Positions 1 through 36,833 of a stretch of 36,833 bases of DNA are shown here, piece after piece. Made by a program: the position numbers and the translations under genes. Under the pieces are notes generated by a model that saw nothing but the letters and a program-made list of their open reading frames with translations, ran no database searches and was not told the origin of the DNA. The stretch is from Kineosporiaceae bacterium (GTDB lineage Bacteria; Actinomycetota; Actinomycetes; Actinomycetales; Kineosporiaceae), in the NCBI GenBank assembly GCA_016794595.1, contig JAEUJN010000021.1, positions 1-36,833 on the forward strand, in the 5' to 3' direction. The first letter of the stretch is position 1. Every line of letters starts with the position of its first letter.

Positions 1-139
1 CTGTCGCCGGCGGCGTCCCGACGCTCTTCGAGGGAGCCTTGGCGGGTGCCTTCACCGCCGGTCGCTTCCCGGTCTGCGTGGCCGCTGGTTTGGCAGAGGC
101 CTTCCGCGCTGAGCTGGGTGGCGTGGTTCGATCAGCCAC
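1..139 (-). CDS. N-terminal fragment of a probable TraR/DksA-type zinc-finger protein (partial)
   Basis: A GTG at 139 is preceded by a strong Shine-Dalgarno, GAGGAGG at 146-152, six bases away, and opens a frame of 46 codons that runs off the window edge. The visible protein begins MADRTTPPSSARKASAKP and continues rich in Lys, Ala and Pro. No folded domain is visible. In many actinobacteria a TraR/DksA C4-type protein with this kind of basic, alanine-rich N-terminal extension lies downstream of wag31, and that synteny is the basis for the family suggestion. The zinc finger itself would lie outside the window. The coding call is fairly secure because of the ribosome site and composition; the family is inference. 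Confidence 0.55.
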   Translation of the reverse strand, partial: MADRTTPPSSARKASAKPAATQTGKRPAVKAPAKAPSKSVGTPPAT

Positions 140-274
140 AGCCGGCCTCCTCGTTCCGCGCCTTCGACGGTCTGGGCAGAATAGATTCCCCGGCGGCCCG
201 GCTCAATCCGCCACGCCTGGCCTGCCCGAGAATGTGATCATCCGTGGCGTCGGCGGCGGGCAGCAGTGCTCGGA

Positions 275-298
275 GCCTGAGCGGGCAACGGCTCAGGC
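275..298 (-). terminator. Small hairpin at the end of the DUF167 gene
   Basis: GCCTGAGC at 275-282 and GCTCAGGC at 291-298 form a perfect 8-bp inverted repeat with an 8-nt loop, overlapping the DUF167 stop codon. There is no U tract. It may be a weak terminator or merely a stabilising 3' hairpin. Confidence 0.3.
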
Positions 299-562
299 AG
301 AGTCCAGCAGCTCCTCCCGCCGCCTCGTGAGCGCGTCGTCCTCGCCGTCGATGTCGACGATCTTGGTCCGGCTGCGGTCGCCCGAGACCAGGTGAACCGC
401 CCGTGGGCGAACCCCGAAGGCCTGCGCCACGGCGTCCAGGGCTGCCCGGGTGGCGCGGCCGTCGACCGCAGGCGCGGTGACCGCCACCACCAGCGCGTCC
501 TCGCGTCGTCCGCCCACGCGGGTGCGAGAACTGCCCGGCCGTACCCGGATGGTCAGCCGCAT
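293..562 (-). CDS. DUF167 (YggU-type) family protein
   Basis: This small protein of 89 residues begins MRLTIRVRPGSSRTRVGG and matches the DUF167/YggU family, which has a compact alpha/beta fold and no established biochemical function. The family features visible are the basic N-terminal strand 'VRPGSSRTRVGG', the 'VTAPAVDGRAT' segment, the central 'LVSGDRSRTKIVDI' segment and an acidic C-terminal helix. Length is normal (about 80-110 residues). The ATG at 562 is chosen because AGGGGAGG lies five bases upstream; a GTG at 568, two codons earlier, overlaps that ribosome site. It lies downstream of wag31, separated by 228 bases containing a strong hairpin, so it may be transcribed separately or by read-through. 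Confidence 0.8.
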   Translation of the reverse strand: MRLTIRVRPGSSRTRVGGRREDALVVAVTAPAVDGRATRAALDAVAQAFGVRPRAVHLVSGDRSRTKIVDIDGEDDALTRRREELLDSA

Positions 563-581
563 CGCCACCTCCCCTCCGACG

Positions 582-629
582 GCCCAGTGGACTGCCCAGT
601 GGACAGCCCGGTGAACGACCCGGTGAACG
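582..629. repeat. Four imperfect 12-bp tandem units in the wag31-DUF167 gap
   Basis: The units are GCCCAGTGGACT, GCCCAGTGGACA, GCCCGGTGAACG and ACCCGGTGAACG, head to tail with no spacer. They lie just upstream of the DUF167 ribosome site in what appears to be non-coding DNA. Similar 12-bp arrays occur elsewhere in the window. Confidence 0.8.
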
Positions 630-706
630 ACTCGACGCCCCGAGAGAGAACGCCGGGACGACGGCCTGCCAGCTGCCCGGCATCGAGACCGGTTCGGACA
701 TGACGA

Positions 707-750
707 ACGGCGGTTGACGACCCTCTCCCGCGGGGGTCATCAACCGCCGT
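707..750 (-). terminator. Strong hairpin downstream of wag31
   Basis: A 17-bp inverted repeat with one mismatch lies at 707-723 and 734-750, with a 10-nt loop. It sits about 40 bases beyond the wag31 stop. The stem is long and GC-rich but is followed by only a weak T-rich stretch, as is common for actinobacterial terminators. It probably ends or attenuates the dcw transcript after wag31. Confidence 0.6.
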
Positions 751-790
751 CCGACGGTGATGCGGTGTGGTGCCGGGGACGTCCGGGACG

Positions 791-1600
791 TCAGCCCCGG
801 TCGCCGAAGGGGAAGCTCTGAGCCGGTTCCGGCGTGGGCTCGCTGTAGGTGCCCCGGGTGGGCAGCGGGCCGTTGTACGACGCGCCCCCGTTGCTGTTGC
901 CCGCTGGGGGCAGCGTGGTCTGCGGCCCCCGGGTGGGAACCACGGCGGCCTTGGCCTCGAGCTCGCGGAGCTGGCTCTCGAGGTAGGACTTCAGACGGCT
1001 GCGGTACTCCCTCTCGAAGGCACGCAGCTCATCGATCTTGCGCTCCAGCAGGGAACGCTCCTGCTCGAGGGAGCCGAGGGTCTGACGCTGCTTCTCCTCG
1101 GCCTCACGGACCAGGCGCTGAGCGTGCTCGCGGGCCTCGTTGACGATCCGGTCACGCTGCTGCTCACCGTTGCGCACGTACTCGTCGTGCAGCTTCTGGG
1201 CCAGGGCCAGCATGCCTGCTGCGGCCTCGGGGCCCTGACCACCCTGGGCCACGGCCTCCAACTGCGCGGCCGGGCGCATGGGCTCGGGAGCCGCCATCAC
1301 GGGCTGCGGCACCGGAACCGGGGCGGGAGCCGGGGGCGGCGGGAGGACCGCTGCGGCCACGGTCGCCGGGGGCTCGGGCTCGGGAGCGGCCTCGCGCGCC
1401 ACCGAGGCGCGAGAGAGTTCGCCCACCCGGCGCTCGCAGGCGCCGAGCTTGTTGCGGAGGTCTTCGTTCTCCTCGTTCAGGCGGCGGAGTTCGTTCACCA
1501 CCTCGTCGAGAAAATCGTCGACCTCGTCCTGGTCGTAGCCCTCGCGGAACTTCGTCGCTTGGAAGCGCTTGTTGACTACGTCCTCGGGAGTCAGAGCCAT
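791..1600 (-). CDS. wag31: DivIVA/Wag31 polar growth and septum-site protein
   Basis: Wag31 (DivIVA) binds negatively curved membrane at the poles and septum and recruits the wall-synthesis machinery in actinobacteria. The 269-residue protein starts MALTPEDVVNKRFQATKF. Residues 1-55 are the conserved DivIVA membrane-binding domain, with 'GYDQDEVDDFLDEVV' leading into the first coiled coil. Residues 70-125 are a Pro/Ala-rich linker of variable type. Residues 128-215 are a long, charged coiled coil. The C-terminal 50 residues are Gly/Pro/Asn-rich and disordered. The ATG at 1600 is chosen because it gives the canonical N-terminus and has GAGGTGA just upstream. It lies 142 bases after the YggT gene; that gap could hold its own promoter, though none is clear. 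Confidence 0.95.
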   Translation of the reverse strand: MALTPEDVVNKRFQATKFREGYDQDEVDDFLDEVVNELRRLNEENEDLRNKLGACERRVGELSRASVAREAAPEPEPPATVAAAVLPPPPAPAPVPVPQPVMAAPEPMRPAAQLEAVAQGGQGPEAAAGMLALAQKLHDEYVRNGEQQRDRIVNEAREHAQRLVREAEEKQRQTLGSLEQERSLLERKIDELRAFEREYRSRLKSYLESQLRELEAKAAVVPTRGPQTTLPPAGNSNGGASYNGPLPTRGTYSEPTPEPAQSFPFGDRG

Positions 1601-1742
1601 CTGGTCACCTCGCGGGAGAAACGGTCGGTGGTTCGGCGTCGCCGTGTCACCGTATCGGATGCCTGGGCCGGACGACGAACCCCGTGGCCAGCCATGCCCC
1701 TCGGCACGCGTCCCGCCCCCACGCGGGGATCCTACTGTCCCG

Positions 1743-2024
1743 TCACTTGGGCAACGCCTGCCACAGGATGAAAACCACCGCAAACAGCAGCATGAAGGAC
1801 AGGTCCAACTGGACGGCGCCCAGCCTCAGCGGGGGGATCACGCGGCGAAGGACCTTCAGCGGGGGGTCTGTGACGGTGAACACGGACTCCGCCACCACCA
1901 GCACCGGGCCGCGGGGCCGCCAATCTCGGGCGAACGCCTGAATCCACTCGAAGATGAGCCGCCCGATCAGCGCGATCAGGAACAGGAAGACCAAGAAACT
2001 GGGCAGGCCGATCAACAGATCCAC
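1743..2024 (-). CDS. YggT family membrane protein
   Basis: This 93-residue protein starts with GTG and reads MDLLIGLPSFLVFLFLIALI at its N-terminus. It has two hydrophobic segments, about residues 3-27 and 72-90, with a central amphipathic part containing 'TDPPLKVLRRVIPPLRLG', the typical YggT signature (TxPxLxPLRxxIPP). YggT proteins are small inner-membrane proteins encoded between sepF and divIVA in Gram-positive dcw clusters. Their exact role is unknown; osmotic tolerance and a link to division have been proposed for the family. The 144-base gap to sepF contains a short inverted repeat, ATCCCG-GGT-CGGGAT at 2068-2082. The call is confident for family, not for function. Confidence 0.9.
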   Translation of the reverse strand: MDLLIGLPSFLVFLFLIALIGRLIFEWIQAFARDWRPRGPVLVVAESVFTVTDPPLKVLRRVIPPLRLGAVQLDLSFMLLFAVVFILWQALPK

Positions 2025-2168
2025 GACGGTCCGTTCTCCGCAGGGTTGGTATCTGTCATAGTGCGCGATCCCGGGTCGGGATGCGAGCAGTGCCCTCGGG
2101 CTCGGACCCCGCGGATCAGCCCCGTCCGGTCAACCCGACCGTCCGCCCTGACTGATCTGCTCCGGAGC

Positions 2169-2687
2169 TCAGCTCTGGTTGAAGAAGGCGCGTTCGGGGA
2201 CCTTGACCTTCTCGGCGGGCGCGACCTCGACGTGGGACGGCGAGAGCAGGAAGACCTTGCTGGTCACCCGCTCGATCGAGCCGTGCAGTCCGAACACCAG
2301 GCCGGCCGCGAAGTCGACCAGGCGCTTGGCGTCGGAGTCGTCCATGTCGCTCAGGTTCATGATCACCGGGGTGCCGGCACGGAACGCCTCACCGATGATC
2401 TTCGCCTCGTTGTAGGTGCGCGGGTGGATGGTGGAGATGCGGTGCAGGTCGCCCGCACCCTGACCTGAACTGACCACGCGACTCAGCTGCCCTCGGATCG
2501 GAGTGACCGGGGCCCGGCGCTCCTCGAGGTGCTCCACCTCGCGGCTGCGACGGGCCGGCTCCTCATCGTGCTGGTCGGGCGTCGCGTCGTCGTCCGGGAA
2601 GTCCTCGTCGACGTCGTAGGCGTCGTAGCGCTCCTCGTCCTCGGCCAACCCGAGGTAGACCATGGTCTTGCGCAGTGCGCCGGCCAT
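2169..2687 (-). CDS. sepF: SepF, FtsZ membrane anchor
   Basis: SepF polymerises and tethers FtsZ filaments to the membrane; actinobacteria use it in place of FtsA. The 172-residue product begins [19 protein letters not shown], which is the amphipathic membrane-binding helix. An acidic, disordered linker follows (about residues 20-75). The globular SepF (DUF552) domain occupies roughly residues 80-160 and includes '[16 protein letters not shown]', '[19 protein letters not shown]' and '[18 protein letters not shown]'. The ATG at 2687 is chosen because it gives the family's usual start and has AGGGAG five bases upstream; in-frame ATGs at 2702 and 2708 are possible but less typical. It lies in the usual place between the YggS gene and yggT. 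Confidence 0.95.
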
Positions 2688-2758
2688 CGCTACTCCCTGC
2701 ATCGACATCGATCCCCCGCGACCATGACGCAGCGTCACGGCCACCCTGAGTTGCGACG

Positions 2759-3487
2759 TTACCCGAGGGGTGCCCGGTGACCGAGCACCGCGCTCCCGAC
2801 ACGCAGGTGTGTCGCACCCACGGTCACGGCGGCCTCGAGATCGCCGCTCATCCCGGCCGAGATCACGGTGGCGTCGGGGTGGTCGCGGCACAGCCGGGTG
2901 GACACCCCGACCAGGGTGCCGAAGGCCACCAGCGGGTCGGCGTCCAGCGGGGCGACGGCCATCACCCCGGCCAGGCGCAACCCGGCGCAGGCGGCGATCC
3001 GGTCCGCCAGGCCGGGCACGTCCCGGGGAGGTGCTCCGCCGCGGCTGGGGTCGACGTCCAGACTGACCTGGACCAGGCAGTCCAGGCGCCGGCCTGCCGC
3101 CTGCGCACCCCGGTCGAGGGCCTCGACCAGCGAGGCCCGGTCGACCGAGTGCACCAGATCGGCGTACCGGGCCACGTGACGGGCCTTGTTCGACTGCAGG
3201 CGCCCGACGAAGTGCCAGTGCAGCCCGATGTCCCCCACCGCGGCCCTCACCTGCGCGGCCTTGGGACCGGCCTCCTGGTCACGGCTCTCCCCCACGTGGC
3301 GCACTCCCAGCCCCGCGAGCCGGATGACGTCGTCCACGGGGTGGGTCTTGGTGACCACCACCAGGGTCAGCTCGCCCGGCGACCGGCCGGTGGCTGCACA
3401 GGCCGCCTCGATCCGGCCGTTCACGACCGCCAGAGCCTGGGCCAGTTCCCGGGTCCTGGGGTCCTGGCCGCCCGGGTGCGCCGTCAT
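2759..3487 (-). CDS. YggS/PLPBP family pyridoxal-phosphate homeostasis protein
   Basis: This is a single-domain alanine-racemase-like TIM barrel that binds pyridoxal 5'-phosphate and is implicated in vitamin B6 and amino-acid homeostasis; the family has no confirmed enzymatic activity. The protein has 242 residues. The PLP lysine is K47 in 'LVVVTKTHP'. Further family motifs are '[14 protein letters not shown]', '[15 protein letters not shown]', 'LVQVSLDVD' and the C-terminal phosphate-binding '[28 protein letters not shown]'. The start ATG at 3487 overlaps the pgeF stop as ATGA, so translation is likely coupled. A gene of this family between ftsZ/pgeF and sepF is standard in Gram-positive dcw clusters. 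Confidence 0.93.
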
Positions 3488-4245
3488 GGCAGCAGTCGTA
3501 TCACGCCCGCGAAGCGCCCGGTCGCCGCCCCCCGGCGTTGGGCACGACGGTGGGAGAAGCTGTCCTCGTCCTCGATCGTGCAACCACCGACATCCCGAAC
3601 ACCCACGCCCCGGGCGGCCAGCACGGCACGACAGCCGGCCCGCAGGTCCAGTGACGGCGTCCCCCAGGTGGTGGTGGCCGCCACCGCGGGCAGTACCCCG
3701 GCGCACTCCTCCCGCATCGCGGCGGGGACCTCGTAGCAGCACGGTCCGGCGCAGGGACCCAGGGCGGCTCGGGTGCGGGAGAGATCTGCCCCGGCCGCAA
3801 CCAGCTCGTCCAGGACGGCGTCCAGCACCCCGGCCAGCAGCCCCACCCGCCCGGCGTGCGCCGTGGCGACCACCCGCGCCCCGGGGTCGGCCAGGAGCAC
3901 CGGGACGCAGTCGGCCACCAGGACCCCGATGCCGAGCGCCGGGTCGGCGGTGATCAGGGCGTCGGCCCCACCGTCGACGGCGACATCGGTGCGCAGCAGG
4001 TCGAGCGAGCCCACCAACCGGTCGGTGACCCGGACCACGTCGACCCCGTGCACCTGGCGCGCGAACACCACCGGAGCGCCCAGCGCGCGAGCCAGCTCCG
4101 CCCTGTTGAGCGCCACCGACTCCGGGTCGTCGCCCACGTGCTGGGCCAGATCAGCCTCGGCGTAGGACCCGACGCAGGCGCCCGGCGTGCGCCGGGTGAA
4201 GCCCGCCCGCAGGTCCGGGCCGAGGTCGACTGCCAGCAGAGGCAC
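3484..4245 (-). CDS. pgeF: PgeF/YfiH (LACC1-type) polyphenol oxidase-family purine nucleoside enzyme
   Basis: This protein has 253 residues of the YfiH/DUF152 family. Members act on purine nucleosides (phosphorylase and deaminase activity shown for LACC1 homologues), and E. coli PgeF has been proposed to edit peptidoglycan precursors that wrongly carry L-Ser. The zinc-binding residues are visible: H66 in 'QVHGVDV', C113 in 'ADCVPVLL' and H130 in 'AHAGRVG'. The 'LGPCAGPCCYEV' segment and the C-terminal 'EDSFSHRR' are also characteristic. The start is GTG at 4245, directly after the ftsZ stop with no gap, so the two genes are tightly coupled. Its position after ftsZ is conserved in actinobacteria. 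Confidence 0.92.
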   Translation of the reverse strand: MPLLAVDLGPDLRAGFTRRTPGACVGSYAEADLAQHVGDDPESVALNRAELARALGAPVVFARQVHGVDVVRVTDRLVGSLDLLRTDVAVDGGADALITADPALGIGVLVADCVPVLLADPGARVVATAHAGRVGLLAGVLDAVLDELVAAGADLSRTRAALGPCAGPCCYEVPAAMREECAGVLPAVAATTTWGTPSLDLRAGCRAVLAARGVGVRDVGGCTIEDEDSFSHRRAQRRGAATGRFAGVIRLLP

Positions 4246-5679
4246 CTACTTGAGGAAGTCCGGCACGTCGAGGTCGTCCTCCAGCACCACCGGGCGGGCC
4301 GTGGGGCGCAGGGACGGCTGACGATCGGTCGAGAGGTCCACCGACCGGGGCTCGGCGGCCACCGGCGCCGGCGCGGGGGCCGGCGCCGGCGCAGGAGCCG
4401 GCTCAGGCGCCGGTGCCGCAGCGGGCTGGGCGCCGTTGACGTGGTAATTGCCCAACGGAGGCTGCGAGGACGCCGAGTGGTGTGCGGAGGCGGAACCGGA
4501 GATCACCGGGCTGTGCACCGGCGCAGCCACCGTCGGTGCCCCCACCGGCCGCTCCAGGGGATCGGCGTCCAGAGGCTGCGGTCGCCCGTACTGCCCCACC
4601 GGTGCGGGCTCGGCGAGCCGGCGCCCGGGCGGGGCGCTCTCCGGCCGGGGCGGCTCGAGCCCACCGGTGCTCCCGGTGGAGCTGCGGCCGGAGACCTGCC
4701 CCAGGGCTCGCTCGTCGCGTCGACGGGTCGGGGCGCCACCGTCGAAACCGGCCGCGATCACGGTCACCCGGACCTCGTCACCCAGAGCGTCGTCGATCAC
4801 CGCACCGAAGATGATGTTGGCCTCGGGATGAGCGGCCTCCTGCACCAACCGGGCCGCCTCGTTGATCTCGAACAGGCCGAGATCGCTGCCGCCCTGGATG
4901 GACAACAGGACGCCGTGGGCACCGTCCACGCTCGCCTCGAGCAGTGGCGAGGAGATCGCCGTCTCGGCTGCCTGGACGGCGCGGTCCTCGCCGCGCGCCG
5001 AACCGATCCCCATCAGGGCGCTGCCGGCACCCTGCATGACCGACTTGACATCGGCGAAGTCCAGGTTGATCAGTCCGGGGGTGGTGATCAGGTCGGTGAT
5101 CCCCTGGACACCGGACAGCAGCACCTGGTCGGCCGAGCGGAAGGCGTCCAGCACGCTGACGCTGCGGTCGCTGATCGACAGCAACCGGTCGTTCGGGATC
5201 GTGATCAATGTGTCCACCTCCTCCCGCAGGGAGGTGATGCCGGAATCGGCCTGGGTGGCCCGGCGCCGGCCCTCGAAGGTGAACGGGCGGGTGACCACAC
5301 CGATGGTCAACGCACCCAGCGACCGGGCGATCCGAGCGACCACGGGCGCACCCCCGGTGCCGGTGCCGCCGCCCTCACCTGCGGTGACGAAGACCATGTC
5401 GGCGCCCTTGAGCACCTCTTCGATCTCCTCCGCGTGGTCCTCGGCCGCCTTGCGCCCGACCTCCGGGTCGGCACCGGCACCCAGGCCTCGGGTGAGTTCG
5501 CGGCCGACGTCGAGCTTGACGTCGGCGTCACTCATCAGCAGCGCCTGGGCATCGGTGTTGATCGCGATGAACTCGACGCCCTTGAGTCCGACCTCGATCA
5601 TGCGGTTGACGGCGTTGACCCCGCCGCCGCCGATGCCGACGACCTTGATGACTGCAAGGTAGTTCTGCGGTGCTGCCAC
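4246..5679 (-). CDS. ftsZ: Cell division GTPase FtsZ
   Basis: FtsZ is the tubulin-like GTPase that forms the Z ring. The protein has 477 residues, longer than the usual 390-420 because of its linker. The N-terminal GTPase domain shows '[15 protein letters not shown]' (about 13-27), the tubulin signature GGGTGTG at 103-109, and the T7 synergy loop '[11 protein letters not shown]' at 205-215, with catalytic D207 and D210. The C-terminal domain ends near residue 315. A long Pro/Ala/Arg-rich linker (about 320-460), including an '[12 protein letters not shown]' tract, leads to the conserved C-terminal peptide 'DLDVPDFLK' that binds SepF. The start is GTG at 5679 with AGAGGT upstream. A 250-base gap before it carries inverted repeats and possible promoters. 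Confidence 0.97.
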
Positions 5680-5726
5680 GTCGGGTACCTCTCGCTCGCG
5701 GATCGTGGACCCGTAAGTCCCCCGTG

Positions 5727-5811
5727 ATCGGGGCCCGATGTGAGCCTCGACCGAAGTCTCACCCTCAGGTAGAGGGTTATAGTTATGTCAACCAGCTACT
5801 GGTCAGTGACC
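5727..5811 (-). promoter_or_regulatory. ftsZ upstream region with clustered inverted repeats and possible promoter
   Basis: The ftsQ-ftsZ gap is the longest inside the dcw cluster. Reading toward ftsZ it contains GGTCACTGACC (5811-5801), ACCAGTAGCTGGT (5803-5791), TTGACA (5791-5786), TATAAC (5781-5776), ACCCTC-N5-GAGGGT (5777-5761) and ATCGGGCCCCGAT (5739-5727). TTGACA and TATAAC are only four bases apart, so they cannot form one promoter. TATAAC could pair with a weak -35 (TGACCA, 5805-5800). The cluster suggests an internal ftsZ promoter with operator sites, but no regulator can be named. Confidence 0.4.
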
Positions 5812-5929
5812 GTACGGGGGGCCCCCAGGGGATTCAACGACCGGGCGGGCGTGTCGCCCGGCCACGGCAGGGCGCTGCCGGGAACGTCGGTCAGCCGCCT
5901 GATCGGCGCCCCCGATCAATCCCCCCGGA

Positions 5930-6739
5930 TCAGCGCGGCAGGACTGCGGCGTCCCGCACTGTCGCCCTCGACACCGAGGGCGCGGAGGGCGCGCTGACGT
6001 CGTAGTGCGCGGCATCCGGGTTCGAGGTGACCAGCGCCCGCAGCACGTCCAGCTTGAGGCTGCCGTCGCCGGAGTCCCCCCAGATCACGCGGGCACCGTT
6101 GCGCAGGGTGAACCACACCCCGTCCCGGGAGGTGGCCCCGAGAGTGCGCACCTGGGCACTCACCGCGGGCGGCAGCCCGGCCTGCACATCCAGCGCCGCG
6201 GCCAGCGCGGCCGACCCGGCGGAGGCGACGTTGACCTCCAGGAACGGCACCGTGTCCGGCCGGGCCGACACCGCCTCGACGTCCACCCCGTCGCGATCGA
6301 CCAGCCGGAAGCCCGAGCCGCCACCGTCGGCCGGGACGGCGGCCACCGGCGTGCGTTCGACGATGTCGACCCGCACGGTCTGCGGCCACCGCCGGACGAC
6401 GTGAACCTCACGGACCAGGGGGATCGCCGCCACCCGCCGGGCCACCGCCTGGGTGTCCAGCAGGACCATCGGGCGTCCCAGCTCGGCGTCGACCACCTGG
6501 TGGACCGCTGCCACGTCCACTCGCTGGGTGTCGGCGATCCGCACCGTGTCGACCGTCAACCACGGGCTGAACAGCGCGACCCAGCCCAGGCCGGCCAGCA
6601 GCACCAGAATCGCCACCAGGCTCGCCCAGCGCCGGCGACGGCGGGATGCCACCTTGGCCGCGAACCGTTCGGCCGTGCCCGAGGTCGCTGCCCGTCGAGG
6701 CGGGGCGCCCGAGCTGCCGAGCAGCGGGGTACGGGTCAT
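5930..6739 (-). CDS. ftsQ: Cell division protein FtsQ
   Basis: FtsQ is a bitopic membrane protein that, with FtsL and FtsB/DivIC-type partners, activates septal wall synthesis. The protein has 269 residues. The cytoplasmic N-terminus is basic ('VASRRRRRWAS', about 30-40), followed by a single transmembrane helix at about 41-58. The extracytoplasmic POTRA domain follows from 'SPWLTVDTVRIADTQRVD' to about residue 130 ('IPLVREVHVVRRWPQTVRVDIVERTPVA'), and then the FtsQ beta domain. The ATG at 6739 overlaps the murC stop as ATGA. The order murC-ftsQ-ftsZ is normal for actinobacteria, where ddl is elsewhere and ftsA is absent. Confidence 0.94.
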   Translation of the reverse strand: MTRTPLLGSSGAPPRRAATSGTAERFAAKVASRRRRRWASLVAILVLLAGLGWVALFSPWLTVDTVRIADTQRVDVAAVHQVVDAELGRPMVLLDTQAVARRVAAIPLVREVHVVRRWPQTVRVDIVERTPVAAVPADGGGSGFRLVDRDGVDVEAVSARPDTVPFLEVNVASAGSAALAAALDVQAGLPPAVSAQVRTLGATSRDGVWFTLRNGARVIWGDSGDGSLKLDVLRALVTSNPDAAHYDVSAPSAPSVSRATVRDAAVLPR

Positions 6740-8262
6740 GGGTGTTCCCGCGATCGGTGCCCCGGATCGGCCCGGTCGGCCGGAACGGCCAGGTCGGCCA
6801 GCAGGAGCGGACCCAGGCCGGTCACGTCGCCGGCACCCATGGTGATCACCAGGTCACCCGGCCGCACCAGGTCGAGCGCGAGCCGGCGGGCGTCGTCCAG
6901 GGTGGGGGCGAAGTGGACGTGCTCGTCGGCGATCGGCACCGCCTGGACGATCAATCGGCCGCTGACCCCGGGCTCGGGGTCCTCCCGGGCCGCGTAGACC
7001 TCGAGCACGATCACCTCGTCCGCCAGGCCGAGCGCCTCGCCGAAGGCGGTGGCGAAGATCCGGGTACGGCTGAACAGGTGCGGCTGGAAGATCACCACGA
7101 TGCGTTCGTGACCGGCCCCGCGGGCGGCGCGCAGGGCCGCGGCGACCTCGGTCGGATGGTGGGAGTAGTCGTCGCGCACCTCGACCCCGGCCGCGCTCCC
7201 CCGGTACTCGAACCGCCGCCGGGTGCCGCCGAAGGTGCTCAGACCCCCGGCCAGGGCCCCGGGGTCATACCCGAGCCGGCACCCGGCGATCCAGGCCGCG
7301 GCCGCGTTGGCCGCGTTGTGCCGCCCGGGCACCGCCAGGTCGAGCGGTTCGGGGGCCACCAGCGGCCGCCCTCCCACCAGCAGACCGGGCCGCGGCACGA
7401 AGCTCACCCTCATGCCACCACCCCGGGGGTGGACCTCGGTGAGCCGGACGTCGGCCCCGGCCCCCTCGCCGTAGCCGATCACCTCCACCTCCGGGCGCCG
7501 CGAGCGCACCGAGGCGGCCAGCGCGGCAGCACCGGGATCGTCGGTGCAGCAGATCAGCGCTCCCCCGGGCACGATCCGATCGGCGAAGGACTCGAAGGCC
7601 GCCGCGACCGCCTGCGCGGTGCCGTAGTGATCGAGGTGATCGGCCTCGACGTTGGTCACGATCGCGACCGTCGGGCTGTACCGCAGGAACGAGGAGTCCG
7701 ACTCGTCCGCCTCGGCGACGAAGACGTCCCCCGATCCCTCGCGCGCGCTGGCCCGCTCGGCAGCCACCCCGGTGAGCTCACCGCCGATGGCGAAGGACGG
7801 ATCCGCGCCGGCCGCATCCAGGGCGACGGTGAGCATCGAGGTGGTCGTGGTCTTGCCGTGGGTTCCGGCCACCGCGACAGCGCGCCGTCCCACCATCAGG
7901 CTGGCCAGCGCCTGGGACCGGTGCAGGATGCGCAGGCCCCGGCGGGTGGCCTCGACCAGTTCGGGGTTGGTGGCGCGGATCGCCGTGGAGACCACCACGG
8001 TTCGCACCGCCAGGGCGGGGTGATCAGCCGGTCCCAGGTTGGCCGCCGCGTGACCGATGCAGACCCTCGCGCCCACCGCCCGCAGCCCGTCCAGGGTGGC
8101 CGAGTCCCGGGTGTCACTCCCGGAGACGACCACCCCTCGGGCGCACAGGATGCGCGCCAGGCCGGACATCCCCACCCCACCCATCCCGATGAAGTGGACG
8201 GCGCCGAGTGCCCCGACCGGGACGGCCTCCTCGATCGCCCCGGGGGTGCTGGTCAGGCTCAT
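6736..8262 (-). CDS. murC: UDP-N-acetylmuramate--L-alanine ligase MurC
   Basis: MurC adds L-alanine to UDP-MurNAc in the cytoplasm, the first amino-acid step of peptidoglycan precursor synthesis. The 508-residue protein has the three Mur ligase domains. The N-terminal Rossmann-like domain carries 'VHFIGMGGVGMSGLARIL' (22-39). The ATP-binding P-loop GTHGKTTT is at 133-140. The central domain has 'FVAEADESDSSFL' and 'VTNVEADHLDHYG', with Mg-binding residues. The C-terminal domain has 'DDYSHHPTEVAAAL' and 'FQPHLFSRT'. Length is typical (about 460-500). The start at 8262 overlaps the murG stop as ATGA, and its own stop overlaps ftsQ the same way. Confidence 0.96.
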   Translation of the reverse strand: MSLTSTPGAIEEAVPVGALGAVHFIGMGGVGMSGLARILCARGVVVSGSDTRDSATLDGLRAVGARVCIGHAAANLGPADHPALAVRTVVVSTAIRATNPELVEATRRGLRILHRSQALASLMVGRRAVAVAGTHGKTTTTSMLTVALDAAGADPSFAIGGELTGVAAERASAREGSGDVFVAEADESDSSFLRYSPTVAIVTNVEADHLDHYGTAQAVAAAFESFADRIVPGGALICCTDDPGAAALAASVRSRRPEVEVIGYGEGAGADVRLTEVHPRGGGMRVSFVPRPGLLVGGRPLVAPEPLDLAVPGRHNAANAAAAWIAGCRLGYDPGALAGGLSTFGGTRRRFEYRGSAAGVEVRDDYSHHPTEVAAALRAARGAGHERIVVIFQPHLFSRTRIFATAFGEALGLADEVIVLEVYAAREDPEPGVSGRLIVQAVPIADEHVHFAPTLDDARRLALDLVRPGDLVITMGAGDVTGLGPLLLADLAVPADRADPGHRSREHP

Positions 8263-9509
8263 GCCCCGTCCCCTTCCCGCGCGGCAACCCAGCCGGCCGC
8301 CACCGCAACCAGGTCGGCCAGCCGCTCGTCGCCATCCCGGATCCCGAAACCCGCTGCCGCCGAGGCCATCCGGCCCAGGGCAGCGTCATCGGACAGCAGC
8401 GGCACGATCTCGGCACGGACCCAGTCCGGAGTGCACGCCGCGTCCGCGACGAGCAGGCCGCCCCCGGCGTCGACCACGGGAGCGGCGTTCAGTCGCTGCT
8501 CGCCGTTGCCGATCGGCAGCGGGACGTACGCCGCGGGCAGGCCGATCGCGGTGATCTCGCTGACCGTGCCGGCTCCCGCCCGGCACATCACCAGGTCGGC
8601 GGCGGCGAAGGCGAGGTCCATCCGGTCGAGGTACTCGCGCACCACGTAGTGCGGGTTGTGCCGCCACGGTTCGGGCAGGTCGACCTGCTTGCCGCGCCCC
8701 GACAGGTGCACCACCTGGTGCCCGGCGCCGAGCAGATCCGGCGCGGCGGCGGCCAGGGTCTCGTTCAGCCGCTGGGCACCCAGGCTGCCGCCGGTGACCA
8801 GCAGTGTGCGGCGCTGCGCGGTCAAGCCGAAGTACTCGAGCGCCTCGGGTCGCAACGCCGCCCGGTGGGCGGCGTCCAGGGCGGTGATCCGGGGACGCAG
8901 CGGCATGCCCAGCACCTGGGCCCCGCGTAGCGGGGTCCCGGGGAAGGCGCAGGCCACGTGCGGGGTGAAGCGGGCCCCCAGCCGGTTGGCCAGCCCGGGC
9001 CGGGAGTTCGCCTCGTGCACCACGATCGGCACCCCGAGCCGGCGGGCCGCAATGTAGGCGGGGGCGGAGACGTACCCGCCGAACCCCACCACGACCTGCG
9101 CGCCGGCGTCCGAGATCGCCTCGGCCGCAGCCTGATTGGCAGCCTTGAGACGAACCGGCAACCGGCCCAGGTCGCCCGAGAGCCGCCGCGGCACCGGCAC
9201 CCGGGGGACGATCGCCATCGGGTACCCGGCCTGCGGGACGAGCTGCGCCTCGAGCCCCTCGGCGGTGCCCAGCACCGTGATCCGCACCTGCGGGTCCCGA
9301 CGGCGCAGACAGTCCGCCAGGGCGAGCAACGGCGCCACGTGGCCCGCCGTGCCCCCGCCGGCGAGCAGGACGGACCTCACGGAGGACGGTGCCCGGTGCG
9401 AGCCCGGTGACCGTTCCCGGAGGTCGTCGGCTCCGGAGGCAGTCCGGTCGGGATCGGTCCGGTTCGGCGCGCTGCCGTCCGGACCGTCGTGGGGGTGGGC
9501 GGAGTTCAT
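8259..9509 (-). CDS. murG: MurG, lipid II-forming GlcNAc transferase
   Basis: MurG is the peripheral membrane GT-B enzyme that transfers GlcNAc to lipid I to give lipid II. The protein has 416 residues. The glycine-rich loop GGGTAGH is at 51-57, followed by 'VVVGFGGYVSAPAYIAA', the 'VHEANSRPGLANR' acceptor region and the C-terminal donor domain with 'LLVTGGSLGAQRLNE', 'CRAGAGTVSEITAIGLPAAYVPLP' and 'EQRLNA'. The start at 9509 overlaps the ftsW stop as ATGA. This gives about 44 polar residues before the first beta strand, longer than usual; a GTG within 'PSSVRSVLLAGGG' could be the true start, but the overlap favours the long form. Confidence 0.95.
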   Translation of the reverse strand: MNSAHPHDGPDGSAPNRTDPDRTASGADDLRERSPGSHRAPSSVRSVLLAGGGTAGHVAPLLALADCLRRRDPQVRITVLGTAEGLEAQLVPQAGYPMAIVPRVPVPRRLSGDLGRLPVRLKAANQAAAEAISDAGAQVVVGFGGYVSAPAYIAARRLGVPIVVHEANSRPGLANRLGARFTPHVACAFPGTPLRGAQVLGMPLRPRITALDAAHRAALRPEALEYFGLTAQRRTLLVTGGSLGAQRLNETLAAAAPDLLGAGHQVVHLSGRGKQVDLPEPWRHNPHYVVREYLDRMDLAFAAADLVMCRAGAGTVSEITAIGLPAAYVPLPIGNGEQRLNAAPVVDAGGGLLVADAACTPDWVRAEIVPLLSDDAALGRMASAAAGFGIRDGDERLADLVAVAAGWVAAREGDGA

Positions 9510-10852
9510 CGGCCCGCTCCCCGACGTCCGCCCAGGCGCCGCCGGGACAGCACGGAGGCGGTGCGGCCGGCGATGCGCGCCCGCGCACGCAATGCCGCGG
9601 GGGCCCCGGGCACCTGGCGGGCGAAGCCCAGCACCATGCCGAAGGTGACCAGCACCATGACCAGCGCCGACCCACCGCTGGAGACCAGGGGCAGCGGCAG
9701 GCCGATCACCGGCACCATGCCCAGCACCGTGCCGATGTTGATGATCGCCTGGCCCAGCACCCAGGCGAGCACCCCCCCGGTGGCGATCTTGACGAAGGTG
9801 TCGTCGCTGGCGAGCACCAGCTTGAACAGGCCGACCCCCAGGGCGGCGAACAGCGCGAGCACGGTCAAGGTGCCCATCAGGCCGAGCTCCTCACCGATCA
9901 CGGCGAAGATGTAGTCGTTGTGCGCTGCCGGCAGCCACAGCCACTTCTCCCGGCCGTTGCCCAGCCCGACGCCCCACCACCCCCCGGTGGCCAGCGCCCA
10001 CCGGCTGTGGATGGGCTGCCAGCAGGTGGCGTAGTAGTCCCCGGCCCCGGCGGCCGTCACCGACTCGAAGTTGCACGCGCCCTCACCGGCCCAGATCCCC
10101 AACCGGCGCATGCGGTTCTCGCTGCCGGCCACCAGTTGCGCGATCACCGCACCGCCCAGGATGCCTCCGACCAGGAACACCCGCAGCGGCGCGCCGGCCG
10201 CGAACAGCAGGGCGACGGTGATCGCGACCAGGACCAGGGCCGTGCCGAGGTCGCCACCCAGCATCACCAGCAGCAACAGGAGCAGAGCGGCCGGCACCAC
10301 AGGGATCAGGACGTGCGGCACCTGGCCCAAGAGCGTGTGCTTGCGGGAGAGCACGGCGGCGCCCCAGATGATCAGCGCGAGCTTGGCGGCCTCCGACGGC
10401 TGCAGGGTCACCGGACCGACATGCAGCCAGTTGCGGTTGCCGCCGACCTCCTCGCCGATCAGCGCCACGGCGACCAGCCCGGCAGCGCCCACGGCCAGGG
10501 CGGGCCAGGCGAGCCGCTTCCACGCGGGGATCGGGATCCGGCTGGCGATCCAGGCCAGCGGCAGCCCGATGCACGCGAAGGTCAGCTGCTTGGAGAACAC
10601 CGCGTACGGGTTGTCGGTCTCCTTGAACGCCTCCACGTTGGAGCTGGACAGCACCATGACCAGCCCGATCGTGACCAGGGCCACCACCGAGCCGAGGATC
10701 AGGTAGTACGGCGCCAGGGGCGAGTCGAGCCGGGCCAGCCAGAGGCTGCGCCGGGTGGTCGACCCGGCTGCGGAGCCGGGGCCGGGCACCTGCGCCCGGC
10801 TGATCGACACCTGGGCCGCACCGGCACCGGCCGGGGACCGCCCCGCGCCCAC
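9506..10852 (-). CDS. ftsW: FtsW, SEDS-family septal peptidoglycan glycosyltransferase
   Basis: FtsW is the polytopic SEDS glycan polymerase that works with FtsI at the septum. The protein has 448 residues and about ten hydrophobic segments between residues 49 and 425. SEDS features seen are 'NRNWLHVGPVTLQPSEAAKLALI', 'GGDLGTALVLVAI', the extracytoplasmic loop 'GWWGVGLGNGREKWLWLP' with 'AHNDYIFAVIGEELGLMG', and the final 'GLPLPLVSSGGSALV'. The N-terminus (about 40 residues, Gly/Ala/Ser-rich) and the C-terminus (Arg/Ala-rich) are cytoplasmic extensions. It starts with GTG at 10852, three bases after the murD stop. The place between murD and murG identifies it as FtsW rather than RodA. Confidence 0.95.
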   Translation of the reverse strand: MGAGRSPAGAGAAQVSISRAQVPGPGSAAGSTTRRSLWLARLDSPLAPYYLILGSVVALVTIGLVMVLSSSNVEAFKETDNPYAVFSKQLTFACIGLPLAWIASRIPIPAWKRLAWPALAVGAAGLVAVALIGEEVGGNRNWLHVGPVTLQPSEAAKLALIIWGAAVLSRKHTLLGQVPHVLIPVVPAALLLLLLVMLGGDLGTALVLVAITVALLFAAGAPLRVFLVGGILGGAVIAQLVAGSENRMRRLGIWAGEGACNFESVTAAGAGDYYATCWQPIHSRWALATGGWWGVGLGNGREKWLWLPAAHNDYIFAVIGEELGLMGTLTVLALFAALGVGLFKLVLASDDTFVKIATGGVLAWVLGQAIINIGTVLGMVPVIGLPLPLVSSGGSALVMVLVTFGMVLGFARQVPGAPAALRARARIAGRTASVLSRRRLGGRRGAGR

Positions 10853-10855
10853 GGC

Positions 10856-12394
10856 TCAGCCCACCCGGCGCCGTACGGCGTCCGCGAACGCGTCGCCACG
10901 GTGGGAGTAGGAGACGAACTGGTCCATCGAGGCGCAGGCAGGCGCGAGCAGCACGGTGTCGCCGGGCTGGGCCAGGTCGGCGGCCCGCCGCACGACGGCA
11001 TCCATCAGGTGAGCGGCGAAGGTGGCGTCCCCGGCAGACATCTGCCCAGTTTGGTCGAGCCGCACCGTGTGCACGGGGACGTGCGGCGCGTGTCGCGCCA
11101 GCGCCTGCTCGATCAGGGGGGCATCGGTGCCGAGCAGGATCGCCGCCCGCAACCGGTCGGCGTGGGTGGCCACCAGGTCCTCGAACGTGGCGCCCTTGGC
11201 CAGGCCACCGGCGACCCACACCACGGAGTCGAAGGCGCGCAGGGCGGCGTCCGCGGCGTGCGGGTTGGTCGCCTTGGAGTCGTCCACCCAGCGCACGCCG
11301 GCGGCCTCGGCGACCAGGGCGATCCGGTGGGCCTGCGGGCGGTAGGACCGCAGTCCGTCCCGGATCGCGACCGGCGGGACGCCGTGCGCGCGGGCGAGCG
11401 CGGCGGCCGCCAGGGCGTTGGCGATCGAGTGCGGGGCAAGGGTTCCCCCCGAGGCGACGCGGACGTCGTCCAGGGTGCCCAGCTCCGCGGCGCTGGTCCG
11501 CCGCTCGGCCACGAACGCGCGATCACACAGGATGTCGTCGACCACCCCGAGCATGGACAGGCCGGGGACCCCCAGGGTGAACCCGATCGCCCGGCAGCCC
11601 TCGACCACCTCGGCGTCCTCGACCAGGCTCTCGGTCCGCGGGTCGGCGACGTTGTAGACACAGGCGATCTCGGTGTTGGCGTACACCCGGCCCTTGTCGG
11701 CCGCGTAGGCCTCGAGCGAGCCGTGCCAGTCGAGATGGTCCGGTGCGATGTTCAGGCAGGCACTTGCCTGGGGCCGCAGCGAGTGCGCCCAGTGCAGCTG
11801 GAAGCTGGACAGCTCCACCGCGATCACGTCGTAGGGCCTCGGGTCGAGCACCGCCTCCAGGATCGGGGTCCCCACGTTGCCGGCGGCGATCGCCCGGCGT
11901 CCGGCCGCGGTCAGGATCGAGGCCAGCAGGGTGACGGTGGTGGTCTTGCCGTTGGTGCCGGTCAGGGTCAGCCAGGGCGCCGCGCCGGTGGCCGCCCGCA
12001 TCCGCCAGGCGAGTTCGACCTCACCCCAGATCGGGACGGCGTTCGCGGCCGCCGCGGCCAGCACCGGGGTCGTGGGCCGCCAGCCCGGGGAGGTGACCAC
12101 CAGGTCCACCCGGTCGGCCCGGTCGGGGGTGAGCGTGCGCAGGATCTCCGGCGCGGTGGTGGACCCGGCCCCGAGCTGGACCCGCGCTCGCAACAGCTCC
12201 AGCACCCGGGCCTTGTCCTGCTCCGCCTCGCCGTCGCGGTCGTCGACCACCAGCACCTCGGCCCCACGCTCGGCCAGGGCGGCCGCCGCGGCGAAACCGC
12301 TGACGCCGATCCCGGTGACCAGCACCCGCAGGCCGGCCCAGGGGGCGTCCCGGTGGGTCAGCTCGCTCAGCTCCGTGCGTGCCCCGGACGTCAC
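10856..12394 (-). CDS. murD: UDP-N-acetylmuramoylalanine--D-glutamate ligase MurD
   Basis: MurD adds D-glutamate to UDP-MurNAc-L-Ala. The protein has 512 residues. The N-terminal nucleotide-binding domain has 'RVLVTGIGVSGFAAAAALAERGAEVLVVDDRD' in two parts (about 23-54). The P-loop is GTNGKTTT at 146-153. The central domain shows 'VELSSFQLHWAHSLRPQASACLNIAPDHLDWHG', and the C-terminal domain has 'VDDSKATNPHAADAAL' and 'LLAPACASMDQFVSYSHRGDAF', all MurD-specific. The GTG at 12394 shares its first base with the last base of the mraY TAG stop (TAGTG) and gives the normal N-terminus; longer upstream reading is in the mraY coding region and is rejected. Confidence 0.95.
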   Translation of the reverse strand: MTSGARTELSELTHRDAPWAGLRVLVTGIGVSGFAAAAALAERGAEVLVVDDRDGEAEQDKARVLELLRARVQLGAGSTTAPEILRTLTPDRADRVDLVVTSPGWRPTTPVLAAAAANAVPIWGEVELAWRMRAATGAAPWLTLTGTNGKTTTVTLLASILTAAGRRAIAAGNVGTPILEAVLDPRPYDVIAVELSSFQLHWAHSLRPQASACLNIAPDHLDWHGSLEAYAADKGRVYANTEIACVYNVADPRTESLVEDAEVVEGCRAIGFTLGVPGLSMLGVVDDILCDRAFVAERRTSAAELGTLDDVRVASGGTLAPHSIANALAAAALARAHGVPPVAIRDGLRSYRPQAHRIALVAEAAGVRWVDDSKATNPHAADAALRAFDSVVWVAGGLAKGATFEDLVATHADRLRAAILLGTDAPLIEQALARHAPHVPVHTVRLDQTGQMSAGDATFAAHLMDAVVRRAADLAQPGDTVLLAPACASMDQFVSYSHRGDAFADAVRRRVG

Positions 12395-13494
12395 TACTGG
12401 GCCCCCACGACCCACTCGGCATAGAACACGCCCAGGCCCAGGCCGCAGAACAGGCCGGCGATGATCCAGAACCGGATCACGATCGTGACCTCGTTCCAGC
12501 CCGCCAGCTCGAAGTGGTGCTGCAGCGGGGCCATCCGGAACACCCGCTTGCGGGTCAGCTTGAAGTAGCCGACCTGGATCACCACGGACATCAGGATGAT
12601 CACGAACAGACCCCCGAGCAGCACCAGCAGCAACTGGGTGCGGGTCAGGATGGCCAGCCCGGCCAGCGCGCCGCCGAGGGCGAGCGACCCGGTGTCCCCC
12701 ATGAAGATCTTGGCCGGGGAGGCGTTCCACCACAGGAACCCGAAGGTGGCCCCCAGCAGGCAGGCCGCCACGACGGCCAGGTCGAGCGGGTCACGGACCT
12801 CGTAACACAGGGCCGTGGGAGTGCGGGCGCAGGACTGGTTGGACTGCCAGGTGCCGATCAGCAGGTAGGACCCGGCGACGGCGACCGCGGCACCACTGGC
12901 CAGCCCGTCCAGCCCATCGGTCAGGTTCACCCCGTTGCTGGTGCCCGCGATCATCACCATCGCCCAGATGACGAACAACACCAGGCCCACCCCGGTCCCG
13001 GCGAACGCCAGGTCGATCGGCAGGTCGCGGATGAAGGAGATGTGGGTCGAGGCGGGGGTGAAGTCGAGGTTCTCGTGGGTCAGCTCACCGTTGGCCTGGG
13101 TGAGCGCGACCACCGCGAACACCACCGCGACCACTGACTGGCCGATCAGCTTCGGCCCGGCGCGCAGGCCCAGGCTGCGCTGCTTGGAGATCTTGATGTA
13201 GTCGTCCAGCCAGCCGACGAAGCCCAACCCGACCATGAGGAACAGCACCAACAGCCCCGACAGGGTCGGCGTCCACATGGTGAGCAGGTGGGCCAGGAAG
13301 TACCCGATCAGCGTGGCTGCGATGATCACCGCGCCGCCCATGGTCGGGGTGCCGCGCTTGGTGTGGTGCGAGGTCGGTCCGTCGTCCCGGATGAACTGGC
13401 CGTAGCCGCGCTTGACCAGGAACTTGATGTACAGCGGGGTGCCGAACAGGGAGCACACCATGGCGACCGCCGCCGCGATGACGACTGCCTTCAC
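12394..13494 (-). CDS. mraY: MraY, phospho-MurNAc-pentapeptide transferase
   Basis: MraY links phospho-MurNAc-pentapeptide to undecaprenyl phosphate at the membrane to form lipid I. The protein has 366 residues and about ten transmembrane helices. Family motifs present are '[13 protein letters not shown]' (46-58), 'GWLDDYIK' with the catalytic aspartates D97 and D98, '[15 protein letters not shown]', '[19 protein letters not shown]' and '[23 protein letters not shown]'. The start is GTG at 13494, overlapping the murF stop as GTGA, with GGGAGG a short distance upstream. Length is typical of the family (about 320-370). Confidence 0.96.
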
Positions 13495-15068
13495 GCCCCG
13501 ACCTCCCCGGGCACTGGTGCGAGCGGGCCGTCGGCCCGCAGGCCCGGACCGTCCGTGGCCCGGGCGCCCCCGACATCCTGCCCGTCCACCCCCGGCGAGG
13601 CCGGTAGCGTCACGTTTTCCGGCGATTCGCGGTCCGGTCCCCCGCTGGGCGGAACCGAGTGCACAGCGCACAGCCCGCGGGCGAGCCGGTCGAGCCCGAC
13701 GGCGCGAGATGCCTTCACCAGCACCACGTCCTGCCCGCCCGGGGAGGGGTCGGCCGCGGCCAGGGCGGCCAGGGCGGACGGGATGTCACCGGCATGCTGC
13801 AGGGTCGCCGTGGACGGCCCGTAGAGCGGTGCGCCCGCGCCGACGGCCAGCACCTGATCGACCCCCAGGCGGGCGGCGAGCGCTGTGATCCGCCGGTGCT
13901 CGGCCACGGCGTCCGGGCCCAGCTCGAGCATCTCGCCGAGCACCGCCCAGACCCGCCCACCCGGACGGCGCATGGCCACCAGTGCGGCCAGGGCCGCCGC
14001 CATCGAGTCGGGGTTGGCGTTGTAGGCGTCATCGACGACCACCAACCCGTCCGGGCAGGTGTGCAGGCTCATCCGCCCGCTGCTGGTGGCGGCCGCTGAG
14101 GACAGCAACTCGGCGATCTGCTGCGGGGCCAGGCCCAGGGCGTGCGCCACGGCCGCAGCCGCCAGGGCATTGGCCACATGGTGGGCACCGTGCACCCTGA
14201 GCGAGACCGGGAGCTCCACGACGTCGCGGCCGCCCCCGGGACCTGCGCCCAGGCAGAGCGTGAACCGGGCCCGCGCGGCGTCGTCCAGGTGCACGTCCCG
14301 GGCCCGCACCTCGGCCTCGGGCCGGCCCGCGGCACTGAAGTGCACCACCCGGGCCGTGGTCCGGTCGGCCATGGCCGCCACCAGAGGATCGTCGAGGTTG
14401 AGCACGGCCACCCCACCCGCAGCGGCGGAGGGCAGGGCCTCGACCAGCTCCCCCTTGGTGGCCGCGGTGACCGCACGGCTGCCGAACACCCCCGCGTGTG
14501 CGGCGCCGACGTTGAGCACCACGCCGATCGTGGGCCGGGTGATCCGGCACAGGTAGGCGATGTTGCCCGGCATGCGGGCACCGAGCTCACTGACCAGGAC
14601 GGCGGTCCGCTCGCTGCAGCGCAGCACGGTCAGGGGCACCCCGATCTCGTTGTTGAACGAGTTCGGCGGGGCCACCGTCGGCCCCACGGCGGCGAGCACC
14701 TGCGCCAACAGGTCCTTGGTGCTGGTCTTGCCACTGGATCCGGTGACCGCCACCACCCGCAGGCGGCCCAGCCGAGAGCGCACGGCCCGGGCCAGCTCGC
14801 CCAGTGCGGTCTGCACGTCCGGCACGACCACGCACGCCACGTCCAGGTCGTGGGCGGCCAGCACCCCCGCAGCGCCCGAGGCGACCGCAGCGGCCGCGAA
14901 GTCGTGGCCGTCCACCCGCTCACCGGGCAGCGCCACGAACAGCGCCCCCGGGACGGCGGCCCGGGAGTCGATCACCACCGGCCCGTCGACCACGATCTCG
15001 CCGTCCGTCCCGGAGCCGAGCCGGCCTCCCACGGTCTGGGCCACCTCGGCGAGGGTCATCGCGATCAT
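13491..15068 (-). CDS. murF: MurF, D-Ala-D-Ala adding ligase
   Basis: MurF adds the D-Ala-D-Ala dipeptide, completing the UDP-MurNAc pentapeptide. The protein has 525 residues, longer than the usual 450-480. The N-terminal domain includes '[27 protein letters not shown]'-type sequence (about 31-57). The P-loop is GSSGKTST at 110-117, and '[17 protein letters not shown]' and '[14 protein letters not shown]' are MurF signatures. The extra length is a C-terminal Pro/Gly/Asp-rich tail of about 60 residues after '[18 protein letters not shown]', apparently disordered. The ATG at 15068 overlaps the murE stop as ATGA, and its stop overlaps the mraY start. Confidence 0.95.
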
Positions 15069-16732
15069 CCCGCGGACTCCAGCACCTCGCGCAGCACCGA
15101 CCGGTCGTCGAACGGCAGCACCTGCCGCACGCCGTCCCGGACGATCTCCTGGCCGGTCTCGTGTCCCTTCCCGGCGATCAGCACCGTGCCGGTCCCGGCG
15201 TCGGTCCAGGCGAGCTCGACCGCCCGGGCGATGGCGGAACGCCGGTCGGCCACCTCGAGCACCCGCACCGGGTCACCGGCCCGCTCGTCCGCGGCCTGCA
15301 CGGCACCGGCCAGCACTGCCGCGCGGATCGCCGCCGGGTCCTCCGAGCGCGGGTTGTCGTCGGTGACCAGGACGATGTCGGCCACCGACGCCGCGGCAGC
15401 TCCCATCAGCGGCCGCTTGTCGCGGTCACGATCACCCCCGGCCCCCAGCACCACGACCAGCGGCTTGGCCCCCGAGCGCAGGGCGTGCAAGGCCGCGCCC
15501 ACGGCGTCCGGGGTGTGCGCGTAGTCGACCACGGCCACCGGGGCACCGGGCCGCGGCCCCGCCGCACGCACCCGCTCCATGCGTCCGGGGACCGGACCCG
15601 AGGCGGCCACGGCAGCCGCTGCGGCAGCGGGCTCGACCGGGTAGGCCTCGGTCAGCATGGCCGCGGCCAGCACGGCGTTGGCCACGTTGAAGTCCCCCGG
15701 CAGCGGGACGGTGAGGCTCACCTGCCCGGACGGCGTGCGCACCCGGGCGACGGTGACCCCGTCCCGCTGCTCGGCTCCCAGGACCAGCCAGTCGGGTCCT
15801 GCCGCTCGGTCGTCCCCGCCCGCATCACCCCCGGGCACCCGGGTCGCCACGGTGAGCACGGGTACCCCGTCGGCACGCACCCTCGCCGCCAGCCGGCGTC
15901 CCCAGGGCTCGTCGACACAGATCACCGCCCGGTGCGCGAACCGGGGGCCGAACAGGAGGGCCTTGGCCTCGAAGTACTCCTCCATCGTGTGGTGGTAGTC
16001 GAGGTGGTCGCGCGAGAGGTTGGTGAAGGCCGCGACGTCCACCGTCAGACCGTCCACCCGGTGCTGGGCGAGCGCGTGACTCGAGATCTCCATGGAGCAG
16101 GCATCCACCCCACGCTCGAGCATCACCGCCAGCAGGGCGTGCAGGTCCGGGGCCTCCGGCGTGGTGCCGGTCGAGGGCACGACCTCGGTGTCGACCCGCA
16201 GCTCGACCGTCCCGATCAGGCCGGTGTGGTACCCGAGGGAACGCAGCGCACCGTCCAGCAGGAAGGTGGTGGTGGTCTTGCCGTTGGTGCCGGTCACCCC
16301 GAAGGTGTGCAACCGCTCCGCCGGCCGGCCGTACAGCCAGGCCGCGAGCAGGCCGAGGCACGAGCGGGGATGCTCGATCGTGATCACCGGCAGCTGCACG
16401 CCGTGGGCGTCGAGCCGCCGGGCCCCCTCGGGGTCGGTCAGCACCGCGACCGCGCCGGCGGCTGCCGCCGCTGCGGCGTGGTCGGCGCCGTGGGCGCGGG
16501 CCCCCGGCAGCGCCGCGTAGAGGTCGCCCGGGCGCACCGAGCCCGAGCCCAGGGTGAGGCCGGTGACCAGCACGTCCTCGGCGTCCGGGCTGAGCTGCGG
16601 TTCCGCCGCGGGAACCCCCTCGGCAGCCGCCGCGGCGGCCACGGTGGCACTGATCGTGACCAGGTGCGCGGCCACCTCACTCAGGTGACGCGGCGGGGTG
16701 TGAGACGGGCGTGGCCCACCGGGGATCGGCAC
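15065..16732 (-). CDS. murE: MurE, diaminopimelate-adding UDP-MurNAc tripeptide ligase
   Basis: MurE adds the third residue of the stem peptide. The protein has 555 residues. The P-loop GTNGKTTTT is at 148-156; 'IGTVELRVD', 'MEISSHALAQHRVDGL' and 'FTNLSRDHLDYHHTMEEYF' mark the central domain. The substrate-specificity motif DNPR is at 459-462, as in enzymes that add diaminopimelate rather than lysine, so the wall is predicted to contain DAP; the isomer cannot be told from sequence. The start is GTG at 16732, 16 bases after the ftsI stop; the N-terminal 30 residues are variable, so the start is slightly uncertain. Confidence 0.95.
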   Translation of the reverse strand: MPIPGGPRPSHTPPRHLSEVAAHLVTISATVAAAAAAEGVPAAEPQLSPDAEDVLVTGLTLGSGSVRPGDLYAALPGARAHGADHAAAAAAAGAVAVLTDPEGARRLDAHGVQLPVITIEHPRSCLGLLAAWLYGRPAERLHTFGVTGTNGKTTTTFLLDGALRSLGYHTGLIGTVELRVDTEVVPSTGTTPEAPDLHALLAVMLERGVDACSMEISSHALAQHRVDGLTVDVAAFTNLSRDHLDYHHTMEEYFEAKALLFGPRFAHRAVICVDEPWGRRLAARVRADGVPVLTVATRVPGGDAGGDDRAAGPDWLVLGAEQRDGVTVARVRTPSGQVSLTVPLPGDFNVANAVLAAAMLTEAYPVEPAAAAAAVAASGPVPGRMERVRAAGPRPGAPVAVVDYAHTPDAVGAALHALRSGAKPLVVVLGAGGDRDRDKRPLMGAAAASVADIVLVTDDNPRSEDPAAIRAAVLAGAVQAADERAGDPVRVLEVADRRSAIARAVELAWTDAGTGTVLIAGKGHETGQEIVRDGVRQVLPFDDRSVLREVLESAG

Positions 16733-16748
16733 GCTGCGAGGCTACCCG

Positions 16749-18833
16749 TCAGCGCCAGGTGGTCGGGATCTGGGCGGGCTTGCTGGTACTGGGTGTCACG
16801 GACTGGTGGGCCAGGGCGTAGGTCATCAGGTCACGGAACACCGGGGCTGCCACCTCGCCGCCGTAGTGGCCCCGCTGGGGGTTCTGCACGATCACCGCGA
16901 CCACCAGCGCGGGGTTCTCGGCCGGGGCCATCCCGATGAAGCTCGCGGTGTACCCGCTGTACCCGCCCTTGACCGCCCGCTGAGCGGTACCGGTCTTGCC
17001 GGCCACTCGGTAGCCGGGGACGGCGGCCTTGACCGCGGTGCCACCCTCGACCACGACGCCCTCCATCATCGCCCGCATGCTCTGGGCGGTGGCTGCGCTG
17101 AGCACCCGCACCGGGGCGGCGGTGGGCACGGTGCGGTACGTGCCGTCCGGGGCGGTGAACCCGGCCACCACCGACGGCGGCATCCGCACCCCGTCGTTGG
17201 CGATCGTGGAGAACACCTGAGCGGCCTGCAACGCGTTGACCGACAGGCCCTGCCCGAACAGCACGGTGTAGCGCTGCGAGCCGTTCCACTGCGCGGCCGG
17301 CGCGAGGATGCCTGCCGACTCGGGCAGCCCCACCCCTGTCTTGGCGCCGAGCCCGAAGGCCCGCATGTAGCGCTCCATTGTGGCCGGGGCCACCTTTTCG
17401 CCCAGCATGATGGTGCCGATGTTGCTGGACTTGGCCAGCACTCCCGCGGCGGTGAGCTGCTCGACCCCGTGCTCCTCGGCGTCCCGGAACCGGCGGTCGG
17501 CCCGCTCCAGGCGGTTGGGCACGGTGACCCGGGTGAGGGGGTCGACGACCTTCTCCTCGAGCGCCGCGGCCAAGGTGATCACCTTGGAGGTCGACCCGGG
17601 CTCGAACACGTCCGTCAGCGGGCGGTTCCCGCGCGCGGACTCGGGTGCCTTGCCGGGCTTGTTGGGGTCGAAGGTCGGTGCGGTGGCCAGGGCGAGCACC
17701 TGCCCGGTCCGCGGGTCCATGGCCACGATGCAGATGGACTCCGCCTGTACCGCCTCGGCCTGCGCGGCGGCCAGTTGCTGGGCCTTCCACTGCAGGTCTC
17801 GGTCGATGGTCAGGCGCACGCTGCCACCGTCGCGAGGGTCGACCTCGTCGGTGCTCCCGGTCGGGATCCGGGTGCCGTCCTTGGCCTGCTCGTACCGCAG
17901 CGAGCCGGACGTCCCGGCCAGGATGTCGTCGAACCCGCCCTCGACCCCGCCGTAGGCCTTGCCGTCGGCCGCCACGAAGCCGAGCACGTTGGCCGCCAGG
18001 TCGTTCGCCGGGTACACCCGGCGGCTGGCCTGCGGGGTGTCCACCCCGGTGATCTTCAGATCGAGCACCTGACGGGCGAGCTCGGGGGTGATGTTGCGGG
18101 TGAGGAACGCCCCCCGCGAGGTGCCGGTCAGCTTGGCGGTGATCTCGGCGACGGGCATCCGCAGGACCGGGGCGAGCTGCTGAGCGGCGCCCGCGATCCC
18201 TCCGTGCCGAGGTGCGGTGACCAGGGTCTGGTCCACCCGGACGTCGCGCCGGTCGACCGTGGTCGCGAGCACCGCACCCTGGGCATCGGTGATGTCCCCC
18301 CGACGCGCGGGCAGCTCGACCGTGACCTGACGAATGTCCAGCGCGGCGCTGGCCAGCGCGGAGGCGTCCAGGCCCTGCACCTGGATCAGGCGCCCGCCGA
18401 ACAGGCTGAGCACGAACAACATGACCAGCAGCCCGATGGTCATGCGCCGGTTGGGGTCGGCCGGTGGCCGCGGGGGCCGGGGCGGGCGCGGCGGGCCGGC
18501 CGGCCGGCGCACGCGCGGTGGCGGAGCCGAGCCGGCGGTGGATCTCGGGGCCCTCCCAGTGGACCTGGTGGTGGTGGACCTCGCGGTCGACCTGGTGGCG
18601 GGTTGAGCCGTGGTTCGGGGAGCGGGTCCGGTGGCGGTTCTGCCGGCGGAACCGGCGGGAGTGCGGGGGGTGGTGCGTGTGGCGGACCCGGCCGCCGTCC
18701 GGGGCTGGGTTCGCGGCTGGGTTCGGGGCTGGGTTCGGGGCTCGGCTGGTCGCCGATCGCCGCCACGGGCCCGAGCGGGCGCGCTCGGGCGCGCCGCCGT
18801 CCGGGACCGGGGCTCGACCTTGGTTCCTGCCAC
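16749..18833 (-). CDS. ftsI: FtsI (PBP3), septal peptidoglycan transpeptidase
   Basis: FtsI is a class B penicillin-binding protein that cross-links septal peptidoglycan. The protein has 694 residues. An unusually long cytoplasmic tail of about 130 residues, rich in Arg, Thr and Pro and containing RTQP repeats, precedes the single transmembrane helix ('MTIGLLVMLFVLSLFGGRLI'). The dimerisation (pedestal) domain starts with 'ARRGDITDAQGAVLA'. The transpeptidase domain carries the catalytic S414 in STSK (414-417), SSN at 469-471 and KTG at 613-615. The start is taken as GTG at 18833, two bases after the ftsL stop; the ribosome site is weak, so coupling to ftsL is likely. Confidence 0.95.
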   Translation of the reverse strand: MAGTKVEPRSRTAARPSAPARARGGDRRPAEPRTQPRTQPRTQPRTAAGSATRTTPRTPAGSAGRTATGPAPRTTAQPATRSTARSTTTRSTGRAPRSTAGSAPPPRVRRPAGPPRPPRPPRPPADPNRRMTIGLLVMLFVLSLFGGRLIQVQGLDASALASAALDIRQVTVELPARRGDITDAQGAVLATTVDRRDVRVDQTLVTAPRHGGIAGAAQQLAPVLRMPVAEITAKLTGTSRGAFLTRNITPELARQVLDLKITGVDTPQASRRVYPANDLAANVLGFVAADGKAYGGVEGGFDDILAGTSGSLRYEQAKDGTRIPTGSTDEVDPRDGGSVRLTIDRDLQWKAQQLAAAQAEAVQAESICIVAMDPRTGQVLALATAPTFDPNKPGKAPESARGNRPLTDVFEPGSTSKVITLAAALEEKVVDPLTRVTVPNRLERADRRFRDAEEHGVEQLTAAGVLAKSSNIGTIMLGEKVAPATMERYMRAFGLGAKTGVGLPESAGILAPAAQWNGSQRYTVLFGQGLSVNALQAAQVFSTIANDGVRMPPSVVAGFTAPDGTYRTVPTAAPVRVLSAATAQSMRAMMEGVVVEGGTAVKAAVPGYRVAGKTGTAQRAVKGGYSGYTASFIGMAPAENPALVVAVIVQNPQRGHYGGEVAAPVFRDLMTYALAHQSVTPSTSKPAQIPTTWR
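18703..18738 (-). repeat. Three 12-bp tandem units coding the RTQP repeat of FtsI
   Basis: Three near-identical units GGCTGGGTTCG(C/G), plus strand, lie head to tail and in frame with ftsI, producing the R-T-Q-P tetrapeptide repeat of its cytoplasmic tail. A degenerate fourth unit follows. Confidence 0.85.
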
Positions 18834-18835
18834 GA

Positions 18836-19576
18836 TCAGCCACCCGCCGCCGGGGTGGATGCGGTCCGTGGGGTCGCCGTGCCGGTCGTCTTCGCGGTCG
18901 TCTTGCCGGTCGTCTTCGTGGTCGTCTTGGTGGTCGTCTTGGTTGCGCTGGTGGCGGTCGTCTTGGTTGCGCTCGTGGTCCTCGGGGCAGGCTTCGTGGC
19001 CGCGGACCCCGTCGTCGTCGCGGCGTCGGCAGGCGCGGACGTCCCCGGGGTGGCGCCCGGCTTCGCTCCGGGGGACGGCGCGGACTTGCCCTGAGTGGAC
19101 GGCTGGGCGGAGGGCTGGGCGGAGGCCTGCGAGCCGTGTCGGCCATGGGGCACCACCGGTGCGGGCAACTCGGCAGCAGCCTTGGGCTCGCCCAGCACCG
19201 CACCGTCGCTGCGGCGCACCACGGCCACGTTGGGTGCCGGGACCATGCCCAGGGTGCGGGCCTGGGCCGCGAGGTTCTGCGGGGCCTGCACAGCGGCGAT
19301 CTCCTCCTGCAGGGCCTGACGCTGGTCGGCCAGTTCGAGGTTGCCCGCCCGCAGCCGACGCAGGTCGTAGGCCCCCCGGCTCAGCCCGACGGTGAGCACC
19401 AGCAGGCCCACCAGCCCCACGGCCAGCAGCCCCAGGCAGAGCGCGATCAGCCCTCCCCGCGAGCGCAGGTTCTCGGGGGTGGAGACCACGCGCAGCCGTG
19501 GCGCCGTCCGGACCGGACCTGTGGTCCGCGCCGGACTCGCCTGACGCGCCGTCCGGATCGCTCCCGCAGTGCTCAT
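18836..19576 (-). CDS. ftsL: FtsL-like septal protein with a long Thr/Lys-rich C-terminal tail
   Basis: Position between rsmH and ftsI and topology identify this as FtsL, the bitopic protein that links FtsQ to FtsW/FtsI. The protein has 246 residues. The N-terminus (1-41) is basic and cytoplasmic. One transmembrane helix spans about 42-65 ('[19 protein letters not shown]'). A short coiled coil follows at about 70-100 ('[19 protein letters not shown]'). '[19 protein letters not shown]' near 109-127 matches the end of the FtsL core. The last 110 residues are low complexity, Ala/Pro then Thr/Lys repeats, and would lie outside the membrane. FtsL sequences are poorly conserved, so context carries much of the call. 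The start ATG overlaps the rsmH stop as ATGA. Confidence 0.85.
18884..18979 (-). repeat. Eight 12-bp tandem units coding the Thr/Lys tail of FtsL
   Basis: Six units of the type GGTCGTCTTNNN (plus strand) and two of the type TGCGCTNGTGGN alternate with an exact 12-base period. They are in frame with ftsL and encode KTTT-, KTTA- and ATSA-type tetrapeptides. Confidence 0.85.
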
Positions 19577-20697
19577 GCTGCATCCCCCTCGACATCACGC
19601 TCGACCGACCCGGCGGGATCGCCGGCCGATCGCGTTGCTCCCCTGGCCGATCCCCTGGCCGATCCCCGGGCTGATTCCCTGGCCGATCCCCTGGCTGATT
19701 CCCTGGCCATGCCGGGAGCCGGATGCCCGGTCGACCGCCGGCGCACCCGCTCGGCCGCGCGCAGGCGAACCGAGGCCGCCCGGGGGTTGGCGCCGGTCTC
19801 GGCCTCGTCCGCGGTCTCGGCGCCCCGGGTCAGCAGCCGCAGGACAGGAGCGTGCTCGGGCAACTCGACCGGCAGGTCGGGCGGTGCGGTGCTGCGCGCC
19901 TGCGGGGTCAGGACGCCCTTGACGATCCGATCCTCCAGCGAGTGGTAGGCCATCACCACGATCCGCCCGCCGACCGCGAGCGCCTCGACCGCGGCCGGCA
20001 CGGCGCGGCCGAGCACCTCGAGTTCGTGGTTGACCTCGATCCGCAAGGCCTGGAAGGTCCGCTTGGCCGGGTTGCCGCCGTGCCGGCGGGTGGCGGCCGG
20101 GATCGCCTGCCGGACGACGTCCACGAGCCGGGCGCTGGTGGTGAAGGGCTCCCGGGCGCGCTCGCGCACCACCAGCTCGGCGATCCGGCGGGCGAAGCGT
20201 TCCTCGCCGTACTCGCGCAGCACCCGCGACAGGTCGGCCGCCGGGTAGGTGTTGAGCACCTCGGCCGCAGTCGGCCCCGAGGAGGGATCCATGCGCATGT
20301 CGAGCGGGGCGTCCACCGCGTAGGAGAAGCCCCGGTCCACCTCGTCCAGTTGCAGCGAGGACACCCCGAGGTCCATCAGGACGCCGCGCACCTCGGTGTG
20401 GCCCAAGCGGTCCAGCACCTCGGGCAGCTCGTCGTAGACGGCGTGCACGAGGTGGGTCCGGCCCGCGAAGGCGGCCAGGCGGCGTCCGGCGAGGTCCAGC
20501 GCGGCAGGGTCACGGTCGAGACCCACCAGGACGGCGTGCGGGCACCGTTCGAGCAGGGCCTGGCTGTGCCCGCCCAGGCCCAGGGTGGCATCGACCAGCA
20601 CGCTGCCGGGCTCGTCCAGGGCAGGGGCCAGCAGGGTGACGCACCGCTCGAGCAACACCGGGACGTGCCGGTGCCGATCAGGCACGCCGTTGCTCAT
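19573..20697 (-). CDS. rsmH: RsmH (MraW), 16S rRNA C1402 N4-methyltransferase
   Basis: RsmH methylates N4 of C1402 in 16S rRNA using S-adenosylmethionine. The protein has 374 residues. Family motifs include '[13 protein letters not shown]' near residue 12, the SAM site '[17 protein letters not shown]', '[12 protein letters not shown]', '[24 protein letters not shown]'-type sequence, '[17 protein letters not shown]', '[14 protein letters not shown]' and '[11 protein letters not shown]'. After '[15 protein letters not shown]' the core ends, and about 45 residues of ARES/ARGS repeats plus an acidic end follow, beyond the usual length (about 310-340). The ATG at 20697 has GAGAGGG upstream and gives the typical start. 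It is preceded by a structured RNA (20742-20833). Confidence 0.95.
19649..19708 (-). repeat. Five 12-bp tandem units coding the ARES/ARGS tail of RsmH
   Basis: Five consecutive units of GAT(C/T)CCC(T/C)GGC(C/T) type (plus strand) lie in frame with rsmH and encode repeated A-R-(E/G)-S tetrapeptides near its C-terminus. Confidence 0.85.
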
Positions 20698-20741
20698 CTC
20701 GACCCTCTCGACCCTGGGACAGCCCCGACCCGGATGGACAG

Positions 20742-20833
20742 CGGCGGTCAGGTCTCCATCCGCTCCGACCGGGCGGCCTGACACCGGGGAAGGTGCGTCA
20801 GGACACCCCGGGCGGCTGGAGACCTCACCGCCG
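20742..20833 (-). ncRNA. Candidate mraW RNA motif (cis-regulatory hairpin) upstream of rsmH
   Basis: Arms at 817-833 and 742-758 of the 20-kb block (20817-20833 and 20742-20758) pair over 17 bp with a single mismatch, extended after a 1x1 loop by CCGC/GCGG. Inside, 20778-20801 folds as CTGA-CG(bulge)-CACC, loop TTCCCC, GGTG-TCAG. A long bulged hairpin capped by a C/U-rich CUUCCCC-type loop in the mraZ-rsmH gap of an actinobacterium fits the mraW RNA motif described from comparative genomics. The element ends 44 bases before the rsmH ATG. Mechanism is unknown; it may tune expression of rsmH and the downstream genes. The pairing is read directly; the family name rests on memory of the motif. 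Confidence 0.7.
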
Positions 20834-20840
20834 TTGCAGC

Positions 20841-20860
20841 CGCGAGCCAGTGGCTCACGG
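20841..20860 (-). promoter_or_regulatory. Palindrome between mraZ and the rsmH leader hairpin
   Basis: GAGCCA-G-TGGCTC at 20844-20856 is perfect, with flanking bases that extend the arms to nine pairs if one G-U is allowed. It lies about 8 bases before the mraW-type hairpin, 26 bases after the mraZ stop. It could be a DNA operator or an extra RNA hairpin. Confidence 0.4.
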
Positions 20861-20885
20861 ACGATGAAAGACAGCTGTGGTGCGC

Positions 20886-21317
20886 TCAGAAGATGCCCGG
20901 GATCACCTCCTGTTCCTGGTCGGCGAACGCCGACTCCTGGTCGGCCAGGTAGGTCTCCCATGCCGTGGCGTCCCAGATCTCGACCCGGTCACCGGCGCCG
21001 ATCACGGCGCAGTCCCGTTCCAAGCCGGCGTAGGTCCGCAGAACCGCGGGGACGGTGATCCGTCCCTGCCGGTCGAGCAACTCGTCGCTGGCCCCCGACA
21101 GGAACACGCGCAGGTAGTCGCGGGCCTGCTTGCTGGTCACCGGTGCCTGGCGCAACTGGCCGGCGATCCGGGTGAACTCGGCGACCGGGAAGACATACAG
21201 GCATCGCTCCTGCCCCCGGGTCACCACCACGCCGTCCTCCAGTTGCTCGCGGAACTTCGCCGGCAGGATCAGCCGGCCCTTGTCGTCCAGTCGGGGGTTG
21301 TGGGTGCCGAGGAACAC
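20886..21317 (-). CDS. mraZ: MraZ, transcriptional regulator of the dcw cluster
   Basis: MraZ is a ring-forming AbrB-like DNA-binding protein that represses its own operon by binding repeated TGGG-type boxes. The protein is 143 residues, exactly the typical length. It starts V(M)[18 protein letters not shown] and has the duplicated SpoVT/AbrB-like fold: first repeat '[17 protein letters not shown]' and second repeat '[19 protein letters not shown]', with '[12 protein letters not shown]' between. The GTG at 21317 gives the canonical N-terminus and has GGGGAGG eight bases upstream; earlier in-frame starts would add unrelated residues. Its promoter at 21373-21400 contains matching boxes, consistent with autoregulation. 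Confidence 0.95.
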
Positions 21318-21335
21318 GCGCCCCGCCTCCCCGGG

Positions 21336-21351
21336 CCCCACCAGGACCCAC
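21336..21351 (-). promoter_or_regulatory. Second pair of GTGGG boxes in the mraZ leader
   Basis: GTGGG (starting 21351) and GTGGGG (starting 21341) lie on the minus strand with a 10-base period, downstream of the promoter boxes and just upstream of the mraZ ribosome site. The TGGG-N6 spacing matches the E. coli-type MraZ site. In such GC-rich DNA, chance occurrence is possible. Confidence 0.35.
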
Positions 21352-21368
21352 CCCGACCATCCAGACGG

Positions 21369-21400
21369 CCCCACTCTACTCCACTTCCCCCCACGGTCAA
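21369..21400 (-). promoter_or_regulatory. mraZ (dcw) promoter overlapped by three 10-bp-spaced MraZ-type boxes
   Basis: On the minus strand TTGACC (21400-21395) and TAGAGT (21378-21373), 16 bases apart, form a plausible -35/-10. The spacer and -10 are filled by GTGGGG (21394-21389), GTGGAG (21384-21379) and GTGGGG (21374-21369), with an exact 10-base period. MraZ proteins recognise TGGGN repeats of this spacing in E. coli and related boxes in other phyla. Binding here would block RNA polymerase. The predicted start is about 50 bases before the mraZ GTG. Confidence 0.7.
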
Positions 21401-21788
21401 CGACAGGTGCCCTCCCCCCTCCCCCGGGCGCGTCGACGAATGTGCAGGTCATGGCCGTGATCCGCAGCCACAGGGGGACAGGCCCGGTGGTGTCGCGTCC
21501 CGACGACCGCACCTCGGCGGGTCTCGAATGCCGCCCCTTGGCTCACCCGAGTACCCCGGCAAACCACCGCACAACCGGGCGAAACTCCCCTCTTGACCCT
21601 GGCGCCGACCCGGTGGTGGGGGGAAGTGGGGAAGTGCCCGACCCGCGTTCCAGGGGCCCGCCGTCACCGTCCGGCCCCAGCTTGCGGTTCGGTGATCGCA
21701 CCGGCGGTGAGCCAGGTTCGGCCAGGCCTGCGACACTGACCCGGAACACTCGGCGCCACGGGGGTGTCCGTGGCAGGAGGAGGACCAG
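21401..21788. other. Divergent intergenic region between mraZ and moxR
   Basis: No credible gene is seen here. The mraZ side holds its promoter and boxes (described separately), the moxR side holds a second box pair and a GGAGG-type ribosome site. The 21400-21600 part is C-rich and otherwise featureless; a TTGACC at 21593-21598 (plus strand) has no good -10 at the right distance. Confidence 0.6.
21616..21631 (+). promoter_or_regulatory. MraZ-type box pair upstream of moxR
   Basis: GTGGGG at 21616-21621 and GTGGGG at 21626-21631 have the same 10-base period as the mraZ promoter boxes. Fourteen bases, GTGGGGGGAAGTGG, are identical to the mraZ promoter (21394-21381) but in the opposite orientation, about 160 bases before the moxR start. 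A shorter AAGTG follows at 21632-21636. This suggests, but does not prove, MraZ control of the moxR operon. Confidence 0.5.
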
Positions 21789-22769
21789 GTGACGATGACC
21801 AGCCCGGCCGGGGCGATGGCAGCTTCGATCGAGACGGCTCACCACGCCACGAGCCTGATTCGTCAGGCAGTCGAGCGCGTCATCGACGGCAAGCCGGACG
21901 TCGTCCGGCTCGCCGTGACGGTGTTGATCGGTGAGGGGCACCTGCTGCTCGAGGACGTCCCGGGCGTCGGCAAGACGATGCTGGCCAAGTCCCTGGCCCG
22001 CTCGATCGGCTGCTCGGTCCGCCGCATCCAGTTCACCCCGGACCTCATGCCCAGCGACGTCACGGGCGTGAGCATCTACAACTCCGAGCGCGGGGACTTC
22101 GAGTTCAAGCCCGGCGCGGTGTTCTCCAACGTGGTGGTCGGCGACGAGATCAACCGCGCCAGCCCGAAGACCCAGTCGGCGCTGCTGGAGTGCATGGAGG
22201 AACGCACCGTCACCGTCGACGGCACCACGTATCGCCTCCAGCCCCCGTTCATCGTGATCGCCACCCAGAACCCGATCGACATGGAGGGCACCTACCCGCT
22301 GCCCGAGGCACAGCGGGACCGGTTCATGGCCCGGCTGTCGATGGGTTACCCCTCGGCGCCGGCGGAACTGGAGATGCTCGACCGGCACGGGGCCAGCGAT
22401 CCCCTGGATACCCTGGCGCCGGTGGTCGACGCCGAGCTGGTGCGTCAACTGATCGCCACCGCGCGCGGGGTCTACGCCGCCGATGCGATCAAGGACTACG
22501 TGCTCGCGCTGGTCCGCTCCACGCGGACCTCACCGGACCTGCGCCTGGGCGCCTCCCCCCGCGCGGCCCTCCACCTGCTGCGGGCAGCCAAGGCCTTCGC
22601 GGTCACCGAGGGCCGCAACCACGTGCTGCCGGACGACGTCCAGGCCCTGCTCGTGCCGGTCCTGGCCCACCGGGTACTCCCCAGTCCGGACGCCGCCATC
22701 CAGGCCCGCACCCCGGAGGACGCGCTGGCCAGCTTGCTCACGACCGTGCCGGTCCCCCGGGCGCGGTGA
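21789..22769 (+). CDS. MoxR-type AAA+ ATPase
   Basis: MoxR ATPases are chaperone-like AAA+ proteins, usually encoded with DUF58 and transglutaminase or VWA partners and thought to help assemble or activate protein complexes. The protein has 326 residues. Walker A is GVGKT (59-63) within 'LLLEDVPGVGKTMLAKSLAR'. Walker B is 'VVVGDEINRA' with DE at 119-120. Sensor 1 is 'IATQNPIDMEGTYPLPEAQ', followed by the 'RFMARLSMGYP' region, and the lid domain has 'GASPRAALHLLRAAKAFA'. The GTG at 21789 has AGGAGGAGG five bases upstream; an ATG two codons later is an alternative. It is the first gene of a three-gene operon, four bases before the DUF58 gene. Confidence 0.94.
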   Translation: MTMTSPAGAMAASIETAHHATSLIRQAVERVIDGKPDVVRLAVTVLIGEGHLLLEDVPGVGKTMLAKSLARSIGCSVRRIQFTPDLMPSDVTGVSIYNSERGDFEFKPGAVFSNVVVGDEINRASPKTQSALLECMEERTVTVDGTTYRLQPPFIVIATQNPIDMEGTYPLPEAQRDRFMARLSMGYPSAPAELEMLDRHGASDPLDTLAPVVDAELVRQLIATARGVYAADAIKDYVLALVRSTRTSPDLRLGASPRAALHLLRAAKAFAVTEGRNHVLPDDVQALLVPVLAHRVLPSPDAAIQARTPEDALASLLTTVPVPRAR

Positions 22770-22773
22770 TCCG

Positions 22774-24087
22774 ATGCGGTGGATCCGGGCCGCCGCGAGC
22801 GGTCTGACCACGCGTGGCCGGTCGTTCCTGGCCGCAGGGCTGGCCGCGGCGGTCTCCGCGTTCGTCCTGGGGCAGAGCGACCTGCTGCGGATCGGCATCC
22901 TGTTGATCGCGCTGCCGGTCGCCTGCGCGGTCGTGATCGGCCGGGCACAACTGCGCCTGGCCCTGACCCGGACCATCAGCCCGGCCCAGGTCGTCTGCGG
23001 GACCCCCGCCAGGGTCCGGCTCGAGCTGGAGAACCTCACCCGCCTGGTCACCCGGGTGCTGTTGGCCGAGGACACGATCCCCTACCACCTCGGCCCGTCC
23101 CCTCGGTTCGTCCTCGCCCGGCTCCCCGGGGGACGGCGGGCCGCCGTCACCTACTCCCTGCTGTCCCACAACCGGGGTCGCTTCGAGATCGGCCCCCTGC
23201 GACTGCAGATGTCCGATCCCTTCGGGCTGTGCGAGGTCACCCGGGCGTTCACCGCCACCGACCCCCTGGTGGTGATCCCCCGGGTCTGGCCCCTGGCCGG
23301 GGCGCCGGTCGGCGGTCACTGGGGCGGCAGTGGTGAGGCGGTGCACGGGACGGCGGCCGCCAGCGGCGTCCACGACGTCGCCATCCGCGAGTACCGCCAC
23401 GGCGACGATCTGCGGCGGGTCCACTGGCGCTCCACCGCCCGTCGCGGCGAGCTGATGGTGCGCCGCGAGGAGCAGCCCCGCCAGATGCGGGCCACCGTGG
23501 TGCTGGACTGCCGGGCCTCGGCGCACCACGGCGAGGGTCCGGCCAGCAGCTTCGAGTGGGCGGTCAGCGCCGCGGCGTCGGCGGCGGTGCACCTGGACGG
23601 CCTGCGCTACGGCGTGCGGCTGCTCACCGACGACCCGAGCGTGTCCTGGACGTCGGCCAGCGGGCAGTCGAGCACCCTGGCCCTGCTGGAACGGCTGGCC
23701 CTGGTCGAGACCGGCGGGCCGGACACCCTGGCCGGGTCGGTCTCCGCCCTGCAGAGTTCCCGAGGGGACGGCCTGATCGTCGCCGTCCTGGGCGAGCTGG
23801 AGCCGGACGTCGCGCACGCGCTGGCCCAGGCCCGGCACCCGGGATCGAGCGCGGTGGCGATGGTGCTGGCCACCCGCCGGTGGGCGCCACGGCGTGCGGA
23901 ACCCTCGGAGGAGGACGACCAGCGCCGGCTGCGGGCAGCCGGAGTCCTGCGTTCGGCGGGATGGTCGGTGACCGAGGTCGACCCCTCTGACGCCGTCGCC
24001 GGGATCTGGCAGCTGCTGGTGGGGATGGGCGGCTCCGGCCCACGGACGGCGTCCGTGGGCGCCGCGGCGAGCGGAGGGCACCGATGA
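22774..24087 (+). CDS. DUF58 domain-containing membrane protein
   Basis: This 437-residue protein begins MRWIRAAASGLTTRGRSFLA. Two hydrophobic segments (about 16-32 and 36-54) anchor it. A beta-rich region follows ('SHNRGRFEIGPLRLQMSDPFGLCEVTR' type). Then comes the DUF58 signature 'REYRHGDDLRRVHWRSTARRGELMVR' split around residues 205-230, and a VWA-like fold with 'ATVVLDCRAS'. DUF58 proteins are the standard partners of MoxR ATPases; their biochemical role is not known. Four bases separate it from moxR, and its stop overlaps the next start as ATGA, so the three genes form one operon. Confidence 0.92.
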   Translation: MRWIRAAASGLTTRGRSFLAAGLAAAVSAFVLGQSDLLRIGILLIALPVACAVVIGRAQLRLALTRTISPAQVVCGTPARVRLELENLTRLVTRVLLAEDTIPYHLGPSPRFVLARLPGGRRAAVTYSLLSHNRGRFEIGPLRLQMSDPFGLCEVTRAFTATDPLVVIPRVWPLAGAPVGGHWGGSGEAVHGTAAASGVHDVAIREYRHGDDLRRVHWRSTARRGELMVRREEQPRQMRATVVLDCRASAHHGEGPASSFEWAVSAAASAAVHLDGLRYGVRLLTDDPSVSWTSASGQSSTLALLERLALVETGGPDTLAGSVSALQSSRGDGLIVAVLGELEPDVAHALAQARHPGSSAVAMVLATRRWAPRRAEPSEEDDQRRLRAAGVLRSAGWSVTEVDPSDAVAGIWQLLVGMGGSGPRTASVGAAASGGHR

Positions 24088-26588
24088 CCGCTCAGGTTCG
24101 CCTCGGCCTCGCCGCGCTGGTGGCCACCACGCTGTCGGCGACCACGCTGAAGCCCTTGTTCGACGGCCTCGGGTGGGTGGCCCCGGTACTGGTCACGATC
24201 CTGGTCTGTTCGCTGGTGGGCATGGCCGTGCGCCAGCTGACCCCGGTCTGGCCGGTGGCTGCCCTGGCCCAGCTGGTGGCGATGCTGGTCACGTTGACCG
24301 CATTGTTCGCCCGGCGGGAGGCGATCGCCGGCGTCATCCCGGGGCCGGAGGCGCTGTCCAGGATGGGCACGCTGATCTCCGAGGGCGGCCAGGTCATCCG
24401 GACCACCGGGCCCCCGGTACCGGTGGGCACGGGCATCGTCTTCCTCGCCACGCTCGGGATCGCCCTGGTGGCCTTCACGGTCGACCTTGCCGCGGCCTCG
24501 TTGGAGCACCCGGCGGTGGCCGGCCTGCCGTTGCTGGCCATCTACTCCGTCCCGGCGGCGGTGCTCCCCCTGGGGGTGCCGTGGATCTACTTCGTGCTGG
24601 CGGCGCTCGGCTTCCTGGTGCTGGTGACCACCGACTGGGTCGACCGGGTCTACGCCTGGGGCCGGGTGCTGGCCCAGGGCAAGGACGAGGACCGGGTACG
24701 CCTCGGCGGGCCCCTGGGTGGCGGCCGGGTGGTGGCGGCCGTCTCGCTGGCGGTCGCCGTCCTGCTGCCGCTGGTGACCCCCGGCCTCGACGACCGGTTG
24801 CTCACCGGGGGTGACGGTGAGGGCGAGGGCCGCGGCCGGGGCCAGATCAGCGTGGTGAACCCGATCCTCAACCTGCGCAACAACCTGGGCTCGCGCAGCC
24901 CCGACCCGGTGATCACCTATCGGACGACCGTCGCCGAACCCGAGCCACTGCGGATCGCCACCGACGACGTGTTCGACGGGGTGCGATGGGCGCCCTCGAC
25001 CGGCCCGATCAGCCGGAAGCAGAAGGTGCAGAACGGTTTGCCGTTCCCGCCCGGGCTGAGCGAGCAGGTGGCCCGGACCGAGCACAGCACGTCGATCGTG
25101 ATCGGGCCGACCCTGCGCGAGACCTACCTGCCGCTGCCCTACCCGACCACGGTGGTCGAGATCGAGGGCCGATGGCTGTACGAGAAGATCTCCCTGAACG
25201 TGGTCGGTGACGGGCAGCGCACCAACGGCGCCTCGTACACCGCACGCCATCTGGTGGTGCAGCCCACGCCGGAACAGCTCAACGCTGCTCCGGCGCCGCC
25301 CCAGAGCGTCACCGAGGCCTTCACCGAGCTGCCGGCCGGCCTGCCACCGGTGGTGGCGAGCACCGCCCGCCAGGTGACCCAGGGCGCCACCACGCCGTTC
25401 GCCCGAGCGCTGATGATCCAGCAGTACCTGCGCTCCACCGGCGGGTTCACCTACAGCGAGCAGATCTCCGGGCCGAGCGACGGCAGCGGAACCGAGGCGG
25501 TCTCTGCCTTCCTGGCGGACAAGAAGGGCTACTGCGTCCAGTTCGCCTCGACCATGGCGGTGCTGGCCCGCTCGCTGGGTATCCCGTCGCGGGTCGCCGT
25601 GGGCTTCCTGCCCGGCCGGGCCCTGGCCGACGGCAGCCGGGTGATCAGCCTGCAGGACGCGCACGCCTGGCCGGAGATCTACTTCGAGAATGCCGGCTGG
25701 GTCAGGTTCGAGCCCACGCCGTCCGGCCGGGTGCCATCCCTGCCGGGCTACGCCGAGACCGATCCCGCAGCCCCCGAGGAACCGGAGGCCACGCCGAGCG
25801 CCTCGGCGTCGGTCAGCGCCTCGGCCGGGGCCGCCTCACGGGCTCCCCGTCCAGCCCCGGAGGAGCAGGACGCGGCCGGGGCCACGGCGTCCGAGTCGTG
25901 GGTCTCACGGATCCCCTGGCGCCTGCTCGGGGTGCTGGCCCTGCTCGGTCTGCTGGCGGGTGCGCCCTGGCTGGCCGCCCAGGTGGTCCGGCGGCGCCGG
26001 TGGGCCCAGGCCCGCACCCCGCTCGCCCGCGCCGAGGCGGCCTGGGACGACCTGCACGACCGGCTGGGGGATCTCGGCGTGCGCTGGGTCAGGTCCTGGA
26101 CGCCTCGCGCCCTGCTGCACCGGCTCACCGGTGATCACGCCCTGGACGCCGAGCCCCGGGCCGCGTTGCAGCGACTGGTGGAGGACATCGAGCGCGCTCG
26201 GTACGCACCTCCTCGTCCCGAGGGCGAGCGGACGACCCCGCAGGTGCGGGCCGACACCGATCAGGTGGTGGGCGCGGTGGCGGCCGCGGTCGGACCCGGC
26301 GCCCGCCGGCGCGCCCGGCTGATGCCGGCATCGGGCGTGGCCGTGTTCACCGGGCTCGGGGTCAAGCGGAACTCGACGATCGAGGAGACCGACCCCCGGT
26401 TGCCGCAGGTTCTGCCCCGGCTCTCCCGCCGTGAGCGGGGCGAGAACGCCCGCGACCGGCGACGGGCACAGCCGCCGGCGGGTGACCCCTCGGGGACGGC
26501 GCAGGCCCCCGCGCCGGGAACGCAGCGACCTCAGTCCGCCGGCGAGGGGTGGCGCCGGGAACGCAGCGACGCCGGTCGTGGTCGCTGA
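24084..26588 (+). CDS. TgpA-like membrane transglutaminase/protease-fold protein
   Basis: This 834-residue integral membrane protein is of the TgpA/DUF3488-transglutaminase type. Hydrophobic segments at about 5-230 form five to seven helices. An extracytoplasmic region follows, with the transglutaminase core carrying C484 in 'KGYCVQFASTMAVLARSLGIPSR' (two parts), H527 in 'DAHAWPEIYFENAGW' and an acidic E543 in 'WVRFEPTP', where many relatives have Asp. A Pro/Ala/Ser linker (about 555-605) precedes a further transmembrane helix near 612-632 and a DUF4129-like cytoplasmic domain. The C-terminus is Arg-rich. It is probably a cell-envelope cross-linking or peptidase activity; the substrate is unknown. 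It is coupled to the DUF58 gene through an ATGA overlap. Confidence 0.9.
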   Translation: MTAQVRLGLAALVATTLSATTLKPLFDGLGWVAPVLVTILVCSLVGMAVRQLTPVWPVAALAQLVAMLVTLTALFARREAIAGVIPGPEALSRMGTLISEGGQVIRTTGPPVPVGTGIVFLATLGIALVAFTVDLAAASLEHPAVAGLPLLAIYSVPAAVLPLGVPWIYFVLAALGFLVLVTTDWVDRVYAWGRVLAQGKDEDRVRLGGPLGGGRVVAAVSLAVAVLLPLVTPGLDDRLLTGGDGEGEGRGRGQISVVNPILNLRNNLGSRSPDPVITYRTTVAEPEPLRIATDDVFDGVRWAPSTGPISRKQKVQNGLPFPPGLSEQVARTEHSTSIVIGPTLRETYLPLPYPTTVVEIEGRWLYEKISLNVVGDGQRTNGASYTARHLVVQPTPEQLNAAPAPPQSVTEAFTELPAGLPPVVASTARQVTQGATTPFARALMIQQYLRSTGGFTYSEQISGPSDGSGTEAVSAFLADKKGYCVQFASTMAVLARSLGIPSRVAVGFLPGRALADGSRVISLQDAHAWPEIYFENAGWVRFEPTPSGRVPSLPGYAETDPAAPEEPEATPSASASVSASAGAASRAPRPAPEEQDAAGATASESWVSRIPWRLLGVLALLGLLAGAPWLAAQVVRRRRWAQARTPLARAEAAWDDLHDRLGDLGVRWVRSWTPRALLHRLTGDHALDAEPRAALQRLVEDIERARYAPPRPEGERTTPQVRADTDQVVGAVAAAVGPGARRRARLMPASGVAVFTGLGVKRNSTIEETDPRLPQVLPRLSRRERGENARDRRRAQPPAGDPSGTAQAPAPGTQRPQSAGEGWRRERSDAGRGR

Positions 26589-26612
26589 CCACCACGGGGC
26601 GCGCTGAGAGCC

Positions 26613-26627
26613 GGGTGGGACCCACCC
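26613..26627. terminator. Possible bidirectional terminator between convergent genes
   Basis: GGGTGGG-A-CCCACCC is a perfect palindrome in the 65-base gap between the transglutaminase gene and the convergent DUF3040 gene. A further GCGGTG/CACCGC pair follows toward DUF3040. There is no U tract; the assignment is tentative. Confidence 0.3.
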
Positions 26628-26653
26628 CGATCAGCGGCGGTGCAGCCCCCGGG

Positions 26654-27049
26654 TCACCGCTGGTCGCGGCGGCGGTCCCAGCGCTGCTCCATGCGCTGCA
26701 TGAAGGTGCCCTTGGAGGACTTGCCCGGCTTTCGAGTGGGGGGCCGGACACCGCCGGTACTGGTCACCACCCCGGCCGGCCCGGGGCGGCGGCGCGCGGA
26801 GGAGAAGGCGAACACGGTGCCGGCCAACATGATCAGGAATCCGACCACGCCGACCAGGACGATCCCCTTGGCGACACCGAAGAGCAGGACGCCGATGCCG
26901 ACGACCAGCCCGGCGATCCCGATGAGCATCCGGGACAGGTAGCCCTTGCGACGGGCCCCGCGCATCGTGGACGCGAACTTGGGATCCTCCGCATAGAGGG
27001 CGCGCTCCATCTGCTCCAATAGGCGCTGCTCGTTATCGGAGAGCGGCAC
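26654..27049 (-). CDS. DUF3040 family small membrane protein
   Basis: The 131-residue product begins V(M)PLSDNEQRLLEQMERALY, the characteristic DUF3040 N-terminus, followed by 'AEDPKFASTMRG'. Two hydrophobic segments lie at about 43-60 and 63-85. The C-terminus is basic ('SARRRPGP', 'MEQRWDRRRDQR') and cytoplasmic. DUF3040 proteins are actinobacterial and their function is unknown. The GTG at 27049 is chosen for the canonical start and the GGGAGG six bases upstream. It lies 146 bases downstream of dinB, an arrangement common in actinobacteria; this gap contains nested inverted repeats (arms 27115-27122 and about 27170-27177) that could end the dinB transcript. Confidence 0.9.
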   Translation of the reverse strand: MPLSDNEQRLLEQMERALYAEDPKFASTMRGARRKGYLSRMLIGIAGLVVGIGVLLFGVAKGIVLVGVVGFLIMLAGTVFAFSSARRRPGPAGVVTSTGGVRPPTRKPGKSSKGTFMQRMEQRWDRRRDQR

Positions 27050-27195
27050 GACGACCTCCCAGGCACGGAACACGCGGCAAGGCACAGCGCGGCGAGGTCC
27101 AGGATAAGTCGGGTAGGCCCCTGACGAAACCCGCACCGGTCACTCTCGAGCCGGTGTCGGCGGCCGAGGGGCCTGACTTTACCTCGGACAGGGTC

Positions 27196-28491
27196 CTAAG
27201 TGCCCCGATCATGGGGGGAGTACTCCTCTCTGACCAGACTTGCGGGACGAACCGCCCCGGGCCCGAAGCGCAGGCCCGCCCGGTCCACGGCGCGCTCGGC
27301 GTCACGCCAGCCGTGCTCTCGTTCGTCGAAGGCCAACTGGTGATGGCCCTCGCCTGCCTCGGCCAGGCCCTCCACCCGCACTCCCACCAGCCGGACCCGC
27401 GCCCGGTCCAGGCCGAGCCCGGCGTAGAGCGAACTCGCCGTCGCGTGCACCACCCGGCCCACGTCGGTGTGCTCCGCCAGGGTCCGTGAGCGGGTGATCG
27501 TGGTGAAGTCGGCGAACCGCACCTTGATCACCACCGTGCGTCCGATCATCCCGGCCGATCTCAGCCTGGATGCGACCTTCTCGGACAGCCGCAGCAGTTC
27601 GCGCCCGACGACCTCCGGGTCGTCGACGTCCCGCGCGAAGGTCTCCTCCGCACCGATGCTCTTCTCCACCTGTTCCGGGACGACGGGGCGAGGGTCGCGG
27701 CCCCAGGACAGCTCGTGCAACTGCACCCCGGCCGCACCGAGGGCACGCTCCAGGGTGGCCACCGGGGTGTGGGCCAGGTCGGCCACGGTGTGCAGGCCGA
27801 GCCGGCGCAGGTGATCCTCGGTCTTGTCCCCGACCCCCCACAGCGCACCGATCGGCAGCCGGTGCAGATAGGGCACCGTGTGCTCGGCCGGGACCACCAG
27901 CAGCCCGTCCGGCTTGGCCCGCCCGGAGGCCAGCTTGGCCACGAACTTGGTCGCTGCCACGCCGACGGAACAGGTGATCCGCTGCTCGTCGGCCACCCGG
28001 TCCCGGATCACCTGGGCGATCCGGGCGGGGCGGCCCACCCTGCGGAGGGCCCCGGAGACATCGAGAAACGCCTCGTCCAGGCTCGAGGGCTCGACCAGCG
28101 GGGTGATGGAGTGGAATATCTCCATCACTCCTCGTGATACCTCGGCGTAGCGAGAGTGGTCGGGATGGATCACCGTCGCCTGCGGGCAGATCCGGCGGGC
28201 CCGACCGAGCGGCATGGCGGAGTGGACGCCGAACCGCCGGGCCTCGTAGGTCGCCGAGAGCACCACGGCACGGCCGCCACCACCGGCGACGATCACCGGA
28301 AGGCCCCGCAGGTCGGGCCGGTCGATCAACTCGACCGAGGCGTAGAAGGCATCCATGTCCACGTGCAAGATCGGGCAGCCGTCGTCGTCCGGACCGGCGT
28401 CCGAGCCGGCACCCCCGACCCGCTGTCCCCCGCGCTCTCCCCCGCGCTGCTGTCCCTCACCGGCGCGGTCGAGTTGGCGCCGGCTCACCAC
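27196..28491 (-). CDS. dinB: DNA polymerase IV (DinB), Y-family translesion polymerase
   Basis: DinB copies past damaged bases with low fidelity. The protein has 431 residues. The palm has 'ILHVDMDAFYASVE' with D45 and D47, and 'PSSLDEAFLDVSG' with the catalytic D139/E140. 'RRFGVHSAMPLGRARRICP' lies in the fingers. 'ACSVG'-type 'ITCSVGVAATKFVAKLAS' and the helix-hairpin-helix 'LWGVGDKTEDHLRRLGLHTVADLA' follow, then the little finger. 'HQLAFDE' near 393 could be the beta-clamp contact. Start codons at 28491 and 28488 (GTG GTG) are both possible; GAGGTGA lies directly upstream. It follows the methyltransferase gene by 18 bases, so it is probably in the same transcript as dnaE2. Confidence 0.94.
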   Translation of the reverse strand: MVSRRQLDRAGEGQQRGGERGGQRVGGAGSDAGPDDDGCPILHVDMDAFYASVELIDRPDLRGLPVIVAGGGGRAVVLSATYEARRFGVHSAMPLGRARRICPQATVIHPDHSRYAEVSRGVMEIFHSITPLVEPSSLDEAFLDVSGALRRVGRPARIAQVIRDRVADEQRITCSVGVAATKFVAKLASGRAKPDGLLVVPAEHTVPYLHRLPIGALWGVGDKTEDHLRRLGLHTVADLAHTPVATLERALGAAGVQLHELSWGRDPRPVVPEQVEKSIGAEETFARDVDDPEVVGRELLRLSEKVASRLRSAGMIGRTVVIKVRFADFTTITRSRTLAEHTDVGRVVHATASSLYAGLGLDRARVRLVGVRVEGLAEAGEGHHQLAFDEREHGWRDAERAVDRAGLRFGPGAVRPASLVREEYSPHDRGT

Positions 28492-28509
28492 TCACCTCGC
28501 CGGGGCAGC

Positions 28510-29304
28510 TCAGGGCCGCTGAGCCACGACGTGCAACTGGGCGGCCAGGGTGACCAACTCGGGGTGGGCCAGGTTGTCGCCGGCGAGGCGCTCCAACTGG
28601 AGCAGCGCGGCCGTGGTGTCCGGATCGGAGTCGACCAGTGCCCCCGGGAGCAGGTCGACGAACAGCCGGACGCCGTGGACAGCCCGGATCGCCATGCCGT
28701 CCACCATGTCCAGCACCTCCGCCCGGTCGAAACGCCGGGGCACGGTGTCGTCCTCCGATGCCCGTCCCTGCGGGTCGTCCAGCATGCGCAGGGCGTCGTG
28801 GAACCGGCCGGACAGCGCCCGGGCGAGCACGGCACCGAGTCGTTGGGGCACCACGAGACTGAGCAGACCCTGGCTGCGCAGGGCGGCCCGGGCATCGGTG
28901 AGGGCGAGAACGGGGTCATCGGTGTACTCGAGCGCCCCGTGACACAGGACGAGATCGGCGTTGTCCTCGCCGAGCAACCCGACCAGCTCACCGGCGTCCC
29001 CCTGGAGCGAGCGAACCCGGCCACCCACGTCCGCCTCCGCCACCCGGCGTTGCAGGGCTGCCAGGGCGTCCGGACTCGGGTCGACCACGGTGACCCGGTG
29101 TCCGAGCCGGGCCAGCGGGACGGCGAACCCCCCGGTGCCACCACCGACGTCGACCACGTCGAGCGGACGGCCCAGGGCCGTGCCTCGCTCGGCGGCCAGG
29201 GCGTCCAGCAGGTCCCAGACCACCGCGGTCCGGACGGCGGTACGCGGATCGGTGCGCTGGCTCCACCGGCGGGAGCGCGAGGGATCGTCGGGCACGATCC
29301 CCAC
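28510..29304 (-). CDS. Class I SAM-dependent methyltransferase
   Basis: The 264-residue protein has a class I (Rossmann-fold) methyltransferase core. The SAM-binding motif I is 'LDVVDVGGGTGGFAVPLARLGHRVTVVDPS' in two parts (about residues 47-76). Motif II/III is 'VRSLQGDAGELVGLLGEDNADLVLCHGALEYTDDP' type, and 'LRSQGLLSLVVPQRLGAVLARAL' follows. The 'GALEYTDDP' region and C-terminal 'RLFVDLLPGALVDSDPDTTAALLQLE' part resemble CmoM/SmtA-like proteins that methylate tRNA; substrate assignment is only a suggestion. Such a gene next to dinB and dnaE2 is recurrent in actinobacteria. The GTG at 29304 is chosen, with GTG at 29295 as an alternative. It lies 16 bases after dnaE2. Confidence 0.88.
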   Translation of the reverse strand: MGIVPDDPSRSRRWSQRTDPRTAVRTAVVWDLLDALAAERGTALGRPLDVVDVGGGTGGFAVPLARLGHRVTVVDPSPDALAALQRRVAEADVGGRVRSLQGDAGELVGLLGEDNADLVLCHGALEYTDDPVLALTDARAALRSQGLLSLVVPQRLGAVLARALSGRFHDALRMLDDPQGRASEDDTVPRRFDRAEVLDMVDGMAIRAVHGVRLFVDLLPGALVDSDPDTTAALLQLERLAGDNLAHPELVTLAAQLHVVAQRP

Positions 29305-29320
29305 CCTAGAGCGAGTTGGT

Positions 29321-32300
29321 TCACCGGCCGCTGCTTCCCGGACTGGAGTGCCACAGCTTGCGGTTCGGGGTGCGGTTCGGTTTGGGCGAGGTGTCGCCGT
29401 CCTCCTCGGCGGCCACGACCCGCCGGGTGTCGCGGACCTCGATCCCCGGGGTCTGCAGATCGGCGTACGGCGACTGGACGTAGCCCGTGGCGGGGTGGAC
29501 GAGCACCCGGCGCAGATGGGAGGCACCCCCACCCATGCCGCCGGCCCGTTCCCGGCGACCACCGGTGGCCGGGTCCCGGTCGCCGGACGGCAACCCGGTG
29601 GCGGCGTCCGCGGCAGCGGTGGCCTCTCGTTCCTGGTCGGCGGTGCGCACGAACCCCCCGCCGAAGGCCACCGCTGGAGGCCGGAACCCCTCCCGGTCGG
29701 CCCGGTGCTCACCCGATCGCCCCGAGGACCGGCTGGTCTCACGATCCGGGTGCGGCGCGGAGGCCATCAGGTCCTCGACGGCTGCCGCCCCGCCCTCGGT
29801 CCAGGCCTCCCAGAGCACCGGTAGTTCCCAGGCGCCGGTCGCCCGCAGGGACACCCCACGGTGGCCGGTGCGGCGCAGCACCCCTCGCACCACGAGCAGC
29901 CAGGAGTGGAAGACCGTGGCGGCGTAGGGACCTTGGACGTCCTCGAAGAAGGTGGCGTCCACCGGCCCGGTGGCGTCGTCCAGGGTCAGGAAGACCACTC
30001 GGCGTCCGGAGCGGATCGGCGGGGTCTGGGTGGCCACCTTGACCCCGGCGATCAACAGCTCGCTGCGACTGCGGCGGGTCAAGAGCTCCCGGGAACGGGT
30101 CACCCCGAGCTCGGTCAGCAGCGGGGTGTAGAAGTCGAGCACGTGGCGGCTGACGTCCAGGCCGAGGATCTCGAGCTCGGCTCGGGTCCGCTCGGCGCCG
30201 CTCATCTCGGGCAGCCCGGTGGGGACGGTCTGGTTCGGCGCATCGCCGAGATCGAGCGTGAGCTGGACGGCCTGGTCCTCCGGCGCGACCGCCGCTCGGG
30301 GAGCCCTGGACTGACCCGCCGCAGCCTCTCGCACCGGATCACGCCGCTGCTCCTCCCCGCGACCGCCCGCAGCCCCGGAGCGGACGCCCCCTCGCCCGCG
30401 ACCGCTCGCTCTGCGACCCCCGCTCCAGCGGTCGAGTTCGGCGACCTGGAGCAACAGGTCACGCCGGGTCAGCCGATCCCGACGCCGGATCGGCAGGCTG
30501 GTGTCCAGCCCGTACAGGGAGTCGAACGCCCCGGTGAGCACCAACCGCTCGACGACGGGACGGCTCACTGCCGCTCGATGCCAGAAATCGGCCAGGGTGG
30601 CATACGGGCCACCGGCCACGATCCGGGCCACCTCGGCCTCGGCGATCCCCTTCACCTCGGTCAGCGGCAGCCTGATGCCGTACCCCCGCCCGTCGGGCAG
30701 GTCCGGGTCGAGCAGGGTCGGTGCCGGATCGAGGAGGTCCTGCTCTCTCACGAGCTCGACCCGGTAGGTGTTCCCGGAGGCGTTCACATCCAGCGGCAGG
30801 ACGGTGACACCCAGGTTGCGGGCGTCGTCCAGGATCAGGCGTTTGGGGTACATGCCCGGGTCGTGGGTGAGCACCCCGGCCAGGAACGCCGCCGGGTGGT
30901 GGGTCTTGAGCCAGGCGGACTGGTAGGTGGGCAGGGCGAACGCGGCGGCGTGCGCCCGGCAGAACCCGAACGAGGCGAAGGCCTCGAGCACCTGCCAGAT
31001 CCGGGTGACCGTGGCCTGGTCGTACCCACGGGCCAGGGCCGTGGGCACGAACCACGCCTGAACCTGTTCGCGGCCCTCGGGTGAGCCCATCGCCCGGCGC
31101 ACCTCGTCGGCCTCGGCCAGGGAACGCCCGGTGATCGTGGAGACGATCTGCAGCACCTGCTCGTGGAAGACCACCACCCCGCTGGTCTCGTAGAGGGCGT
31201 GGGCCAGATCCGGGTGCAGGTGATCGACCTGGTCCCACCCCTGACGAGCGCGCAGGAACGGAGTGATCATGTCCGACTTGACCGGACCGGGACGGAACAA
31301 CGAGATGTCGATCACGAGGTCGGTGAAGGTCTGGGGACCGAACCGCCCGATCAGCTCGCGCTGTCCCGGCGACTCGATCTGGAAGCACCCCAGGGTGTGC
31401 GCGGTACGGATCATGCGAAAGGTGGGCTCGTCGTCCAGAGGGACCGCATCCAGGTCGATCTGCCGCCCCTGCACCCGCCGTACCTCACCGATCGCGTGGG
31501 ACATCGCCGACTGCATGCGGATGCCGAGAACGTCCAGCTTGAGCAGTCCCAGATCCTCGACGTCGTCCTTGTCGAACTGGCTCATCGGGAACCCGTTCCA
31601 GCTGGCCTCCACCGGTGTGCGGTCCAGCAGGCCGATGTCGGACAGCAGTACCCCGCACGGGTGCAGCGCGACATGGCGCGGCAGCCCGTCGAGCCGTTCG
31701 ACCAGGCCGAACAACAGGTCCAGTTGAGGGGAGTCCAGCCCGGCGGCGCGCAGTTCGGGTAGCTCGATCAGGGCGTCCCGGACGTCACGGGCCCGGATGT
31801 GCGGGAACGATGTGGCAATGGCGGCGATCTCTTCCGGTGGCAGGCCCAGGACGGCGCCGACGTCCCGGATGGCGTGCCGGACCCGGTAGGTGTCCATCAT
31901 CGACACGCAGGTCACCCGCTCGGCACCGAACCGGTCGAGGATCTCGGTGTAGACCTCCTCCCGCCGGGCGGACTCGACATCGATGTCGATGTCGGGCAGG
32001 TGCGCCCGCAGCGGGGACAGGAACCTCTCCATCAGCAGGTTGTGCTCGATCGGGTCCACCCCGGAGATCCCCAGCAGGTGGTTGACCAGGCTGCCGGCCC
32101 CCGACCCCCGAGCGGCCACCCGCACCCCGATCGCCCGGATGTCGTCGCAGACGGCCGCGACGGTGAGGAAGTAGGAGGCGTACCCGAGGGTCTCGACGGT
32201 GGCCAGTTCGGCGTCCAGCCGGTCGGTGACCCGGCGCAGCAGGGCGGGGCCGGCGGAGGGATACCGGTGGGAGATCCCGGCATCGCACCGCTTCCGCAGG

Positions 32301-33379
32301 GCGGACAGCGGATTCTCGGCCGGGCCCAGGCCGAGCAGGTACGGCTCGGGGAAGTGCACCGACCCGATCCCGAGGTCGGCCCGCGGGTCGAGGACGCACC
32401 GCCGGGCCAGGGCCCGGGTGTCGGCGAGCAGGGTGGCACCGTCGTCGGGCTCACCGGCGGCCCGGGCGACCCGCTCGGCCCGGGCGGTCATCTCCGCCGG
32501 CGAGGTGAGGTAACCCTGCGCCGTGGTCCGGTCGAGGTGACGGTCGTCCAGGGGCACCAGACGGCGGGCGGCGTCCAGGACGTCCACGGTGATCGAGTCC
32601 TCCGGCCGGGCGTACCGGACGGCGTTGGTGAGCACCGCCGGCAGCCCCGCGGACCGGGCCAGGGCGAGCATCCGGCCGGCGTGGACCAGGCTGCCCGGAG
32701 TGTGCGGTGGGCCGTCATGGCAGACCACCTCGATCGCCGTGCACCCCGGAGGGAGGGCGTGGCGCCAGCGCTCCAGTACCGCCCTGGCCAGATCGGGACG
32801 ACGGGCCAGCACCGCCCGGCCCACCTCGGAGTCCGGGCCCAGCAGGACGACGAGTGCCGGCGGGCCGGAGCGGTCGCCCCGGGAGTCCGGGACGGCGTGC
32901 TCGACGACAGCATGCTCGGCGACCAGTTCCATGGTGCTCACCGGCCGCCCGCGCTCCCCCCGCAGGTGGGTTGCCGAGACCAACCGGCACAGCCTTCCCC
33001 ACCCCTCGCCGGCCAACCGCCCCTGCCCGGTCTCACCTCCCAGGGCGAGCACGGTCACCCGCGGATGGCGGGGATCGACGCTGACCCCACCCCGGACCGG
33101 GGTCCGACGGCGATCGCTCGGACGCCGGCGGGTGTCACCCCGCTCACTGCCCAGGTGGTCCCCGAGGGGTTCGATCGCGAGGTCGACCCCGAGCACCGGC
33201 TCCAGACCTGCCCCCTTGCAGGCCTGGACGAACTTCACCGCTCCGTAGAGTCCGTCACGGTCGGTCAGGGCCAGCGAGCTCATGCCCTGGCCTGCCGCCT
33301 GCTCGACCAGGACTGCCGGAGTGGACGCGCCGTACCTGAGCGAGTAGCCGGAGGCCACGTGCAGGTGGGTGAACGGCAC
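29321..33379 (-). CDS. dnaE2: Error-prone DNA polymerase III alpha subunit DnaE2 (ImuC)
   Basis: DnaE2 is a C-family polymerase used in damage-induced mutagenesis. The protein has 1352 residues, longer than the usual 1050-1150. The N-terminal PHP domain starts 'FTHLHVASGYSLRYGAS' with H5 and H7. The catalytic aspartates are D463 and D465 in 'LPDIDIDVE' and D616 in 'LLKLDVLG', with the same spacing as E. coli DnaE. The fingers, helix-hairpin-helix region and OB fold ('GVKVATQTPPIRSGRRVVFL') follow. Extra length comes from Arg/Gly-rich insertions near 75-110, 1015-1060 and 1230-1300. The end 'RKLWHSSPGSSGR' is typical of actinobacterial DnaE2. GTG at 33379 follows a GAGGGG site, nine bases after the HEPN gene. 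Confidence 0.93.
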   Translation of the reverse strand: MPFTHLHVASGYSLRYGASTPAVLVEQAAGQGMSSLALTDRDGLYGAVKFVQACKGAGLEPVLGVDLAIEPLGDHLGSERGDTRRRPSDRRRTPVRGGVSVDPRHPRVTVLALGGETGQGRLAGEGWGRLCRLVSATHLRGERGRPVSTMELVAEHAVVEHAVPDSRGDRSGPPALVVLLGPDSEVGRAVLARRPDLARAVLERWRHALPPGCTAIEVVCHDGPPHTPGSLVHAGRMLALARSAGLPAVLTNAVRYARPEDSITVDVLDAARRLVPLDDRHLDRTTAQGYLTSPAEMTARAERVARAAGEPDDGATLLADTRALARRCVLDPRADLGIGSVHFPEPYLLGLGPAENPLSALRKRCDAGISHRYPSAGPALLRRVTDRLDAELATVETLGYASYFLTVAAVCDDIRAIGVRVAARGSGAGSLVNHLLGISGVDPIEHNLLMERFLSPLRAHLPDIDIDVESARREEVYTEILDRFGAERVTCVSMMDTYRVRHAIRDVGAVLGLPPEEIAAIATSFPHIRARDVRDALIELPELRAAGLDSPQLDLLFGLVERLDGLPRHVALHPCGVLLSDIGLLDRTPVEASWNGFPMSQFDKDDVEDLGLLKLDVLGIRMQSAMSHAIGEVRRVQGRQIDLDAVPLDDEPTFRMIRTAHTLGCFQIESPGQRELIGRFGPQTFTDLVIDISLFRPGPVKSDMITPFLRARQGWDQVDHLHPDLAHALYETSGVVVFHEQVLQIVSTITGRSLAEADEVRRAMGSPEGREQVQAWFVPTALARGYDQATVTRIWQVLEAFASFGFCRAHAAAFALPTYQSAWLKTHHPAAFLAGVLTHDPGMYPKRLILDDARNLGVTVLPLDVNASGNTYRVELVREQDLLDPAPTLLDPDLPDGRGYGIRLPLTEVKGIAEAEVARIVAGGPYATLADFWHRAAVSRPVVERLVLTGAFDSLYGLDTSLPIRRRDRLTRRDLLLQVAELDRWSGGRRASGRGRGGVRSGAAGGRGEEQRRDPVREAAAGQSRAPRAAVAPEDQAVQLTLDLGDAPNQTVPTGLPEMSGAERTRAELEILGLDVSRHVLDFYTPLLTELGVTRSRELLTRRSRSELLIAGVKVATQTPPIRSGRRVVFLTLDDATGPVDATFFEDVQGPYAATVFHSWLLVVRGVLRRTGHRGVSLRATGAWELPVLWEAWTEGGAAAVEDLMASAPHPDRETSRSSGRSGEHRADREGFRPPAVAFGGGFVRTADQEREATAAADAATGLPSGDRDPATGGRRERAGGMGGGASHLRRVLVHPATGYVQSPYADLQTPGIEVRDTRRVVAAEEDGDTSPKPNRTPNRKLWHSSPGSSGR

Positions 33380-33388
33380 GGGCCCCCC

Positions 33389-33817
33389 TCAGGTGCACGA
33401 GGGCAAGGCGTCGGGCAGCACCTGGTGCTGCGGCAGGCCGAGGATCCCCTCGACCACGTGCTGGAACGACTCGGCATCGCGCACCAGGTCGTCGGCCTCC
33501 CGGGGGGTGGCGGTGGCCCGGCCGGACTCGATGGCGGCCCGCCGACCGGCGGTGGCCTCGAAGAACGAGGCCCACTCGGCCAGTTCGGGGGCCACCTTCG
33601 GCACCAGTTCCCACACGCTGCGGGGGCCACCGCGGCTGCTGCGCCCCCGGACGGCCAGCACCGCGGCAGCCGAGCGGAGCGCTGCCAGATGAGCGGCGAC
33701 GTACCGCTCCCCCGCCGTCCGGGCAGCACAGGCCTGCAGCAGCCCGGCCGAGGAGCGATCGAGCAGGGTGAGCGCGCTCGCGGGAACGGGTGGCCTGCTC
33801 AGGGTCGTCGCCGTCAT
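33389..33817 (-). CDS. SAV_6107-type HEPN domain protein
   Basis: The 142-residue protein begins MTATTLSRPPVPASALTLLD and is mostly helical. 'LLDRSSAGLLQACAARTAGERYVAAHLAALRSAAAVLA' in two stretches and 'WELVPKVAPELAEWASFFEATAGRRAAIE' match the actinobacterial SAV_6107 HEPN family encoded next to DnaE2. No R-x4-6-H RNase motif is evident, so it is not an obvious HEPN nuclease. Its role in mutagenesis is unknown. The ATG at 33817 has GGAGGA eight bases upstream. An in-frame ATG at 33958 would add 47 residues across a 12-bp tandem repeat but has no ribosome site. It is translated just before dnaE2. Confidence 0.85.
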   Translation of the reverse strand: MTATTLSRPPVPASALTLLDRSSAGLLQACAARTAGERYVAAHLAALRSAAAVLAVRGRSSRGGPRSVWELVPKVAPELAEWASFFEATAGRRAAIESGRATATPREADDLVRDAESFQHVVEGILGLPQHQVLPDALPSCT

Positions 33818-33852
33818 CTCTGGTTCCTCCGTCGGTGTGCGGTCGATCGCGG

Positions 33853-33887
33853 GTCCGGTCGTGCGTCCGGTCGTGCGTCCGGTCGTG
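33853..33887. repeat. Nearly three 12-bp tandem units upstream of the HEPN gene
   Basis: GTCCGGTCGTGC is repeated twice perfectly and a third time nearly completely, in the 156-base gap between the DUF6504 gene and the chosen HEPN start. Confidence 0.85.
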
Positions 33888-33973
33888 TGGTGGTCGGAGC
33901 TCTCGGGGTCGTCGTCATCGATCTCGTGATCAGGCCCGCTCGGGCCACGAGCCGCCATCGGCTGGAACCGACA

Positions 33974-34384
33974 TCAGTCCGCGATGCGCAGCAGGCGCCA
34001 GGCGCCGGTGTCCGGGCGGACGCCGGTGTCATGGCAGAGGTCGTAGACCCCGACGATCCCGCTGCTCCCGCGAGCGGCCTCGACCCGCCAGACCTCGTAC
34101 TCCTCGGCGAGCGGCGCCGCCCACCCGGTGGCCACTGCGGTCGGCCCCTCGAGGTACTCCGCCCCGGATGACGGCGGACTCGAACTGCTCGTCTCACCGA
34201 TGACCGGCGGCCCGGCAGCCGTTCCGTGATGGATCGCCCGGGCTGCCGCCCCCATCCACCAGGACCGCCGCTCACGCCAGTGACCGAGCACGTCCCGGAC
34301 CACGTACCGACTGCCCCGCCACCGGAAGGCCGCCGGCTGGACTCCGATCACCCCGACGTGCACGACCTCGACGAATCGGCGCAT
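33974..34384 (-). CDS. DUF6504 family protein
   Basis: The 136-residue protein starts MRRFVEVVHVGVIGVQPAAF and continues 'RWRGSRYVVRDVLGHWRERRSWW', which is the DUF6504 signature. The C-terminal half has 'EYEVWRVEAARG', 'VGVYDLCHDT' and 'GAWRLLRIAD', forming a small beta-rich fold. A 25-residue Ser/Pro-rich insertion near 62-80 separates the halves. Proteins of this family are found beside dnaE2 and imuB in actinobacteria; function is unknown, but involvement in the mutasome is a fair inference. The ATG at 34384 has GGGGAGG five bases upstream. It is the first gene after the LexA-controlled promoter at 34644-34695, with a structured leader of about 260 bases. Confidence 0.85.
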   Translation of the reverse strand: MRRFVEVVHVGVIGVQPAAFRWRGSRYVVRDVLGHWRERRSWWMGAAARAIHHGTAAGPPVIGETSSSSPPSSGAEYLEGPTAVATGWAAPLAEEYEVWRVEAARGSSGIVGVYDLCHDTGVRPDTGAWRLLRIAD

Positions 34385-34643
34385 GATGCCTCCCCTTGCT
34401 CACGGACTCGCTGGCGGCGAGCCGGACGTCCTGACCTCGTGTCAGCTCCTCGTGTCAGCTCCGGGGAAGCGGAGGGTCGGGCGCCTCGGGTGGGAGTGCT
34501 TCCCCACACCCCACCCGAGGACGACCGGGTGACGGATCCGTGGCGGGGCGGGGTCGAGTCGCCCCGCCACGAACCTGCCGTCCGAACGACTGGCCCCTGA
34601 CAGGAGAGCCCGATCACCACCCTGGCCAGGCGCTGATCGGGTC
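34385..34643 (-). ncRNA. Structured untranslated leader between the LexA box and DUF6504
   Basis: No credible gene is seen in 34385-34643. In transcript order three strong hairpins occur. First, CCCGATCA/TGATCGGG arms (about 34638-34612) enclosing the palindrome CCTGGCCAGG. Second, a perfect 12-bp stem CGTGGCGGGGCG/CGCCCCGCCACG with a 9-nt loop (34571-34539). Third, a perfect 11-bp stem CCTCGGGTGGG/CCCACCCGAGG (34520-34484). A perfect 13-bp tandem duplication follows (34460-34435), then the DUF6504 ribosome site. It may be a leader that attenuates or stabilises the operon mRNA, or a separate small RNA. Pairings are read from the sequence; function is inference. Confidence 0.5.
34435..34460. 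repeat. Perfect 13-bp tandem duplication
   Basis: CCTCGTGTCAGCT occurs twice head to tail (34435-34447 and 34448-34460), about 50-75 bases upstream of the DUF6504 start, within the structured leader. Confidence 0.9.
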
Positions 34644-34659
34644 TCGAACAGACGTTCGA
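34644..34659. promoter_or_regulatory. LexA (SOS) box
   Basis: TCGAAC-AGAC-GTTCGA is a perfect match to the palindromic actinobacterial/Gram-positive LexA box TCGAAC-N4-GTTCGA. It lies just downstream of the -10 of the minus-strand promoter, where LexA would block initiation until DNA damage. It also lies about 190 bases upstream of the divergent Fic gene, less well placed for its control. Confidence 0.88.
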
Positions 34660-34667
34660 ATACCTCG

Positions 34668-34695
34668 ACTGTACACCTGTCCGTACGCATGTCAA
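34668..34695 (-). promoter_or_regulatory. Promoter of the DUF6504-HEPN-dnaE2 operon
   Basis: On the minus strand a consensus -35 TTGACA (34695-34690) and TACAGT (34673-34668) are separated by 16 bases. The predicted start site falls at or within the LexA box. This is one of the best sigma-70-type promoters in the window. Confidence 0.65.
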
Positions 34696-34802
34696 CGCCA
34701 CCCGAATGGCCGATCCCGGGCCCTCGCACCATCCGTACGAGCCAGTGGCAAGTGCTCGGCGGTCGCTGGGCTCCGACCGCGCAAACGTCAGCGACGCTTC
34801 GA

Positions 34803-34808
34803 TATAAT
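34803..34808 (+). promoter_or_regulatory. Possible -10 element of the fic gene
   Basis: A consensus TATAAT lies 40 bases before the Fic start, inside a 28-base AT-rich island (34800-34828) unusual for this DNA. No good -35 is seen at 16-18 bases upstream. Confidence 0.45.
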
Positions 34809-34847
34809 TACGTTTAGATCACTGTAAGGTCACCTGAGGAGGGTCTG

Positions 34848-36143
34848 ATGACGGGTGAACCCCTCGGTCGCGGACAGACCGGGAGTGTTCTGTCCGGCTG
34901 GCCCTCCCTCGGCCGCGAGTCCCGGCCCTGGCCCAGTACCCCCGGGCAAACCCCCTGGGCACCCTCCTGGATCCCCACCGATGGGGCCTCCGCTGAGTCC
35001 ATCGGCCCGCACACGGTCGAGGTCGCCGCCGTCCCCCCGATCGCCGACCGGGCGGTCGCCCTCGGCCCCACCACCAGCGACACGGTCGCCGCCGCCCAGG
35101 CCGCGATCCGGGTGCTCGACGAGACCACCACCGTCGATCTGACCGCGCTGGCCGGTGGATTGCTGCGCTCGGAGTCAGTGGCCTCCTCCAAGATCGAGCA
35201 CCTGGACGCCAGTCAGCGTGAGCTCGGCATGGCCATGCTGCGGGGGGTGCCGGTGCACAGCGCCGCCGCCCACGTGGCGGCCAATGTGCGCGCCATGACC
35301 GCGGCCGTCGCCCCCGGAGCCGGTGACGTGCCCTACCACGTGGTCGATCTGCTGCACATCCACCGCCTGCTGATGGAGGCCGACCCCTACGAGGGCGGCT
35401 GGGCCGGGCGACTGCGGACCATGCAGAACTGGGTCGGCGGCGGTGAGCTCACCCCACACGGCGCGCTGTTCGTCCCACCCGCCCCCGAGCGGGTGCCCGC
35501 CCTGATGAACGACCTGGTGCGCTTCTGCAACCGCACCGACCTCGACCCGATCACCCAGGCGGCGATCGCCCACGCCCAGTTCGAGACCATCCATCCCTTC
35601 ACCGACGGCAACGGCCGGACCGGGCGGGCGCTGGTGCACGTCGTCCTGCGCCGCCGCGGCCTGACCCGGCGCACCGTGGTGCCGGTCTCGACCGTGCTGC
35701 TCGCGGACGTCGAGGGCTACTTCGCGGGCCTGGACGACTACCGGGCGGGAGACCTGGACGGCTGGGTGACCCGCTTCGCCGCCGCCGCCACCCGGGCCGC
35801 CTCCTCCGGGCTGCGCCTGGCCACCGACCTGGCCGCCCTGCGCACCCGATGGCAGGAGGCGGCCCGGGCACGGCGTGGATCGGCGGTGGCCACCCTGCTG
35901 GAGGCTCTGCCCGGACGCCCGGTGGTCGACATCGAGTCGCTGCGGGAGCTGACCGGCGGGGTGGCCGACAAGAACATCTACGCCGCGATCGACCGTCTGG
36001 TGGCCTCCGGGGTGCTCACCGAGCTGTCCGGCGGGGGACGCAACCGGGTCTGGGCCGCTCTCGGCGTCCTGGAACTGCTCGAACGGCTCGAAGGCGAACT
36101 CGGACGCCGCTCCCCCGCTCGCGCCGTCAGTCCTCGACCCTGA
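34848..36143 (+). CDS. Fic-domain protein (probable AMP transferase)
   Basis: Fic proteins transfer AMP or related groups from nucleotides to protein side chains. The protein has 431 residues. After an 80-residue Pro/Gly-rich N-terminus comes the Fic N-terminal region with 'LLRSESVASSKIEHLDASQ', where S113-SKI-E117 fits the class II inhibitory motif (S/T)xxxE(G/N), except that H118 replaces Gly/Asn. The Fic core has 'DLLHIHRLLME', 'PYEGGWAGRLRTMQNWVGG' and the catalytic HPFTDGNGRTGR beginning at H249. A C-terminal winged-helix-like part (about 345-420) ends the protein. The ATG at 34848 has GAGGAGGG five bases upstream. No antitoxin gene is adjacent, in keeping with an intramolecular inhibitory helix. 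Confidence 0.92.
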   Translation: MTGEPLGRGQTGSVLSGWPSLGRESRPWPSTPGQTPWAPSWIPTDGASAESIGPHTVEVAAVPPIADRAVALGPTTSDTVAAAQAAIRVLDETTTVDLTALAGGLLRSESVASSKIEHLDASQRELGMAMLRGVPVHSAAAHVAANVRAMTAAVAPGAGDVPYHVVDLLHIHRLLMEADPYEGGWAGRLRTMQNWVGGGELTPHGALFVPPAPERVPALMNDLVRFCNRTDLDPITQAAIAHAQFETIHPFTDGNGRTGRALVHVVLRRRGLTRRTVVPVSTVLLADVEGYFAGLDDYRAGDLDGWVTRFAAAATRAASSGLRLATDLAALRTRWQEAARARRGSAVATLLEALPGRPVVDIESLRELTGGVADKNIYAAIDRLVASGVLTELSGGGRNRVWAALGVLELLERLEGELGRRSPARAVSPRP

Positions 36144-36741
36144 TCCCCCAGGCCGTGGCCAGCGCCGGTGCGATGTCCGCCAGCTGGACGTGATCGATCA
36201 CCGCACCGCGCAGCTGCTCCCACCCCCGGGCCAGGCGCAGGTGGCTGCCCCGCAGGTCGACGCCGGTCAGCTGGGCTTGGGTCAGGTCGACCTCGTCCAG
36301 TCTGCACCGCTCCATCCGGACCGCCGAGAGCCGGGCTCCGCCCAGATCGACGTCCCGCAGCCGGCAGTCGACCAGTTCCACGTCCTGCCAGGTCGACCGA
36401 CGCAGGTTGACCCCGTCCAGCAGGCAGCCGATCAGCCGCACCCGGCGCCAGGCAGTGGCCGACAGGTCGCAGCCGGCCAGCGAGCACTCCTCGACCCTGG
36501 TGCCGTCCCAGCGGCTTCGCGCTGCCCGGACGCCCACCAGGCGCACGGTCGACAGCAGGCAGTCACGCCAGGCCGAGCCCTCCAGCTCGCTGCCGGTGAA
36601 GGTCCCCGAGGTGATCACCACGTCCATCAGGCGCATCCCGTCGGCCTGGACCCCGCCGACCTGCGGGGCCTCCAGCCGGACGCCGTCCAGCTCACCGTCC
36701 GGCTCCCACACCACCTGCGTCGTCACGGACACGATCCTCAC
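36127..36741 (-). CDS. Pentapeptide-repeat protein
   Basis: The 204-residue protein consists largely of pentapeptide repeats of the A(D/N)LXX type, which stack into a right-handed quadrilateral beta helix. Examples are 'LDGVRLEAPQVGGVQADGM', 'CSLAGCDLSATAWRRV', 'CLLDGVNLRRSTWQDVELVD', 'CRLRDVDLGGARLSAVRMER' and 'CRLDEVDLTQAQLTGVDLRG', with a helical C-terminus ('LADIAPALATAWGIRVED'). Some family members mimic DNA and protect gyrase, but sequence alone does not assign that here. Start codons GTG at 36741, 36732 and 36726 are possible; none has a clear ribosome site. Its 3' end overlaps the convergent fic gene by 17 bases. Confidence 0.88.
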   Translation of the reverse strand: MRIVSVTTQVVWEPDGELDGVRLEAPQVGGVQADGMRLMDVVITSGTFTGSELEGSAWRDCLLSTVRLVGVRAARSRWDGTRVEECSLAGCDLSATAWRRVRLIGCLLDGVNLRRSTWQDVELVDCRLRDVDLGGARLSAVRMERCRLDEVDLTQAQLTGVDLRGSHLRLARGWEQLRGAVIDHVQLADIAPALATAWGIRVED

Positions 36742-36762
36742 TCATGTGCAGCCACCGAGCAG

Positions 36763-36833
36763 CCCCCCCCCCCGGGGGGGGGGGACGGGGGGATCGCGGG
36801 CGCCTGGGGGGGGGAGGGGGGGGGGGGGGGGGG
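36763..36833. other. Homopolymer C/G tract at the window end, likely artefact
   Basis: A run of 11 C is followed immediately by 11 G (36763-36784), then mostly G with short interruptions to the last base, ending in a long G run. This resembles contig-end errors from poly-G reads and should not be interpreted biologically. It may hide the true upstream region of the pentapeptide gene. Confidence 0.75.

Follow-up and report, generated by a model that had tools for sequence, protein, structure and literature searches.

The 259-nt leader that separates a LexA box from the first gene of a translesion-polymerase operon in the window (the whole 36,833-nt stretch of Kineosporiaceae DNA analysed here) contains a series of hairpins, and it is close to certain that this leader element is RNA and conserved. 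The structure is established, and the function is inferred: sequence comparison makes it likely that the leader acts in cis on expression, and, with a probability of about 0.55, it would be the 5′ part of an SOS-induced mRNA, a modular structured RNA that limits or times the translesion-polymerase operon after release of LexA. Control of error-prone polymerases sets the mutation rate of a damaged cell, and accounts of it in actinobacteria usually centre on LexA and protein partners. Conserved hairpin loops in distant actinobacteria point to an undescribed RNA layer controlling mutation-causing repair.

The order of elements in the leader from 5′ to 3′ is P1, P2, P3, P4, a tandem 13-mer, the Shine-Dalgarno sequence and the DUF6504 start, within the following layout.

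34668–34695, minus strand: promoter-like TTGACA-16-TACAGT, matching the consensus at 10 of 12 positions (shuffles of the region would give 0.1)
34644–34659, minus strand: LexA (SOS) box TCGAACGTCTGTTCGA, a perfect 16-nt palindrome placed at the expected transcription start
34609–34641, minus strand: P1, nested hairpin with a 10-nt palindrome at 34621–34630; loop not conserved
34535–34575, minus strand: P2 (hairpin A), with loop A ACUCGACCC at 34551–34559
34484–34520, minus strand: P3 (hairpin B), with loop B UGGGGAAG at 34499–34506
34459–34474, minus strand: P4, small hairpin with loop CUUCCC(C) at 34463–34469, complementary to loop B and to the Shine-Dalgarno sequence
34435–34460, minus strand: exact 13-nt tandem duplication, found only in the window genome among the relatives aligned
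34388–34395, minus strand: Shine-Dalgarno sequence GGGGAGGC, predicted to pair with P4
33974–34384, minus strand: DUF6504 gene (PF20114; E 9.6e-18), start at 34384
33389–33958, minus strand: HEPN_SAV_6107 gene (PF18726; E 5.4e-32), start codon uncertain
29321–33379, minus strand: dnaE2-type polymerase III alpha gene with PHP, alpha, finger, HHH and OB domains

The LexA box lies at the promoter, marking the window leader as SOS-regulated. A preliminary description of this DNA had reported about 260 nt between LexA box and first start codon and an SOS promoter ahead of the leader; the measured length and the perfect LexA box with its promoter-like sequence bear this out. The name DnaE2 is taken from the operon and from similarity, not from a dedicated model, and HEPN-M (SAV_6107) is tabulated as an actinobacterial family in a table of PMC3710099. 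The intergenic region that holds the SOS promoter is common to a divergent Fic-domain gene (PF02661; 34848–36143, plus strand), on whose strand a TATAAT-like stretch occurs near 34803. The contig ends (window 36760–36833) in C and G homopolymer runs, which probably arose as an error of sequencing or assembly.

The leader folds at −151.1 kcal/mol, compared with −126.8 (sd 5.5) in 200 dinucleotide shuffles (z −4.41), none of which was as low; this score, together with loop motifs far above shuffled and permuted motifs (see below), rules out chance hairpins. The stems announced in the preliminary description are real. The nested hairpin is present, and since its 10-nt palindrome is unable to close its own loop, the predicted fold takes neighbouring bases. 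The perfect 11-bp stem corresponds to P2 (34540–34550/34560–34570), which reaches 16 contiguous pairs when G-U is counted, whereas the supposed perfect 12-bp stem proved to have only 11 contiguous base pairs (P3; 34484–34494/34510–34520), followed by a bulge and four further pairs. P4 is a fourth hairpin that had been overlooked. The 13-nt tandem duplication is an exact repeat, but does not lie beside the ribosome site as had been described, because about 40 nt separate its end from the Shine-Dalgarno sequence; nor is it a conserved part of the leader, having no counterpart among 16 relatives aligned. The nested folding used here leaves out loop-loop pairing.

Very stable stems shortly after a promoter might suggest a transcription attenuator, in which strong hairpins stop part of the transcripts ahead of the operon. 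This is improbable: no intrinsic terminator or U run follows the hairpins on the operon strand in 33900–35000, where the sole terminator-like site is on the opposite strand inside the Fic gene, and termination has no need of the conserved loops described below.

Relatives of the leader were collected in several sets. DUF6504 is present in 21 of 58 genomes, and a DNA search with the leader in 396 genomes of the order gave two orthologous matches besides the window, in Kineosporia sp. R_H_3 and A_224 (G007 and G004; 76 and 78% identity over about 90–115 nt). Several families have, upstream of DUF6504 and in the same order, a LexA box, a CUCGACCC-loop hairpin, a GGGGAAG-loop hairpin and CUUCCCC. 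The HEPN gene was found in 246 of 394 genomes; the loci read comprise 30 from the search listing and 60 picked by hand, with new families favoured and most of family f37 left out, the first f37 loci being mostly without a LexA box. Leaders were counted only with a LexA-like box by pattern. The set of 94 leaders (34 families) combines 71 independent HEPN-derived leaders, 20 of the discovery set and three (L057, L060, L061) that were picked up by the hairpin A model and are hence positive by construction. Searched against the class with 16 candidates scored per genome, this model gave matches in 12 genomes and missed carriers later recovered via HEPN; four matches (L062–L065) were treated as false, because they have neither a LexA box in the locus nor CUCGACCC at the match. 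A third set consists of the best 80 of 128 named DUF6504 loci, 72 of them with a LexA box.

When every 6-mer in predicted hairpin loops of the 94 leaders is listed, with no motif given in advance, CGACCC ranks first (49 leaders in 20 families; 0.6 leaders expected), followed by UCGACC, CUCGAC and GGGGAA, the last in 28 leaders of 14 families (0.1 expected). UCGCGG is present in 7 leaders from 5 families, where 0.15 leaders would be expected, and in the 20 shuffles no 6-mer exceeds 4 families. With no selection for stems, 51 of the 94 leaders have UCGACCC at most 160 nt from the LexA box; it occurs 57 times, 51 of them with a stem of at least 7; for 60 permuted 7-mers the mean is 1.68 leaders (maximum 10), and 0.15 (maximum 2) with a stem.

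Hairpin A is carried by 13 of the 20 discovery leaders and, in the independent set, whose leaders were likewise not chosen by stem, by 32 of 71 (15 of 27 families). Hairpin B occurs there in 23 leaders (13 families) and the UCGCGG hairpin in 20; 50 of the 71 have at least one of the three hairpins, and 21 have none, which is counted against the reading as a cis-acting leader. Among the 72 named DUF6504 leaders the numbers are 41 for A, 12 for B, 12 for UCGCGG and 46 for any (stem threshold 6); after removal of seven duplicates and at threshold 7, A is present in 30 of 65. Named carriers include Kineosporia, many Nocardioides, Phycicoccus (A in two of four), Kineococcus (B) and Embleya (B). None of the three hairpins was found in the LexA-box leaders of Pedococcus, Knoellia and Humibacillus or in six Streptacidiphilus leaders of 32–34 nt. 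The modules occur singly and in all combinations, many leaders having A without B and P4, and two A hairpins stand in tandem in three f43 genomes (L057, L060, L061). UCGCGG, the third recurrent hairpin loop, is mostly located upstream of A or B within the same leader (L003, L093, L095, L115, L125, L135, L153 and others).

Relatives keep the loops while the stems change with compensation, indicating hairpins that are real, conserved and predicted to be transcribed. When 15 P2 hairpins are aligned, one row being misaligned, 90.0% of cells are paired compared with 71.9% in shuffles, and two-sided changes occur at 11 of 16 pairs. In 22 P2 hairpins aligned on the loop, 97.5% of stem cells are paired (52.6% shuffled, 37–55% slid) and the covariation score is 1.107 versus 0.258 in the control; this alignment is thus above shuffles in paired cells and covariation score, and its two-sided changes, at 11 of 11 pairs, are not above column shuffles (mean 10.4). 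P3 aligned with the nrdJ hairpins gives 98.0% paired (61.1% shuffled) and two-sided changes at 12 of 13 pairs. In the 22-hairpin P2 and the P3-nrdJ alignments the hairpins were chosen for bulge-free folding, and the paired percentages are inflated for this reason. Compensatory changes in relatives had been named as the test for the three stems; P2 and P3 show them, and for P1 the 16 aligned relatives have no conserved equivalent.

Over the stems of 49 A hairpins, which were picked for folding with G-U allowed, 48 G-U and one A-C were counted, and therefore the structured molecule is most likely an RNA read in the direction of the operon. The reverse strand of the 94 leaders yields A four times and B six times. 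DNA cruciforms were rejected on this strand bias and the few reverse-strand calls, although the bias comes from hairpins selected with G-U permitted. Open frames are present in the high-GC leader, as a conserved short protein would need, but loop A differs in length by single bases between relatives and the leaders of two Kineosporia strains (L003 and L004) differ by 1-nt indels, making such a protein unlikely. That the leader encodes a conserved short protein, or that its hairpins act as DNA, is thus highly improbable, in line with the preliminary view that the stretch holds no credible gene.

The SOS operons headed by these leaders encode the translesion polymerases dnaE2, imuB-dnaE2 or dinB, usually with a HEPN gene. 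In G576, whose leader has hairpin B with P4 and an A-like loop ACGACCCCC, HEPN comes first and is followed by ImuA′-like (our reading; no Pfam family), Y-family ImuB-like and dnaE2-like genes. In G541, G404, G408 and G444, which carry hairpin A, a DinB-type Y-family polymerase gene comes after HEPN, with a methyltransferase gene in between in G541; in family f49 (G466, G450, G433) the ORF filter detected no polymerase gene directly behind HEPN. HEPN is found in 33 of 37 named A-positive loci, and the other four carry DUF6504 and dnaE2, which weakens the case for HEPN as a necessary partner. Because the leaders also head HEPN-first operons, they are tied to SOS operons mostly with a translesion polymerase rather than to one gene. 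The RNA sits between the LexA box and the first start codon though the first gene varies (DUF6504 or HEPN), which supports a leader acting in cis.

Among 64 sides of perfect LexA boxes in four genomes (G000, G004, G034, G422), B with P4 is found at two, the polymerase-operon leaders of G000 and G034, and three others have a single weak hairpin call. At L163 and L167 (G000) and L181 (G004) a perfect LexA box is separated from the next ORF by a short leader that lacks the hairpin array; the ORFs at L163 and L181 resemble DinB, and that at L167 resembles the 13E12/DUF222 family. Of 296 genomes, 22 contain the pattern GTGGGGAAGC-N20-50-CTTCCCC, with 23 matches in all. This number is not above that of the reversed pattern, which matches 26 times (11 of these in a single genome), and the signal is the location of the matches rather than their raw number: 17 of the 23 lie 39–171 nt behind a LexA box, all 17 with HEPN downstream, and one of the remaining six lies between nrdR and nrdJ.

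A CUUCCC/UUCCCC-type partner is located within 110 nt downstream of hairpin B in 23 of 30 B leaders (2.05 expected), and the loop of P4 is constant across lineages while its stem differs. Eight leaders, of 27 tried, had a start and Shine-Dalgarno sequence locatable by script; in six of these (L002, L003, L004, L006, L100, L144) the P4 strand pairs with the Shine-Dalgarno sequence with a probability of 0.98–1.00 in nested folding, and in L075 and L147 it does not. P4 is predicted to form duplexes of −8.6 to −17.4 kcal/mol with the Shine-Dalgarno sequence and of −12.7 to −16.3 kcal/mol with loop B. Because P4 is predicted to pair with either, a Shine-Dalgarno switch is hypothesized, in which CUUCCCC would be the switch strand. 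Its pairing with the Shine-Dalgarno sequence GGGGAGG would hold translation low, and its capture by the GGGGAAG loop of hairpin B would free the ribosome site. Docking sites for a putative protein or RNA could be provided by loop A and, in certain lineages, by the UCGCGG loop, and the docked factor would decide between the two states or protect the message. Such a switch cannot be the general function, because many leaders have A without B and P4.

Loop A may also pair within the leader. Its longest complement there has a mean of 5.43 nt, versus 4.72 in shuffles (54 leaders, start roughly located), and complements of at least 7 nt occur in 15 of the 54, 13 of these 15 in Nocardioidaceae, typically as GGGGUCGA before the Shine-Dalgarno sequence; in the window leader the complement is only 6 nt, a chance-like value (p 0.45). 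A loop A pseudoknot would therefore be mainly a lineage feature. In Nocardioidaceae leaders such as L211, L227 and L263, GGGGUCGA(G) complements loop A from between hairpin A and the Shine-Dalgarno sequence; in L227 loop ACUCGACCC is opposite GGGUCGAGU, and in the unrelated L269 CUUCGACCC is opposite GGGUCGAA. Mimicry of a tRNA T-arm by loop A was considered and dropped, because the closing pair does not fit.

In many leaders hairpin A begins a few tens of nucleotides from the LexA box. This position, the long stems and the occurrence of modules singly and in every combination would fit 5′ hairpins with protein-bound loops that protect or process the message and determine how long the polymerase mRNA lasts, with no translational switch involved. 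Invariant loops, however, would be needless for this unless a specific protein reads them, and the pairing of loop B with P4 would be left unexplained, so that this role on its own is rather unlikely.

Hairpin B also occurs outside SOS operons, at nrdJ, the class II ribonucleotide reductase gene. A hairpin B model (R2) built from 10 SOS and 9 nrdJ hairpins was used for a covariance search of 74 chosen genomes that include most of the sources. At E 0.01 or better there were 39 matches, of which 16 lie in SOS leaders, 15 between nrdR and nrdJ, one directly behind nrdJ and seven elsewhere. The window genome has two matches at E 0.05, in the SOS leader and at nrdR-nrdJ (150 of 3614 candidates scored); the latter is a UGGGGAAG-loop hairpin at C94:9146–9177 (L318, L344), a few nucleotides after the nrdR stop and before nrdJ. 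Ten of the 15 nrdR-nrdJ cases belong to f45 and the remainder to f1, f2 and f5; the hairpin is also present in Nocardioidaceae, families f2 and f5, with compensated stems. In a separate survey (nrdJ in 124 of 148 genomes; 30 loci fetched), 9 of 26 readable loci have a B hairpin upstream of nrdJ, one of them weak. A LexA box lies 1.25–1.41 kb upstream in three genomes, the window genome included. In Propionibacterium acnes, nrdR and nrdJ are described as co-transcribed (PMC3848588). G495 has two B-type hairpins with near-identical stems (L346:1501–1532 and L354:1501–1532), one that immediately follows nrdJ and precedes a DEAD-box helicase gene, the other ahead of a gene with an RNase H-like domain.

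The nrdR-nrdJ hairpin B is often without P4, which is counted against the reading as a cis-acting leader with a switch. It is tentatively suggested that actinomycetes have a second, RNA-level SOS regulon, in which one trans factor reads the UGGGGAAG hairpin in translesion-polymerase and nrdR-nrdJ mRNAs, coupling error-prone polymerase synthesis to deoxynucleotide supply; the hypothetical factor would be either a protein that binds RNA or the SOS leader's own CUUCCCC strand. A related alternative is an SOS-induced small RNA, a leader released or terminated short that acts in trans, for example by pairing of CUUCCCC or CUCGACCC with other mRNAs. The conserved C-rich loops, the recurrence between nrdR and nrdJ of a loop complementary to CUUCCCC, which would make the nrdR-nrdJ message with its GGGGAAG loop a natural target, and the window leader's lack of a loop A complement beyond chance are in its favour; it is nonetheless unlikely, given a leader without a terminator and minimal Nocardioides leaders in which hairpin A directly precedes the Shine-Dalgarno sequence of the first gene.

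For the preferred reading of a cis-acting leader, a conserved RNA on the polymerase transcript, with hairpin A in more than half of the families of the independent set, would give a direct handle on SOS mutagenesis, and the presence of hairpin B at the ribonucleotide reductase operon means that a link between polymerase and dNTP supply can be tested. Single mutants are simple to make because the loops are short and nearly invariant.

The preliminary proposal of an undescribed structured RNA is supported by the covariation and by Rfam 15, in which no family reached its gathering score: the six matches in window 33600–35600 were at chance level, the highest scoring 22.1 bits where the threshold is 100, and 20 related loci gave none. 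DUF6504 has no mention in the literature searched, and titles and opening lines of abstracts on dnaE2/imuB leaders or small RNAs, SOS small RNAs, LexA in structured-RNA surveys and nrdJ/nrdR motifs contain no description of an SOS leader RNA. The SOS leader RNA is thus considered undescribed relative to Rfam 15 and these titles and abstract openings, a 2017 survey of 224 motifs lying outside the comparison. LexA, SOS, dnaE and HEPN are likewise absent from the main text of a 2010 survey of candidate structured RNAs (PMC2864571), which the present element resembles as a leader RNA found by comparative covariation.

Among known systems, ANTAR-target RNAs are defined by a pair of hexanucleotide loops in which position 1 is A and position 4 is G, with a 2–25-nt linker between them (PMC8164766). 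The window leader was rejected as a member of this class, since its loops by fold (GGCCA, ACUCGACCC and GGGGAA) do not follow the loop rule. Like the ANTAR-target RNAs described there, the SOS leader is an actinobacterial mRNA leader whose hairpins stand in tandem and have conserved loops that a protein would recognise; unlike them, its loop A is 8–12 nt long and reads NCUCGACCC, its loop B starts with G, and it follows a LexA box. Riboswitches are characterised by conserved unpaired bases that form a metabolite pocket; in the alignments examined, the conserved positions of the SOS leader are located in hairpin loops. As in leaders in which an anti-Shine-Dalgarno strand sequesters the ribosome site, a C/U-rich strand can pair with the Shine-Dalgarno sequence or with an upstream loop; in contrast to that class, the SOS leader is modular and has no known ligand, its switch strand is not present in all members, and conservation resides in the hairpin loops rather than in internal junctions.
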